64,000 nucleotides of DNA from Nitrosomonas ureae (GTDB lineage: Bacteria; Pseudomonadota; Gammaproteobacteria; Burkholderiales; Nitrosomonadaceae): positions 620,001 through 684,000 of the forward strand of contig NZ_LT907782.1 in NCBI RefSeq assembly GCF_900206265.1, in the 5' to 3' direction. Position numbers and translations under genes: made by a program. The first letter of the stretch is position 1, and each line of letters opens with the position of its first letter. Under the pieces are notes generated by a model, which made no database searches, was not told the DNA's origin, and was given only the letters and a program-made list of their open reading frames with translations. Below are positions 1 to 64,000 of this stretch, piece after piece.

Positions 1-3000
1 TCGGATGTTGAAATCACCTCGGCAACCGCCTTCAGCGTCACGCTGAATGTAACCGACCAATTGGCCGTGCACGGCTTGCTGAACAAGAACGGCACCGCTT
101 CTTCCGGCGCAACCACTTACAATATCGCGGCGACTGAAGACTGGATGGCCGGAACCGCAGCTTCCAGCACTGTCGCCGACCTGACAGGCAATGGCATCAC
201 AGTCAGCAATGTTCAAACACCTACAATCACTTCGGCAACCTACGACTCTGATTCGGGTATCCTGGTCGTTACCGGCACCCATCTATTTAACAAGACCGGC
301 GCTAATAATGATGTGGACATTTCCACATTAACCTTGACCGGCGGCGTTGCCAATGCCACGTATACCATCACCAGTTCGTCGGATGTGGAAATCACTTCGG
401 CAACTTCTTTCAGCGTTACCCTATCCGGCGCGGACAAAACCAACGTGGATGCATTGCTGGACCAAACCGGCACGACCTCATCGGGGGGTTCTACCTATAA
501 CCTGGCCGCTGCAGACAACTGGCTGGCGGGTGCTGATTCTGCGACTGATATTAGCGACACGATCAATGCAATAACCGTTTCAATCAATCCAAGAATCACC
601 TCAGCGACTTATGATGCATCTTCCGGTGCTTTAGTCGTCACCGCCACTAATCTGCAAGCCAATAGCGGCGGTGCCGACATCGATGCATCACTCTTAACGT
701 TCACCGGCGAAGACGGGACCACTTATACGCTGACCGATTCCGCCGATGTCGAAATCACTTCCGCCAGCGCATTCACCATCACGTTAAGCGCTACCGACAA
801 GACCGTCATCAATCAGATCGTCAATAAAAATGGCACCGCTTCCACCGGGGGAACTACTTACAATCTGGCTGCAGCGGATGACTGGAACACCAATGTCACC
901 AGCGGCGACACCGCGGATAGCACCGGCAACGGCATTACTGCTTCCAATGTGGCAGCACCAGCCATCACGTCCGCCACCTATGACGCCAGCACGGGTGCCT
1001 TGGCAGTAACCGGCACCGATTTCCTGAAAGCCGGCGGTGCAACCAATGATATTGATGCATCCAAATTCACGTTCACCGGCGAAGGCGGTGAAACCTATAC
1101 GCTGACTGATTCCGCCGATGTCGAGATCGCCTCCGGCACCGCGTTTACAATTACATTAAGTGCCACCGACAAAGCCGCCATCAACCAAATCATCAATAAA
1201 AATGGCACCGCTTCCACCGGTGGAACTACTTATAATCTGGCTGCAGCGGAAGATTGGGCGACCGGTGCCGATGCAGCCGTCAACGTGGCCGATACTACCG
1301 GCAACGGCGTAACCGTTTCCAATGTCGCCGCGCCGGAGATCACTTCGGCGACGTATAACACGGGCACCGGCATATTGGTAGTGACCGGCAGCGGCTTCCT
1401 GAAAACCAGCGGCGCTGCCAACGATATCGATGCTTCCAAATTTACTTTTACCGGCGAAGGTGGCGCTACCTACACACTCACTGATTCTGTCGATGTCGAG
1501 ATCACTTCCGGCACCACGTTCACTCTCACTTTGAGCGCAACCGACAAAGCCGCAGCTAATCTTCTTTTGAACAAAACAGGCACCACATCGACTGATGCGA
1601 CAACTTACAATCTGGCCGCTGCGGAGGATTGGGCGGCAGGCGCCGATGCCGCCGTCAATGTGGCAGATCTCGCTGGTAATGGCATTATCGTAACCGTTGC
1701 GACTTCATCTTCCGGCGGTGGCGGCAATGGCAGCTCAACGACCACAACGGTCGATGGCGTTGAAATTGCCACGACAACGCAAGCGGACGGCACCGTAATA
1801 ACCACTCTATTACCCATCACCGGAACACGGGAAGACGATCCGTCTTCGCTGCTGAATGATCGCGCAGATATTCCGCTGATTACCGGAACATCGGGCAACA
1901 CCTTACTAACTATCAGTTTACCCACTGGCGTGGGCGTGAATGCCCAGGGCTTGCCTCAGGAAATGAATTTGACCAATGCCAGAAGTGATCTGATCCAACG
2001 TATCGCACAACAAGCCGGACTCGATAGCACGGATGAAAGAGTTGTTAATCCGGTTGAAAATTTCTTGTCTACGCTCAATTCTGAAACCACACTCGGTATT
2101 CGCACCGTAACCCCCACAATTAATAGCAATCAAGCCCCCGAACTCCCCATTATCATTACAGGGACGGAAAATACCGGTGATCTCCGGCAGGCACTGATAA
2201 TCGATGCCAGTAATCTGCCACCCGGCAGCATTCTTCAATTAATGAATGTCGCGTTTGCATTTATCGTCGGAGCAGTCAACATAACAGGAGGCGCCGGTGA
2301 AAATTATGTCGTAGGTGACGATCACAATCAATATATCGTGTTGGGCGCTGATAATGATGTTTTATTTGGCAGCGGTGGCGATGATACGATCGGTAGCCTT
2401 AGCGGCGACGATCAGACTTCGGGGGATACCGGCAATGATATCGTTTTCGGTGGCAGCGGCAACGATCGGTTAAGCGGTGGAAGCGGAAATGACCGACTCA
2501 ACGGCGGATTGGGTTTCGATACTGCGGTACTGGAAGGAGGATTATCAGACTACCGGATTGAAATAAACAATGACAACGTTATGCTGACACAACTCAGTAA
2601 TGAAGAAACGGATACATTGACGGATATCGAATTGCTCCAATTTGCTACCGGCAGTAGCGCAGTCATAGCTTACTCTGAGAATGAAGCGGTTGCGCATCAT
2701 CTGGCAAGAACATGGCTGAAGCGTGATTTAACAGCGGTTGAAGGCAACGCGGTACAGAATTGGGAGAATGCGACTCCTGATGAAATCCTGACAGCTTTTT
2801 ACAACCTTCCTGAAGACATTGAATTACATGATAAAACCAGTGATGAATTGCTCGCAGGTCTGAACACCAATCCATCGATTATCCGCCTGGACGCAATTCG
2901 AAACTTTACGGGCAGCGATGAAAACGATCTTGGTTATCTGCCGCTGGGACTATCCATCAATGCGAATGGTGGCGCAGGCCATGATGCTTTGCAGTTCCCG

Positions 3001-3495
3001 GGCACACGAGAAAATGTGCATGTGGAATTTTCAGGTGACTGGCTGGAATTAACGCAATTAAGCGATGGCGCCATGTTGAATCTGAAGAATGCTGAAATGA
3101 TAGCCTTTGACAATGGAGAATCGGTTGTCATTGCACACAATGCAACTGAAGGGATTTTAGGCCGCCTATTCCATGGCTTCTTCGATCGGGATGCCACTAT
3201 GGCTGAATGGCAATTGGGGCGGGAAGCACTGCAAGATCAGATCGATCCTGACACAATTCTGGATTGGTTCCAGCAGCGCGCCGATCTGGATGCGTTAACC
3301 GACGCAGACTACGTACAAACAATTTATTCCCGGACACTGGATCGTTCTGCAACTGACGATGAACTCAGCTTGCAAATGTCGCGGTTGGCTAACGGTCAAA
3401 TTGAGCGAAAATGGCTGGCTGTCGAAATTGCACAGGGCAGCGAGGCAGCAACCCATTTAATCGGCAGCGTGATGCTGCAGGAGGGATGGATATGA
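1..3495 (+). CDS. Large repetitive RTX/DUF4214-type surface or secreted protein (5' end outside window)
   Basis: The reading frame is open from base 1, so the true start lies upstream and only the last ~1,164 residues are present. The first part consists of tandem Ig-like units beginning with ITSATYD at bases 226, 595, 964 and 1339 (123-125 residues each), preceded by the tail of another unit. After a Gly/Ser linker and a long spacer comes an RTX-like calcium-binding block at about 2287-2535, with repeated GGSGNDRLSGG-type nonapeptides. The C-terminal third contains segments like DUF4214, such as FHGFFDRDATMAEWQ and IYSRTLDRSATDDEL. RTX proteins are usually exported by type I secretion and fold on calcium outside the cell; no secretion genes are in the window. 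The likely role is adhesin or S-layer/biofilm protein, by inference. The repeat part looks more GC-rich than the genes that follow. Confidence 0.85.
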   Translation, partial: SDVEITSATAFSVTLNVTDQLAVHGLLNKNGTASSGATTYNIAATEDWMAGTAASSTVADLTGNGITVSNVQTPTITSATYDSDSGILVVTGTHLFNKTGANNDVDISTLTLTGGVANATYTITSSSDVEITSATSFSVTLSGADKTNVDALLDQTGTTSSGGSTYNLAAADNWLAGADSATDISDTINAITVSINPRITSATYDASSGALVVTATNLQANSGGADIDASLLTFTGEDGTTYTLTDSADVEITSASAFTITLSATDKTVINQIVNKNGTASTGGTTYNLAAADDWNTNVTSGDTADSTGNGITASNVAAPAITSATYDASTGALAVTGTDFLKAGGATNDIDASKFTFTGEGGETYTLTDSADVEIASGTAFTITLSATDKAAINQIINKNGTASTGGTTYNLAAAEDWATGADAAVNVADTTGNGVTVSNVAAPEITSATYNTGTGILVVTGSGFLKTSGAANDIDASKFTFTGEGGATYTLTDSVDVEITSGTTFTLTLSATDKAAANLLLNKTGTTSTDATTYNLAAAEDWAAGADAAVNVADLAGNGIIVTVATSSSGGGGNGSSTTTTVDGVEIATTTQADGTVITTLLPITGTREDDPSSLLNDRADIPLITGTSGNTLLTISLPTGVGVNAQGLPQEMNLTNARSDLIQRIAQQAGLDSTDERVVNPVENFLSTLNSETTLGIRTVTPTINSNQAPELPIIITGTENTGDLRQALIIDASNLPPGSILQLMNVAFAFIVGAVNITGGAGENYVVGDDHNQYIVLGADNDVLFGSGGDDTIGSLSGDDQTSGDTGNDIVFGGSGNDRLSGGSGNDRLNGGLGFDTAVLEGGLSDYRIEINNDNVMLTQLSNEETDTLTDIELLQFATGSSAVIAYSENEAVAHHLARTWLKRDLTAVEGNAVQNWENATPDEILTAFYNLPEDIELHDKTSDELLAGLNTNPSIIRLDAIRNFTGSDENDLGYLPLGLSINANGGAGHDALQFPGTRENVHVEFSGDWLELTQLSDGAMLNLKNAEMIAFDNGESVVIAHNATEGILGRLFHGFFDRDATMAEWQLGREALQDQIDPDTILDWFQQRADLDALTDADYVQTIYSRTLDRSATDDELSLQMSRLANGQIERKWLAVEIAQGSEAATHLIGSVMLQEGWI

Positions 3496-3620
3496 AGTTT
3501 TATACACCTGCATAAATGTTACGCTCAGTAATAAGTAATAGTGAAAAATCGACACAGCGCAATTCAATACGCCTTAACTTATGCCTTTGCAATTGAGAGC
3601 ATATTAATAAATCAGTTGCA

Positions 3621-5294
3621 CTATGCCAATGAGACTCTGGTCGCCATGATGACAAGTGCAATAATAGGCAAGAAAATATATAAACGATCCTGTCCATGAG
3701 TACGAATATTGATTTTCATAACCATCATGAATGGAATAGATATCAAAAAGGTGTTTTGCACAGCTTGCAAAACCATTGGAGAAATTTGCAAATCCCCCAT
3801 AACTATAAAAACCACAAACCCGATAATGAAAAGAACCAACAACTCAAAGTCTGATAAAAAGATAATTTCTTTACATTCGGTGAACACCAACTTCAACATC
3901 ACCGATAAACATGCTATCACCGACAGTCCGTTTATATACTCATGGAGCCAGGAAAACTGAGCCAGCGCTGAGAGATTGTAAACCAGTATCAACGCAAAAA
4001 TATTTAAATACAAAGTGCCATGCAGAATACTTAAGTCTGCTGCACGTCGCGTGCGAAAGGAAAAAAATACCAATAATCCTGCCAGACCATATAATATCAA
4101 AGCCTTACTACCGCTTAAACCAAACAGTGGTGCAAGCAGTACAGGAAGCAGCAATGCCACAAGTATTGTGATACCGATTGAATGCCATCTTTCAAGCCAA
4201 TGAGCCATCAGTTTGGAAACATCAGATTGCCTGAGTTTATCAAAATAAGGAATCGTCCATTTTTTGCTGCAAATACCGGTTCCTCGTACGAGCATGAACC
4301 ATGAAAACATCAGCAATCCTGCGCTGATCAGACTTAGAAAGATCACCCAATCCGGTTTGGATTGCAGCATGATTGCTAATAAACCGAAGGCAAACATCGC
4401 AAGATAGATCACCGATACTACTGCCGGATGAGACAACCCGATATCGATCAAACGATGATGCAAATGCCTTCGATCAGAAAGAAATGGATTGTTCTTGGAA
4501 AAAATACGCCCTGCCATTACTGACAATGTATCAAACAGCGGCAGCGCTATTATCATAGCAAGCGCGGATAGCGGCAGTTGCGGAGCGGTATGATTCAAAC
4601 TGACAAGCATTACCCCTAACACATAACCCAACATCATACTCCCGCTATCGCCCATAAAAACTCGGGTGGGATAACTGTTGTGACGTAAGAAACCAATAAT
4701 CGCACCAATTAGAGATATGGCAATTATCATTAACCCATCGTGATTGACACTCCAGGCAAAATAACCCAAGAATGCCAGTGCAATTACTGAGATTCCACCC
4801 GCCAGACTATCCAGCCCATCTGTAAAGTTCAGGGCATTGATGATCCCCACCAAGAGAAATATCGTGAAAAACATCGATGCCTTACCCAATTGTATGTCAC
4901 CAATACTCAGAATATTCCCAATATGCTCAACTTGCATGTCGCTCAGATAAACAAACAATGTTGCGGATATAAATTGACCCAGAAATTTCCAGCTTGGTGA
5001 AATTTCCATGATGTCATCAACAGCGCCGGTTATGACAATTGCGATCAATCCTGTCAGAAAGGCAATAAAAAAAGCATTCAGTGGAAAAAAAATCAAACAA
5101 ATTATTACAAAACTAATTGAAATTGCCAGGCCACCCATTCGCGGCTTTGGTGTTGTATGAACACTCCGCAGCTTTGGAATATCTATCGCCCCAACCTTCT
5201 GAGCCAAGCTGGAAGTAATTGGCATCAGCAACAGTGACAAGAAAATTGCCAGAGATAATATTAATCCAATAAATTCAACTGACATTTCAGCCAT
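3621..5294 (-). CDS. MraY/WecA-family undecaprenyl-phosphate sugar-1-phosphate transferase with long C-terminal membrane extension
   Basis: This is an integral membrane enzyme that would transfer a (N-acetyl)hexosamine-1-phosphate to undecaprenyl phosphate, the first step of a surface polysaccharide. The family motifs are present in order: a VHTTPKPRMGG segment near the N-terminus, GAVDDIMEISPSWKF, NALNFTDGLDSLAGG, VFMGDSGSMMLGYVLG and the HHRLIDIGLSH loop. Family members usually have about 330-380 residues. Here the family domain is followed by ~200 further residues rich in hydrophobic helices, including a Leu-rich stretch LVALLLPVLLAPLFG. The start is uncertain: GTG at 5303, ATG at 5294 and ATG at 5285 are all in frame and none has a strong ribosome-binding site; 5294 was chosen. 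It follows the deacetylase gene within about a dozen bases, so the two are probably co-transcribed. Confidence 0.88.
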   Translation of the reverse strand: MAEMSVEFIGLILSLAIFLSLLLMPITSSLAQKVGAIDIPKLRSVHTTPKPRMGGLAISISFVIICLIFFPLNAFFIAFLTGLIAIVITGAVDDIMEISPSWKFLGQFISATLFVYLSDMQVEHIGNILSIGDIQLGKASMFFTIFLLVGIINALNFTDGLDSLAGGISVIALAFLGYFAWSVNHDGLMIIAISLIGAIIGFLRHNSYPTRVFMGDSGSMMLGYVLGVMLVSLNHTAPQLPLSALAMIIALPLFDTLSVMAGRIFSKNNPFLSDRRHLHHRLIDIGLSHPAVVSVIYLAMFAFGLLAIMLQSKPDWVIFLSLISAGLLMFSWFMLVRGTGICSKKWTIPYFDKLRQSDVSKLMAHWLERWHSIGITILVALLLPVLLAPLFGLSGSKALILYGLAGLLVFFSFRTRRAADLSILHGTLYLNIFALILVYNLSALAQFSWLHEYINGLSVIACLSVMLKLVFTECKEIIFLSDFELLVLFIIGFVVFIVMGDLQISPMVLQAVQNTFLISIPFMMVMKINIRTHGQDRLYIFLPIIALVIMATRVSLA

Positions 5295-5306
5295 AGACAG
5301 CACTGA

Positions 5307-6176
5307 TTATTCGAAATACCCACTACAGGATTGCATCTTAACTACCGGGGCTCTTGTCCAATTCACCAGCTTATCGGCTGCTTCGATGTCAATAAATTTG
5401 TTCCGAGCCAAACATCGATCCAGTTTCTTATGGGCACCTTTCAAGCCTATATAGGATTTAAATCTTCGATGGAGCGGAATATTTAAAACTGGCTGATCAA
5501 CATCAAAATCTCGCGGATGAAAATATGTCATCATATAATCAGTCTGATTGGTCAATTTCTGAATCGCCCAGAACGGCATCAATCTGAAATATCCTCTTCC
5601 GGAAAATACTAATTTTTTACCTAAAATCTTCCCAAGACTGATTGGGAATTCTTTAATTTGTCCGCTTGCACAACCTAATAGGGAAGGCCGTGCTCGTCCA
5701 AAGTTTTTATAGCCGCCATGCCCTCGTTCAATAGGAAAAATAGAACTATCTCTTTCGATTCCATTTTCAAGCAAAGTTTCGACTATCCAGGTATTTCCTC
5801 TAACAAATGAGAAACCGGGTGCTCGATAGGTTTTAACTTTTTTTCCGGTAATATTTTCCAGAGTGCAAATTGAACGCCTTAAATCTTCTCGGAATTGACA
5901 CCGGGTTTGCTGATAGACTAGTTGGTGCATGTATGAATGGGAAGCCACTTCAAAACCAAGCTCATCAATCCGGCGAATAATTTCCGGATAATGCTTAGCC
6001 ACCCAACCCAGGCAAAAGAAAGTTGCTTTATGCCCATGCAGCAAGGTTAGCTCCAGTAAACGATCGACATTGGCATGGATGCGTGGCTTAAAATTGCGCC
6101 AGTGAGCTTCTGTAGCAGTACACTCAATGTCCAGCATATGAAACCAATCTTCTATATCGTAAGTCAGAATATTCAT
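5307..6176 (-). CDS. Polysaccharide deacetylase, exosortase (XrtA)-associated type
   Basis: This 289-residue protein has the NodB-fold deacetylase signatures: DIEDW at residues 7-11 (catalytic and metal Asp), SHSYMH at 79-84 (metal-binding His pair) and YRAPGFS around 118-124. The C-terminal part (YFHPRDFD, then a region ending in KLDRCL) resembles the DUF3473 extension of deacetylases in PEP-CTERM/exosortase polysaccharide loci. It probably removes N-acetyl groups from an exopolysaccharide. The downstream gene encodes a lipid-linked sugar transferase, which supports a shared polysaccharide role. No exosortase gene is in the window, so the XrtA link is by sequence type only. Confidence 0.87.
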   Translation of the reverse strand: MNILTYDIEDWFHMLDIECTATEAHWRNFKPRIHANVDRLLELTLLHGHKATFFCLGWVAKHYPEIIRRIDELGFEVASHSYMHQLVYQQTRCQFREDLRRSICTLENITGKKVKTYRAPGFSFVRGNTWIVETLLENGIERDSSIFPIERGHGGYKNFGRARPSLLGCASGQIKEFPISLGKILGKKLVFSGRGYFRLMPFWAIQKLTNQTDYMMTYFHPRDFDVDQPVLNIPLHRRFKSYIGLKGAHKKLDRCLARNKFIDIEAADKLVNWTRAPVVKMQSCSGYFE

Positions 6177-7078
6177 CTTAACGAAATACTCGCAATATCT
6201 TATAAATTCAGCTCAGTATAAAATGTTGTCCGTGTTTTGTTGAGGAAAATCATACGCAAGCAGCATATCTCATTTTATTAAAATAATATATACGTCAAAT
6301 AATTAATAGCGAATGCGATACTGCTCTTAAGAGCTCTGCGACAATTTCCGGAATTGTGTTACCTCATCCCCCGCCAATCAATTTTAGTGAAATAATGATC
6401 AATGCTGTTTGTAAAATCAGCGCGGTGGTTTCTGTGATGTAGCAGAAGATATTATTTAAGGCTATACACGGTACATTTTTTTGTTTGAATTTGAAAGATG
6501 ATGCTTTGGATTGACCGGTAATGCACTGTTCTAGCTGCTCAATTTTAATACTACCGTGCACATGAAATAATTGCTGATAAAAACCAGTCTACAAATATGC
6601 TTCACGGCCCCCTTTTTTATACCGGTCAAGCCTGAGCGAATCCCGCCATAGCGAAAAGCTTGCTCCTTAGCGCTACACAAGTTTAACTACAATCTTTTTT
6701 CTCGGGTTATTACCTTATTTGTCAGAGAGTTTCATCTATTACTCACAATTTCTGTGGATAACTTTGTGAATAACGCTTTGTTTGGTACGCTAACTTAAAT
6801 ATTTCTAAGGGTTTTTCTTGAATTGATTAATAAGTTAACACTTTAATTATTTTATATTTATCATGCAGTTATGGAACCTTCCTCAGACTGGCATGAAGTT
6901 TTTCTGATAACAATTGTATCTTACTGAAATTGTGGATGACTCAGAATGTCAAGCAAAATTTAAGTGTGCTGAAAACACGTACCCCAAGTAAAAACTGACT
7001 AGACAATCCTCAAATGAAACTGGGAGTTTTCACTGAATGATGGGCAATAATATGAATCCATTATCCCGAGAGGTACTC
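6177..7078. other. 902-bp AT-rich intergenic region with DnaA-box-like sites and one doubtful small ORF
   Basis: No convincing gene is seen. A minus-strand ORF at 6364-6561 (65 residues, hydrophobic C-terminus) resembles nothing I recognise and may be a relic. The right half is very AT-rich (6780-6860 is almost entirely A/T) and holds one perfect and two one-mismatch DnaA boxes, listed separately. There are no transposase signatures or obvious terminal repeats. Confidence 0.5.
6753..6773 (-). other. DnaA-box pair
   Basis: TGTGGATAA at 6753-6761 is the exact reverse complement of the consensus DnaA box TTATCCACA. TGTGAATAA at 6765-6773 differs by one base and follows in the same orientation, 12 bp on. 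A third site, TGTGGATGA at 6931-6939, also differs by one base. They flank an AT-rich stretch. Whether DnaA acts here is inference. Confidence 0.45.
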
Positions 7079-8035
7079 CTACAATCCGGATGATCCATGA
7101 TGTGTTTGTGCATCCAGAAATTGCTGTAAATGAGGTAATAGCCTTGATGGCGCTTCCTCCTGCACGGCATGACCCACCTCATTAAAGATAATCAGCTTCG
7201 AATTGGACAAATTCTCATGCAGACGCTCACCAATGGTCAGTGGGACAATTTCATCATCCCTGCTCCATATGATTAAGGCGGGAAGCAGCAAACTCGAATA
7301 GTTTTCTGAGAATTGCTGTAAATCTGCCGGCAACAACTGTCGTACGGTGGTGAGTGTTGCGTACTTTGCATTGGGTTTGGCGAGATTGCCTGCATAGTGA
7401 TCAATGGTGCTTTGCGGAATAGCGGCATCATTAAAATACACTTTCTTCAGCAAGCTTTTAACCTGAACAGCATTTGGAATAGCGTGGATCACTAGAGGAC
7501 CCAGTACCGGAGTGGCCAGTATTTTCACAAAGCCGGGCAGTTCTTGCGGATATGCAATACTATCTATTAACACCAGACTGCGCTGCAGGTTCGGATGCGA
7601 AGAGGATAAATAGATCGATGCAGCCAAGGCTACTCCGCCTCCGTAAGAATGACCGATAATGTGAAGATTCTTCAGATTATTTTCAAGAATAAAATTCCTT
7701 ACCAACCGTGCCTGATCATAAACGGAATAAGCGTTATCGCGTGGTTTGGGCGATTCTCCAAAGCCTTTCAGATCAATGGTGATTACCCGGTATTTCTGCG
7801 CCAAAGGTTCAACAATATGCCGCCAACTATAACTGCTGGCACCAAAACCGTGAATCAGAAGCACCGGATCCCCTTCACCCAAACTTTTAGATGCCAATCG
7901 CAATTCACCCGTCTGTTCCGGATAACGATATTGCGACCAACCCGGAATATCCTTGTCCATAACGGCACAGCCGCCAAGACCGAAAATCATACACAGACAG
8001 GCAAAAACAAAAACGCTTATGCGAGGATTTTTCAT
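7079..8035 (-). CDS. Alpha/beta-hydrolase lipoprotein
   Basis: The 318-residue protein begins with a lipoprotein signal peptide whose lipobox LGGC puts the lipidated Cys at residue 23, so it is predicted to sit in the cell envelope. The hydrolase fold is clear: the oxyanion-hole segment HGFGASSYSW (62-71), the nucleophile elbow GHSYGG with Ser130, an acidic residue in WSRDDEIVP, and the catalytic His in EVGHAVQEE near the C-terminus. The substrate cannot be told from sequence; esterase, lipase or haloperoxidase-like activity is possible. Its start overlaps the stop of the upstream small membrane protein by one base (TAATG), implying translational coupling. Confidence 0.85.
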   Translation of the reverse strand: MKNPRISVFVFACLCMIFGLGGCAVMDKDIPGWSQYRYPEQTGELRLASKSLGEGDPVLLIHGFGASSYSWRHIVEPLAQKYRVITIDLKGFGESPKPRDNAYSVYDQARLVRNFILENNLKNLHIIGHSYGGGVALAASIYLSSSHPNLQRSLVLIDSIAYPQELPGFVKILATPVLGPLVIHAIPNAVQVKSLLKKVYFNDAAIPQSTIDHYAGNLAKPNAKYATLTTVRQLLPADLQQFSENYSSLLLPALIIWSRDDEIVPLTIGERLHENLSNSKLIIFNEVGHAVQEEAPSRLLPHLQQFLDAQTHHGSSGL

Positions 8036-8427
8036 TAATTTAGAGATCGGACTAACATCACCATATCAAATAGGCCGCCAGCAGCAAAAGAAATGGCTCC
8101 GAAAATAGGCAATATCGCAATAATCCGGCAAGCTATTCTTAAATGCTCAGCTTCCTCCTTATTTTCAATCCTCATGTGACGCGGAATTGACAGGATCACA
8201 TAGCTAATCAAACTAAGAAAAATGATATTTCCAATAGTAAGCGGCAGCAGATTGGTGAAATAGATTTCTATTGGGCCGAGTGTCTTCCCGGCACAGTATC
8301 CACACTCATCGATCAGTTCAAATATCAAGTCGCGCCGTGCATTAATGGTTTGAAAAAAGCTCAGTGTCGTGTTTACTGCCCCCCATAAAGCTGCCAGCAA
8401 GACAATGGGAAGTCCCAATCGATCCAT
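8035..8427 (-). CDS. Small inner-membrane protein, unrecognised
   Basis: The 130-residue protein has three or four hydrophobic segments (around residues 5-22, 57-80, 105-125), with a polar loop carrying a CGYCAG motif (two Cys three apart) and a charged cytoplasmic-type segment RHMRIENKEEAEHLR. I do not recognise the family. It is coupled to the downstream lipoprotein hydrolase by a one-base overlap, so the two probably work together in the envelope. Confidence 0.7.
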   Translation of the reverse strand: MDRLGLPIVLLAALWGAVNTTLSFFQTINARRDLIFELIDECGYCAGKTLGPIEIYFTNLLPLTIGNIIFLSLISYVILSIPRHMRIENKEEAEHLRIACRIIAILPIFGAISFAAGGLFDMVMLVRSLN

Positions 8428-8487
8428 TTCTGCTCCTTTTCAAATCAAAAATTGAGGAAGTCTAAGCGGATTCACACGCAACCGTAC

Positions 8488-8673
8488 CTACATTGCATGA
8501 CAGAGGTTATCACGGCGATATGCAAAAAGAAATTCGATTGCTATCAGAGGCAGGCAATAATGAAACCAAGCTTCCGCATTATTGAACGATTCTCTAAACA
8601 GCAGGAATCCAATCAATGCTGAACGAATCCAGCCATAGTTATATAAAAAACTGCGCGACTTCTGTACATTCAC
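8488..8673 (-). CDS. Possible small membrane protein, 61 residues
   Basis: This short frame has an ATG preceded by AGGA about 8 bases upstream and encodes two hydrophobic stretches (IRSALIGFLLF and YCLPLIAIEFLFAY). It lies between the small membrane protein gene and rlmKL. No family is recognised. It may be real or a chance frame; the ribosome-binding site and amino-acid composition favour it slightly. Confidence 0.3.
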   Translation of the reverse strand: MNVQKSRSFLYNYGWIRSALIGFLLFRESFNNAEAWFHYCLPLIAIEFLFAYRRDNLCHAM

Positions 8674-8713
8674 GTATCCTACGCGGTTATTCCATAATCA
8701 ATCACAAATTATA

Positions 8714-10906
8714 ATGCAATACCAACTCTTCGCCACCACGCCCAAAGCGATGGAAGGCATTCTCGCAAATGAAATCAGCGCTCTGGGTGGACACGATGTA
8801 CATCAAAAATTGGCTGGTGTGGCTTTTCAGGGCGATCTGGCCATGGCATATAAAGCTTGTCTATGGCTACGCACTGCCAGCCGCGTTTTGTTATTACTTA
8901 ACAGCTTCGAGGTAAATTCCCAACAGGATCTTTACGAAGGCATTCAACGCACCGACTGGTCCGAGCATTTAGGTCCTGACGACAGTTTAGCGGTATCGTT
9001 CAGCAGCAAAAATAATCCGGTAATCGATAACACGCACTTTGGCGCACTGAGAGTCAAAGATGCCATTGTCGATCAAATGCGTGCCAAGTTTGGCAGCCGA
9101 CCTAGCATCGATACCGCTTACCCCAGCATTCGAGTCAATGTCTATCTGCATAACAAAACCGCACAGTTAAGCTTGGATTTATCCGGTGAAAGTTCACACA
9201 AGCGTGGTTATCGCGGTGTCAATATTGCGGCACCTCTCAAGGAGAATCTTGCTGCGGCCATTCTGTTGCGCGCAGGTTGGCCGAAAATTGCCCGCGAAGG
9301 GGGTTCACTGCTCGATCCGATGTGCGGTTCGGGTACGCTTTTGGTGGAAGGTGCGCTGATTGCAGGGGATATCGCACCGGGCTTGCAACGGGATTATTAC
9401 GGGTTTCTAGGCTGGAAGCAACACGATGCTGCGCTGTGGCAAAACATTCTAGAACAAGCCCGGCAGCGCCGCGAGATAGGCTTAGCCACATTACCGGTGA
9501 TGGTTGGTTTTGATCAGGATCGCGACAGCGTCAATGCCGCATTGCGGCATATTGAAAATGTAGGGTTATCCGACAAGATCCACATCGAGAAACGTCATAT
9601 CGCCGATGCCTCCGCCGCGACAAGCTGGCCCCAGGGATTGATCGTTTGCAACCCGCCATATGGCGAACGTCTTGGCGATGAAGAACAAGCCGGAATGCTA
9701 TATCGTGAATTTGGCGAGGTATTGAAACAACGCTTTACTGGCTGGCAAGCCGCGATCATTATCGGCAATCCGGAACTGGGCTTCCGATTGGGCATCCGTT
9801 CGCACAAACCGATCACGCTTTTTAATGGCGCACTGGAATGCAAGTTGTTGCGATTGACCATTGAGGAAAAAGCTTTTTTTGAACCGAAAACCAAATCCCA
9901 GCAGGAACGTATTGAATTCATCCACCGCCGCGCCCAAGCCGGGCAGCCCGACAATCAGGCGGAGATGTTCGCCAACCGATTACGTAAGAACCTGAAAAAG
10001 GTAACCAAATGGGCCAAACATAATCACATCCAGTGTTATCGCCTATACGATGCCGATCTTCCGGAATACGCCGTCGCTGTGGATGTTTATCAAGGCGAAA
10101 AAATCTGGGTCAATGTTCAAGAATATGAGTCACCCCGATCGATCGACCCTGCCAAAGCCAATCAGCGGCTCGCCGGAATAGTGGCAGAAATACCCAAAGT
10201 GCTGGAAATTCCCGCCGAACAAGTATTCTTGAAAATTCGCCGCAAGCAAAAAAACATCGATCAATATGAAAAGCAAGGGAATTCCCGCCGCTTTCATGTG
10301 GTTGAGGAAGGTGGGTGCAAGTTTTGGGTGAATTTTGAGGACTACTTGGACACCGGTCTGTTTCTTGATCACCGCCCAATACGCTTACTGATTCAACAAC
10401 AAGCTAAAGGTAAACGTTTCTTGAATTTATTCGCTTACACCGGCAGTGCCACCGTGCATGCAGCAGTCGGCGGTGCGATATCGAGCCTCACGGTGGATAT
10501 GTCCAATACTTATCTGGATTGGGCCAGGCGCAATTTTCATCTCAATGGCATCAGCGACGAACACCAACTGATTCGGGCCAATTGCTCGGAGTGGCTAGCG
10601 CAACAAGCGCAAGCAAAACATAAACAACAATTTGACCTGATCTTTCTCGACCCCCCCACTTTTTCCAATTCCAAAAAAATGGATGAGATCTTCGATATCC
10701 AGAAAGATCATATACCACTGATCCATAATACCGCGGCCCTACTGGCACCCAAAGGAACCTTGTATTTTTCGACCAATTTCCGCCGTTTCAAATTGGACAA
10801 GGAAGCATTAAGCGATCTGATCATTGAAGATATCAGCACCAAGATGGTCCCCGAGGATTTTGTGCGCAACCCCAGAATACATTATTGCTGGAAAATATCT
10901 CGCTGA
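8714..10906 (+). CDS. rlmL: Bifunctional 23S rRNA methyltransferase RlmKL (m2G2445 and m7G2069)
   Basis: The 730-residue length matches fused RlmKL. The N-terminal THUMP region is followed by the RlmL methyltransferase domain, with the SAM-site segment LLDPMCGSGTLLVEGA and the catalytic VCNPPYGERLGD (around residue 312). The C-terminal RlmK domain has FLNLFAYTGSATVHA (about 570) and LIFLDPPTFSNSKKM (about 645). The enzyme methylates G2445 (N2) and G2069 (N7) in 23S rRNA helix 74. It is monocistronic here. A run of seven C at 10651-10657 encodes the Pro-Pro of the second motif and is in frame. Confidence 0.96.
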   Translation: MQYQLFATTPKAMEGILANEISALGGHDVHQKLAGVAFQGDLAMAYKACLWLRTASRVLLLLNSFEVNSQQDLYEGIQRTDWSEHLGPDDSLAVSFSSKNNPVIDNTHFGALRVKDAIVDQMRAKFGSRPSIDTAYPSIRVNVYLHNKTAQLSLDLSGESSHKRGYRGVNIAAPLKENLAAAILLRAGWPKIAREGGSLLDPMCGSGTLLVEGALIAGDIAPGLQRDYYGFLGWKQHDAALWQNILEQARQRREIGLATLPVMVGFDQDRDSVNAALRHIENVGLSDKIHIEKRHIADASAATSWPQGLIVCNPPYGERLGDEEQAGMLYREFGEVLKQRFTGWQAAIIIGNPELGFRLGIRSHKPITLFNGALECKLLRLTIEEKAFFEPKTKSQQERIEFIHRRAQAGQPDNQAEMFANRLRKNLKKVTKWAKHNHIQCYRLYDADLPEYAVAVDVYQGEKIWVNVQEYESPRSIDPAKANQRLAGIVAEIPKVLEIPAEQVFLKIRRKQKNIDQYEKQGNSRRFHVVEEGGCKFWVNFEDYLDTGLFLDHRPIRLLIQQQAKGKRFLNLFAYTGSATVHAAVGGAISSLTVDMSNTYLDWARRNFHLNGISDEHQLIRANCSEWLAQQAQAKHKQQFDLIFLDPPTFSNSKKMDEIFDIQKDHIPLIHNTAALLAPKGTLYFSTNFRRFKLDKEALSDLIIEDISTKMVPEDFVRNPRIHYCWKISR

Positions 10907-11100
10907 TCAAATTTCATCAGCAATAGCGCCACAAGAGTTATTGAGCAAAAAACCTGCATGAACAATCAATTCTTAGTAATCCGATAGTTTATATCATCTT
11001 ACCTCACAAGCGGATTGACGGGAAATATTCAGACATGCTATGAAAAAGACCGAATAGCGGTATCATTAAGTCATAAGACTTCCTACTCAGGTAAAAAACG

Positions 11101-11802
11101 ATGAAGAAAACAGTACTCATTACAGGTTGCAACCGCGGTATCGGACTGGAATTTGTGCACCAATACGCCGTGAACGATTGGCATGTCATTGCTTGCTGCC
11201 GCAACCCGGTGTCAGCCGATGCATTGAACCGTTTGGCTGCGCAACATTCAGAGCAAATCAGCATTTATCCATTGGATGTCGCTAATCATTCGCACATTGA
11301 ACAGTTGGCACACACGCTATCCGGGAATGCCATTGATTTATTGATCAATAATGCCGGAGTTTACCCATCGGAATCAGGCGATGCTTTCGGAATGACGGAT
11401 TACGAAGCGTGGGCACATACCTTTGCAGTGAACACCATGGCACCGTTGAAAATGACCGAGGCATTTCTTCAACCGATTGCCCGCAGCAATCTGAAAACCA
11501 TTGTTACCATTACCAGCAAAATGGGCAGTATTGCAGATAATCGCGGCGGCGGCAGTTACATCTACCGTTCCAGCAAGGCGGGTGTCAATATCATCATGAA
11601 AAGCTTATCCATAGATTTAAATCCCAAGCAAATCACTGTTGTCTTGCTGCATCCCGGTTGGGTAAGAACCGACATGGGTGGCCCGAACGGATTAATCTCG
11701 ACCGAGCAAAGCGTCATCGGCATGCGCCGCGTTATCGATAACCTAAAATTCGAAGATTCCGGAAAGTTTTATGCTTTTGATGGGCAGATTGTGCCTTGGT
11801 GA
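11101..11802 (+). CDS. Short-chain dehydrogenase/reductase, C-factor-like
   Basis: The 233-residue protein is a classical-type SDR. The nucleotide-binding motif TGCNRGIG is at residues 8-15, NNAGVYP follows beta-4, and the catalytic YxxxK is YRSSK at 155-159 with a Ser in the preceding TITSKMGS. The GWVRTDMGG segment after the active site is typical of carbonyl reductase and C-factor-like SDRs. The substrate is unknown. A gap of about 190 bases separates it from rlmKL, so it probably has its own promoter. Confidence 0.88.
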   Translation: MKKTVLITGCNRGIGLEFVHQYAVNDWHVIACCRNPVSADALNRLAAQHSEQISIYPLDVANHSHIEQLAHTLSGNAIDLLINNAGVYPSESGDAFGMTDYEAWAHTFAVNTMAPLKMTEAFLQPIARSNLKTIVTITSKMGSIADNRGGGSYIYRSSKAGVNIIMKSLSIDLNPKQITVVLLHPGWVRTDMGGPNGLISTEQSVIGMRRVIDNLKFEDSGKFYAFDGQIVPW

Positions 11803-11875
11803 ATACAGATCCAACCCGATAACAATTTAACTACTTCGAATCTTGCCTCCAACTAAAACCAGCTATCCGTGCCAT

Positions 11876-12709
11876 TCAATAGTGCCTTGACCGATAAACG
11901 TTACGCAAAGGCTTCACCAGCATCGACAAGCCAAACACCAACACGCTGAACAGCACAATGGTAGTACCGGAAGCGACGTTGAAAATATAACTCAAATACA
12001 TACCCATCACGCCGGTCACCGCGCCGATGATGGTCGAATAAATAATCATGCTGCTAAAACGATCCGTCAGCATTCTCGCGGTCATGGCCGGAGCAATGAG
12101 CGTAACGGCGACCATGGTAACGCCGATGACATTCAGCGACGCGATAACCGAGAATGTAAGCAACAACGAAAATAGCCATTGCACGGAAACGGTTTTGATA
12201 CCGAACACACGCGCCGCTTCATTATCGAAAGTGGAAAACAGTAATGCGCGATACGTAATGAACATGGTAATCAGCGTGAAGAAAGCGACCATCCCGATGA
12301 TCATCAAATCCTGTTCAGTGATGCCAAGAATATTGCCAAATAAAGCTGCTTCGAAGTTTTGTTTAAAATTCCGCATCTTGCTGACAATCGCCACACCCAG
12401 GGCGAACATCGCTGTGGTTACTATCCCGATCGCAGCATCCAGTTTGATTTTATTATTTTCAGTAATTTTGTTGATGATGAATGCGGCAAGTAACCCCATC
12501 GCGCACGCGCCCACATAAAAATTCAGATTCAGGGTGATACCGATTACTGCGCCGCCAATTGCCGCATGAGACAATCCGTGACCGACGTAACTCATGCCGC
12601 GCAGCACGACATAAACCCCGATCAAGCCACCGGATGCTCCCACCATCAACGCTGCAAGCAAGGCATGGCGAAAGAATTCATACTCGATCGGTTCCAACAG
12701 GAATTCCAT
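11876..12709 (-). CDS. Metal ABC transporter permease (ZnuB/MntB family), probably nickel importer
   Basis: The 277-residue permease has the 7-9 hydrophobic segments of the ABC-3 family and the conserved loop VVLRGMSYVGHGLSHAAIGG near residue 35. It forms the channel of an inner-membrane metal importer. Its start overlaps the ATPase stop by one base (TGATG), and it is the last gene of the three-gene unit. By family it would be annotated zinc or manganese transport. A NikR operator upstream of the unit, and urease nearby, make nickel more likely; that is inference. Confidence 0.88.
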   Translation of the reverse strand: MEFLLEPIEYEFFRHALLAALMVGASGGLIGVYVVLRGMSYVGHGLSHAAIGGAVIGITLNLNFYVGACAMGLLAAFIINKITENNKIKLDAAIGIVTTAMFALGVAIVSKMRNFKQNFEAALFGNILGITEQDLMIIGMVAFFTLITMFITYRALLFSTFDNEAARVFGIKTVSVQWLFSLLLTFSVIASLNVIGVTMVAVTLIAPAMTARMLTDRFSSMIIYSTIIGAVTGVMGMYLSYIFNVASGTTIVLFSVLVFGLSMLVKPLRNVYRSRHY

Positions 12710-13527
12710 CAGGGATGCTCATCCATGAAATTGAGCGGCGTACTGTTTGCAATCAGGAGATGTCCTTCGGATCTCACAATGACGATATCCCCCCCATAGG
12801 TTTTAGTCAGGATTTCGTTGGTAAATATCGTATTCGGCCGACCTTGGGCAACCAATCCCCGATTGAAACAAATCACCCAAGGCAAGTGAGATGCCACTGC
12901 ATTTAAATCGTGTGTAGTTAACAATATAGTAATACCTCCCTTATTGATATCACCCAACAAATGCAATACCTCGTGCTGAGTCTTGATATCAACCCCGGAA
13001 GTCGGTTCATCCAGGATCAGAAGCTTAGGATTGTTGATCAATGCACGCGCCAGAAACGTACGCTGTCGTTGCCCCCCCGATATATCGCTAATATGGTTTT
13101 GCAGGCAATTATCAACACCTAATCGATGCGCAAGGTCCCAAATGCAAGCTCGTTCCTGCTTACTGAGCCAAGGCCAAATACGCCCATTGGTATAAAGTCC
13201 CATGGAAATGACTTCTTCAACCGTTACCGGAAAATTCCAGTCAACACTGCCTAGTTGCGGCACATAACCTATTGTGCCTGGTCTCACTGTATTCACGGGA
13301 TAGCTATAGAGTTCCACCTGACCTGCGCTCACCGCATGAATCCCCAAAATAATCTTCAGCAACGTCGACTTCCCACAAGCCGTGGGACCGACAATTCCGG
13401 CAAATTGACCTGCGGCAATTTCCAGACAAAGGTCGTCAAATACTACATTTTGTTCATAACGAGCCGAAACGCCGGTCAATTTTACTGCAGGAACCAAGGG
13501 TGAATCAGAATGCAATGTTGCTGGCAT
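12709..13527 (-). CDS. Metal ABC transporter ATP-binding protein (ZnuC/MntA-type), probably nickel importer
   Basis: This is an ATPase subunit of about 272 residues. It has Walker A GPTACGKSTLL (an Ala-Cys variant of the usual GxxGxGK, with GCGK kept), the Q-loop in GYVPQLGSVDW, the signature SGGQRQR, Walker B LLILDEPTSGVD and the H-loop TTHDLN. It energises the permease encoded downstream. ATG at 13527 was preferred to the in-frame TTG at 13530. The gene overlaps the end of the substrate-binding protein gene by 23 bases, so the three genes form one transcript. Confidence 0.9.
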   Translation of the reverse strand: MPATLHSDSPLVPAVKLTGVSARYEQNVVFDDLCLEIAAGQFAGIVGPTACGKSTLLKIILGIHAVSAGQVELYSYPVNTVRPGTIGYVPQLGSVDWNFPVTVEEVISMGLYTNGRIWPWLSKQERACIWDLAHRLGVDNCLQNHISDISGGQRQRTFLARALINNPKLLILDEPTSGVDIKTQHEVLHLLGDINKGGITILLTTHDLNAVASHLPWVICFNRGLVAQGRPNTIFTNEILTKTYGGDIVIVRSEGHLLIANSTPLNFMDEHP

Positions 13528-14473
13528 CAATGTTGCCCATACAGGTTGAATTACCGCCTAAGGCTTCGGTCATTGTGACCATGTTAGCCGTCATCATACC
13601 GATAAAAGAATTATTAGGTGCTGCCGGAAGCTCATCATCCGAAAGTTGATCGATAAATTTGGCTTTTGCTTCCCGGGCAATTTGTTTCATCACCTTGCTG
13701 GGAAAAACTTCTGAACCAAATATGGCTGGTACCCCTGTTTCCCGGATTTGTTTAATGATACTGATAACTTCTTGGGGACCGGGTTCGGAGAAATCGGAAG
13801 GTTGAATTGCTGCGATAACTGTCATGCCATAACGTGGCGCAAAATAGGCAAAAGAGTCATGATAGGTTACCAGCTTACGGTTTTTTTCAGGAATTGTCTC
13901 AATACAATTGAAAATGGCCTGATCCAGTTTCTTTAATTTGGTCAAATAAGTTGCGGTATTTTCCTGATAATTCACTTTATTGTCAGGATCGAGCAAAATC
14001 AGGTTGTCTTTTATTATTTCTGCATAACGCATTACCAATTCAATATTTAGCCATAAATGGGGATTCGGGTGTCCGTGTTCGCGGGGAAAACTAAAATCAT
14101 ACTGCCAGTCCGCTTCTTTTAGCGTAAGGTTTCCCAGCTGCAGAATCGAAGTTTCAGACCTTTTTACCTTTCTCGCCAATTTTAATGTGGGCAATTCCAG
14201 ATCAAGGCCATTCATGATAATCATGTCGGCCGCCCGTAATATTTTTATGTCCGAAGGAATGGGCTCAAACGTATGGGAATCGATACCATCAGGAACGATT
14301 CCGGTTACTTTGATGTGTTTTCCACCGATATTTTGCACGATGTTCGTGATCGGTGAGACGGTAGTAACAATTTCCGGTACTTCATGAGTACTGGCTGCAA
14401 ATACCGAACTTTGCAAGTAAGGTAGCAGCAAACATAAAAAAATCCATGTAATTCTGAACGTTATAAATTTCAT
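13505..14473 (-). CDS. Metal-binding periplasmic protein of cluster A-I (ZnuA-like), probably nickel importer
   Basis: The protein of about 322 residues has a Sec signal peptide ending near VFAAS. Candidate metal ligands are the His in DGIDSHTFEP, the His pair in HGHPNPHLW, the His in TYHDSFAYF and acidic residues in QLSDDELP. The long His-rich loop typical of zinc-specific ZnuA is reduced to HGHPNPH. ATG at 14473 has GGGAAG eight bases upstream, better than the GTG at 14479. The NikR operator at 14507-14533 lies 34 bases upstream of this start, placing the whole transporter under nickel control. Confidence 0.88.
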   Translation of the reverse strand: MKFITFRITWIFLCLLLPYLQSSVFAASTHEVPEIVTTVSPITNIVQNIGGKHIKVTGIVPDGIDSHTFEPIPSDIKILRAADMIIMNGLDLELPTLKLARKVKRSETSILQLGNLTLKEADWQYDFSFPREHGHPNPHLWLNIELVMRYAEIIKDNLILLDPDNKVNYQENTATYLTKLKKLDQAIFNCIETIPEKNRKLVTYHDSFAYFAPRYGMTVIAAIQPSDFSEPGPQEVISIIKQIRETGVPAIFGSEVFPSKVMKQIAREAKAKFIDQLSDDELPAAPNNSFIGMMTANMVTMTEALGGNSTCMGNIDASNIAF

Positions 14474-14506
14474 AACCACGCTTCCCTTAATTAATATTCT
14501 TCTGTT

Positions 14507-14533
14507 GTATGAAAAAAAAACAATTTATCATAC
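14507..14533. promoter_or_regulatory. NikR operator in the divergent importer/receptor promoter
   Basis: GTATGA at 14507-14512 and TCATAC at 14528-14533 form a perfect inverted repeat, extended to seven bases per arm by T and A. The spacer is 15 bases and mostly A/T. The E. coli nik operator is GTATGA-N16-TCATAC, so this differs only by one spacer base within a nine-A run. It sits between the importer (start 14473, minus) and the receptor (start 14602, plus). The next plus-strand gene after the receptor is nikR. Confidence 0.72.
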
Positions 14534-14601
14534 ATTTTGAATTATTATGAGTCGCCATAAGGCATTCAAATAATAAAACATGAGATTTTACGGGGAATAA
14601 C

Positions 14602-16680
14602 ATGCAAAAAATAACTGCCCTGTCGTCCGTATCACTGCGGTTTATCCAAGCGAGTAGTATTTTATCAATGAGTTGGGCACCCTTGTGGGCCGACGCTGCA
14701 GGTATTCCAACTCTTAACGAAATGGTCGTACGTGCCAACGCGCGGGAATTGATCGGCTCTGCCAATTCCGCCAATGAAGGCACTGTCCTTAAGCATCAGC
14801 TTGATCTGCGCACGGTTTATCGTCCGGGAGAGTTACTTGAAACAGTACCGGGTTTAATTGTTACGCAACATAGTGGCGAGGGCAAAGCCAATCAATATTT
14901 CTTGCGCGGTTTTAATCTCGATCACGGCACAGACTTACGAATTACCGTCGATGGCATGTTAGTCAATCAACGTTCGCATGGTCACGGCCAAGGTTGGGCA
15001 GATACCAACTTTATCATTCCGGAATTGATAGGCAACCTGCAATACATGAAAGGGCCGTATTACGCTCATCAGGGAGATTTTTCCTCTGCCGGAGCTGTCA
15101 GTATGGGCTATGTCGATAAACTACCCAAAGGCATTGCGAGCTATGGTTTAGGACAACAAGGATTTATGCGGGGGCTGGTAACTAAATCGCATGAAGTCGG
15201 ACGTGGCAATGTTTTGTATGCGGTCGAACTGCTCACTAAAGATGGCCCATGGGTTAAGCATGAAGATTTCAAGAAATTTAATGCAGTATTGCGTTATAGC
15301 CAAGATACCGGATCAACCAAATTCAATGTTACCGCGATGGGCTACGGTGGAAACTGGAACTCTACCGATCAGATTCCGGCAAGAGGGGTAGCCAGTGGCT
15401 TCGTTCCACGATTGGGTGCCATAGATCCCAGTAGTGGCGGGGAATCGCATCGTTTTAGTCTCTCGAGCGCCCTTCAACACACAAGTCGTTATGGCATCAC
15501 TCAATTCAACTTGTATACGCTTCATAGTAATTTGGCATTATTTTCAAATTTCACCTATTTTCTGGATGATCCCGTAAATGGAGATCAATTTTCTCAGATT
15601 GACAAACGCTTTCAGTCTGCAATGAATGTAGATCATCTTTGGGTCAGCAGAATTAGAGGGATTGAGATCGAAAATACGGTAGGTGTTCAGTTTCAAAACG
15701 ACGTAATCGATAATGGACTGCTGAGCACAAAAGAACGTCAAACCTTGTCAACTACCCGCAAGGACCATATCTATCAAAACAGCGTGGGTATTTTTTATCA
15801 GAATAGTATTCAATGGCTGGAAAAATTTCGTAGCGTGGCCGGCGTCCGTTCGGATTATTATTGGTTTGATGTCAACAGCAATCTCAATGTAAACTCGGGC
15901 AACCGTTACGATAGTATGACAAATCCTAAATTGAGTCTGATTTTTGGACCTTGGGTACAAACGGAATTGTATTTTAATTATGGCAGTGGATTTCATAGTA
16001 ATGACGCGCGCGGAACAACTTCTATCGTTGATCCAAAATCTGGGGATCCGACTAACAGGGTCAATCCGCTGGTACGCTCGACCGGCTATGAAGTCGGGGT
16101 TCGCACCGCGATAATTCCAGGGCTTCAGGCTTCCTTTGCCGCATTCCAGCTGAATCTTGACTCAGAATTATTATTTGTAGGCGATGCCGGAACAACTGAG
16201 GCCAGCCGTCCAAGTAAGCGGGAAGGATTTGAGGTTTCACTGTTTTATATGCCCAAAGATTGGTTGACAATCGATATTGATTATGCATTGGCACGTGCGC
16301 GTTTTAGTGATGACGATCTCAGCGGCAATTACATCCCTGGCGCAATTAGAGGCGTAGGCAAGATGGCGGTTTCCGTCGACAACATTGGCCGGTTCTTTGG
16401 TAGCATGCAGATGCGCTATTTTGGCAAGCGCTCATTGATCGAAGATAACAGCGTACAATCCAATCATACCGTGACGCTTAATGGTCAGCTCGGGTATAAA
16501 ATCGGCAGCAATGTGCGCGTGATCCTGCAAGGATTCAATTTACTTAACACGTATGCGCATGCGATTGATTACTACTATGCTTCCAGGCTTCCTGGAGAAC
16601 CTGCGGCTGGGGTCAACGACGTGCATTTTCACCCGATCGAGACTCGTTCACTGCGGGTCAATCTGGTAGCCAATTTTTAA
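14602..16680 (+). CDS. TonB-dependent outer-membrane receptor, probably for nickel
   Basis: The 692-residue protein has a signal peptide ending near LWADA, a TonB-box-like MVVRANAREL, and a plug domain with LETVPGLIVTQHSGEG, the RGFNLDHGTDLRI segment and the His-containing SHGHGQGWADTNF. The beta-barrel ends in a C-terminal Phe (VNLVANF), as outer-membrane proteins do. GGGG lies seven bases upstream of the start. The HGHGQG plug segment recurs in a subfamily of TonB receptors whose substrates are mostly untested. Here the NikR operator 69 bases upstream, and nikR downstream, argue for nickel or a nickel complex. Energy would come from TonB-ExbBD, possibly the set at 52.6-54.5 kb. Confidence 0.88.
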   Translation: MQKITALSSVSLRFIQASSILSMSWAPLWADAAGIPTLNEMVVRANARELIGSANSANEGTVLKHQLDLRTVYRPGELLETVPGLIVTQHSGEGKANQYFLRGFNLDHGTDLRITVDGMLVNQRSHGHGQGWADTNFIIPELIGNLQYMKGPYYAHQGDFSSAGAVSMGYVDKLPKGIASYGLGQQGFMRGLVTKSHEVGRGNVLYAVELLTKDGPWVKHEDFKKFNAVLRYSQDTGSTKFNVTAMGYGGNWNSTDQIPARGVASGFVPRLGAIDPSSGGESHRFSLSSALQHTSRYGITQFNLYTLHSNLALFSNFTYFLDDPVNGDQFSQIDKRFQSAMNVDHLWVSRIRGIEIENTVGVQFQNDVIDNGLLSTKERQTLSTTRKDHIYQNSVGIFYQNSIQWLEKFRSVAGVRSDYYWFDVNSNLNVNSGNRYDSMTNPKLSLIFGPWVQTELYFNYGSGFHSNDARGTTSIVDPKSGDPTNRVNPLVRSTGYEVGVRTAIIPGLQASFAAFQLNLDSELLFVGDAGTTEASRPSKREGFEVSLFYMPKDWLTIDIDYALARARFSDDDLSGNYIPGAIRGVGKMAVSVDNIGRFFGSMQMRYFGKRSLIEDNSVQSNHTVTLNGQLGYKIGSNVRVILQGFNLLNTYAHAIDYYYASRLPGEPAAGVNDVHFHPIETRSLRVNLVANF

Positions 16681-16782
16681 TTGACAATATAAATTAACGA
16701 TTCCTTAAATTATCTGCTGATGTACGATTTTACGTTTTTCCAACCAACTGAATTCTAATCATAATTCCTAGGGGGGTGTTTT

Positions 16783-17244
16783 ATGGAGCGCTTTACTATT
16801 TCAATGGATGATCAGCTTTTTAAACAATTCGATAAACTTGCGCAGGCACGTGGTTATGACAATCGTTCAGAAGCGATTCGTGATCTTGTCAGAGAATATC
16901 TGGAAACCGCGCGCCTGCAAAAAAACAACCAAGGCTATTGTATTGCCACGCTGAGTTATATCTACAATCATCATGAAAGGGATCTGGCCAGTCAGGTAAC
17001 TTCAGCACATCACAGCCATCACGATTTGACATTGTCGAGTATGCATGTTCATATGGATCACGATAATTGCCTCGAAGTTGTTATCCTTCGCGGTACGATT
17101 CAGGATGTCCGGGCTTTTGCCAATCAGATAATTGCTACCAACGGTGTGCGGCATGGCAAATTGCACATCGTACCGATTGAATTTGCCCAGGAACATCACT
17201 CCCATTCGACTGCTGCGCATACGCATAGCAGCCCATTGACCTAA
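16783..17244 (+). CDS. nikR: Nickel-responsive regulator NikR with His-rich C-terminal tail
   Basis: This 153-residue repressor has the ribbon-helix-helix domain (RFTISMDDQLFKQFDKL, then RSEAIRDLVREYL) followed by an ACT-like nickel-binding domain. The E. coli ligands His76, His87, His89 and Cys95 correspond by alignment to His77, His88, His90 and Cys96 in SMHVHMDHDNCLE. E. coli NikR has 133 residues; here about 18 extra residues end in EHHSHSTAAHTHSS, a possible extra metal site. A strong ribosome-binding site (AGGGGGG) lies at 16770-16776. It follows the receptor gene by 102 bases in the same direction and probably shares its promoter, giving autoregulation. Confidence 0.95.
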   Translation: MERFTISMDDQLFKQFDKLAQARGYDNRSEAIRDLVREYLETARLQKNNQGYCIATLSYIYNHHERDLASQVTSAHHSHHDLTLSSMHVHMDHDNCLEVVILRGTIQDVRAFANQIIATNGVRHGKLHIVPIEFAQEHHSHSTAAHTHSSPLT

Positions 17245-17273
17245 TTTTCTAATATAACCTTTTGAAAATAAAG

Positions 17274-17298
17274 AACCTCGTATTTTAGTAACGAGGTT
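17274..17298. terminator. Hairpin terminator between nikR and the urea channel gene
   Basis: AACCTCGT (17274-17281) and ACGAGGTT (17291-17298) form a perfect 8-bp stem with a 9-base loop. In the minus direction the stem is followed by a T-rich stretch (CTTTATTTTC), so it fits a rho-independent terminator for the urea-channel transcript. It also lies just after nikR and may stop both. Confidence 0.65.
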
Positions 17299-17320
17299 TA
17301 ACCGCAGAATTTTGTCATAT

Positions 17321-18304
17321 TCAGTGTGAATTTCCCCAATATTTGGATTTGCTGGCGGCAAATAGAAACATCCACATGACTAAAACAAAAGGGAATGTCA
17401 GGGTCGGCAGGCCAATCGGTGCAAGGAAATTAGCCAAACCGGCCTGGCAAATAACAGTTAGAACTCCTGCCAGTAGAGCTAGAATCGCAGTGCCGGTAGT
17501 AGGCTTGAGGAAAACCCAGCCAATAGCCATCATTGTCAGCACCGGATTGAATGCATAAAGCCCCATTTCAATCAGCGTCTTATCCGCACCCAAGCAGATC
17601 GGTAAGGCGACACCAACAATTGCACCGGTTAGCGCCATGGATGCTCCGCGCAATGACGTAATTGCAATACCGATAAGAAACAGGATGCCTACAATAACGC
17701 TATCGGCAAACATCACTTCGGCGACGCCTTTTGTAATGGCGGTGTACCAGGCTTCTGCCGCATCTTGCGTAAAGGCAGCAAACTCCGCTGCTACCACTGA
17801 GGCTGCCGCAATGTCGGTGGGAATGCCGGGTTCCGGCAACACAGGACCACGCGCAAATCCGTCAAAAGAATAGACGGCTACCATAAACATCCAGCATGTC
17901 AGAACAAAGGGAGATGTCGATGCGGGAATGTTATAAGGCTGCAAAATCCGCATCAAAGCAGCGAGCACAATGGTTGATAAAATTGATGCAAGCACCACAA
18001 AAAGCCAGAGTTGTGGTGTGTTTTCCAGAAATAAAAATAGACAAGGACCTACCAAAGTTCCGTTAAAACCGTATAACCCTGCTTCGATATCATCATCCGG
18101 GAACCCTAACAAATACGCAGCAACTGTACTGCTGATTACCCCCACTGTCGCAGCAAGTCCGGCAGTAACCCCCCCAACATATAAGGCGATTAGAAAAATA
18201 AGACCGGTAACCGCATTACAGCAGAAAAACACTTGCCCTACACCTCTAAAGATAATACGCAAAGGCTTAGGTATTGCTTTGTCAATTGATAAAGACCATT
18301 CCAT
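17321..18304 (-). CDS. UT-family urea channel
   Basis: The 327-residue membrane protein has the internal duplication of UT urea transporters: GLYGFNGTLVGPCLFLF with PASTSPFVLTCW in the first half, and GLYAFNPVLTMMAIGW with LPTLTFPFVLVMWMF in the second. UT proteins are passive, urea-selective inner-membrane channels and supply the cytoplasmic urease. The gene is the last on the minus strand after ureG, with a gap of about 110 bases, and is followed by a hairpin terminator. In ammonia oxidisers, urea gives both ammonia and CO2. Confidence 0.92.
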   Translation of the reverse strand: MEWSLSIDKAIPKPLRIIFRGVGQVFFCCNAVTGLIFLIALYVGGVTAGLAATVGVISSTVAAYLLGFPDDDIEAGLYGFNGTLVGPCLFLFLENTPQLWLFVVLASILSTIVLAALMRILQPYNIPASTSPFVLTCWMFMVAVYSFDGFARGPVLPEPGIPTDIAAASVVAAEFAAFTQDAAEAWYTAITKGVAEVMFADSVIVGILFLIGIAITSLRGASMALTGAIVGVALPICLGADKTLIEMGLYAFNPVLTMMAIGWVFLKPTTGTAILALLAGVLTVICQAGLANFLAPIGLPTLTFPFVLVMWMFLFAASKSKYWGNSH

Positions 18305-18415
18305 GATTATTAGCTCCTAAAGTTTATATAAAAAAGAAACTACGGTAACTAAATAAAACAATAATCCACTTAATCATTCGGACTAGGGTTAACAATTAAG
18401 CTTATGCCAGGAAAT

Positions 18416-19054
18416 TTATCGACCTGCCTGTTGTTTCACTTCGTCCAGCAGTCCTTGTTTAACAATAAAATCAATTATTTGATCAACACCTTCGCCAGTG
18501 TGCAGATTAGTAAACACAAATGGCCGATCACCTCGCATTTTTTTTGCATCTCGCGCCATCACATCCAAATTTGCTCCAACGTAGGGTGCCAAATCGATTT
18601 TATTAATGACCAGCAACGCTGAGCGGGTAATGCCAGGTCCCCCCTTGCGTGGTATTTTCTCACCCGCTGCAACATCGATCACATAAATGGTTAGATCAGA
18701 AAGTTCCGGACTGAAGGTGGAGGCTAGATTGTCGCCACCGGATTCAACCAGGATAAGATCAAGATTGGGAAAGTCGGCCGTCATGCGCGCAATGGCCTCA
18801 AGATTAATGGATGCATCTTCCCGGATGGCGGTATGCGGACATCCTCCTGTTTCCACACCCATCAGACGCTCCGGAGGCAGGGCATTGGCGCGTAATAAAA
18901 TTTCCATATCTTCCTTGGTATAGATATCGTTCGTAATGACAGCCATTTCGTAACGATCACGCATTTTCTTACTCAAAGCCTCACATAAGGCTGTTTTTCC
19001 TGATCCTACCGGACCCCCGATACCCACCCGAAGTGGATTTGATTGTTTATTCAC
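18416..19054 (-). CDS. ureG: Urease accessory GTPase UreG
   Basis: The 212-residue SIMIBI GTPase has the P-loop [13 protein letters not shown] near residues 11-23, a [17 protein letters not shown] segment containing the Cys-Pro-His metal-binding motif, the ESGGDNLAS motif, and VINKIDLAP for guanine recognition. With UreD, UreF and UreE it delivers nickel to apo-urease on GTP hydrolysis. It is 17 bases downstream of ureF in the same operon. Confidence 0.97.
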
Positions 19055-19071
19055 GTGTAATACCTCAGAAA

Positions 19072-19749
19072 TTATGACCGATATATCCTGCTATATTGCG
19101 TTTCATGTTGCATCGACAACAATGACAATCCCGGTGCCCAATTCGACAGTTCATCATCATTGAGTTGCTGCGCACGTACCGATGCTTCTTCTATGACTGA
19201 ATGTAACGACAATAAAAGACTCTGTCCGGAAACCTGTCCAAGCGGCACTGATTTCACGCAAACTAATACCTGGTTTTCAACCAAAGAAAACAACATTCCA
19301 AGCAGTGCCGCTTCATGGGGTACGCCCAGTGCTTCAGCCGCACATGCAAACGCGGTGGGTAAAGGCATTTCGGATTGATTGGCTAAAATTGCATTCAAGG
19401 AATCGTCCGCAACCTGTAGGTCCGTGACCAATTTCCCCAGAGAATACCCCATCTGTATAGTTTCCGCGCGAAACTCTGCAGTATCTCGTGCTGCAATAAA
19501 ACATTCAGTCCAGTAACTAACGGCTGCCACATCGCGCTCGGCAAATGCTTTAAGCAAGCGCCATAGGATGGGTGCTTCGAAATCCGCGATGATATTCAAG
19601 GCCTCAGAAATCCACGCACGCGCAGAATTCTCATTATGCACGTCACCCTTTTCAATAGCGGACTCCAAGCCTTGCGAATACGTATAGGCGCCAATTGGCA
19701 GCGAGGGACTTGCGAGTTGCAGTAAACGAAGCAATGAAGCGGATTGCAC
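19072..19749 (-). CDS. ureF: Urease accessory protein UreF
   Basis: The 225-residue, largely helical protein carries the family segments [21 protein letters not shown] at the N-terminus and [10 protein letters not shown] near residue 170. UreF bridges UreD and UreG in the activation complex and gates GTP hydrolysis during nickel insertion. It begins 12 bases after ureE ends. Confidence 0.95.
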
Positions 19750-19761
19750 AGTGAATGACTC

Positions 19762-20298
19762 CTAAGATTGCGAGTCGGAAGGTCTGTGAATCTTTTGACG
19801 TACTGGTATTGGCGCAAGCGGACCATGCGCATGATAATGACCATCGTCATGGTGATGGTGTCCTCCTCCACCATAAGCACCTGATTCCGGTTCAAATTGC
19901 TCATCCTCTTCGATGACAGAAGCACCCAACCCCTCCAGCATTTGTTTCAAGACAGCATCTTGATGAATACGCAGGAAAGCTTCCCCAACTTGTGTTTGCG
20001 TATGTCGATTACCCAAATGAAAAGCACAGCGCAATAAATCATGAGGCGTCTGGCAAGTAACTCGATAAGTGGGTTCTTTAGCGGCAATAATCTGCACTAC
20101 CCGCCCGTCATCGCTTCTGAGAAAATCATTATTACGTAATATTGTGCCCCGCACAGTAAAAATCGCCACTTCCTCGCCTGAGGCAAGCGTCGTTCTTAAC
20201 CGACTGTTTTCGCGCATTTCATAAGGCAAAACGAGTTGCGCATATACTGAGTCTGCATGATCTATTTTCGTATTCAGCGTAAGCATTTTTATTAACAT
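19762..20298 (-). CDS. ureE: Urease nickel metallochaperone UreE
   Basis: The 178-residue protein has the N-terminal peptide-binding domain, the central nickel-binding domain with the GNRHTQTQV segment holding the conserved His, and a His-rich tail (GGGGHHHHDDGHYHAHG) followed by about 20 residues. It stores nickel and passes it to UreG. Two ATG codons four residues apart (20298 and 20286) are possible starts; neither has a clear ribosome-binding site. Confidence 0.95.
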   Translation of the reverse strand: MLIKMLTLNTKIDHADSVYAQLVLPYEMRENSRLRTTLASGEEVAIFTVRGTILRNNDFLRSDDGRVVQIIAAKEPTYRVTCQTPHDLLRCAFHLGNRHTQTQVGEAFLRIHQDAVLKQMLEGLGASVIEEDEQFEPESGAYGGGGHHHHDDGHYHAHGPLAPIPVRQKIHRPSDSQS

Positions 20299-20413
20299 AA
20301 GTCATTGATTATATGGCAGCCATCAACGAAATAAACGTCGTGATAGCTGCTCATCGGAATGGAAAAATCCTTTGTTCCTGTTTACTCGTTAAAGAAGTAA
20401 AGAAGAATTACGC

Positions 20414-22120
20414 CTAAAACAGAAAGTAACGTTGTGCCATTGGTAATACATCTTCAGCACCGCATGTCAGCAATTGCCCATCTGCACGGACTTCATAGGT
20501 TTCCGGATCAACTTCCATCTTAGGTGTCGCGCTATTGTGAATCATGTCTTTCTTGCGCAAATTTCGGGTATTCTTTACCGCAATAATATCTTTATCCAAC
20601 TTCAGTTGATCAATTAAATTGGCATTAAGTGCGGCTTGCGAAGCAAATGTGAAACACGATGTTTTGATCCCGCCCCCATATCCTCCAAACATGTAGCGAT
20701 AATGTACTGGCTGAGGTGTTGGAATCGATGCATTAGGATCACCCATCAGCGACGCTGCAATCATTCCACCTTTCAATATCATGGATGGTTTTACGCCGAA
20801 AAAAGCTGGCCTCCATAATACAAGATCCGCATATTTACCGACTTCTATCGAACCAATTGCGTGCGCAATACCGTGTGTGATGGCTGGATTAATTGTGTAT
20901 TTGGCAACATAGCGCTTGACACGAAAATTATCATTCCTCGAATTATCTTCTTGCAATGTTCCGCGTTGTATTTTCATTTTATGCGCGGTTTGCCATGTGC
21001 GCAATACAACTTCACCAATACGCCCCATCGCCTGTGAATCTGAGGACATCATAGAAATTGCCCCCATGTCATGCAAAATATCCTCAGCGGCAATTGTTTC
21101 TTTACGGATACGTGACTCTGCAAAGGCAACATCCTCCGGAATGTTGGCGTGTAAATGATGGCACACCATCAACATATCCAAATGTTCATCAAGAGTATTG
21201 ACCGTATAAGGACGAGTCGGATTCGTAGACGATGGTAAAACATTTTCCTGACCAACAACCGCGATAATATCCGGAGCATGACCTCCACCCGCACCTTCGG
21301 TGTGGAAAGTATGAATAGTCCGATCTTTCATGGCAGCAATGGTATTCTCCAAATATCCGCCTTCATTAATGGTATCGGTATGGATTGCGACTTGTACATC
21401 ATATTTATCCGCAATATCCAAGCAATTGTCGATCGCGGCGTATGTGGTACCCCAATCTTCATGAAGCTTCAGACCACAAGCGCCGGCAAGTACTTGCTCC
21501 TCAAGCGGTGTGGGCAAGCTGGTATTACCTTTACCGAAAAAGCCTGTATTCATTACTAGCCCGTCCGATGCCCTTAGCATCGAATGAATATGCCAGGGGC
21601 CGGGCGTACAGGTGGTTGCCGCTGTTCCTACTGCAGGTCCGGTACCGCCACCCAGCATGGTAGTGATGCCGTTCATCATGGCATCTTCGGCTTGTTGCGG
21701 AGAAATGAAGTGAATATGGGTATCAACACCGCCTGCGGTAACAATCGAATTTTCACCAGCAATAATCTCAGTCGCTGAGCCAATTGCCATCGTAACATTC
21801 GGCTGAATATCCGGGTTACCGGCTTTTCCGATATTAGCTACTTTGCCATTCTTGATCCCTATATCCGCTTTTACAATCCCCCAGTGATCGATAATGATCG
21901 CATTGGTAATGACGGTATCCATAACATCCGCATGATTTCGCTGTGATTGTCCCATACCATCCCGGATCACTTTGCCACCACCGAATTTCACCTCTTCACC
22001 ATATGTAGTGAAATCTTTTTCAATTTCTATAAATAGTTCTGTATCTGCCAGACGAACACGATCCCCGGTCGTTGGACCCATCATCTCGGCATAGTTTCGA
22101 CGGGAAATTTTTACGCTCAT
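20414..22120 (-). CDS. ureC: Urease alpha subunit UreC (catalytic)
   Basis: The 568-residue catalytic subunit has all expected active-site residues: His135 and His137 (DTHIHF), carbamylated Lys218 (GLKLHEDWG), His247 and His273 as nickel ligands, flap Cys320-His321 (MVCHHL) and Asp361 (SSDSQAMGR). It hydrolyses urea to ammonia and carbamate at a di-nickel centre in the cytoplasm. It follows ureB by 33 bases. The 115-base gap to ureE is the longest gap between ureC and ureG. Confidence 0.98.
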
Positions 22121-22153
22121 TTTCTTACTCCTGTAAAATTATTGCGATACAAA

Positions 22154-22474
22154 CTATTTGAGTTTGCCCATCACTTTTTGGTTAAATCCATAAACGATCC
22201 GATCTCCCGCAAGCTCAACAAGCTCAATCGTTCTTTCTTGCCCTGGTTCGAAACGAATAGCTGTCCCGGCCATAATATTCAGGCGCATGCCATAGGCAGC
22301 TTCTCTATCAAATTTCATGGCAGAATTAACCTCATAAAAATGAAAATGGGAGCCTATCTGTATTGGGCGATCCCCTCCATTTGAGACGGTTAGAGTTTTA
22401 GTGTTTCTACCCACGTTTAATTCTATTTCTCCCGCCTCAGTAAATACTTCACCTGGAATCATCGGTACTCTCAT
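22154..22474 (-). CDS. ureB: Urease beta subunit UreB
   Basis: The 106-residue subunit has the family features [16 protein letters not shown], the [19 protein letters not shown] strand and the [20 protein letters not shown] segment. It assembles with UreA and UreC into the (abc)3 urease core. It is 25 bases downstream of ureA. Confidence 0.97.
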
Positions 22475-22499
22475 GGCGATCTCCTATACTTTAAATTAG

Positions 22500-22802
22500 C
22501 TAAACAATCGGATTATGAACAGTCACCAGTTTTGTACCATCTGGGAACGTTGCTTCAACCTGAATGTCCGGAATCATTTCGGGAACACCTTCCATGACAT
22601 CAGAGCGAGTTAATATTCTTTGCCCGGCAGCCATAAGCTCTGCCACCGTCCGACCATCTCTGGCCCCTTCCAGTACAGCACATGTAATCAGAGCAACTGC
22701 TTCAGGATAATTCAGTCGTAAACCACGCGCTTTACGTCTTTCTGCGAGTAGTCCGGCAGTAAATATCATTAGCTTGTCCTTCTCTCTCGGTGTTAAGTCC
22801 AT
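22500..22802 (-). CDS. ureA: Urease gamma subunit UreA
   Basis: The 100-residue subunit has [15 protein letters not shown] at the N-terminus, the [17 protein letters not shown] segment and the C-terminal [20 protein letters not shown], all diagnostic of the family. It is a structural part of the urease core. A 91-base gap separates it from ureD. Confidence 0.97.
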
Positions 22803-22893
22803 AGTTTTTCTCCTGGGTAAAATAACATTTACAATTTAAAGCTGCTGCAGCATCGTTAATGTAAAAACACTACAATTAATTATTACTAGGGAT

Positions 22894-23841
22894 TCACGTA
22901 TTCCACATCCGCGGCACAATAGCAGCACTTCCGATTAATTCGGGTCGCAGCAAACCCCAGACACACAACATTACCTGCCTTGCCACTTCGCTTGAATCAC
23001 CCAAATAACGCACCACCACAGCTGATTTAAGTTGCGATAGGCCGACCTGGCCGGTTCCCTTTGTAATTTTATTTGTTTCTTCTCGAACCAGATCAATCAA
23101 TGGCTGAGGTATTGTTTTTCCAGTCAAAATCAGTGTCGCGCAGACTGTTTTTCCAGACAATGCCAAAGCGCCATTCATCGCAGAGCTCTCGCCAAGAAGG
23201 CGTATTTGCTCCAGCCAGATCAACTTGTTATTTCTCTTGATACTGGTACGTTGCTTGATTTGTCCGTTACTGAATGTTTCACCGTAGGCGGTTCTTCCAA
23301 AACACAATATTTCACAACCTACATAAACTGCGTCATCTTCCAGGATCACCTGATGATCAATTTCTACGTTTGCATTGTTGTAAAAAATGGTTTCCTGTGG
23401 TACCCATTCAAGAGAGCCACCTTTTCTTACATAGACTTTGATTTTCTGATGTGAAGTATGGCCGTTGGCTTTATACCATTTGGCAGCACCGGGGGTAGTT
23501 ATCTGTGCATTGGCCGATGCATCGACTTGAGCTGAAATTTCCAGCTGATCACCACCTACAATTCCACCTGGCGGATGAATAATCACCACATGGCAAATCT
23601 TTTGTCCTTCAGGGTAAAAAGGTTTCTGTACTAATAAAGGACCGAAGTGTTCTCGTTCTACGAGGCGCGTTACCCCATCCACTTCAGAGAATTTGAGTGA
23701 TAATCTTGCTTGGAGGGGCTTATGCTCTGAAGCTACGTTTGAAGTGGGCATAACGGCATCAGTTGGCTGCTTGAAATCACTCGGAACAGTAAAATGCCGC
23801 TGCGTGATCTCTGATTCTTCGGAGTAAGTGGATAACAACAT
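22894..23841 (-). CDS. ureD: Urease accessory protein UreD
   Basis: UreD (UreH) binds apo-urease and carries nickel from UreG to the active site. The protein has RLVEREHFGPLLVQKPFYPEG, VVIIHPPGGIVGGDQLEI and TTPGAAKWY, which are family hallmarks. The frame is open to 23952, but the first 37 residues have no family resemblance and overlap the upstream gene. ATG at 23841 gives 315 residues and is the sensible start. It lies 46 bases after the porin-like gene and may be co-transcribed with it. Confidence 0.94.
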   Translation of the reverse strand: MLLSTYSEESEITQRHFTVPSDFKQPTDAVMPTSNVASEHKPLQARLSLKFSEVDGVTRLVEREHFGPLLVQKPFYPEGQKICHVVIIHPPGGIVGGDQLEISAQVDASANAQITTPGAAKWYKANGHTSHQKIKVYVRKGGSLEWVPQETIFYNNANVEIDHQVILEDDAVYVGCEILCFGRTAYGETFSNGQIKQRTSIKRNNKLIWLEQIRLLGESSAMNGALALSGKTVCATLILTGKTIPQPLIDLVREETNKITKGTGQVGLSQLKSAVVVRYLGDSSEVARQVMLCVWGLLRPELIGSAAIVPRMWNT

Positions 23842-23887
23842 GGTTTTTTTCCAGTATTTATTAACGGAGAAAAGATTACAGAAAATC

Positions 23888-25192
23888 CTAAATTTGTAAC
23901 TGGAAAGAAATTTTAAAAACATCAAGCGTTGGACCTGAAATTCCGGGAGCATAATTTAATCCCTTCATCAGCAGATCTCCATGCTGATAGTAGGCTGAAA
24001 TACGTGCATTAAATCCATCGATAATATAGTTTAGACCCGTTTCAATTTCTTCTCGATTACTGCTTACATTGGGTTGGACGCTGGTAAATCTGCCATAAGG
24101 CTGAAAATGCCCTATGCCAATTTTAGTTGGAAACATATAAAGACCGGTTACTGTCCACGACTTACCATCAAACATGCAGAAGCAATCGCGATCAGAAAAT
24201 GCGGCGGTAGAATAGTTAGCATAAAATTGTTTATATTCGGCGTTTAGAGTAGTAACTCCCATGTTCCTGGGCAATACTTTTTCAAATAGCAAATCACCTG
24301 TAAAACCAAGAAAATCACTACGATTTGTAAACGAGCCGGCACCATTCTTTTGATAAGACATACCAAACGCGAGTGCTAAAATATCTCCCGCTTTGCCATA
24401 ATACGTGCTGGAAGTGTAATAACCGGGGTTTTTTTCCGGATTCAGAAAATTATAGGTAACACGCGCAGCTGTCAGTATAGTGCCGCCCGGATTAGGACCT
24501 GCAGTTTTCGAGGATTCCAAGCCACGAAAAACTCCCACTGCATAACCCAGCGTGCCTGGAATAATACCAGGCTCTGCATTACCCCAAAAAGTTACACCGT
24601 CGTCACGGCCGTAACGACCGGCACCACCCTCACCAAACTTAGTGCTGAAATCTTGAGAAAAGAAAGGGGTTTTGAATGCATCATGGGTAGCCTGGAAAAA
24701 AGGACCGCTTAATTCCCCCCGTTCCGTGGGTGCCAACATACGCCCCCCCCATATATTAAAGTAGCGGTTGTACTCAAATTTAACAATCGCATCCAGAATG
24801 TTGTAGGACATCTTTGGATTTTCACCAGAAGCGGTATTGTTACAAAAGAAGCACTCGGTATTCACTTCGAATTTGAAATGCTGATTAAACTGCCCATTGA
24901 GATAAAGACGCGCATTGTCATTGCTGTAGGCACCATCGTTTAAATTTCCAGAATTTGGATTTTCCGTCCACAACCCTGTACCGCGATACCCCGCACCTAA
25001 GCTAATCCATCTGTTTTCATTCGTTTCCACCCTGAGCATCTTTTTAATCGGTGCCGTTGCTCCGGCCATCGAGTGGGCTTTCGATGCAGATAAAAGAAAA
25101 ACACTTATTAATAGAGTCGTTAGGAAAAACCATATCCATACCTGTTTCCTCAATTTTTTATTACTTATATGGAAACTGCGCGGGTCGAACAT
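23888..25192 (-). CDS. Outer-membrane porin-like beta-barrel protein, possibly for urea or nickel
   Basis: This protein of about 434 residues has a signal peptide (FFLTTLLISVFLLSASKAHS) and alternating hydrophobic strands ending in an aromatic-rich C-terminus (DVFKISFQLQI), as in outer-membrane barrels. ATG at 25192 has GGAG nine bases upstream and was chosen over ATG at 25255. It immediately precedes ureD on the same strand, so a role in bringing urea (or nickel) across the outer membrane is inferred. Unusually it has four cysteines in two pairs (TECFFCNN and RDCFCMFDG). A run of eight G on the coding strand (24743-24750) encodes WGGR. Confidence 0.75.
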   Translation of the reverse strand: MFDPRSFHISNKKLRKQVWIWFFLTTLLISVFLLSASKAHSMAGATAPIKKMLRVETNENRWISLGAGYRGTGLWTENPNSGNLNDGAYSNDNARLYLNGQFNQHFKFEVNTECFFCNNTASGENPKMSYNILDAIVKFEYNRYFNIWGGRMLAPTERGELSGPFFQATHDAFKTPFFSQDFSTKFGEGGAGRYGRDDGVTFWGNAEPGIIPGTLGYAVGVFRGLESSKTAGPNPGGTILTAARVTYNFLNPEKNPGYYTSSTYYGKAGDILALAFGMSYQKNGAGSFTNRSDFLGFTGDLLFEKVLPRNMGVTTLNAEYKQFYANYSTAAFSDRDCFCMFDGKSWTVTGLYMFPTKIGIGHFQPYGRFTSVQPNVSSNREEIETGLNYIIDGFNARISAYYQHGDLLMKGLNYAPGISGPTLDVFKISFQLQI

Positions 25193-25951
25193 GATAAATA
25201 ACTCCAAATTTGTATTCTTAATTTTCATTTGAAAGTTGCTATTGTCTTTATGCATGAGATTGCTCGTTCCCTATATTAGACTGCCCCGATTGAATGGTCG
25301 ATGATTGTTATTACAAAGATAAGCAAAGTAATTTTATCGCAGAATTTCTATTAATTACATTTGGTAATACTTTTCATATGTTTAGTATGATTGATTATTA
25401 ACAAATCTTTAATAATTCGATGCTGTCAGTTCAACGCTTTCTTGTTAACCGAGGTATGCTGATTTTCGTAAAGTCCGAAGTTTCATATAAAAGGAATAAT
25501 TGTATACTCAATATAGCCAGGTATTTCGGGATCAATGCGCAAGTTACAAATACAAGACTCTAAACCAGCGAATACAATCTATAATCCTAAAGCTACTATT
25601 AGGATGATCAACCAGATAGTACGAGCGGCGCGACCAATTTGGATACACGTTCGAAAGTACCATAGGGGTTATGTGAGTTAAAGTGCTCAAATAACACAGA
25701 ACAATCATTGAAAAGGAATGGAATGCTGATAGGTTACCCAAGCAGATAAATCATGTGATGGCAAAAAAGGTCTAACCACAAAAATGTTAGCCTGAACTTC
25801 TACCTGTATACCACTGCTTCAGGCTAATACAGGGATAGAAATATTTTTGGCAGAGGCTAGCTTGTCATAAAGCTCTGTGCAAAATTGCGGCCGATTTCTT
25901 CATTGCGAAAACACACACTATCTCTTGTCAAATCGGGAGGCATCTATATAA
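25193..25951. other. Intergenic region upstream of the porin/urease genes and the aldolase gene
   Basis: This 759-base region is AT-rich and must hold the promoters of the divergent porin/ure genes and the aldolase gene. A 48-codon plus-strand frame (25535-25681, basic) is weak and unrecognised. A perfect 10-bp inverted repeat lies at 25787-25827. GGGAGG at 25937-25942 is the likely ribosome-binding site of the aldolase gene. No NikR-like palindrome was found; a lone GTATGA half-site occurs near 25385. Confidence 0.5.
25787..25827. repeat. Inverted repeat upstream of the aldolase gene
   Basis: TTAGCCTGAA (25787-25796) and TTCAGGCTAA (25818-25827) are perfect reverse complements of ten bases separated by 21 bases. 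It could form a stem-loop in the leader of the aldolase mRNA or be a protein-binding palindrome. No T-run follows. Confidence 0.5.
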
Positions 25952-27007
25952 ATGAAAATGACTGATATTACTGCGATTCTGGGTAACGAAAGCGAACTAC
26001 TTCTCAAGCATGTTTGCAATACGATTCCTAAACATAACTTACAACTGCCAGGTATTGATTTTGTCGATCGTGTAATGGCATTGAGCAATCGCAAGCCAAG
26101 TGTTTTACGCAATTTGCAGGCACTTTATCATCAGGGGCGATTATCCGACACAGGTTATTTGTCCTTGTTGCCTGTAGATCAAGGGGTGGAACACTCGGCA
26201 GGCGCATCGTTTGCACCTAACCCAATGTTTTTTGATCCGAGATGTATCGTTGAACTTGCTATTGAAGGTGGCTGCAATGGCGTCGCCTCCACTCTGGGAG
26301 TATTGGCTATCGTGTCACGTCAGTATGCACATAAAATCCCTATGATTCTTAAAATTAATCATAATGAATTGCTGACTTATCCTAATAAATTTGATCAAAC
26401 AATATTTGCGAGTGTTGATCAAGCCTTCGACATGGGAGCCTGTGCAGTGGGCGCAACTGTATTTTTTGGTTCGGAGGAATCACGTCGTCAAATTCAAGAA
26501 GTTTCAGCAGCGTTTGAACATGCGCACAATCTAGGTATGGTAACCATACTATGGGCTTACACTCGAAATAGTGCGTTTAAAGCTGCAGATAACGATTATC
26601 ATGTCAGCGCCGATCTAACGGGGCAGGCTAATCATCTGGCAGTCACCATCGGTGCGGATATCGTTAAACAAAAAATGGCTACCAATAATGGGGGCTATAA
26701 CGCAATAAAATTTGGCAAAACTCACCCTAAAGTTTATAGCGAACTCACCACGGATCATCCGATTGACCTCGTGCGCTATCAAGTCGCAAATTGTTACATG
26801 GGACGTATCGGCATGATCAATTCGGGTGGGGAGTCGGGCAGTGATGATTTGCACCAGGCCATTAGAACGGCCGTAATTAACAAACGTGCCGGAGGGATGG
26901 GGCTGATTTCCGGGCGTAAGGCCTTCCAAAAACCTTTCGCCGAAGGTGTCAAATTGCTACACTCGATTCAAGATGTGTATTTGTCGCACGAGGTAACCAT
27001 AGCTTGA
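25952..27007 (+). CDS. fbaB: Class I fructose-bisphosphate aldolase, DhnA/FbaB type
   Basis: The 351-residue protein matches archaeal/bacterial class I (DhnA-type) aldolases: [16 protein letters not shown] near residue 70, [12 protein letters not shown], the strand [12 protein letters not shown], and the Schiff-base Lys region [16 protein letters not shown]. It cleaves or forms fructose-1,6-bisphosphate in the cytoplasm. ATG at 25952 or the ATG two codons later are both possible. The gene is alone on its strand. Confidence 0.92.
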
Positions 27008-27038
27008 GAGGGTGGTTGGAATGTAGCAGGTTAAACCT

Positions 27039-27077
27039 GATAAGACAGTCACCCGATCAAATCGGGACTGTCTTATC
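27039..27077. terminator. Long hairpin between aldolase and Sel1 genes
   Basis: GATAAGACAGT (27039-27049) pairs with ACTGTCTTATC (27067-27077), and CCCGAT (27052-27057) pairs with ATCGGG (27061-27066). The result is a 17-bp stem with a two-base bulge and a three-base loop. It lies between two convergent genes and suits bidirectional termination, although no T-run follows on either strand. Confidence 0.55.
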
Positions 27078-27087
27078 AACAATGCAA

Positions 27088-27765
27088 TCACTTGGAATGT
27101 GATTGCTGTATCGCATCCAGGTTGCTTCGCGCCTCTTCATTTCCTTGCGCAGCTGCTTTCTCAAACCATTCGATAGCTTTCTTCTCATCCCTTGCCACGC
27201 CTTCTCCGGTAAAATACATGGCACCTAAATTATTTTGTGCATCTACATGTCCTTGTTCCGCAGCCTTTTTAAATAACTCGACAGCTTGTTCCATATCTTG
27301 AGGCACCCCCTCACCATTGGCATACATAAGCCCTAAATTGAATTGCGCATCGGCATAACCCTGCTCCGCCGCACGGTAAAACCATCCAGCCGCAAGTTCC
27401 GGATCGGTATTTAACACTTGACCGGAAGCTGTCTTGGAAACGGCATCACCCGTATAATACATTACACCTAAGCCATTCTGGGCGACTGGATCTCCAGCCC
27501 TTGCATCCTCCATGAGCGCCTTAAATTTTTCCGCAGCAATATTTTCATCGCCGACACCGGACGGCATAATCTGTTCCTTCAACGCAGCCTTCTCTTCTTC
27601 AGTCAGTCCCTCACTCATAAATGATGGGATCTCGCCCATCTTGGTAATTTCACCCATGGGATTAGGTATTGCGCTCTCTTCTGATTTATCACTTTTTGTC
27701 TCTTCACTGCAACCATGCAGCAATAAAACCGCTGCCGCAAGTAATAAAACAGCCAAAACTTTCAT
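27088..27765 (-). CDS. Sel1-like repeat lipoprotein
   Basis: The 225-residue protein has a lipoprotein signal (LLLHGC, Cys19), a charged linker, and then at least three Sel1 repeats such as AAEQGYADAQFNLGLMYANGEGV (27.3-27.4 kb) and AAEQGHVDAQNNLGAMYFTG. Sel1 solenoids bind proteins or peptides; the partner is unknown. AGGA lies eight bases before the ATG. It follows the ankyrin-repeat gene on the same strand and may be co-transcribed. Confidence 0.88.
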   Translation of the reverse strand: MKVLAVLLLAAAVLLLHGCSEETKSDKSEESAIPNPMGEITKMGEIPSFMSEGLTEEEKAALKEQIMPSGVGDENIAAEKFKALMEDARAGDPVAQNGLGVMYYTGDAVSKTASGQVLNTDPELAAGWFYRAAEQGYADAQFNLGLMYANGEGVPQDMEQAVELFKKAAEQGHVDAQNNLGAMYFTGEGVARDEKKAIEWFEKAAAQGNEEARSNLDAIQQSHSK

Positions 27766-27848
27766 TTATAATTTCCTTTATTTCTCAAGTTAAACAATAT
27801 AAAAAATACACTATAACAACTCGATGAGAAGTTGTGTATCGATAGTTA

Positions 27849-28598
27849 CTAACGAGCCCCCGCCTTTTTTAATAATTCAGTAATTTCCCGATGATGATAG
27901 CGGCTGGCAAGCATCAATGCAGTCATTCCATTACCCGCTTTAAGATTGAGATTGGCATTTGCTGCGATCAGCGAATAGACTGCTCTCAAATTACCATGTT
28001 GAACTGCAAGCATTAATGCAGTAGCACCATTTTCCAACTGATAATCTACTTCAGCTTTTGCATTAACCAGAATTTGAATGGTCTGCTGATGCCCTTCCTG
28101 AGCAGCCAGCATGAGAGCTGTCATACCGTCTGCCCGTTTAGCATTCACATCGCTCTGGGCGTCTAACAACAGAGTAATTACTTTCCGTCTATCTTTCTCA
28201 GCAGCCAGCATCAATGCTGTGCCATCTTCTTCAGAAACGGCATTCACATCCGCGCCAGCTCTCAATAAAATCTCAACCATCTGATCACGACCATCCCGGG
28301 AAGCACGCATTAAAGGAGAGAGACCGTCATCTGCTCTTAGATTCACATCCGCACCGGCTTGTAGAAACCGCTCGACGATAGCGGAATTTCCTTTATTTAC
28401 CGCTGCTAGAAATGCCGCATTCAATTCTTTCGAGCCTATTTTTTGATTCTCAAGAATAGTATTCACCACAGAAAGATTTCCCTTATCTGCGGCAGTAATC
28501 AATTCATCATCAGTATTCCCTGACCAGGCATCGAAAGCTAGAAAAGCCAGCAAAAATATTACTTTTGTTATAAATTCTTTTTTGAAAAATCTTATCAT
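27849..28598 (-). CDS. Ankyrin-repeat protein, probably exported
   Basis: After a hydrophobic N-terminal segment (VIFLLAFLAFDAWSG) that looks like a signal peptide, the protein of about 249 residues consists of roughly six 33-residue ankyrin repeats, such as ADDGLSPLMRASRDGRDQMV and RADGMTALMLAAQEGHQQTI. ATG at 28598 has AGGA at a good distance and is preferred over ATG at 28622. Function unknown; a periplasmic protein-binding role is inferred. It lies 83 bases upstream of the Sel1 lipoprotein gene. Confidence 0.87.
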   Translation of the reverse strand: MIRFFKKEFITKVIFLLAFLAFDAWSGNTDDELITAADKGNLSVVNTILENQKIGSKELNAAFLAAVNKGNSAIVERFLQAGADVNLRADDGLSPLMRASRDGRDQMVEILLRAGADVNAVSEEDGTALMLAAEKDRRKVITLLLDAQSDVNAKRADGMTALMLAAQEGHQQTIQILVNAKAEVDYQLENGATALMLAVQHGNLRAVYSLIAANANLNLKAGNGMTALMLASRYHHREITELLKKAGAR

Positions 28599-28946
28599 GC
28601 AAAATTTCCTATAATCATTCAATTATATTCATATGATTCCAGAATTCTAATCAGCTTATCGGTTTTGTATTTATTAATCGAATGGAAGAATTATACAATT
28701 TAAACAATTTTATTACCGCCATGTAACCCAGAATTCTCTTATCTATTACATTTCAAGATCATGTGCTGTATGCTATTGTTGCATAGACTGTATTAATCTA
28801 CTGCCCGATAAAAAAATCTGACGCAAACCGCTAATTTTGATGGATACCAATCGGAGCGTATTTAACGTGGTATCTTGGCTGGTCATGTAATTACAGTTAA
28901 TAAGCTAAAGTTCTTACTCTGCAAATAATTCAAAAAATTAATTTTT
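28599..28946. other. Intergenic region between ankyrin gene and ubiH
   Basis: These ~350 AT-rich bases separate divergent genes and should hold both promoters. CCAGAATTCT occurs twice (about 28638 and 28730), which may be chance. No gene, terminator or RNA is recognised. Confidence 0.4.
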
Positions 28947-30119
28947 ATGATCATTGATCATTATGACATTGTTATTGTTGGCGGTGGCCCAGTAGGCATG
29001 GCATTAGCGCTTAGCCTGCATGATCATGGAATATCCAGCCTGCTTCTTGAAGCTCGCGGATTACCGGAAAAAGACGAGGATCCGCGTCCATTGGCATTAT
29101 CGCATGGCAGCCATCTGATATTGCAGCGCCTGAAAGTGTGGGATAAGTTAATACAAAATACCCCGATCCGGACAATTCATATTTCCAACCGCGGCAGTTT
29201 TGGTCGTACTATTTTGGAATCTCTGGATGCCGGTGTTCCTGCGTTGGGTTATGTAGTGAATTATCATGATCTTTTTAGCGCCATGCATACGCAGCTAACT
29301 GCCGCGCAATCCAAATATATTACTGGTGCTTTAGTTACCCGAATCGATACTGCTGAAAGCTCAGGCAATGTATTTTTTGATCATCGCGGACAATCGAAAC
29401 AAGTAACCGCTAAGCTGCTAGTTCTGGCTGATGGCGGTCAGCTTACCAAGCACATCCCCGACATTAATTATCAATCCTATGACTATCAGCAATGGGCAGT
29501 AGTAGCAAATATCAGAGCTGAGAACAAGCAAGCGGGTATCGCTTATGAGCGCTTTACGCCGGATGGACCTATTGCGCTACTTCCCAATGATCCGGATTTT
29601 TCTTTGGTATGGACTGTAGCTCCAGAAATTGTAAAAAAAATTACCGAATTGAATGACAAATCTTTTTTATTCCAGCTTCACCAACATTTTGGTGATAGAC
29701 TCGGAAAATTTATTGATGCGGGAAAAAGATCGGCATTTCCGTTATCACTTAAATATGCCGCATCCTCCGTATCGCAAAGAATTGCACTCATCGGCAATGC
29801 AGCCCAAACTTTACATCCTGTTGCAGGACAGGGGTTTAACCTAGGCCTGAGGGATGCCTACGAATTGGCACATGAAATTGTTCACACAAAAGATGTATCG
29901 CAAGAGCTCGGCACATCCACCATGCTATCCAGATATCGCCAGAGAAGACAAAAAGACAGTAACGCTGTTAGAATCTTTACCGATACTTTGGTCAAGCTAT
30001 TTTCCAATGATAATAAAATACTAAACCAGGCTTGTGGATTTGGCTTAAGTACGTTGGATTGCCTACCGCCGCTGAAGCGTTTTGTTGCACGTCGAATGAT
30101 ATTTGGCGCTAAAAGATAA
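28947..30119 (+). CDS. ubiH: UbiH/UbiF/VisC-family FAD-dependent ubiquinone hydroxylase
   Basis: The 390-residue flavoprotein hydroxylase has the N-terminal FAD motif IVGGGPVGMALALSL (residues 8-22), the LVLADGGQLT middle motif, and LIGNAAQTLHPVAGQGFNLGLRD, the second FAD-binding motif typical of UbiH. It hydroxylates the ring in ubiquinone biosynthesis, probably at C4 (UbiH) though other positions are possible in this family. It precedes dusB by 179 bases and may be independently transcribed. Confidence 0.9.
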   Translation: MIIDHYDIVIVGGGPVGMALALSLHDHGISSLLLEARGLPEKDEDPRPLALSHGSHLILQRLKVWDKLIQNTPIRTIHISNRGSFGRTILESLDAGVPALGYVVNYHDLFSAMHTQLTAAQSKYITGALVTRIDTAESSGNVFFDHRGQSKQVTAKLLVLADGGQLTKHIPDINYQSYDYQQWAVVANIRAENKQAGIAYERFTPDGPIALLPNDPDFSLVWTVAPEIVKKITELNDKSFLFQLHQHFGDRLGKFIDAGKRSAFPLSLKYAASSVSQRIALIGNAAQTLHPVAGQGFNLGLRDAYELAHEIVHTKDVSQELGTSTMLSRYRQRRQKDSNAVRIFTDTLVKLFSNDNKILNQACGFGLSTLDCLPPLKRFVARRMIFGAKR

Positions 30120-30298
30120 TGTTGATCTTTGTTCCACGGTCAATTTGACAAAGGTTATAATAAAGCGCGCAGGGAATACGAATATAGAGTTCCGTTTTGC
30201 ACGGTTGGGCTTTAAGCTACTTTCTACAAACTTTCAAATTACAGCAATACTCAACATCAGAGCTAACCTACTATTACTAATCTCCAAAAGATGTTTTC

Positions 30299-31306
30299 AT
30301 GCAAATCGGCCCTCACATTCTAAAGAATAAATTGATTGTTGCTCCAATGGCCGGTGTTACCGATCGACCATTCAGACAGCTTTGTAAATCAATGGGTGCC
30401 GGGATGGCCGTATCCGAAATGGTATCAAGCAACTCTCTGCTCTGGGGTTCTAAAAAAACACAGCGTCGCGCGAATCATGAAGGAGAAGTTTCTCCCGTTT
30501 CTGTTCAGATTGCTGGCGCTGACCCGCAGATGCTTGCGGCAGCAGCACAGTACAATGCAGAAAATGGTGCCCAGATCATTGATATCAATATGGGATGTCC
30601 GGCAAAAAAAATTTGTAATGTCATGGCTGGTTCAGCACTATTACAAGATGAAAAATTAGTAGAAAAGATCCTAACTACTGTAGTCAGAGCAGTTGATATT
30701 CCAGTAACACTTAAAATCCGAACCGGATGGGATAAACAGCATAAGAATGCGTTAGCAATTGCACGTATTGCAGAAAATTCCGGCATTCAGGCACTTGCAA
30801 TTCATGGTCGGACACGAGCATGCGCATACACTGGCACCGCGGAATACGACACCATCGCCGCGGTGAAGGCAGCAGTTAGAATTCCTGTCATCGCAAATGG
30901 CGATATCACTACCCCGGAAAAAGCAAAACAAATCCTGGTTTATACTAAAGCGGATGCGATTATGATTGGCCGCGCTGCGCAGGGAAGACCCTGGATTTTC
31001 CGCGAAATTGATCATTTTCTTACTACAGGCCAACATCTACAATCACCTGAAGTATCTGATATACATAGAGTTTTAATTGATCATCTGTATGATTTATATC
31101 ATTTCTATGGTGAATACTCGGGCGTTCGCATCGCACGCAAACATATATCCTGGTACACCAAAGGGCTCATAGGTTCCGCCGGCTTTCGTCAGGCAATGAA
31201 CCAATTACCGACCAGTGATCAGCAAATTTCTGAAACCAATAAATTTTTTACCCAATTAGCTAAACAAGGCCAAAGATTGAGTTATATCAAAGAGGGGAGT
31301 AATTAG
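30299..31306 (+). CDS. dusB: tRNA-dihydrouridine synthase DusB
   Basis: The 335-residue FMN enzyme has VAPMAGVTDRPFRQL, INMGCPAKKIC (with the catalytic Cys), LKIRTGW, IHGRTRACAYTG and ANGDITTPEKA, all Dus motifs. DusB reduces uridine in the tRNA D-loop. It is followed after three bases by fis, the arrangement known from many Gammaproteobacteria and Betaproteobacteria. Confidence 0.96.
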   Translation: MQIGPHILKNKLIVAPMAGVTDRPFRQLCKSMGAGMAVSEMVSSNSLLWGSKKTQRRANHEGEVSPVSVQIAGADPQMLAAAAQYNAENGAQIIDINMGCPAKKICNVMAGSALLQDEKLVEKILTTVVRAVDIPVTLKIRTGWDKQHKNALAIARIAENSGIQALAIHGRTRACAYTGTAEYDTIAAVKAAVRIPVIANGDITTPEKAKQILVYTKADAIMIGRAAQGRPWIFREIDHFLTTGQHLQSPEVSDIHRVLIDHLYDLYHFYGEYSGVRIARKHISWYTKGLIGSAGFRQAMNQLPTSDQQISETNKFFTQLAKQGQRLSYIKEGSN

Positions 31307-31309
31307 TTT

Positions 31310-31552
31310 ATGAGCGCAGTAAAGGAGAATGAAATTGCATCATGCATACGAAATGCCATAGGTGGGTATCTCAACGATCTGGATGGAGAAAAGCCGGGAA
31401 ATATTTATAGCATGGTAATTCAAAGCGTTGAAAAACCTTTAATAGAAGTTGCCATTCAGCATACCCAAGGGAATCAAACACAAGCGGCTGAATTACTTGG
31501 AATTAACCGCAATACCTTACGTCAAAAAATGAAACAATATCAGATTAAATGA
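31310..31552 (+). CDS. fis: Nucleoid protein and transcription factor Fis
   Basis: The 80-residue protein has the C-terminal helix-turn-helix of Fis ([20 protein letters not shown]) and a shorter N-terminus than the 98-residue E. coli protein, typical of Betaproteobacteria. GGGGAG lies upstream of the ATG inside the end of dusB. Its TGA overlaps the ATG of purH (ATGA), so translation is coupled. Confidence 0.95.
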
Positions 31553-33108
31553 TTATTAAACAAGCACTCATCAGTGTTTCTGATAAAACCGGAATCATTG
31601 ATCTAACCCGGAAACTCATACAATACGGCATCAAAATTATATCTACGGGCGGTACTGCGAAATTATTAAATGAAGCTGGAATATCCGTTATTGAAGTTAG
31701 TAATTACACGGGTTTTCCGGAAATGCTGGATGGTCGAGTGAAAACACTTCACCCAAAAATTCATGCAGGTATTCTCGCCCGCGATGATTTGCCTGATCAT
31801 CAGCAAGCGCTTGATCAAGCATCAATATCAAATATCGAACTGGTAATAGTCAATCTATATCCATTCAGGCAGGCAATCGCAAAACAAAACTCCACACTCA
31901 GTGATGCGATTGAGAATATTGACATTGGAGGCCCCACAATGATCCGCGCAGCTGCTAAGAATTATCAGAAAGTCACCGTAATAACCGACCCCTTGGATTA
32001 TTCTTCACTCTGCGAAGAACTGGAAGCTAACAATAAATCGATCAATGCGACCACTCGTTTTAAGTTGGCCCAAAAAGCTTTTGCGCATACAGCCTCGTAT
32101 GACAGTGCCATCAGTAATTATTTGACTGCATTGGATGAAAACTTTCTCCACAAAGATTTCCCAGAATCACTTCATCTGAATTTCAATATCGCACAGAATT
32201 TACGCTACGGAGAAAATCCCCATCAAAAAGCGGCATTCTATCGAGATTCGGTCATAACTGCTGGTGGTTTGGGGAATTATCAACAGCTGCAAGGAAAAGA
32301 ATTATCCTACAATAACATTGCAGATACCGATGCAGCGTGGGAATGTGTTAAAACATTTGACAAACCGGCCTGTGTAATTGTAAAACATGCCAATCCTTGC
32401 GGAATAGCCATTTCTGAATCAGTACTGAGTGCTTATCAACTGGCATTCGCAACCGACCCGGTTTCTGCTTTTGGCGGCATCATCGCTTTCAATCGAATCA
32501 TCGATAAAGATACTGCAGAGGCGATCCTCAAACAATTTGTTGAAGTGATTATTGCGCCGGAAATTTCACCCGAAGCGCAACAGTTGTTATTACAAAAAAA
32601 TAACATTCGAGTATTGATGGTACCGTTACAAACAGGAGGCTCTATCTATGACTTAAAAAAAGTCAATGGCGGACTTCTTGTTCAAACACCGGATATTTCT
32701 AATATTACCGCAGCCGATTTGACGATAGTCACCAAAGTAAAACCCACTTCGCAACAATTGGATGATTTATTGTTCGCATGGAGAGCAGCAAAGTTTGTCA
32801 AATCCAATGCAATTGTATTTTGCCGCAACGGTCAAACAATCGGCATTGGCGCAGGTCAAATGAGTCGGATTGATAGCGCACGGATTGCGTCCATAAAAGC
32901 CCAGCAATCGGGCTATACACTTGCAGATTCTGTTGTCGCATCGGATGCATTTTTCCCCTTCCGCGATGGTTTAGACGTTGTTGTACAAGCAGGAGCAACA
33001 GCGATAATTCAGCCTGGCGGCAGTATTCGTGATGACGAAGTTATTGCGGCCGCGGATGAACAAGGCATCTCCATGATATTCACAGGCATCCGTCATTTTA
33101 GACATTAG
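31549..33108 (+). CDS. purH: Bifunctional AICAR transformylase/IMP cyclohydrolase PurH
   Basis: The 519-residue enzyme has the N-terminal IMP cyclohydrolase domain ([33 protein letters not shown]) and the C-terminal transformylase domain with [10 protein letters not shown] and the ending [17 protein letters not shown]. It catalyses the last two steps of IMP synthesis. It overlaps fis by four bases and is followed by purD after 14 bases. Confidence 0.98.
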
Positions 33109-33122
33109 AAAATCTCTGTATC

Positions 33123-34436
33123 ATGAAACTATTAGTTATTGGTGGGGGAGGCAGAGAACATGCGCTGGCATGGAAATTAAGCCTCTCATCACGCGTACAC
33201 AAGGTATTTGTGGCACCTGGAAATGCGGGTACTGCACTAGAGCCAGGGGTAGAAAATATTCCCATTACTGCAATCCCTGAGTTAATCGAATTTGCACGGA
33301 AAGAGCATGTTGTAATCACCGTTGTCGGACCAGAAATACCGCTTGCTGCAGGTATTGTTGATGCCTTCCAAGCCAGCGGCTTAAAAATATTTGGACCAAC
33401 TCAGCAAGCGGCTCAGCTCGAGACTTCAAAGATTTTTGCCAAGAAATTCATGCAGCGACACCAGATTCCTACCGCATCCTACATGAGCTTCACTGATGCT
33501 GAATTAGCACATCAATATATTGATCAGCAACCCATCCCTTTAGTAATCAAAGCAGATGGCCTCGCGGCAGGAAAAGGTGTCATTGTTGCACAAACCCATG
33601 AACAAGCACACTCAGCTGTGGATGCCATACTGGTCAATAAAAATCTTGGCACTGCAGGATGTGAAATTATTATAGAAGAATTTCTCCAGGGCACAGAAGT
33701 CAGCTTTATCGTCATGACGGATGGCCTCCATATCCTCCCGATAGCAACAAGTCAAGATCATAAACGTCTTTATGATAAAGAATTGGGTCCTAATACTGGC
33801 GGAATGGGCGCATACTCACCCGCTCCTTTTATTTCACCCGATCTGCATGCACAAATCATGCGTAATATTATCGATCCTGTCATTAGCGGATTACGGCAAG
33901 AGGGCATCCGCTATACCGGCTTTCTTTACGCCGGTTTAATGATTACAGCGGATGGTCATGCAAACGTACTGGAATTTAACTGCCGTCTGGGAGATCCGGA
34001 AACGCAACCTATCATACTTCGTTTAAAAAGCGATCTGTTGACACTCATTGAGCATGCTATAAATGGAACGCTAGGCAATGTTGATATTGAATGGGACAAA
34101 CGTGCCGCGCTTGGGGTTGTGATGGCGGCGCATGGTTATCCTGAAAATCCGAGAAAAAATGATGTCATTCATGGCCTGCATGATCTTATCAATGAACAAA
34201 AGGACAATGACACTTTTCATATTTTCCACGCCGGAACGATCATGAAAGGAAAAGACGGAAACGAAATTCTGACTGCAGGAGGACGGGTTTTATGCGCAAC
34301 GGCACTAGGCGAAAATGTTAAAGCCGCTCAGCAAAATGCTTATAAGCTCATCGAAAAAATTTACTTCGAGGATTACCAAATTCGCCATGATATCGGCTCT
34401 CAAGGCATAAATTATCAGGAAAAAAACAAAAAGTAA
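33123..34436 (+). CDS. purD: Phosphoribosylamine-glycine ligase PurD
   Basis: The 437-residue ATP-grasp ligase has the N-terminal LVIGGGGREHALAW, the ATP-grasp segments VIKADGLAAGKGVIVA and EEFLQGTEVSFI, GGMGAYSPAP, and ECNCRLGDPETQ in the variant form EFNCRLGDPETQ. It makes GAR in purine synthesis. It is the last gene of dusB-fis-purH-purD and converges on flgL, 14 bases away. Confidence 0.97.
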   Translation: MKLLVIGGGGREHALAWKLSLSSRVHKVFVAPGNAGTALEPGVENIPITAIPELIEFARKEHVVITVVGPEIPLAAGIVDAFQASGLKIFGPTQQAAQLETSKIFAKKFMQRHQIPTASYMSFTDAELAHQYIDQQPIPLVIKADGLAAGKGVIVAQTHEQAHSAVDAILVNKNLGTAGCEIIIEEFLQGTEVSFIVMTDGLHILPIATSQDHKRLYDKELGPNTGGMGAYSPAPFISPDLHAQIMRNIIDPVISGLRQEGIRYTGFLYAGLMITADGHANVLEFNCRLGDPETQPIILRLKSDLLTLIEHAINGTLGNVDIEWDKRAALGVVMAAHGYPENPRKNDVIHGLHDLINEQKDNDTFHIFHAGTIMKGKDGNEILTAGGRVLCATALGENVKAAQQNAYKLIEKIYFEDYQIRHDIGSQGINYQEKNKK

Positions 34437-34450
34437 TTGAATAAGTATTT

Positions 34451-35659
34451 TCAAATATAATTGAACAAGGATAACCCAGAAATTTTAATATAGGATTGTT
34501 GCGCAGCTTGGAGATACAGCTGTTGTCTTTGAAAATCTGAAATTACCTTCGACAGATCGGCGTTTTGCAAATCAGAAAGTAGTTTTTCAAATTGAATACT
34601 TTGATCTTCGCCAACACTTTCCAAGCTGTCTATTTCATTCATTCGAGCCCCGATAGCGGACTGTTTAGTAAGTACATGCTCCAAACTGTTGTTAATATTT
34701 TGAAGTGCTGTATTTAAGCTATTTGACAATCGTGTGCTTGCCGGTTGACTGCTGGACGGTGTTTCGAGTGCCGTAATCAAATCGCTCACGGTTTCAAAAA
34801 TACTTTGATTACTGCTTGGAAAAACTGTAAATCTATCCCCATTCGCCGGATCCCCCGTAATACTTAATTGTATTCCATCAAAACTGATCGCGCTGTCACT
34901 GGTGTAAGGATTACCTGACGAAACTGCCGACCCTGTGGTTACGTTTACAATATCATAGGTTGTCACACCGGCTGCAACTGTGAAATTAATTTCATAATTA
35001 GCACCAGTAAGATCAGTTGGTACAGTCACTGATCCCTTATCGATAATGCCAGTACCCGTGTTTAATGCGTCGGCTGCGGTTGAGAAAATACCGTTCCCGT
35101 CCTTTATACGCTCAAAAACATCGGTACCAGAATCGCTGACAGCAAGCTGACGCGCCGATCCAACATGATTCATTCTCTGCCCTTGATCTCCCGCATACTG
35201 CACATTCAGACCCGTTTGAACAAAAGGCTTTGTATTAGCTTGATATCCCGAAAATAGGAATTGCCCATTTTCATCCGTGGTATTGGCTAAACCCACTAAT
35301 GAATCAAACTTACCACGTAATTCCGTAGCAAGAATTTTCTTATCCGCATCGTTTAGTGTCGAATTTCCGGCATAAACGGCTGAGTTATGCACGCTCTGAA
35401 GAATCGAAGTTATTTGCTTGAGTACATTCTCTTCCAGCCCCAATGAGGAGCTTGCACTGGCACGATTAACAGAGAATTGTTTATTCAGTGATGCTGCTTG
35501 TGTAACATTCAACGCCTGTGCCGCAGCAATTGGATCATCTGAAGGTGTCAGGATTCGTTTACCGGTAGATAGTTGCTGTTGGGTCTTAACTAAGTTGCCC
35601 TGGTTCTGGAGCATCAAATTAGTCCCAGTTTCATGAATTGTTTGTGTACTGACGCGCAT
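34451..35659 (-). CDS. flgL: Flagellar hook-filament junction protein FlgL (HAP3)
   Basis: The 402-residue protein has the flagellin-like N-terminus (MRVSTQTIHETG, QLSTGKRILTPSDDPIAAAQ) and a C-terminal coiled segment (SKVISDFQRQQLYLQAAQQSY) typical of FlgL. It joins the hook to the filament outside the cell. It is the last gene of the flg operon, 27 bases after flgK. Confidence 0.95.
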   Translation of the reverse strand: MRVSTQTIHETGTNLMLQNQGNLVKTQQQLSTGKRILTPSDDPIAAAQALNVTQAASLNKQFSVNRASASSSLGLEENVLKQITSILQSVHNSAVYAGNSTLNDADKKILATELRGKFDSLVGLANTTDENGQFLFSGYQANTKPFVQTGLNVQYAGDQGQRMNHVGSARQLAVSDSGTDVFERIKDGNGIFSTAADALNTGTGIIDKGSVTVPTDLTGANYEINFTVAAGVTTYDIVNVTTGSAVSSGNPYTSDSAISFDGIQLSITGDPANGDRFTVFPSSNQSIFETVSDLITALETPSSSQPASTRLSNSLNTALQNINNSLEHVLTKQSAIGARMNEIDSLESVGEDQSIQFEKLLSDLQNADLSKVISDFQRQQLYLQAAQQSYIKISGLSLFNYI

Positions 35660-35686
35660 GATATGACCCTCAGCTTAGAAATACAT

Positions 35687-37603
35687 TTAACGGATACGAA
35701 GAATTGAATCAAACAGTGTATTGCTCATTTCAATAATCTTACTTGCAGCTTGGTAAGCTTGCTGAAAACGCATTAAATTGGCAGCTTCTTCATCCAGATT
35801 AACACCTGATGTGGACTGTATAGTATTTTCAATTTGTGCCAGGAAATTAGCTTGTGACTTACTGGTCACTTCCAATTCTCGCGTTTTATTACCAATCTGA
35901 CTAACAAGCTGTCCATAAGCGGACTGGTATGATGCCGTACCATTCTCCACAGTATTTTTAGTTTGTAAGGCACCCAGCAACAATGCATTCCGATTATCGG
36001 CAGAGCCGTTAAGGTTAGGTGTAATTGTAAAAATATCCCCTGCAGCAGGGTTGCCACTAATTTGAAAAGTATAACCATTGAAACTAATATCAGCTCCTTC
36101 AGTATATGCTTGATTAGTGGCTGGTAACCCGGCACCAGTACCCGTCACATCATATTGACCATCGTATGGCGCATGAAATGTTATAGTCAGGGGTTGCTGA
36201 AGATTGGGATCCAAAGGCAAAGGATTTACAGTGCCAGCACTGATCTTTCCAGTACCGATATTCGTTACTGCTGCATTGGTACGATTAGGCGCTGCTGCAG
36301 CAATTTTGGTTGTGTCGGCAATATTTACCGCGATATCTTTCGCGCCATTTACAGTAGGTTGTATTCGGAATCTCTCATTAGTAAGAATAGTCGCTCCGGT
36401 AACAGAAATACCATCAAGCACTAATGGCGCTCCTCCTGACGGAGCAACTAAGGTACTTACCGAAGTATTATCTGATAATCTCGTTAATGTATAGTTAGTG
36501 CCATCGTATGAGAACTGATAATCACTCGTAGTTAAGGCACCATGATCACTTATGCTTGCAGTGATATTAGAAGCCGGATTATTGGTTAATGCTGAAATTA
36601 CCTTGGGCGAGGAGACAGTGAAGAAATTTTCTCCCATATCACCATTAAGATCCACACCTAACTGATGTTGCTCATTGAAACTATGCGCTAACGTAATGGC
36701 AATTCTTCCTAAAGCATTTTGTGCATTATCAAGCGTTTCGCTTCGAAAGGACAAAAGCCCTCCCAAAACCCCACCGGTAATCTGATCCTCATGAATTTGA
36801 ATAGTATTATTCCTTGAGATGAGACCTAAGGTTAAATCGCTCGGATCATCAGGTGATTGGATCGCTTTTAGCGATAGTACCTGGCTTCCAACAACCAATG
36901 CTTGTCCATTTCCCACAAAAATACTTACACTTCCATTACTTTCCCGAATGGTATCCGTATTGATTAATTTACTTAGCCGGTTGATAAGTTCATCACGCTG
37001 ATCGAGCATATCATTAGCGGGTTGCCCACCAGATGCGCCTTCTGCCAGTGTAATCTGTTGATTTATCTCGGCTAGCTGACCCGCCAAAGAATTTACCTCA
37101 ACAACAATACTGGTAACTTGAGCGTTAATGTCTTCTCTCATTTGTGACATGCGTTGATCCATACTTTGGAATCGCGCCGCGAGCGCTTCACCATTACTTA
37201 TCATAGCTTGGCGTGATGGAATCACAGATGGATTTGATGCCACGTCTTGCAATGCACTAAAAAAATTTTGGAGTGCTGGAGAGAGTCCTGAAGTAGTGTC
37301 TCCCAGCATATCGTCTAGTTGCTTAATTTGTGCAAAATGACTATCGAGCGATTGGCTTTGTGTTTGGATCTGTAAGGATTGGTTAACAAGAAATTGGTTG
37401 TATATACGTTGAACTGTCGTTGAGTGAACACCACGCCCAACAAATCCGGCTCCCGATGATTGGGGTGTATTGGTGTTCAGTATGACCTGCTGGCGATTAT
37501 ACCCGGGAGTAGCCACATTACTGATATTATGACTGGTTGTTAGTAACTGATTTTGCGCAGTTAGTAAACCAGAAATCCCAATGTCAAGAATACCATTTCC
37601 CAT
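35687..37603 (-). CDS. flgK: Flagellar hook-associated protein FlgK (HAP1)
   Basis: The 638-residue protein has the N-terminal rod/hook motif (LTTSHNISNVATPGYNRQQV) and the C-terminal NLDEEAANLMRFQQAYQAASKII. The middle has an inserted variable domain. It forms the first ring of the hook-filament junction. The 83-base gap from flgJ holds a candidate sigma-28 promoter. Confidence 0.96.
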   Translation of the reverse strand: MGNGILDIGISGLLTAQNQLLTTSHNISNVATPGYNRQQVILNTNTPQSSGAGFVGRGVHSTTVQRIYNQFLVNQSLQIQTQSQSLDSHFAQIKQLDDMLGDTTSGLSPALQNFFSALQDVASNPSVIPSRQAMISNGEALAARFQSMDQRMSQMREDINAQVTSIVVEVNSLAGQLAEINQQITLAEGASGGQPANDMLDQRDELINRLSKLINTDTIRESNGSVSIFVGNGQALVVGSQVLSLKAIQSPDDPSDLTLGLISRNNTIQIHEDQITGGVLGGLLSFRSETLDNAQNALGRIAITLAHSFNEQHQLGVDLNGDMGENFFTVSSPKVISALTNNPASNITASISDHGALTTSDYQFSYDGTNYTLTRLSDNTSVSTLVAPSGGAPLVLDGISVTGATILTNERFRIQPTVNGAKDIAVNIADTTKIAAAAPNRTNAAVTNIGTGKISAGTVNPLPLDPNLQQPLTITFHAPYDGQYDVTGTGAGLPATNQAYTEGADISFNGYTFQISGNPAAGDIFTITPNLNGSADNRNALLLGALQTKNTVENGTASYQSAYGQLVSQIGNKTRELEVTSKSQANFLAQIENTIQSTSGVNLDEEAANLMRFQQAYQAASKIIEMSNTLFDSILRIR

Positions 37604-37646
37604 AGCTTATATGCTGGCCTTTAATTTTATTAAATTTCTAATAGTG

Positions 37647-37673
37647 ATATCGGTAAGTTGATAAAAGAATTAA
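37647..37673 (-). promoter_or_regulatory. Candidate sigma-28 (FliA) promoter for flgKL
   Basis: Read on the minus strand, TTAA, 15 bases, ACCGATAT resembles the FliA consensus TAAA-N15-GCCGATAA with exact spacing. There is one mismatch in the -35 and two in the -10. Late hook-junction genes are common FliA targets. Confidence 0.4.
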
Positions 37674-37686
37674 GAAAATTTCTTTG

Positions 37687-38682
37687 TCAAATGAATTCAC
37701 GATTCCGCATTGCTTCACTGTTAATTATTCGAATCAGCTTCTCGGCATATTTGGGATCGGTAGCATAACCAGCTCGCTGCAAACCTGTTGCAAATCCAGC
37801 AAAATCAGGAGATTCTAAGACTTTTGCATAGCGCGGATTATCCAATAACAATCTAGCATAATCGTTAAACCCTTCCGCATAGGAGCTATAAGCACGAAAT
37901 TTATCTACGATCTTTTGTGGTATACCATTAATATATTCAGTAGTTACTTTCTCTACGGTGTCACCCTTCCAACTTGAGCCGGCTTTAATACCGAACAAAT
38001 TGTAGCTTGGGCTATTGTCATCACGACGAATCTCATGTTTGCCCCAACCACTCTCAAGGGCTGCCTGGGCCAGCATAAAATGAGAAGGAATACCCGTTGA
38101 TTGAGAGGCCGCCTTTGCATGTGGTAGAAGCGTATCGATAAAATCCATTGAGCGATTGAACGATTTCGTCAGCTGTGATTCAATTTGAATGGGCGTTATA
38201 AAAACTTCATTCGTTGAAGTCATTTGTTCTGCTTTCTTCGAATTATGCATGCTGGACCACAATTGGCCGGATATATCCTCGGGGTGTCCATTTTTTGGAG
38301 GTGATGGCGGATTAACGGCATTAATAGAAGACAAAATAGCATCGGCCTGACTTATCGAAGTCTGTGGTTCAATCGAACCCTCTGTTCTACCTAATTGCTT
38401 TACTAATATATTAGCGATACCAATTCCTTTGGTTGACAGATGCTGGGCAAGTTGTTGGTCATACATCTGTGTAAAAAACTGCGTTTGTTGACTATCAAAA
38501 ATTCCATCTTTAGGAGTCGCCTCCCGCATGCTTTTAAGTAACATATTCATAAACAGTGCTTCAAATTGCTGTGCCGCCTTATGCAGCGCCTGCTGCGGAT
38601 TCCGTTTTGCCATCAACTGCAAATCATCAATGCTTTTGGCATCGACTGCAAGCTTGCTTGAAATATCCGCTGATATCATCAT
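37687..38682 (-). CDS. flgJ: Flagellar rod-assembly protein and muramidase FlgJ
   Basis: The 331-residue protein has the N-terminal rod-capping domain (ALFMNMLLKSMREATPKDG, TQMYDQQLAQHLS) and a C-terminal glucosaminidase-type domain (LAQAALESGWGKHEI with the catalytic Glu, YNLFGIKAG, FRAYSSYAEGFNDYARLL). It caps the rod and opens peptidoglycan in the periplasm. This two-domain form is usual in Betaproteobacteria and Gammaproteobacteria. Confidence 0.95.
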   Translation of the reverse strand: MMISADISSKLAVDAKSIDDLQLMAKRNPQQALHKAAQQFEALFMNMLLKSMREATPKDGIFDSQQTQFFTQMYDQQLAQHLSTKGIGIANILVKQLGRTEGSIEPQTSISQADAILSSINAVNPPSPPKNGHPEDISGQLWSSMHNSKKAEQMTSTNEVFITPIQIESQLTKSFNRSMDFIDTLLPHAKAASQSTGIPSHFMLAQAALESGWGKHEIRRDDNSPSYNLFGIKAGSSWKGDTVEKVTTEYINGIPQKIVDKFRAYSSYAEGFNDYARLLLDNPRYAKVLESPDFAGFATGLQRAGYATDPKYAEKLIRIINSEAMRNREFI

Positions 38683-38696
38683 GTATATTTTCCGGG

Positions 38697-39806
38697 TTAA
38701 ATAATTTCCAAATCCGCACGCAACGAACCCGCGGCTTTTAGTGCTTGCAAAATGGACAATAAATCTTGTGTTGTTGCACCAATCGCTGTTAACGCTTTAA
38801 CAACTTCCCCAAGATCGGCTCCGTTTGGCAACAACATTAAATTTCCTTCGTCAGTACGTATCTCAACTTGAGACCGTTGTGTGACAACAGTTTCGCCCCG
38901 CTGTGCAAAAGGGCCTGGTTGGCTAATGACAGGCTCTGTATTAATAATGATTGATAAATTGCCATGCGCAATTGCGCTTGTTTCCAGCGTCACCGATTGA
39001 TTCATTACAATTGATCCGGTGCGGGAATTAACAATAACTTTTGCTGTTGCTTTAGCGGGAACTACATCCATGCTCTCAATCTGGGAAATAAACATGATTC
39101 TCTGGCTAGTATCAGCAGGCGCTTTCACTTGCACGACACGTCCATCAACCGCAACGGCAGAAGCCGGGTAAAATGAATTAATGGCATCTACGATTCGATT
39201 CACCGTTGTAAAGTCGGTTGAATTCAGCTCAAGATTAATGTAATCCCCCTGCCCTACAACCGTTGGAATCTCACGTTCGACTATACCTCCTCCGGTGATC
39301 CTTCCCACGCTGAGATGATTAACCTGCACACTGCTTCCTCCGGCAGCGGCGCCGATACCCCCTACCAAAACACTTCCTTGTGCCATTGCATAAACTTGAT
39401 TATCAGCTCCTTTTAGTGGAGTCATTAGCAACGTTCCGCCACGCAAGCTTTTTGCATTTCCCATGGACGATACCGTAACATCAATATGCTGCCCGGTTTT
39501 GGTAAATGCCGGCAGTGTTGCTGTCACCATTACAGCTGCAACATTTCGTAACTGTAAATTGGTTCCGGGCGGCAAATTAACACCTAGCTGACCCAACATA
39601 TTGATAATGCTTTGTACCGTAAATGGTGTCTGGGTAGTCATATCACCACTTCCATCTAAGCCGACTACTAACCCATAACCTATCAATTGATTGTTACGTA
39701 CTCCCTGAATCGATGCTAAATCCTTTATTCGATCCGCTAGACTTATGCCCGGCAGGAATAAGCATATCATCAGCAAACTTTGAATAATCATGTGCAAAAT
39801 TTTCAT
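38697..39806 (-). CDS. flgI: Flagellar P-ring protein FlgI
   Basis: The 369-residue periplasmic protein has a signal peptide ending near PGISLA and the family segments RIKDLASIQGVRNNQLIGYG and GLVVGLDGSGDMT. It ends with the typical ALKAAGSLRADLEII. It forms the P-ring around the rod in peptidoglycan. Confidence 0.97.
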   Translation of the reverse strand: MKILHMIIQSLLMICLFLPGISLADRIKDLASIQGVRNNQLIGYGLVVGLDGSGDMTTQTPFTVQSIINMLGQLGVNLPPGTNLQLRNVAAVMVTATLPAFTKTGQHIDVTVSSMGNAKSLRGGTLLMTPLKGADNQVYAMAQGSVLVGGIGAAAGGSSVQVNHLSVGRITGGGIVEREIPTVVGQGDYINLELNSTDFTTVNRIVDAINSFYPASAVAVDGRVVQVKAPADTSQRIMFISQIESMDVVPAKATAKVIVNSRTGSIVMNQSVTLETSAIAHGNLSIIINTEPVISQPGPFAQRGETVVTQRSQVEIRTDEGNLMLLPNGADLGEVVKALTAIGATTQDLLSILQALKAAGSLRADLEII

Positions 39807-39851
39807 AATGTTATGTACTTTTCAGAAAATCGAATATACGTATCAAAATAA

Positions 39852-40568
39852 TCAAAAAGGTGTCGCATTCAGAAAAAAGCGCGATAACCACCCCATCGTC
39901 TGAGCTTCATCAATATAGCCATTAGCTCGATATTCAATGCGCGCATCAGCTATCTGTGTCGATGATATGGTGTTTCCCATGACATGGATTGGATTGACCA
40001 CTCCAGAAAGCCTGATGAATTCTTGCCCTTGGTTTATACCAATCTGTTTTTCACCACTGACCACCAGATTTCCATTGGGCAATGCCTCAATCACTGTTAC
40101 TGTAATCGTTCCTTTAAAATCATTTTTGCTGGAACTCTCACCACCGCCATCAAAACTATTATTGGATTTAGCTTCAACAGTGGCGTGTTTTTTTAATAAA
40201 CCTAAAGGTATTCCAAGAAGACTGGGAACCGAGAAATCAATACTTCCTGAGCGATCTACATTACTTCCTGAGCTCTTACTTGCATTGGTTCGTTCATTCA
40301 AAGTAACAATGATCGTATCGCCAACACTTCTTGCGCGGCGATCTTCAAATAAAGGGGTATAACGAACACCATTCGTCGTACTATTTAGGGCTTGCAAAAT
40401 GGAGCCATTAGGCTGAATGACTGCCAAGCTTTGATGAGCTGGTCGTAAGGAATTAGGTTGATGAGTAACTGTTGATGGCGTGGTTGTACAACCCGATGCG
40501 AGCATAAAAAACATCAATATATACGCGAAAAGATATTTATTACCTATCAACGGCTGGCAGTTAACCAT
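39852..40568 (-). CDS. flgH: Flagellar L-ring lipoprotein FlgH
   Basis: The 238-residue protein has a lipoprotein signal with lipobox LASGC (Cys27) and the FlgH core: [36 protein letters not shown] and [15 protein letters not shown]. It builds the L-ring in the outer membrane. Its gene is 26 bases after flgG. Confidence 0.96.
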
Positions 40569-40593
40569 TCCTATTACTCCCGTAATTAACCGA

Positions 40594-41376
40594 TTATAAT
40601 TGCGCTAGTTTTTGCAGCATTTGATCGGATGTCTCAATAGACTTGGAATTCATTTCATAAGCACGTTGCGTTTGAATCATATTAACCAATTCCTCCACTA
40701 CACTTACATTTGAAGTTTCAACGAATCCCTGATCCAGAATTCCCAATCCATTTGTCCCAGGCGCATTCTGATTGGGCGTCCCGCTGGATGCAGTTTCCAT
40801 ATAAAGGTTCTCGCCCATTTTCTGTAATCCGGATGGATTGATGAAGCTTGCCAATTGGATATTACCAAGTTGTATAGGTACATTAGAGCCGGGCACCGTT
40901 GCAGATACCGTGCCATCTCGCCCTACAGTCACAGTCTGAGTATTGGGTGGAACAACAATTGCCGGCTGTACCATATATCCGCTCGAGGTTACAAGTTGAC
41001 CATTAAGATCCAATTGAAATGCTCCATCACGAGTATAAGCAGTTGTACCATCAGGCATTAGCACCTGAAAAAAACCCAGCCCTCGGATTGCAACATCGCG
41101 CGGATTATCTGTCGGTTGTATTATTCCCTGGGTAAAAATACTTTCAGTTGCTACTGGTTTAACACCCGTGCCAAGCTGTAAACCAGAAGGTAATTGGGTT
41201 TGTTGCGAGGATTGAGCGCCGGGTTGTCGCAACGTTTGATACATTAAATCTTCAAACACTGCACGAGATCGCTTAAAACCATTGGTATTGACATTCGCCA
41301 AATTATTAGCAATCACATCCAATTTGGTTTGCTGTGCTTCTAAACCCGTTTTGGAAATCCATAATGAACGTATCAT
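40594..41376 (-). CDS. flgG: Distal rod protein FlgG
   Basis: The 260-residue protein has [20 protein letters not shown], the [19 protein letters not shown] motif, and the C-terminal [24 protein letters not shown]. Its size matches E. coli FlgG (260). It forms the distal rod. Confidence 0.98.
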
Positions 41377-41403
41377 TTGATTAATCCCCTCAATTTACTG
41401 TTT

Positions 41404-42147
41404 CTAAGCTCTTACAAGCATAATTTGACTCGCCTGCTGTGCGTTGCGTTCTGCATTCTCCAGCATCTTCATTTGCATATCGAACTGACGAGCCAAAGCA
41501 ATCATGCTGACCATCTCATGCACGACATTCACATTACTGCCTTCCAGTGTTCCGTCGATCAGTCGAACTCTGGCATCAACAAGTGCCTCCTTACCGTCTT
41601 TCTGACGAAACAAACCATCGGCACCTTTTACAAGACTCTCCTCCGGAGGATTGACCAACTTAATTCGCCCGACAATAGCCACAGTATTTGGCAGCGCATT
41701 AAGCGGAACTGTTGATACGGTTCCATCCACACCGATGGTTATACGCGTTTCCGGTGGGACAGAAATAACCCCCGTGTCACCTTTAACTTTCAGGCCATTC
41801 TGGGTTAACAGCAAACCATTTGGACCGACTTGCAAACTGCCATTGCGGGTATACGCCTCTTCACCATTATCAAGCTGTACGGAAATCCAACCAGGACCAC
41901 GAATAGCGACATCAAGATCGCGCCCAGTTGTTTCTAATGGGCCGGTAGTGAAATCGGAACCTGTTGTTGAATCCACCACAAAAGCGCGGGTCGGCAATCC
42001 ATCGCCAAATAATGGAACCGCACGGAATGCATTGGTTTCAGACCGATAGCCCGTGGTTGATGCATTAGCGAGATTGTGTGCTACCGTCGCTTGTTGATTC
42101 AGCGTATGGTTTGCACCGGTCATTGATGTGTAAATAAGTCGATCCAT
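41404..42147 (-). CDS. flgF: Proximal rod protein FlgF
   Basis: The 247-residue protein has MDRLIYTSMTGANHTLNQQA, a NLANASTTGYRSE variant of the rod motif, and SNVNVVHEMVSMIALARQFD at the C-terminus. It forms the proximal rod with FlgB and FlgC. Confidence 0.97.
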   Translation of the reverse strand: MDRLIYTSMTGANHTLNQQATVAHNLANASTTGYRSETNAFRAVPLFGDGLPTRAFVVDSTTGSDFTTGPLETTGRDLDVAIRGPGWISVQLDNGEEAYTRNGSLQVGPNGLLLTQNGLKVKGDTGVISVPPETRITIGVDGTVSTVPLNALPNTVAIVGRIKLVNPPEESLVKGADGLFRQKDGKEALVDARVRLIDGTLEGSNVNVVHEMVSMIALARQFDMQMKMLENAERNAQQASQIMLVRA

Positions 42148-42177
42148 GGATTTCTACTCAACTTTCGTAAAAAAAAA

Positions 42178-43449
42178 CTAAAGATTAACCAATGTTTGCA
42201 AAATTGCATCCTGAGTTTCAATTGTCTTCGCATTCGCTTGATACATACGCTGAGCGGTAATCATTTTTACCAATTCAGAGGTTAAATCCACATTGGCGGA
42301 TTCAACGGCAGAAGCTTGCAGCACTCCTAACGTTCCTGAGTTGGGCTGTCCAACCAGTGGTTGGCCTGAACTGGGCGTTTCTATCCAACGACCATCACCA
42401 ATGGGATTGAGACCTTGTGGATTTACAAAACTGGCCAAGACAACTTGCCCCAGTGTTTTATTTTGTCCATTACTGTAATTTCCTTGAATTATTCCCTCAG
42501 GAGACGTTGTAAAACCAGCTAATCGACCCGATGCATATCCATCGCTCTGTGCCAAATTAATACCAAATTGAGAGCCAAATTGTGTCGCTGTAGTCAGATC
42601 CAAAGCGAAAACCAAAGGAGAGCCTGCTCCCAGTGTCGGATTGATGGTTGCCAAATCCACTGACACATTAAAAGGTGCGATCGGTGCAGTCAGAATTCCA
42701 TTATCGTCAAACGTTAAGGTCACTGCAGCAGCGCCGTCCAACGTAACGCCAATAGGGACGCCTGCCGGATCAATTGCGCCATCGACACTCGCATACATAT
42801 CCCATGTATTGGCTAATGCGCCCGATTTCTGAAAATAATAAGTAAACGCATGATCATTACCTAAGCTATCGAAAAACACTCCGGATCTTTTTTCATTAAA
42901 GCTCTGAGTATTATTCGCATCAAAAATAGCGACTGCAGGCGCATCAGCATTTGATGGCAAATTAAAACCCAGATTGAAAGTCGATGTGACTCTTGGAGAA
43001 ATATCGCTGGTATTCAATTGTAGATTGGTTGGCTGAGCGGTGTTTATATTGCCATCCGCATCGGGTGCATACCCGGTCAGATTTATTCCGCTCGCATCGG
43101 TGAGAAATCCATTTCCATCGAGACGGAATTGACCATTACGGCTATAACTAATCACACCGTTATCATTCATACGAAAAAAACCTTGGCCATTTATCGCGAT
43201 ATCCAATGGATTATTGGTTGGCGCAATATCCCCCTGGTTAAATAACTGCGCAACAGTAGCTACTCTCGCACCAATGCCCACTTGAGTGCGCGAAGAACCG
43301 GCTCCATCCAATGAATTTGCAAATATATCGGTAAATTGAGCTTGAGACTGTTTATACCCGACAGTATTTACATTGGCAATGTTATTACCCACTACATCCA
43401 GATTTGTCGATGCCGCGCTTAAACCACTTAAACCTTGTTGAAAACCCAT
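42178..43449 (-). CDS. flgE: Flagellar hook protein FlgE
   Basis: The 423-residue protein begins MGFQQGLSGLSAASTNLDVV with GNNIANVNTVGYKQSQAQF, has a large central D1/D2 region, and ends ANVDLTSELVKMITAQRMYQ. It polymerises into the hook. It is 13 bases after flgD, the hook cap gene. Confidence 0.97.
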   Translation of the reverse strand: MGFQQGLSGLSAASTNLDVVGNNIANVNTVGYKQSQAQFTDIFANSLDGAGSSRTQVGIGARVATVAQLFNQGDIAPTNNPLDIAINGQGFFRMNDNGVISYSRNGQFRLDGNGFLTDASGINLTGYAPDADGNINTAQPTNLQLNTSDISPRVTSTFNLGFNLPSNADAPAVAIFDANNTQSFNEKRSGVFFDSLGNDHAFTYYFQKSGALANTWDMYASVDGAIDPAGVPIGVTLDGAAAVTLTFDDNGILTAPIAPFNVSVDLATINPTLGAGSPLVFALDLTTATQFGSQFGINLAQSDGYASGRLAGFTTSPEGIIQGNYSNGQNKTLGQVVLASFVNPQGLNPIGDGRWIETPSSGQPLVGQPNSGTLGVLQASAVESANVDLTSELVKMITAQRMYQANAKTIETQDAILQTLVNL

Positions 43450-43462
43450 CTTGCTCTCCTAA

Positions 43463-44131
43463 TCAAAATACCTGTTTAACGTCAGATAAACTGACTAATC
43501 CCAACGCTTTACCCATATCGAGAAAAGTACCCAGTTCTCCATGGGAAACGCTATTTACCGTTCCAAATGAAAGCGTATTGACTTTTACGTCCTTATCACC
43601 CTGTTTTGCAGTAACCTCAAAACTATAATCACCCGCGGCTGCTTGAGTGCCGCTGTCTGTTTCGCCATCCCAAGCAATAGTACTGACGCCTGCCGGTTGC
43701 ACACCCAATTCCATTTTTCTAATTGCAATACCCAAGCTATCGAATATCGTTACAGTTGCTTGATCGACCGATTGAGCTAATTCAATTCCGGCTATAGCGC
43801 CTTCTCCTTCAAGAGTAATGGATTTGCCGGGAACATAAGCGCTATGTCCAATCATTTCCAATGCTTCGATCGATCGGCCATCATCAGCGCTGGAAACCAA
43901 TTGCTGCAGTGTTGTGTTTAATTTATCGATACCTGTCACCGTGCTGATTTGCGCCAACTGACTAGTCACTTCTGCATTGTCTAATGGTTTGAGTGGGTCT
44001 TGATTTTTCATTTGGGTAATCAGAAGCTTCAAAAAACGATCCTGAGGGTTTTCGGCATCCTTCTTAGTTTTGATACCTGCTGTGGTTCCCGCCGAAATTG
44101 ATTGCGAATCGGCTGCTTGAACTGAAGTCAT
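43463..44131 (-). CDS. flgD: Flagellar hook-capping protein FlgD
   Basis: The 222-residue protein has the N-terminal DRFLKLLITQMKNQDPLKPL motif, NAEVTSQLAQISTVTGI and a C-terminal FlgD Ig-like/Tudor domain with WDGETDSGTQAAAGDYSFEV. It caps the growing hook and is exported. Confidence 0.97.
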   Translation of the reverse strand: MTSVQAADSQSISAGTTAGIKTKKDAENPQDRFLKLLITQMKNQDPLKPLDNAEVTSQLAQISTVTGIDKLNTTLQQLVSSADDGRSIEALEMIGHSAYVPGKSITLEGEGAIAGIELAQSVDQATVTIFDSLGIAIRKMELGVQPAGVSTIAWDGETDSGTQAAAGDYSFEVTAKQGDKDVKVNTLSFGTVNSVSHGELGTFLDMGKALGLVSLSDVKQVF

Positions 44132-44142
44132 GGAATGCTCCT

Positions 44143-44547
44143 TTATTGACCGAGGGTCAGGGTTTTTTGTAACAGAGACTTAGTAGTGTTCATCATATCG
44201 ACACTATTCTGATACGAGCGTGAGGCCGACATCATATTGACCATTTCATCGACGACATTGACATTTGGCATCGTCACATAACCGCTTGTATTCGCAAATG
44301 GATGATTGGGTTCAAATACTTGCCGCATCGGCGATGGATCATGAATAACGCCCGCAACCTTAACACCCGCAGCACCATTAGCATCCGCACGCAATGTGCT
44401 GAAAACCACTTGACGTCCACGATATGGTTCTCCAGTCGAACTGGTAACACTATCCGCATTCGAAAGATTGCTCGCCACCACATTCAAACGCTGCGACTGC
44501 GCGGACATGGCCGAGCTAGCTATACCAAACACATTAAATAATGACAT
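44143..44547 (-). CDS. flgC: Proximal rod protein FlgC
   Basis: The 134-residue protein has [39 protein letters not shown] and the C-terminal [20 protein letters not shown]. The length matches the family. It begins three bases after flgB ends. Confidence 0.97.
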
Positions 44548-44550
44548 TTT

Positions 44551-44961
44551 TTATCTCTCCTGCAATGCTAATGATATATTTTTAAGCTCATTACTTAAGA
44601 AAGTGATGCTCGCATCGTACTTGATTGCATTATCAGCAAATCGGGTGCGTTCCATATCCATATCAACCGTATTTCCATCTGCGCTAGGTTGCAAAGGAAC
44701 GCGATATAGAATGTTATCTCCGAATAATCCAGGCACAGATGAATTAATATGCATTAACGATGTCGTATTAAGGCTTACTTTTTTCAGGCTTGGGGTAGAA
44801 GAAAGTTTTTCATGAAGCATACTGGCAAAGTCAATATCTTTTGCCTTAAAATTAGGGGTATCAGCATTAGCCACATTGCTTGAAAGTAATTCTTGCCTCG
44901 CAACCCTTAAGCTTAACGCAGTGTGGTGATAATTTAATTCTTTATCAAGTTTATTAATCAT
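44551..44961 (-). CDS. flgB: Proximal rod protein FlgB
   Basis: The 136-residue protein has the FlgB segments ALSLRVARQELLSSNVANAD and TPNFKAKDIDFASML, then TVDMDMERTRFADNAIKYDAS. It is the first gene of the flgBCDEFGHIJKL unit. A candidate sigma-54 promoter lies about 50 bases upstream. Confidence 0.96.
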   Translation of the reverse strand: MINKLDKELNYHHTALSLRVARQELLSSNVANADTPNFKAKDIDFASMLHEKLSSTPSLKKVSLNTTSLMHINSSVPGLFGDNILYRVPLQPSADGNTVDMDMERTRFADNAIKYDASITFLSNELKNISLALQER

Positions 44962-45000
44962 CTTCTATATTGCCTTAATCAAATAATTTTCTATTCATCA

Positions 45001-45021
45001 TTTAGCATTTAGCATTTAGCA
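45001..45021. repeat. Three tandem TTTAGCA repeats upstream of flgB
   Basis: TTTAGCA occurs three times without interruption. The last copies overlap the -12 part of the candidate sigma-54 promoter on the other strand, so a change in copy number would leave the -24/-12 pair intact but move it relative to flgB. Confidence 0.8.
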
Positions 45022-45026
45022 TGCCA
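45011..45026 (-). promoter_or_regulatory. Candidate sigma-54 promoter for the flgB operon
   Basis: On the minus strand TGGCATGCTAAATGCT matches the sigma-54 consensus TGGCACGN4TTGCW at all but two positions, with the GG and GC elements correctly spaced. Transcription would start near 45000, about 40 bases before the flgB start. Confidence 0.5.
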
Positions 45027-45159
45027 ACTATAGTAAATGCTCGGATTGATAGGCGAAGCAACAATAAAGACAAGAAATAGAGGTTATCTTTGAGCATGAA
45101 TCCATTTGCAATTGCTTAATATACGGATATAGCGGCAATAATTGCCGGCATCGGCAAAA

Positions 45160-45909
45160 ATGAATGATCCAGCAAATAAAAAAATTATGATACGTTACTC
45201 AATATTAATCCTTTGCCCAATCATCGTGGTACTTGCTTCTTTTACGCCGGCACTTGCGTCTCGGCACAAAAATATTCCCCCTAGACAAGAAATATCTCTG
45301 ATAAATAATGCAATTGAAAATTTTCTCTACAGCAACACAGCTAGCTTGCCCGGTCACGTCACTGTAAATATAAGTCAAATTGACAGACACCTGGTATTAC
45401 CGGAGTGTCCGCAGTTAGAACCTTTTATTCCGGTAGGAAACCGTTTATGGGGAAAAACTTCTATTGGTGTCCGTTGTAATAGCGGGATTGCAACCTGGAC
45501 CATCTACGTGCAAGCAGAGATAAATGTGATGTCGAATGTGTTACATACCGCTCGACCTATCGCTACCGGACAAATAATCACCAATGAGGATATTGCGCCT
45601 CAGAATACCAATCTGACACAATTACCCGAAGGCATACTCACCGATGCTTCGCTAATAGTGGGTAAAGTTGCCGCAACTAATTTACCAGCCGGTCAACCCT
45701 TACGTCCGCAAATGCTACGGGCTCCCTATGTAATCTTACGGGGACAAACCGTCAGTTTAGTCGTTCAAGGCCGCGGATTTAATATTCAATCTGAGGGACA
45801 AGCATTAGCTGATGCGGCTGATGGGCAGGTGATTCAAGTTCGCAATAAATCAGGACGAATCGTCAGCGGATTAGCCCGTCCCAATTCAATTGTTGAAATA
45901 AAACCATAG
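45160..45909 (+). CDS. flgA: Flagellar P-ring assembly chaperone FlgA
   Basis: The protein of about 249 residues has an N-terminal signal segment (YSILILCPIIVVLASFTPALA) and a C-terminal SAF/ChapFlgA domain: ATGQIITNEDIAPQNTNL, LPAGQPLRPQMLRAPYVI and GQTVSLVVQGRGFNIQSEG. It helps FlgI form the P-ring in the periplasm. ATG at 45160 was chosen; ATG at 45187 is also possible, and TTG at 45142 is unlikely. It is divergent from flgB. No flgM follows. Confidence 0.92.
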   Translation: MNDPANKKIMIRYSILILCPIIVVLASFTPALASRHKNIPPRQEISLINNAIENFLYSNTASLPGHVTVNISQIDRHLVLPECPQLEPFIPVGNRLWGKTSIGVRCNSGIATWTIYVQAEINVMSNVLHTARPIATGQIITNEDIAPQNTNLTQLPEGILTDASLIVGKVAATNLPAGQPLRPQMLRAPYVILRGQTVSLVVQGRGFNIQSEGQALADAADGQVIQVRNKSGRIVSGLARPNSIVEIKP

Positions 45910-46034
45910 CTTATACCCAACAGAATAATTCCCCTGCAGTCGCTAACCACTAAAAATTAATACCGTATTAATACTTAAATCAGATTTATAATCATTAATG
46001 ACATCGCAAAACAATTAACAAATTATTTTTTACT

Positions 46035-46313
46035 GTGATAAACATAAACCATACGCTTGAAATCAAAAAAATTCTGACCGATACTTTAGGATTGGACAAA
46101 CGGCTCGATGCAATGGGGTCGGATGTAATATTACTCGGCAATATTCCTGAGCTTGATTCAGTTGCAATTGTTACGATCATTTTGGCTTTAGAGCAAAAAT
46201 TTTCTATCTCAATAAAGGATGACGAAATTAGTGCCAAAACTTTTGAGAAGCTTAGTTCATTGGCTAACTTTGTAGAAATAAAACTGGCTGAAAAGAACAG
46301 GCAATTAGCCTGA
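46035..46313 (+). CDS. Stand-alone acyl carrier protein, exosortase-locus type
   Basis: The ~92-residue protein has the phosphopantetheine site ELDSVAIVTIILALEQKF (Ser in the DSV motif) and the phrasing VDTLGL-type start and DDEISAKTFEKLSSLANFVE seen in acyl carrier proteins of PEP-CTERM/exosortase polysaccharide loci. It would carry an acyl group for an envelope or polysaccharide modification. The only upstream start is a GTG with no clear ribosome-binding site, so the start is uncertain. No ketosynthase or exosortase gene is nearby. Confidence 0.82.
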   Translation: MININHTLEIKKILTDTLGLDKRLDAMGSDVILLGNIPELDSVAIVTIILALEQKFSISIKDDEISAKTFEKLSSLANFVEIKLAEKNRQLA

Positions 46314-46409
46314 ATCTACCCTCAAATACCGGCACACTACCGATTGTGTTCTGATTCAATTCATGCATAATCACTTTTAATACAATCAAAATCATCATGG
46401 AGCATAGCA

Positions 46410-46778
46410 TTGAAATTACACCCTGCTCATTTCTCTCATCAATATATTTTCACTGGGTACGGTGACGAATATGTGGAAATCAATCAAATTCGATATGAAA
46501 AAAATTTGATTGTATTACCGAGCCAGCTAATTGAAAACTGGCCGGTTATTTCGATTTCCGAGCTAGAGATACAGCATTTTGAAAATCTGTTACCTCATAC
46601 ACCAGAAATAGTTGTTCTAGGCACAGGTATCTCGCATCAATTCCCGCACTATTCATTGCTGGATCAAATGGCTAAAATGGGTATTGGAATTGAGATTATG
46701 GACACAAAAGCTTGCTGCCGGACCTATAATATTTTAGTTGAAGAAGGACGGCACGTCGCAGCGGCTCTGTTTATATAA
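46410..46778 (+). CDS. Mth938-like domain protein (DUF498)
   Basis: The 122-residue protein has the Mth938 fold signatures FTGYGDEYVEIN, ENLLPHTPEIVVLGTGISHQFP and IGIEIMDTKACCRTYNILVEEGR. The nearest known relative in eukaryotes is NDUFAF3, a complex I assembly factor; bacterial function is unknown. It starts at TTG (46410), with GGAG eight bases upstream. Confidence 0.85.
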   Translation: MKLHPAHFSHQYIFTGYGDEYVEINQIRYEKNLIVLPSQLIENWPVISISELEIQHFENLLPHTPEIVVLGTGISHQFPHYSLLDQMAKMGIGIEIMDTKACCRTYNILVEEGRHVAAALFI

Positions 46779-47020
46779 AACTGCAGCGATGCAAGGGAAC
46801 ACCCGCTATCCTGAACGACATCAAAATACCAAAAAGGAAGCATTCTCAGACTCACGGTATAGATATTCATAGTAAGACTATGTTGCGCAAACAACTGCGT
46901 CACAACAAGATGCCGCAATTCCCGTCAATTCTAGACTCTGCCCGATTGGCAAGGAAGTAGCAGTAGCGCTACTTACTGGGCACGAGCGCCAGGTGAATTG
47001 AACAAACCATCAAACTATCA

Positions 47021-48301
47021 TCAATCAGTATCTTTGACTTCAAGCGCAGTTAGTTCCAATCCCTCGATTTCTTGCAAGGACCTGCCCGCAATCCCTTGCA
47101 AATCTCCGTACATGCCCACTGTCGCTGTCATCACGCGTTCAATCTGTTCTTCGCGTTTGGCCCATTGTTTCATAATCGCCTTTCGTTCCCTTTCGAGATC
47201 TTGTTGCATAGTGGAAAACGCTTCGACAATTGCTTCCACACGCTGACGGAAACGCGGACCGGTGAGGTACTGGTAGACCATTTCGGTTTTGGTTTGCTGG
47301 CCTTCGGATGATTGGCGCGCTAATGCAACTTCCAATAGGGATTGACGCAGAATCATCGCTACCGGCAATGTGGCACGTGGATGGGTAACCCAAACACCTT
47401 CAATCAATTCAAACGTTTCAACACCTTTTGGCAGGCTATGGCTCACAATAATGGCGATTTCCGCCTTCGCGGTACGCTGATCATCACGCAGTTTCACCAA
47501 CCAGGTATCGCTCCAATTCTTGGTACGTTTGAATTCCCACAAAATGACACCACACGGTTGGCCGCCTGTGCCAACAACACGATGCAACACATCCCCACCA
47601 TATTCCCCCTTGGGTACCGGATCAATCCCATCATAAGGAAATTTCAAGCGCAAAAGATTCTCCAGCTCGAGTTCCTGCACTTCCCCTTGCAATTGTTGCG
47701 ATCCTTGCTCTGCTCTACGTTTGAGGTCTTCAATCTGTTTTTGCATCGCGGCAATGGTTTGTTCCTTTTCCATTACTTTGAATTTTTGCTCTTCTTCGGC
47801 TTCTTTTTTGGCGAGGGTACGAGCTTCGATCAATCCATCCTGCACCCGCTTGGCAACGGTGAGCTCCAACTCGCGTTTGGCATCATCAAGTTCTCGCTGT
47901 TTCTTGATCAATTCAGCTTGCGCTAGTTGTGCTTGCGCGAGCTTTTCTTCACGGACTTTCAGTATTTCTTGTAACTCGATCAATTCGCGCCCCTTGCTTT
48001 CCAGCTCAGCGGCATTGGCCAACTTAGCTTTGCGGGACTCTTCTGCAATCACACGCACGCGCTCTGTTTTCAGCTGCTCCGCCACTTGAGTGGCTATCTG
48101 GTCTTCCAACCCGCGTTTGTCTTCGGTCAACTGCTTTTCCTTGTCACGTATCGCTTGCTCACGCTGAATGATTTCGCTGTCTTTTTGGGCTAATCGTTGC
48201 TCAAATTGCTTGCGCGTCGATTCGATCAGTGGGGCTGCCAATGATTCAGTGAGCTTGATTTCTGTTTTGCAGTTCCAGCAGGTAATCGTTGGTTCTGTCA
48301 T
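47021..48301 (-). CDS. DUF2130 coiled-coil protein
   Basis: The protein of about 426 residues begins with a CWNC motif (MTEPTITCWNCKTEI, possible half zinc site), has a long charged coiled coil over roughly residues 20-200, and a C-terminal DUF2130 domain (GEYGGDVLHRVVG, GVILWEFKRTKNWSDTWL, ETFELIEGVWVT) that resembles restriction-endonuclease-like folds. ATG at 48301 has GGAG upstream and was preferred over 48340. Function is unknown; a nuclease-like or DNA-related role is conjecture. Confidence 0.85.
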   Translation of the reverse strand: MTEPTITCWNCKTEIKLTESLAAPLIESTRKQFEQRLAQKDSEIIQREQAIRDKEKQLTEDKRGLEDQIATQVAEQLKTERVRVIAEESRKAKLANAAELESKGRELIELQEILKVREEKLAQAQLAQAELIKKQRELDDAKRELELTVAKRVQDGLIEARTLAKKEAEEEQKFKVMEKEQTIAAMQKQIEDLKRRAEQGSQQLQGEVQELELENLLRLKFPYDGIDPVPKGEYGGDVLHRVVGTGGQPCGVILWEFKRTKNWSDTWLVKLRDDQRTAKAEIAIIVSHSLPKGVETFELIEGVWVTHPRATLPVAMILRQSLLEVALARQSSEGQQTKTEMVYQYLTGPRFRQRVEAIVEAFSTMQQDLERERKAIMKQWAKREEQIERVMTATVGMYGDLQGIAGRSLQEIEGLELTALEVKDTD

Positions 48302-48782
48302 AACGCTGTTTCTCCGGTTAAGGGCAATGATATTATTCACTGCACGTGATTGGCACCTTGATTTTGCAGTGGATTCAAATCTGAAGTTGCAACTTTTTTA
48401 AACCAAGTAAGTAAAAGCAGGCTATATTAGCCGGTCAAACTGCTTGAACATTAAATAAAAAAACCAATGCACTATCGTGCAGTTTGCCAGAGCGCAACGA
48501 TAACAGATTTACGAATGTGTAAGCGATGCAAAAAACAAGCTTTGAAGAAATATTTCATATCCTTCGCTCAAATGAACACATGCAGCACTTGACGGCAAAA
48601 CGTGAAATGCGTTCTACTTCTATAAATTACCCGCAATGAAAAAACAGCACAGACATTCACCGCAAGATTTTTACTTTATGCATGAACAGGTCTGTTCAAT
48701 CAAGCGAGGCCACTTTTCAAGCCTTTCCTTGAGAAATATTGAATAGATTCAACTCGATCAATCTTTACCAAGGGTCGCAACT
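48302..48782. other. Intergenic region upstream of the c-di-GMP response regulator
   Basis: About 480 bases without a convincing gene. A 37-codon frame at 48526-48639 is probably chance. The promoters of the divergent DUF2130 gene and the response regulator gene must lie here; no clear elements were recognised. Confidence 0.4.
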
Positions 48783-51224
48783 ATGAGTGAATTTATCAAG
48801 ATACTGATTATCGAAGATGAAAAAATAGTGGCTCTTGATTTAAAAAGGCGTCTGACGAAATTAGGTTACCACGTCACAGGGATGGCTGCCAATGGTCAAA
48901 AAGCGTTAACTCTGGTGAATCAGGATCTGCCCAATATTGTTTTGATGGATATTCATATCCAAGGAAGTATGGATGGAATCGAGTTGGCCGGCATATTGCA
49001 AAGAACGCATAGTATTCCAATAATTTATCTCACAGCCTATTCCGAAGCGCAAACCGTAACCCGCGCAAAAGCAACCAAACCCTACGGGTATCTGCTAAAA
49101 CCCTTTTCTGACAGAGAATTAAATATCATCATCCAAGTCAGTATAGAACGCTACGAAAGTGATATTCTGTTAAAAAAAAGCGAGCAGCACTTACGCCTTG
49201 CATTAGAAGCGGCACGTATGGGCACCTGGGAGGTGACAAAAGCTTCCCAGAAGGTATTCATGGGCAAAAGCCCGAGAGGCGATCTTGAACCCATAACCAA
49301 TTGGGAAAGTTTTTTCCTCACCATCGACAATAGCGATAAATCAAAAGTTTGTGACTTCATTGATAAACTCTGTGCTAAAAAAGGTTACGCAGCCGAAATA
49401 GAATTTCGTGTCACCACTAGCGCAGGGAAAATTTGCTGGTACAAGCTATACGGGAAATCATTTGAGAATGGTAGCTCCGCTCAATATCAAGTTGTTGGAA
49501 TCTTGCAGGAAACTACTGAAAATCGACTTGCAAAAGATCGCCTAGCTCAGGCAGCAACGGTTTTTGAATGTTCCACGGAAGGTATTATCATCCTGAACAA
49601 GAACAAGTTGGTTGATTGCGCCAATAATGCCTTTTATTCCATGACCCAGTATCAAGAGCGTAATCTCAAGAATAAAGAATTGCCTTTTCTTACCCATCGA
49701 TCACTGAATGGAAATATTTATGAGGACTTATGGCGTAGCGTTGAGACACATGGCTGTTGGCGCGGAGAAATCAAGGCATTTAAAAGAAATAAAGAAATAA
49801 TGTACATCTGGCTTACGATCGGACTAATTCCGGTCGAGACAGGTATGGAAAAGCAGTTTGTAGTGATGATATCGGATATTACAAAGATCCGTGAAACCCA
49901 AGAGCAATTAGCGCATTTTGCGTATTACGATAGCCTTACTAATTTACCTAATCGTATTTTGATCATGGATCGCCTCAATCAGGCCATAGCAAAGGCGGCA
50001 CGTGATTCATCCTTGCTGGGCATATTATTTATTGATCTGGATAACTTTAAACGAATTAATGATACTTTGGGGCATAAACACGGCGATTCAATGCTATGTC
50101 TCATTTCGCAAAGAATATTATCAGTATTACGCCAAAGCGATACATTAGGGAGATTGAGCGGGGATGAGTATATTGCTGTTGCGGGTAACGTTGAATCATA
50201 TGATGCCTTGATCAGAATTGCCGGAAAAATATTGGATTGCATTTCGAAGCCTGTCGTTCTCAGTAATATGGAAATAATCCCCTCATGCAGTATTGGCATC
50301 AGCGTGTATCCCCATCACTCCGAAAATCCGGATCATTTAGTGCAAATGGCGGATACAGCAATGTACGAAGCTAAAAAGAACGGGCGTAACAATTACGCCT
50401 TCTATCATCCTGGTCTAACACAAAGGGCCGCCCATCACCTGACGCGGGAAAGGGAATTGCATCATGCGCTGATCAATGATGAATTTTTACTTTATTTTCA
50501 GCCCCAATTTTCTCTGATAAATAAAGAAATAATTGGAGTGGAAGCTCTGATCCGTTGGAAGCATCCCAAGAGAGGACTACTACTACCGGCAGAAATTATT
50601 CCCGTTGCCGAAACCAGCCGATTAATTATTGATATCGGTAATTGGGTCTTAAAGGAAGCATGCAAGCAACTGCATCAATGGCGAACCGATGGTTTGGACA
50701 ATTTACGTATGTCAGTAAATGTTTCAATACGCCAGCTCGCAGATAATAATCTGCAAAAATTTATCGCAAAATTATTACATCAGTATTCTCTCCCTGCGCA
50801 TTCTCTCGAACTGGAAATCACAGAATCTTGTTTGCAAAATGAATTAATTTATATCTCCTGCCTGGAACAATTAAAAAAATTGGGAATACTCATCTCCATT
50901 GATGATTTTGGCACAGGTTATTCTTGCCTGAGTTCGTTAAAAAACCTCCCGATACATCGCTTAAAGATTGACCAAAGCTTTGTTAAGGGAATCCCGCTGG
51001 ACAAGAATGATTGCGCCATTGCAACAGCTGTTCTGGCATTAGCTCAGAAGCTTAATCTGCAAGTAACCGCTGAAGGCATCGAAACATATGATCAGATTAC
51101 TTTTTTGCTCGGTCACGGATGTAATGAATTACAGGGTTACTGGCTTAGCAAACCGATTTCTCCCAAACACATCCCCGATTTAATACGTGACTTTCCCGAT
51201 CAATTGGCAGATTTAAAATCCTGA
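48783..51224 (+). CDS. Response regulator with PAS, GGDEF and EAL domains (c-di-GMP turnover)
   Basis: The 813-residue protein has a CheY-like receiver (phospho-Asp56 in VLMDIHIQG, LTAY, K in LLKPFSD), two PAS-like regions (about 130-250 and 255-380), a GGDEF domain whose signature reads RLSGDEYIA (near 457), and an intact EAL domain (GVEALIRWKHP, then DDFGTGYSCLSSLKNLPI and AEGIET). The EAL part should hydrolyse c-di-GMP. The SGDEY variant may weaken or abolish synthesis. It is followed after 29 bases by a histidine kinase gene, its probable partner. Confidence 0.92.
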   Translation: MSEFIKILIIEDEKIVALDLKRRLTKLGYHVTGMAANGQKALTLVNQDLPNIVLMDIHIQGSMDGIELAGILQRTHSIPIIYLTAYSEAQTVTRAKATKPYGYLLKPFSDRELNIIIQVSIERYESDILLKKSEQHLRLALEAARMGTWEVTKASQKVFMGKSPRGDLEPITNWESFFLTIDNSDKSKVCDFIDKLCAKKGYAAEIEFRVTTSAGKICWYKLYGKSFENGSSAQYQVVGILQETTENRLAKDRLAQAATVFECSTEGIIILNKNKLVDCANNAFYSMTQYQERNLKNKELPFLTHRSLNGNIYEDLWRSVETHGCWRGEIKAFKRNKEIMYIWLTIGLIPVETGMEKQFVVMISDITKIRETQEQLAHFAYYDSLTNLPNRILIMDRLNQAIAKAARDSSLLGILFIDLDNFKRINDTLGHKHGDSMLCLISQRILSVLRQSDTLGRLSGDEYIAVAGNVESYDALIRIAGKILDCISKPVVLSNMEIIPSCSIGISVYPHHSENPDHLVQMADTAMYEAKKNGRNNYAFYHPGLTQRAAHHLTRERELHHALINDEFLLYFQPQFSLINKEIIGVEALIRWKHPKRGLLLPAEIIPVAETSRLIIDIGNWVLKEACKQLHQWRTDGLDNLRMSVNVSIRQLADNNLQKFIAKLLHQYSLPAHSLELEITESCLQNELIYISCLEQLKKLGILISIDDFGTGYSCLSSLKNLPIHRLKIDQSFVKGIPLDKNDCAIATAVLALAQKLNLQVTAEGIETYDQITFLLGHGCNELQGYWLSKPISPKHIPDLIRDFPDQLADLKS

Positions 51225-51253
51225 GTTTTTATTCATCATCAGCAAATCCAGTT

Positions 51254-52657
51254 ATGTCTTCTAATCGATTTAGAAATTTCAGCAACCCCGAGGAAATGGT
51301 ACACCTTGCTGTGGAAGCCTCCCCTAATGGGATGGTGATGGTCAACGGTGAAGGTAAAATAGTCTTGGTAAATTCAGCTTCGGAAAAACTTTTCGGTTAT
51401 TCTCGGCAAGAACTTATCGGGCAGCCAATTGAAATGCTGCTACCGGGGCGATTTCGCGCACACCATCCAGAGCTGCGGCTTACTTATGTGAAGGAATCAA
51501 AGTCTCGCCCGATGGGCCATGGCAGGGACCTCTATGGTTTGCACAAAAATGGAAAGGAATTTCCGGTCGAAGTTGGCCTTAATCCAGTTGAAACCAAGCA
51601 CGATGGGACGTTTGTACTGGCTGTCATCATTGACATAAGTGAGCGCAGACAAGCTGAGAAAATGATTAACCTGGCCGTGGAAGCAGCGCCAAATGGTATG
51701 GTCATGACCGATCATAATGGGAAAATTTTGTTGGTCAATTCCACAACTGAGGAATTGTTCGGTTATCTGCGTCAAGACATGATAGGACAACCGATAGAAA
51801 TGCTCATACCGGCATCACACCATTCGCACCACCCGGCATTGAGAAAGAATTTTCTAAAAAACCCTAGTAAACGCGCTATGGGGCATGGGCGAGACCTTCA
51901 TGGTGTACACAAGAACGGCAAAGAGTTCCCGGTTGAAGTGGGCTTAAATCCAATCCAAACGACAGAAGGAATTATAGTTCTGGCTTCGGTTATCGATATC
52001 ACCGCACGCAAACAACAAGAAGAACAGCTTATAGCGGCTCTGAAAGAAAAAGATTTATTATTATCGGAGATTCATCACAGAGTTAAAAACAACCTGCAAA
52101 TTATCGACAGTCTTTTAGGTATGCAATCTGAAACTCTGCATGATGATACTGCGGCAATCAAGGTCTTAACAGAAAGTCAGAACAGGGTCAAATCGATGGC
52201 TCTCATTCATCAAATCCTGTATCAATCGCAAGATTTCTCCCAAGTTGATTTTTCCGCATTTATCCACTCATTGGTGAATAATCTTTTAGTTTCCTACACT
52301 CCGGAGGCTTCCAGGATAAAAACTAAAATCGATACTGATGAAATTCTTATTCCCATTAATATCAGTATACCTTTGGGTCTGCTGCTAAACGAATTATGTA
52401 CAAATGCAATGAAGTATGCTTTCCCAGGGAATCATTCGGGAACAATTCGAATTAGCTTAAAGCATCATAGCGCAAACAAGTTGTTGATGCGTATTAGCGA
52501 TAATGGAATTGGCATAGCAGAGGATTTTGATATGGGAGATACATCCACACTGGGTCTACAACTCGTTCAATTGCTTAGTGAACAAATTAACGCAGAGTTA
52601 ACCATTCATCGCAGAAATCCGACAAGTTTCACCCTTATTTTTCCGAAGGATCTGTAA
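51254..52657 (+). CDS. Sensor histidine kinase with duplicated PAS domains (HisKA_2 type)
   Basis: The 467-residue kinase lacks membrane segments, so it is cytoplasmic. Residues 15-136 and 137-258 are two near-identical PAS repeats sharing PNGMVM, IGQPIEML, MGHGRDL and HKNGKEFPVEVGLNP. The HisKA_2 domain SEIHHRVKNNLQIIDSLLG carries the phospho-His (His275 likely). The HATPase domain has NELCTNAMKYAF (N-box), RISDNGIGI and STLGLQLVQLL. It lies 29 bases after the response regulator gene. Its end overlaps the convergent exbD by 23 bases. Confidence 0.92.
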   Translation: MSSNRFRNFSNPEEMVHLAVEASPNGMVMVNGEGKIVLVNSASEKLFGYSRQELIGQPIEMLLPGRFRAHHPELRLTYVKESKSRPMGHGRDLYGLHKNGKEFPVEVGLNPVETKHDGTFVLAVIIDISERRQAEKMINLAVEAAPNGMVMTDHNGKILLVNSTTEELFGYLRQDMIGQPIEMLIPASHHSHHPALRKNFLKNPSKRAMGHGRDLHGVHKNGKEFPVEVGLNPIQTTEGIIVLASVIDITARKQQEEQLIAALKEKDLLLSEIHHRVKNNLQIIDSLLGMQSETLHDDTAAIKVLTESQNRVKSMALIHQILYQSQDFSQVDFSAFIHSLVNNLLVSYTPEASRIKTKIDTDEILIPINISIPLGLLLNELCTNAMKYAFPGNHSGTIRISLKHHSANKLLMRISDNGIGIAEDFDMGDTSTLGLQLVQLLSEQINAELTIHRRNPTSFTLIFPKDL

Positions 52658-53054
52658 TAAAGCCGATTCTTGTCATGCCCGCTTTGGCTGCGATGCTCAT
52701 TACCCGTGCAACATGTTCATAATGTGCCAATTTATCCGCGCGAAGATGTAACTCAGTTTCAGGTTCCTGGGTTATTTTTGCAGTGAAACGCGGTGCCAGC
52801 TGCTCCAACTGCTCAGGCTCGCCATTCCAGAACAGACTACCATCCGCACGTATAGCCAACTCAATATGTTCGGTTTGTGTAATATTGGGAACATTTTCCG
52901 CTTTTGGCAGATCAATCTTGACTGAATGTGTCAGAAGCGGGGCTGTAATAATAAAAATAATCAACAAAACCAACATCACATCCACCAGCGGAACAACATT
53001 AATTTCTGACATAGGCGTCTGGCGACTGCTATCCTGTATACTTCCGAACGCCAT
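52635..53054 (-). CDS. exbD: ExbD/TolR-family energy-transducing protein
   Basis: The 139-residue protein has a short cytoplasmic N-terminus (TPMSEINVVPLVDVMLVLL), the single transmembrane helix with the conserved Asp in PLVDVML, and a periplasmic domain ending in GMTRIGFITD. With ExbB it couples the proton-motive force to TonB. Its start overlaps the exbB stop by one base (TAATG). Confidence 0.92.
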   Translation of the reverse strand: MAFGSIQDSSRQTPMSEINVVPLVDVMLVLLIIFIITAPLLTHSVKIDLPKAENVPNITQTEHIELAIRADGSLFWNGEPEQLEQLAPRFTAKITQEPETELHLRADKLAHYEHVARVMSIAAKAGMTRIGFITDPSEK

Positions 53055-53815
53055 TATTGCCCCCTGTCCATAACAATATCAATCGAATTTGCATCTATTT
53101 CATGCCGCGATTGCGCGGAAGAAGAGATGGATGCATCAGTGTTATCTCCAGCCGTTATCAATACGAATAGATCATGAGCAAAAGCTTCCAGGCGCGCAAG
53201 CCAGATACGGTTACGGCGCACAAAAGCGTTGTAGGCCAGTACCGCCGGAATGGCTACCGCCAACCCCAGCGCCGTCATGATTAATGCTTCACCCACAGGA
53301 CCGGCAACCTTGTCTAAAGTACCTTGCCCCGAGAGGCCAATTTGTATCAATGCATGGTAAATACCCCATACTGTTCCAAACAAACCAATATAAGGCGCTG
53401 CCGAGCCTGCGGTAGCGATTAGCGTTAGTCCATTCTCAACTCGCGTAGCTTCCTGATCGATACCGTTGCGTAAGGTACGTGTCAGAAATTCATTCGTCCC
53501 TTCGGCGGTCAAAGACTTATGTATGTTGCGTATTTTGGAGTCACTCGTCGCATCAATGCTCATTTTAGCAAGCTCTGAGAATGCATTATCCGGCACCGCA
53601 TTTTTTAATTCGATGCGAGCTGTTTGGAGCGAATCATAGCTCCAGAAATGTTTTAAAAAAGCTTCGACACGCCGTTTAGCAATTAGATTTGCAATGCTTT
53701 TTGTAATAATTAAATACCAGCTTGCAATTGATAGTGACAACAGTAATACCAACACGCCAATACCCACCCCATCAATTTGATTGAGAAAATGGGAAAAGCC
53801 AAGTCCTTGTTCCAT
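53054..53815 (-). CDS. exbB: ExbB/TolQ-family proton channel protein
   Basis: The 253-residue inner-membrane protein has three transmembrane helices, with the conserved LIATAGSAAPYIGLFGTVWG and GEALIMTALGLAVAIPAVLAY segments. It forms the channel of the TonB-ExbBD motor. It starts three bases after tonB ends. Neighbouring tonB argues for ExbB rather than TolQ. Confidence 0.93.
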   Translation of the reverse strand: MEQGLGFSHFLNQIDGVGIGVLVLLLSLSIASWYLIITKSIANLIAKRRVEAFLKHFWSYDSLQTARIELKNAVPDNAFSELAKMSIDATSDSKIRNIHKSLTAEGTNEFLTRTLRNGIDQEATRVENGLTLIATAGSAAPYIGLFGTVWGIYHALIQIGLSGQGTLDKVAGPVGEALIMTALGLAVAIPAVLAYNAFVRRNRIWLARLEAFAHDLFVLITAGDNTDASISSSAQSRHEIDANSIDIVMDRGQ

Positions 53816-53818
53816 GAA

Positions 53819-54532
53819 TTAATTTCCTTGCAATACAAAATTAAAAGGTTGTAAGGCTACCGCCCGAACCGGTTGGCCATTACGCAGTGACGGATTACAG
53901 TGCCAGCTTTTTACCGCAGTCAATGCTGCAGTATCAAGACGCTCATAACCACTGCTATTAAGAATTTTTGCCTCATCAATACGCCCACTCTCATCCAGCT
54001 CTACACGCAATACCAATTTACCTTCCTCACCCATGCGCCGGGAGATGGCAGGATACGTTGGCGGAGATAATTTTGGACACGAAACGGATAATTCCGAAGT
54101 TAATGTTACAGGTCCGGTCGGCATTTGCGCTGGCGCAGAATCCGACAAAGATCTGGATTCTCCGGTTTGATCGAGAACCAGCTCTGTTGCAGGTGATGGT
54201 TCCGGAGCAGATTCGATATGCTCCTGCTTAGGAATTGCGGGAGCTTTCGCTACAAGACGTTCTTGTTTGGGTTTGACAGCAGGTTTTTTGGCTGGCTGAA
54301 GTTTTACAGGCACAGGCTCCGGCAATGCTTCAGGGGCAGCGCGTGATATTGAGGGAGCAATCAGCTCAGCGAACAAAGTAACTACCTGATCAGGAGCTGG
54401 AATTAAGCGCTGATTCCATAAAAAATAAAATAAAGCAGCGTGCACAACCAGTACGAACAACAATCCCGGCAATGAAATAAGACGTTGTTGCTGCGAAAAA
54501 TATTCACTATTTTTCCAAGATAATGATTGCAT
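53819..54532 (-). CDS. tonB: TonB energy transducer
   Basis: The 237-residue protein has one N-terminal membrane segment (LLFVLVVHAALFYFLW), a Pro/Glu/Lys-rich periplasmic linker (residues ~60-140) and a C-terminal TonB domain (PPTYPAISRRMGEEGKLVLR, VELDESGRIDEAKILNSSG, ALTAVKSWHCNP). It energises outer-membrane receptors. It heads tonB-exbB-exbD and lies downstream of a Fur-like palindrome at 54706-54720. Confidence 0.94.
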   Translation of the reverse strand: MQSLSWKNSEYFSQQQRLISLPGLLFVLVVHAALFYFLWNQRLIPAPDQVVTLFAELIAPSISRAAPEALPEPVPVKLQPAKKPAVKPKQERLVAKAPAIPKQEHIESAPEPSPATELVLDQTGESRSLSDSAPAQMPTGPVTLTSELSVSCPKLSPPTYPAISRRMGEEGKLVLRVELDESGRIDEAKILNSSGYERLDTAALTAVKSWHCNPSLRNGQPVRAVALQPFNFVLQGN

Positions 54533-54844
54533 TACAGAATAACAAATCCAGAAAAATTCTTACTTATTATTGACCCGAAAATACCACCAGCTAATGCATT
54601 TACTCGACAAATTCGTATGTAACTATTACATCGACAATCTGTTTCCGTGACCTAAGTGCCATTGGTTAGAAAATAAAGCTTCACATTTTTATATGATAAC
54701 GCAAACGATAATAGTTATCAATCGCCGGATTGAAGCTTAACATCAGGATAATTTGTCAAAATAATATAGGAGGCTTTATCATTAATAAAAACACACTTCG
54801 CTAACTAACAGATAATGCGATCATATTTAATTTAATTCAAACAC
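54533..54844. other. Divergent intergenic region between tonB and the RDD gene
   Basis: This 312-base AT-rich region separates tonB (minus) and the RDD gene (plus). Apart from the Fur-box-like site listed separately, nothing is recognised. Confidence 0.4.
54706..54720. promoter_or_regulatory. Fur-box-like palindrome upstream of tonB-exbB-exbD
   Basis: CGATAATAGTTATCA matches the 7-1-7 Fur motif TGATAATNATTATCA at 12 of 14 specified positions. It is 174 bases upstream of tonB, which is rather far, and 125 bases upstream of the RDD gene. Confidence 0.4.
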
Positions 54845-55261
54845 ATGACTTACTCCACACCCGGCTTCTGGCGTCGCATTATTTGTCTGATTTATGAATT
54901 TCTTCTTCTACTAGCCGTTTTGTTATTTGCGGGATTCATTTTTCATCTTATTTTCAGAGATACACAAGCGGTTTATTTTCGCCCACTATTTCAATTTTAT
55001 CTACTCTTAGTCATGGGGTATTACTTCACCTGGTTTTGGACACATGGCGGGCAAACATTAGCCATGCAAACCTGGAAGATGCGCATCGTGACAGCGAATG
55101 GCAGCGGCCTAACAAAAAAACAAGCTATTATTCGTTACTTGCTTGCAATAACCGGGATCTTTCTTTTTGGGTTTGGAATCATCTGGGCATTGCTTGATCG
55201 CGATCACCAATTTCTCCATGACCGTATCGCAGGAACCCGAATCATTTTGTTGATAAGTTAG
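54845..55261 (+). CDS. RDD-family membrane protein
   Basis: The 138-residue protein has three hydrophobic segments and the family features GFWRRIICLIYEFLLL at the N-terminus, GQTLAMQTWKMRIV, and LLDRDHQFLHDRIAGTRII. RDD proteins are small inner-membrane proteins of poorly known function, some linked to ion exchange. ATG at 54845 is unambiguous. Confidence 0.88.
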   Translation: MTYSTPGFWRRIICLIYEFLLLLAVLLFAGFIFHLIFRDTQAVYFRPLFQFYLLLVMGYYFTWFWTHGGQTLAMQTWKMRIVTANGSGLTKKQAIIRYLLAITGIFLFGFGIIWALLDRDHQFLHDRIAGTRIILLIS

Positions 55262-55483
55262 GTTCACTTGGAATCGACTAACCCTGTTACGATAATCCGT
55301 CTATTACCTTGATCTTTTTATAGGGATTTACATGCACATTTTTAGACACAGCATAAAAAGTGTATACTAAACGCCTTGTTATAGTTTTCTCTATATGATA
55401 ATAACTAGTATTTAAAGGTTGGTTTTAATAATCCGTTGATATCACAACTTTACTTCTAGATTAGCGAACATTTAAAAAAACAA

Positions 55484-56416
55484 ATGCGTAGCCAAATTTT
55501 ATCAACCATTACCTGTTTTAAACTCTATCTGAAAGAATGTTCCATTCAAGCTAACTGCGTTGTTATCTTAGCTGCAACAATCGCTATTTTTATCACTGAC
55601 TTAAGCCTCCCCTTAGGCGTTGCGGCTGGCGTTCCTTTTGCACTGGTAATATTTGCCAGTCTGTGGGTAAGCGGAGTTCAATTTACCTATCTGATTGCCG
55701 CGCTTGGATTCATTCTAACCATCGCGGGATTCTTTCTGTCATCATACATGGTTGCACCATTAAACATTGTATTGTTTAATCGAGGAATAACTTTGTTGTT
55801 GATCATTTGTTCCGCATACATGGTAATTAAAATCAAAAAAGCAAATCTGGACATTACAACGCTAATGAACCAAATATTGATTGATCCTGTTACAGGATAC
55901 AAAAACCGCCAAGCTTTTGAAACCGAACTGGATACAGAAATTCTGCGCAGCAAGCGATATAGTCGCAGTTTATCCTTAGCGATTATCGATATTGATCTTT
56001 TAAAGTTATTTACTGACAATTACGATTATAAAAGCAAAAGCAATTCTATCAAGAAAGTTTCCCAAGAAATCAAAACCAACATCAGAATAACCGATTTCTT
56101 TTACCGCATTGATATTAATGTGTTTGCTATTATATTTTCTGAAACAGATTTGATTGAAGCTAAAAAAGTATGTGAAGCCATCCGCAAGAAAATCTCCTCC
56201 ATCATCGATAAAAACGCTGAAAACAAGATCATGATAAGTATCGGTATCGCGACGCTAGAACAAGCGGATAACAAAATTAATCTATGCAAGCGCGCGGAAG
56301 ACGCCCTCTTTATCTCAAAGCAGAATGGAGGACATCAGGTTTCCACTTTGCCTGCAGTTGCCAATAAAGAAAAACCCCCTGTCGCTGCCATCTTGTCTCG
56401 TTCAAGATACGATTGA
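55484..56416 (+). CDS. Membrane protein with degenerate GGDEF domain
   Basis: The 310-residue protein has about four N-terminal membrane segments (residues ~20-115) and a C-terminal GGDEF-like domain recognisable from DPVTGYKNRQAFETEL, SLAIIDIDLLKLF and VFAIIFSETDL. The signature GGDEF is replaced by RIDINVF (IDINVF in place of GGDEF), and the loop before it is altered, so diguanylate cyclase activity is unlikely. It may bind GTP or act as a scaffold or receptor. Confidence 0.85.
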   Translation: MRSQILSTITCFKLYLKECSIQANCVVILAATIAIFITDLSLPLGVAAGVPFALVIFASLWVSGVQFTYLIAALGFILTIAGFFLSSYMVAPLNIVLFNRGITLLLIICSAYMVIKIKKANLDITTLMNQILIDPVTGYKNRQAFETELDTEILRSKRYSRSLSLAIIDIDLLKLFTDNYDYKSKSNSIKKVSQEIKTNIRITDFFYRIDINVFAIIFSETDLIEAKKVCEAIRKKISSIIDKNAENKIMISIGIATLEQADNKINLCKRAEDALFISKQNGGHQVSTLPAVANKEKPPVAAILSRSRYD

Positions 56417-56543
56417 CCCCATTTTCTAACTCAAAACAAGTAAAATATCTCCTGCACACTCAAATCAATTCTTTTTTTACTGCAGAAAAAATGCATTTAT
56501 TGATGCATTGAAGAAATTATCTCAAGTTCTCTTATATAATTCA

Positions 56544-56583
56544 GGGTATCCATCAGGCAAAACCCTACGTTTCTGAGATACCC
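56544..56583 (+). promoter_or_regulatory. Inverted repeat in the ftsK leader ending at the start codon
   Basis: GGGTATC (56544-56550) and GATACCC (56577-56583) are perfect seven-base complements. The second arm ends at the base before the ATG. A TATAAT lies at 56535-56540. The stem could hide the start region. No clear ribosome-binding site is seen. Confidence 0.35.
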
Positions 56584-58884
56584 ATGAATTTATTGAACAA
56601 GCCAATGGCCAAAAAATCAAGCGGCCATTCTTTTCCACCCAGAGTAGCCCGGTTATTGCGTGAATCGGGGCTATTGATGTTGATGGGCGCTGCACTCTAT
56701 CTGATATTAATATTTTTTAGTTACGACCGTAGCGATGCAGGTTGGTCGCACAGTGGCGATTTTAATCAAATCAATAATGCAGGAGGACACGTCGGCGCAT
56801 GGCTAGCTGACTTATTGCTATATCTATTTGGCGCATCCGCATGGTGGTGGATTGCTTTCTTTCTGTCTGCAATTGCATGGAGTTATCGTCGAATAGATAC
56901 TGTCGGTATTTTTGATCGGCATTCCCTGTTACTTTCTCTTGGTGGTTTTTTATTGTTGCTAGCAGCAAGCAGCGGCCTGGAATCGCTCAGATTTTACTCT
57001 CTCAGTATTTCGTTGCCCTTACTGCCGGGTGGGATGCTAGGCAACACAATCAGTCATTATCTCTCGCAAATACTGGGATTTACGGGCGCAACGCTGACAT
57101 TACTGATACTCATCGCTGTCGGATTTAGTCAATTTACAGGCTTATCCTGGGTCCGATTCGTAGAAATGCTTGGCGAGAGTGTTGAAAATCTATTATTACT
57201 CCTCAAAAATACATGGGAAACAAAGCAGGATAAATTTGCAGGCATCATTGCCTCTCACGTCCGGGAAAGAGTCGTTGAGAACGAAAAAAAACGTATTGAA
57301 AGCAATCCAATTCTGCATATCGAGCCACCCACGACGAATATTGCTAAATCTCAACGCATTGTCAAAGAGAAGCAATCTTCATTATTTTCAGATTTACCTG
57401 ACTCACCGCTGCCTCCCCTGCATCTCCTGGATGAACCGGATAAAGATTTTGAAGTATTATCCAAGGAGGTTCTGGAATTCACTTCTCGCCTAATCGAACG
57501 AAAGCTTAAAGAATTTGGTGTTGATGTCAAAGTTGTTGCCGCCTTCCCCGGGCCAGTTATCACGCGCTATGAAATTGAGCCTGCCATTGGGGTCAAGGGT
57601 AATCAAGTCATTAATCTGGTTAAGGATCTGGCGCGCGCACTATCAGTTGCCAGTATCCGGGTAGTCGAAACTATTCCGGGGAAAACCACCATGGGACTGG
57701 AAATTCCCAACCCAAAACGCCAGATTGTTCGACTCCAGGAGATTCTCAGTTCACAAGTCTATGCTGATTCCTCTTCGCCGTTGACTATTGCATTGGGCAA
57801 AGATATCAGTGGTCGCCCGATGGTATCGGATCTTGCTAAAATGCCTCACGCACTGGTAGCTGGAACCACTGGATCAGGCAAATCAGTGGCGATCAATGCC
57901 GTTATCCTGAGCCTTATATATAAAACCGCACCGGATCAAACCCGCTTGATCCTGATTGATCCCAAAATGCTGGAATTATCGGTGTATGAAGGTATTCCGC
58001 ATTTGCTGACACCGGTTGTCACCGATATGCGGGAAGCGGCTAGTGCATTACGCTGGTGTGTCGCCGAAATGGAGCGTCGTTATAAGCTGATGTCTGCATT
58101 AGGTGTACGCAATCTCGGTGGTTATAATCAGAAAATACAAGAAGCCAGTAAAAATGAAACGCCCGTAATTAACCCGCTGGCACTGCCTGGAGAAGAACCG
58201 GAATACCTGGAAGAATTGCCGCTCATTGTCGTAGTAATTGATGAGTTAGCCGATTTAATGATGGTCGCCGGTAAGAAAGTTGAACAATTAATTGCCCGAC
58301 TTGCACAAAAAGCACGAGCATCAGGCATCCATTTGCTATTGGCAACCCAACGCCCCTCCGTCGATGTGATAACCGGTTTGATCAAAGCAAACATTCCTAC
58401 ACGAATTGCTTTTCAGGTTTCGAGCAAGATTGATTCACGCACCATTCTCGATCAGATGGGAGCAGAAGCCTTACTGGGTCAGGGTGACATGCTGTACTTA
58501 CCGCCCGGCAGCGGCTATCCGCAGCGTGTTCATGGAGCTTTTGTCGCCGATCATGAGGTACACAAAGTGGTTGAATACCTCAAAGAACATGGTGAACCTA
58601 ACTATATCGAAGAGATTCTCAGAGTTGACGATGAAGAAGGCGATACCGGTAATTCACTAGAATTTAAAAAATCATCCGAGGGAGAAGCAGATCCGCTCTA
58701 TGATGAAGCAGTTGCCATCGTAATTAAAACCCGCCGTGCCTCTATCTCTCTCGTACAAAGAAATTTGCGCATCGGCTATAATCGCGCAGCCCGGCTAGTT
58801 GAAGATATGGAACGGGCCGGTTTGGTCTCATCGATGCAAAGTAACGGTAATCGGGAAGTGTTAGCTCCGGCACGTAACGAATAA
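56584..58884 (+). CDS. ftsK: DNA translocase FtsK
   Basis: The 766-residue protein has four or five N-terminal membrane helices (residues ~30-190), a short linker (the E. coli protein has a much longer one), and the motor domain with Walker [13 protein letters not shown] (about 427-438), Walker [13 protein letters not shown] (about 548) and [12 protein letters not shown]. The C-terminal gamma winged-helix ([34 protein letters not shown]) reads KOPS-type DNA. It pumps chromosomal DNA at the septum and activates XerCD. It is followed by lolA, as in many proteobacteria. Confidence 0.97.
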
Positions 58885-58940
58885 CCCACCACTCAACTAA
58901 TTGTAGTTGGTACTACACACCCATTTCATTAAAGGAACCT

Positions 58941-59564
58941 ATGGTGCGTTTGAACTGTTCCATTTTCTTCTTGCTACTCACCCTGATACCCGTTTTGGCT
59001 GAAGCAACCGCTATTAACAGTCTGAAAACTTTCATCCAGGAAACCCGCACAGTCCGCGCAAAATTCTCACAAACACTGTACGATAAAAATTCCCGTGCCA
59101 TTCAAGAATCAACAGGCACCATGCAATTCGAGCGTCCGGAAAAATTTCGCTGGACTTACGAGAAGCCATATGAGCAACTGATTGTTGGCAATGGAACGCA
59201 AGTCTGGTTTTATGATCATGACCTCAATCAAGTAACGATACGCCAATTCAGCATCGCTATCGGCAGCAGTCCAGCCGCATTACTCGCCGGTAGTAGTACG
59301 ATTGAAGATAATTTCGAACTGGTTGAATTAGGCATGCAAAATGAGATGGAATGGCTCGAAGCAATTCCCAAAAGTAAGGAGAGCGCTTTTGAATTCATCC
59401 AGATGGGATTCTCACCAGAGGGCGCGCTCAAGATCATGGCATTGCGGGATAATTTTGGGCAAACGACATTATTGTCATTCTCCGAGCTGGATAAAAACCC
59501 TACTCTACCCGCCGATTTATTTAAATTCATCCCTCCGGACAATGCAGACGTCATCACTGAATGA
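58941..59564 (+). CDS. lolA: Outer-membrane lipoprotein carrier LolA
   Basis: The 207-residue periplasmic chaperone has a signal peptide (IFFLLLTLIPVLAEA) and the LolA core: RTVRAKFSQTLYDKN, STGTMQFERPEKFRWTYEKP and TQVWFYDHDLNQVTI. It carries lipoproteins from the LolCDE complex to LolB. It overlaps rarA by 23 bases. Confidence 0.95.
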   Translation: MVRLNCSIFFLLLTLIPVLAEATAINSLKTFIQETRTVRAKFSQTLYDKNSRAIQESTGTMQFERPEKFRWTYEKPYEQLIVGNGTQVWFYDHDLNQVTIRQFSIAIGSSPAALLAGSSTIEDNFELVELGMQNEMEWLEAIPKSKESAFEFIQMGFSPEGALKIMALRDNFGQTTLLSFSELDKNPTLPADLFKFIPPDNADVITE

Positions 59565-60876
59565 TCCAGGTCTTTTCTCGGCCAACGCACCGCAAGCACC
59601 ACTAGCGGAACTGCTACGTCCCAAACAACTCAGCGACGTCATAGGACAAAACCATCTACTCGGCGCTGGAAAACCGTTACGCTTAGCATTTGAATCGGGT
59701 AAACCACATTCCATGATTTTATGGGGTCCGCCAGGAACCGGAAAAACTTCCTTGGCGCGTCTCATGTCCACTGAATTCAATTGTGAATTCATATCGTTAT
59801 CCGCCGTTCTATCTGGCATCAAAGATATTCGCAATGCGATCGAAGAAGCTCGATCAGTCTTGCAAAAAACCGGTCGACACACCATTCTTTTTGTCGATGA
59901 GGTACATCGCTTTAACAAATCACAGCAAGACGCTTTCTTACCGCATATAGAACAAGGCTTGATCACTTTCATCGGCGCGACTACGGAAAATCCATCCTTT
60001 GAAATTAACAATGCGCTGTTATCACGCATTCAAGTATATATCCTCACCGCCTTATCCGAACACGAGCTATCCTGTTTACTTGAACACGCCCAAAACCAGA
60101 TGCCGGATAATTTACAATTTTCCGATGAATCAAGGAAGCTGCTAATCGAATTCGCTGATGGCGACGCCAGACGTTTACTGAATCTGCTGGAGCAAATTCA
60201 CACTGCAGCTAAAACCGAATCAATCACGCAAATCAGCAAAGATATCGTCCTTAACACGCTATCACGTAATATGCGCAGCTTTGATAAAGGTGGCGATGAG
60301 TTTTATGATCAGATATCCGCATTGCATAAATCCGTCCGTGGATCTTCGCCCGATGCAGCGCTCTATTGGTTGTGCCGCATGCTGGACGGCGGCGCCGATG
60401 CCCTGTATATCGGACGCAGATTGATCCGCATGGCCGTTGAAGACATCGGCTTGGCTGATCCGCGTGCTTTGCGTTTGACATTGGATGCGTGTGAGACTTA
60501 CGAACGACTAGGGACGCCCGAAGGTGAATTGGCGCTGGCACAAGCCACCTTGTATTTGGCATGCGCAGCGAAAAGTAATGCCGCCTACCTGGCTTACAAG
60601 AAAGCCCGTTCTCTGGTTGCCCAGGATAAATCGCGCCGTGTTCCGATACAACTGCGTAATGCCCCCACAAAACTGATGCAAGATATTGGTTATGGAAACG
60701 CATATATTTATGCACATGATTGCCCCGAAGCATATGCCGCAGGTCAAAGTTACTTTCCGGATGAAATGTCTGAAGTGAGCTTTTATGAACCGACTGCTTA
60801 CGGACTCGAACAAAAAATTCAAGAAAAATTAGCTTACTTGCGAAACTTGGATAAACAAGCAAAGAATAAGCTATAG
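59542..60876 (+). CDS. rarA: Replication-associated recombination protein RarA (MgsA)
   Basis: The 444-residue AAA+ ATPase has LAELLRPKQLSDVIGQNHLL at the N-terminus, Walker A GPPGTGKT, Walker B LFVDEVHRFNKSQQD, GATTENPSFEIN (sensor 1) and the C-terminal oligomerisation domain (DALYIGRRLIRMAVEDIG, RSLVAQDKSRRVPIQLRN). It acts at stalled replication forks. The frame extends upstream to 59341, but those 67 residues have no family resemblance; ATG at 59542 is the start. Confidence 0.95.
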   Translation: MQTSSLNDPGLFSANAPQAPLAELLRPKQLSDVIGQNHLLGAGKPLRLAFESGKPHSMILWGPPGTGKTSLARLMSTEFNCEFISLSAVLSGIKDIRNAIEEARSVLQKTGRHTILFVDEVHRFNKSQQDAFLPHIEQGLITFIGATTENPSFEINNALLSRIQVYILTALSEHELSCLLEHAQNQMPDNLQFSDESRKLLIEFADGDARRLLNLLEQIHTAAKTESITQISKDIVLNTLSRNMRSFDKGGDEFYDQISALHKSVRGSSPDAALYWLCRMLDGGADALYIGRRLIRMAVEDIGLADPRALRLTLDACETYERLGTPEGELALAQATLYLACAAKSNAAYLAYKKARSLVAQDKSRRVPIQLRNAPTKLMQDIGYGNAYIYAHDCPEAYAAGQSYFPDEMSEVSFYEPTAYGLEQKIQEKLAYLRNLDKQAKNKL

Positions 60877-60887
60877 AATTTAATTAA

Positions 60888-62228
<1,341 letters not shown>

Positions 62229-62271
62229 AACTGAATACAACCATTCATTCTTCTTTATAGGAAGCACCATC

Positions 62272-62958
62272 ATGCAAAATGAACATACCGGTCAGTTCGA
62301 CAACACATCTGACAACGATAGTAAGCTTAAAACACTCGAAGCAGAGGTTCGTGAAGCGATTGCCAGCGGCACGCATATTCAAGAAACCGTACACCGGCTT
62401 ACCCTGGAAGCCATGAATGCAAAACATATTGATCTGGAATCCCTGCAGCGAATCATCACTGCGGTGATGGATGGCGTGCACGACGGCGCGGCACACCAAT
62501 TGCAACATGCAACTAATCAAGCGCACGCAGCAAAATCACAGATTACCGAAGCGGTTGCAGGGCTTGATTCGGCGCTCGCTGGATTTGCTGAAGCTTCCAA
62601 ACTTGCCGTTCAAGAAGTAACAAGCCAAGCCAGGAAATTCTCTGACACCGAGTTACAACGCACTCGCTCTGATCTGGAAGGTCTGGAAAGTTTATTTCTT
62701 GATACGCTTCATCGTACCGGCACAGCAGCGCAAGGCGTGATTGCAGAGATTCTGTTGGATTTAAGCCAGCATGCAAAAAATAATGGAACCACGGTAGGTT
62801 CGCAATTAAAAGAAACCTTGGCCATTTTTGCACAGCAGATCGCAGCAGTCGGGCAATCCCAGCTGGAAACCGGTGCCACTCTCGCGCAAAAAACAGCTGA
62901 ATTTGTGAGTAAAATTACTCAAGGTGTCCTCTCTGGAATCAAGGACAAATCCAAATAA
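62272..62958 (+). CDS. Unrecognised helical protein with coiled-coil-like Ala/Gln/Glu-rich composition
   Basis: The protein of about 228 residues is mostly helical, Ala/Gln/Glu/Thr-rich, and contains repeated phrases such as AKSQITEAVAGLDSALAGFA, VQEVTSQARKFSDTELQRTR and TAEFVSKITQGVLSGIKDK. It has no signal peptide or membrane segment. ATG at 62272 has AGGA upstream and was preferred to the in-frame start at 62197 inside serS. It may be a cytosolic phasin-like or apolipophorin-like protein; that is only a resemblance in composition. Confidence 0.75.
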   Translation: MQNEHTGQFDNTSDNDSKLKTLEAEVREAIASGTHIQETVHRLTLEAMNAKHIDLESLQRIITAVMDGVHDGAAHQLQHATNQAHAAKSQITEAVAGLDSALAGFAEASKLAVQEVTSQARKFSDTELQRTRSDLEGLESLFLDTLHRTGTAAQGVIAEILLDLSQHAKNNGTTVGSQLKETLAIFAQQIAAVGQSQLETGATLAQKTAEFVSKITQGVLSGIKDKSK

Positions 62959-62990
62959 AGCTATTATAAAATTCGATAAATGAGATGATT

Positions 62991-63021
62991 GCTGGTCATG
63001 CACAGAATCTGCATAACCAGC
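62991..63021. terminator. Hairpin between the helical protein gene and rdgC
   Basis: GCTGGT-C-ATGCA (62991-63002) pairs with TGCAT-A-ACCAGC (63010-63021), leaving a C/A mismatch and a short loop. It sits between convergent genes and could terminate both, although no T-run follows. Confidence 0.5.
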
Positions 63022-63026
63022 GAAGC

Positions 63027-63914
63027 CTAGCTTAAATCCTCACCACCTAGTGCATCAACCATTTCGGTAATAAGTTGACTTAACTCACCGGTCATAATGG
63101 CGAAATCACTGACAAACAATTCCTCAGCATCCTCTGTCGATTCTTTCACAATATCCTGTGGTACGATCCGTCGCAGTTGTAAATTATCATGCAGCACAAA
63201 TGAAATTTTACTATCCCACGTCATTGCCAGTTTAATCACTTTCTTCCCCGCCCGGATATGACGCGCGGTCTCTTCGGCTTCCAGCACATGATGAGTATAT
63301 TTGACGGTCGCTTTCTCATCATTCATGCCTTGCAACTCGCAATCCCTATCGATACTGAATATAGAGGGCAAATCAGTACCGGACAACCAACGCGTCATCG
63401 CTGAGGAAGGAGAAGTCTGAGTTTCCAATGGTGCCAACGTCAGGCCGTGCATCGATTTAACCAACACCTCAACCAGTTCATCGGCTTTCTGAGTACTTGC
63501 CGTATCGATAATCAAACGATTCTTGACCGCATCGATCCAGGCATACGTTTTGTGCCGCTGCGTAAAAGCGCGTGGCATCAACTCAATAATTGTAGCTTCC
63601 TTGATATCCCTGATTTGTTTCTTACTTGGCTTGAAGCCTTGCATCTGCTCCATTTTCGCTAAACGGCCTTTAGCCTGCTGATTGATCACACCGGCCGGTA
63701 GCAACTTCTTCTCCACACCCAAAGCAATCAGCCACTGCTGACCATAGGCATGGACAAAATTTTGCGGTTCCTCGCGCGGTGTCATCCAACCACGGCTTTG
63801 CATCTCCATTTGCAGACATGGCTGCAACGCATGATTGGACAACGCCTCTTCGAGGCTATTCAATGTTATATTTCCGCTGGTGATACGATAGACTTGTAAA
63901 TTTCTGAACCACAT
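63027..63914 (-). CDS. rdgC: Recombination-associated protein RdgC
   Basis: The 295-residue protein begins MWFRNLQVYRIT with the RdgC features SRGWMTPREE, GQQWLIALGVEKKLLPAGV, ELMPRAFTQRHKTYAWID, and the DREDCELQG-type segment SIDRDCELQGMNDEKATVKY. RdgC forms a ring on DNA and limits RecA activity. The sequence after 63914 should hold its promoter. Confidence 0.96.
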   Translation of the reverse strand: MWFRNLQVYRITSGNITLNSLEEALSNHALQPCLQMEMQSRGWMTPREEPQNFVHAYGQQWLIALGVEKKLLPAGVINQQAKGRLAKMEQMQGFKPSKKQIRDIKEATIIELMPRAFTQRHKTYAWIDAVKNRLIIDTASTQKADELVEVLVKSMHGLTLAPLETQTSPSSAMTRWLSGTDLPSIFSIDRDCELQGMNDEKATVKYTHHVLEAEETARHIRAGKKVIKLAMTWDSKISFVLHDNLQLRRIVPQDIVKESTEDAEELFVSDFAIMTGELSQLITEMVDALGGEDLS

Positions 63915-64000
63915 AATTTATTCTATATTAACTGTTTGATTTGTATTAAATTTATATAGTATGAAGAAAATATATTCCGCCAACACTTTGATGGAAGCCC

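Follow-up and report, generated by a model that had tools for sequence, protein, structure and literature searches.

Organization of the locus

The stretch of DNA analysed here (the window) spans positions 620001–684000 of the 3,064,188-base, single-contig genome of Nitrosomonas ureae, i.e., 64 kb of 3.06 Mb. It contains the genes of a metal ABC importer and, divergent from them, a gene for a TonB-dependent receptor that is followed by nikR, a urea transporter gene and a urease cluster (Table 1). Inspection of the sequence alone had suggested a ZnuABC-like importer of cluster A-I facing away from a TonB receptor and nikR, and Pfam searches confirmed all of these parts. The gene of the substrate-binding protein (SBP) starts with the ATG at 14473, with AAGGGAAG just before it, and the receptor gene with the ATG at 14602, which leaves an intergenic region of 128 bp (14474–14601). 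The three importer genes are organized in one operon and encode a ZnuA-fold SBP with four metal ligands, an ABC-3 permease and an ATPase, the composition of a cluster A-I/ABC-3 importer. The regulator was identified as NikR based on its RHH and NikR_C domains, a profile score of 202 bits against the NCBIfam equivalog cut-off of 83, and an end-to-end alignment with E. coli NikR in which the nickel-binding region (H/H/H/C ligands) is kept. Within the urease cluster, UreE (19762–20298) carries a C-terminal histidine-rich tract, GGGGHHHHDDGHYHAHG, like that of nickel-storing UreE proteins.

Table 1. Genes and features of the N. ureae locus (positions within the window)
Feature	Position	Strand	Basis
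ABC-3 family permease of metal importer	11876..12709	-	Pfam ABC-3 6e-68; top NCBIfam AztB, 194 bits vs 280 cut-off
ATPase of metal importer	12709..13530	-	Pfam ABC_tran; top NCBIfam manganese MntA and AztA, both under cut-off
Periplasmic SBP, cluster A-I, ZnuA family	13505..14473	-	Pfam ZnuA 2e-71; AlphaFold model
Predicted NikR operator, GTATGA-N15-TCATAC	14507..14533		Pattern match and conservation in relatives
TonB-dependent receptor, predicted nickel(-chelate) receptor	14602..16680	+	Pfam Plug and TonB_dep_Rec; BtuB nearest PDB sequence, weak
NikR, 153 aa, His-rich C-terminal tail	16783..17244	+	Pfam RHH and NikR_C; NCBIfam PRK02967 equivalog above cut-off
Yut-type urea transporter (context, outside the operator unit)	17321..18304	-	NCBIfam urea_trans_yut above cut-off
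Urease cluster ureG, ureF, ureE, ureC, ureB, ureA, ureD; nickel-requiring enzyme (context)	18416..23952	-	Gene content

A predicted NikR operator conserved among relatives

The perfect GTATGA/TCATAC inverted repeat noticed earlier in the intergenic region was verified with respect to both its coordinates and its arms. It is matched once in the 64 kb, where 0.01 matches are expected, and is the sole exact copy in the 3.06-Mb genome. The published format of enterobacterial NikR operators is GTATGAT-N13/14-ATCATAC with a total length of 27–28 bp (PMC545781), and it accommodates both the 15 bases between the arms in N. ureae and the 16 bases at E. coli nikA. By length, arms and position near uptake genes, the repeat thus qualifies as a putative NikR operator. 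When one mismatch was permitted, the genome yielded eight matches compared with seven for a reversed-pattern control; the additional one-mismatch sites were therefore set aside as background. A whole-genome scan with three mismatches was uninformative (1338 matches versus 1032 for the control).

Conservation of the repeat was assessed in 49 Nitrosomonas congeners. Its loss in close relatives had been named beforehand as an observation that would speak against NikR control; yet all 21 congeners in which the gene pair is divergent have kept it, 12 of them exactly and nine with one mismatch (the N. ureae window itself not being counted), and the spacing is invariably 15. Exact sites in the 49 genomes numbered 21, compared with none for the reversed control. 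Fourteen of them are located between the SBP and receptor genes (in 13 genomes), two before ureD and one before a different TonB receptor, whereas the other four, one of which lies within ureC, look like chance matches. The NikR-type operator before this different receptor is that of G047:C24 (L198:8520); the receptor is only 24% identical to that of N. ureae and represents a second candidate nickel receptor.

The pattern extends beyond the genus. Sites with spacing 15 and at most one mismatch were present in 40 of the 66 SBP upstream regions of proteobacterial relatives for which enough upstream sequence was available. In the same regions, other spacings from 9 to 23 gave zero or one site, and shuffled arms a mean of 0.1. 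Over 22 non-redundant loci, a count that leaves out sites very near the start codon, conservation amounted to 0.96–0.98 in the arms and to 0.40–0.43 in the flanks.

Co-occurrence of the importer with urease

An importer with at least 60% identity is encoded in exactly those 30 of the 49 congeners that possess ureC, whereas all 19 ureC-free congeners are without such an importer (Fisher 5e-14, uncorrected for phylogeny, the species of this one genus not being independent). Importer and urease genes are often physically linked, and they also co-occur in genomes where separate contigs carry them (G024, G031, G039) or where 1.8 Mb lies between them (G028). Eight congeners display the order ureE-SBP-ATPase-permease on one strand, with the importer genes immediately behind the gene of the urease nickel chaperone UreE and away from the receptor. 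In species with this linkage, NikR-like sites were detected before ureD, exact in G004 and G006 and with one mismatch in G026 and G035; G026 has a further one-mismatch site before the receptor gene. Because the exact sites of G004 (L101:432) and G006 (L106:1501), where the importer genes come after ureE, are located immediately 5' of ureD, they suggest that NikR may govern urease itself in these two species.

Some genomes depart from the common pattern. No nikR gene was detected in three urease-positive congeners, one of which is represented by a genome that is only 75% complete. Urease-free G011 retains a receptor of about 76% identity (L202, G011:C8:1-18000, about 6359–8401), and nikR, importer and operator were not found nearby. 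At L030 (G022:C71) the SBP match contains an in-frame TAG and the remainder of the gene is located on a different contig, which indicates either a pseudogene or an assembly break.

With regard to other routes of nickel entry, none of the 49 congeners encodes a NiCoT transporter, and HupE/UreJ is missing from the N. ureae genome. Neither of these two nickel-importer families thus competes with the ABC importer, which is the only nickel candidate among the families tested.

Gene neighbourhoods in wider relatives

In 62 of 67 proteobacterial relatives, nikR, receptor or urease genes are found within about 10 kb of the importer; three of the other five lie on short loci. The nikR gene adjoins the importer in relatives from Nitrosospira, Rhodospirillales and deltaproteobacteria, and in a Rhodospirillales genome it lies beside the SBP gene together with an operator containing one mismatch. 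A contig of a deltaproteobacterial MAG (L192, 4756–12696) harbours, all on one strand, nikR, a TonB receptor, an MFS, a TonB, the SBP, the ATPase and the permease. This is a compact candidate nickel module, in which the receptor match is split across two reading frames. Three genomes from other families encode receptor homologues of about 50% identity in divergent pairs with nikR, and in one of these genomes an exact operator lies in between.

No nikR, receptor or urease gene was detected near the importer in 13 relatives (Chloroflexi, Rubrobacter and others), and Pfam and NCBIfam scans of selected neighbours of such distant homologues did not uncover nickel genes. Likewise, motifs of hydrogenase and nickel-SOD were not found near any of the 80 named relatives. 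Given these 13 relatives with no nickel-related neighbours, the wider importer subfamily may not carry nickel throughout.

Properties of the binding protein

The closest named match of the SBP is that of Nitrosomonas ureae Nm13 (93%). Counted from the ATG at 14473, its predicted metal ligands are H67, H139, H205 and D279 (or D280), none of which varies among 80 relatives. The H,H,H,D set is that of zinc-type SBPs such as TroA and AztC. In the manganese and iron SBPs that we aligned, by contrast, a glutamate occupies the position of His205. The AlphaFold model (mean pLDDT 84; low confidence at residues 130–138, near the conserved DFSFP motif) has YfeA, MntC, AztC and TroA as its nearest folds, and overall the nearest solved sequences and folds are manganese/iron SBPs such as YfeA, MntC and PsaA.

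Curated families label the subunits as zinc or manganese transporters, with every score under the cut-off. This applies to ZnuABC (ZnuA 89.5 vs 268, ZnuB 121 vs 284), for which a Zur-like box is also missing from the intergenic region, as well as to AztABC (AztC 185 vs 350, AztB 194 vs 280, AztA 164 vs 220). Since H,H,H,D ligands are known from zinc-type SBPs, the sequence gives no preference for nickel over zinc. The protein is compatible with either metal, and the case for nickel is a regulatory and phyletic one.

Discussion

Taken at sequence level, the locus is best read as a NikR-controlled nickel uptake system that spans both membranes and serves urease, an interpretation that we regard as highly probable. 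We infer nickel as the substrate, binding and repression by NikR, and control of both divergent units from a single site. Under nickel-sufficient conditions, Ni-NikR would occupy the 27-bp operator and repress both the SBP-ATPase-permease operon and the receptor-nikR unit. Nickel scarcity would release NikR from the operator, whereupon the TonB receptor would convey nickel to the periplasm, probably in chelated form. There the SBP would take it up via its H,H,H,D site for import by the ABC-3 permease and the ATPase, and UreE, UreG, UreF and UreD would finally insert it into urease.

The regulatory part of this model has a variant, compatible with nickel as the substrate, in which the palindrome controls just one of the divergent units, or NikR acts as an activator, such that co-repression does not occur. 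We consider it unlikely, though with appreciable weight. It could account for the single site in the N. ureae intergenic region as opposed to two in several relatives, and for the ureE-linked species, whose sites precede ureD or the receptor gene and not the SBP gene. Moreover, promoters could not be placed in the intergenic region, where prediction was no better than with shuffled sequences. As for activation, Helicobacter NikR can activate urease genes according to earlier work cited in PMC11578231. On the other hand, with distances of 33 bp to the SBP start and 68 bp to the receptor start, the repeat is close enough to act on the promoters of both, and in E. coli as well as in H. pylori NikR functions as a repressor of uptake genes.

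As to the metal, the sequence-only reading had favoured nickel over zinc, and we arrive at the same preference from the joint occurrence of importer and urease, the ureE-linked arrangement, and the adjacency of nikR and importer genes in other classes. Transport of manganese or iron, or of multi-metal metallophore complexes with nickel as one passenger, appears very unlikely. It would agree with YfeA, MntC and PsaA being the closest solved relatives, and metallophore receptors can carry several metals. However, all 80 relatives have a histidine where the aligned manganese/iron SBPs have glutamate, the window including the intergenic region contains no Fur-type box, and the exact co-occurrence with urease fits nickel instead. 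The idea that the importer carries zinc, as its family name says, and is found near nikR and urease incidentally appears very unlikely as well. It has on its side the H,H,H,D ligands, the best curated matches to the zinc transporter AztABC (under the cut-off), and the SBP being the sole ZnuA-family protein in the genome. Yet all 19 urease-free congeners do without the importer, and 18 of them have no detectable ZnuA homologue despite their need for zinc. Since, in addition, a ZIP transporter is nearly universal (46 of 49 congeners regardless of urease, including the N. ureae genome), zinc is the less likely substrate. Control by Zur, named at the outset as evidence that would count against nickel, finds no counterpart in a Zur-like box between the divergent genes, although a Zur-like regulator is present (weak match); instead, this region contains a NikR-type operator conserved far above its flanks.

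NikR-dependent nickel acquisition across two membranes has precedents. H. pylori FrpB4 with NiuBDE and H. mustelae NikH with CeuE/FecDE combine a NikR-repressed TonB nickel receptor with an ABC importer that feeds urease (PMC5140060, PMC3856676). FrpB4 and NiuBDE resemble the proposed N. ureae system in coupling such a receptor with an inner-membrane ABC importer for urease, but NiuBDE is an ABC importer of the FecCD/siderophore type, whereas N. ureae has an ABC-3 permease and a cluster A-I SBP of the ZnuA family. Bll6948, Daro_3944, RPA_4757 and others are TonB receptors predicted for nickel or cobalt (PMC11247825, PMC3400609); the available excerpts of these accounts mention no ABC-3 partner. 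NikMNQO, NiCoT, HupE/UreJ and UreH are further nickel importers often encoded near urease or under NikR (PMC2667541), all from families unrelated to the N. ureae importer; neither Znu nor TonB is mentioned in that study by Zhang et al. (2009). Conversely, AztABC of Paracoccus (zinc), YfeABCD, PsaABC/MntABC and ZnuABC share subunit families and folds with the importer but have zinc, manganese or iron as their known substrates, without known NikR control.

The combination of a ZnuABC-type importer with a dedicated receptor had been put forward as a less described nickel system. This holds for the importer half. It does not hold for the receptor half, because NikR-controlled nickel receptors are already known or predicted (FrpB4, FecA3 and NikH; Bll6948 and Daro_3944). 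The nickel-uptake literature that we surveyed covers NiCoT, UreH, HupE/UreJ, NikABCDE/Opp, NikMNQO and NiuBDE and includes no cluster A-I/ABC-3 type, which we thus provisionally regard as new to it, older regulon and genome work lying outside its coverage. A broader proposal, whose prospects we see as evenly balanced, is that a distinct cluster A-I/ABC-3 subfamily with a [YF]DFSFP-type motif and H,H,H,D ligands, present in Nitrosomonadaceae, other proteobacteria, Chloroflexi and Actinobacteria, constitutes another structural class of nickel ABC importer in addition to NikABCDE/Opp, NikMNQO and NiuBDE, and that many genes annotated for zinc or manganese belong to it. If nickel is the substrate, a new pump family would join the known bacterial nickel importers, and automated annotation would misname a subfamily that imports nickel. 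It would also explain how urea-using ammonia oxidisers, which matter in the nitrification of urea fertiliser, could get nickel for urease across both membranes. Furthermore, the H,H,H,D binding protein would offer a clean test case for the selection of nickel over zinc.

On the side of regulation, E. coli NikABCDE/NikR shares with N. ureae a homologous NikR and the GTATGA/TCATAC arms. The E. coli transporter, a representative of the Opp/Dpp type, combines two permeases with two ATPases (PMC11247825) and is not known to have a receptor partner; its operator differs in having spacing 16 instead of 15. Among the relatives, Nitrosovibrio sp. Nv17 (L163, 9827) is the only one that has an operator with the E. 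coli spacing of 16.
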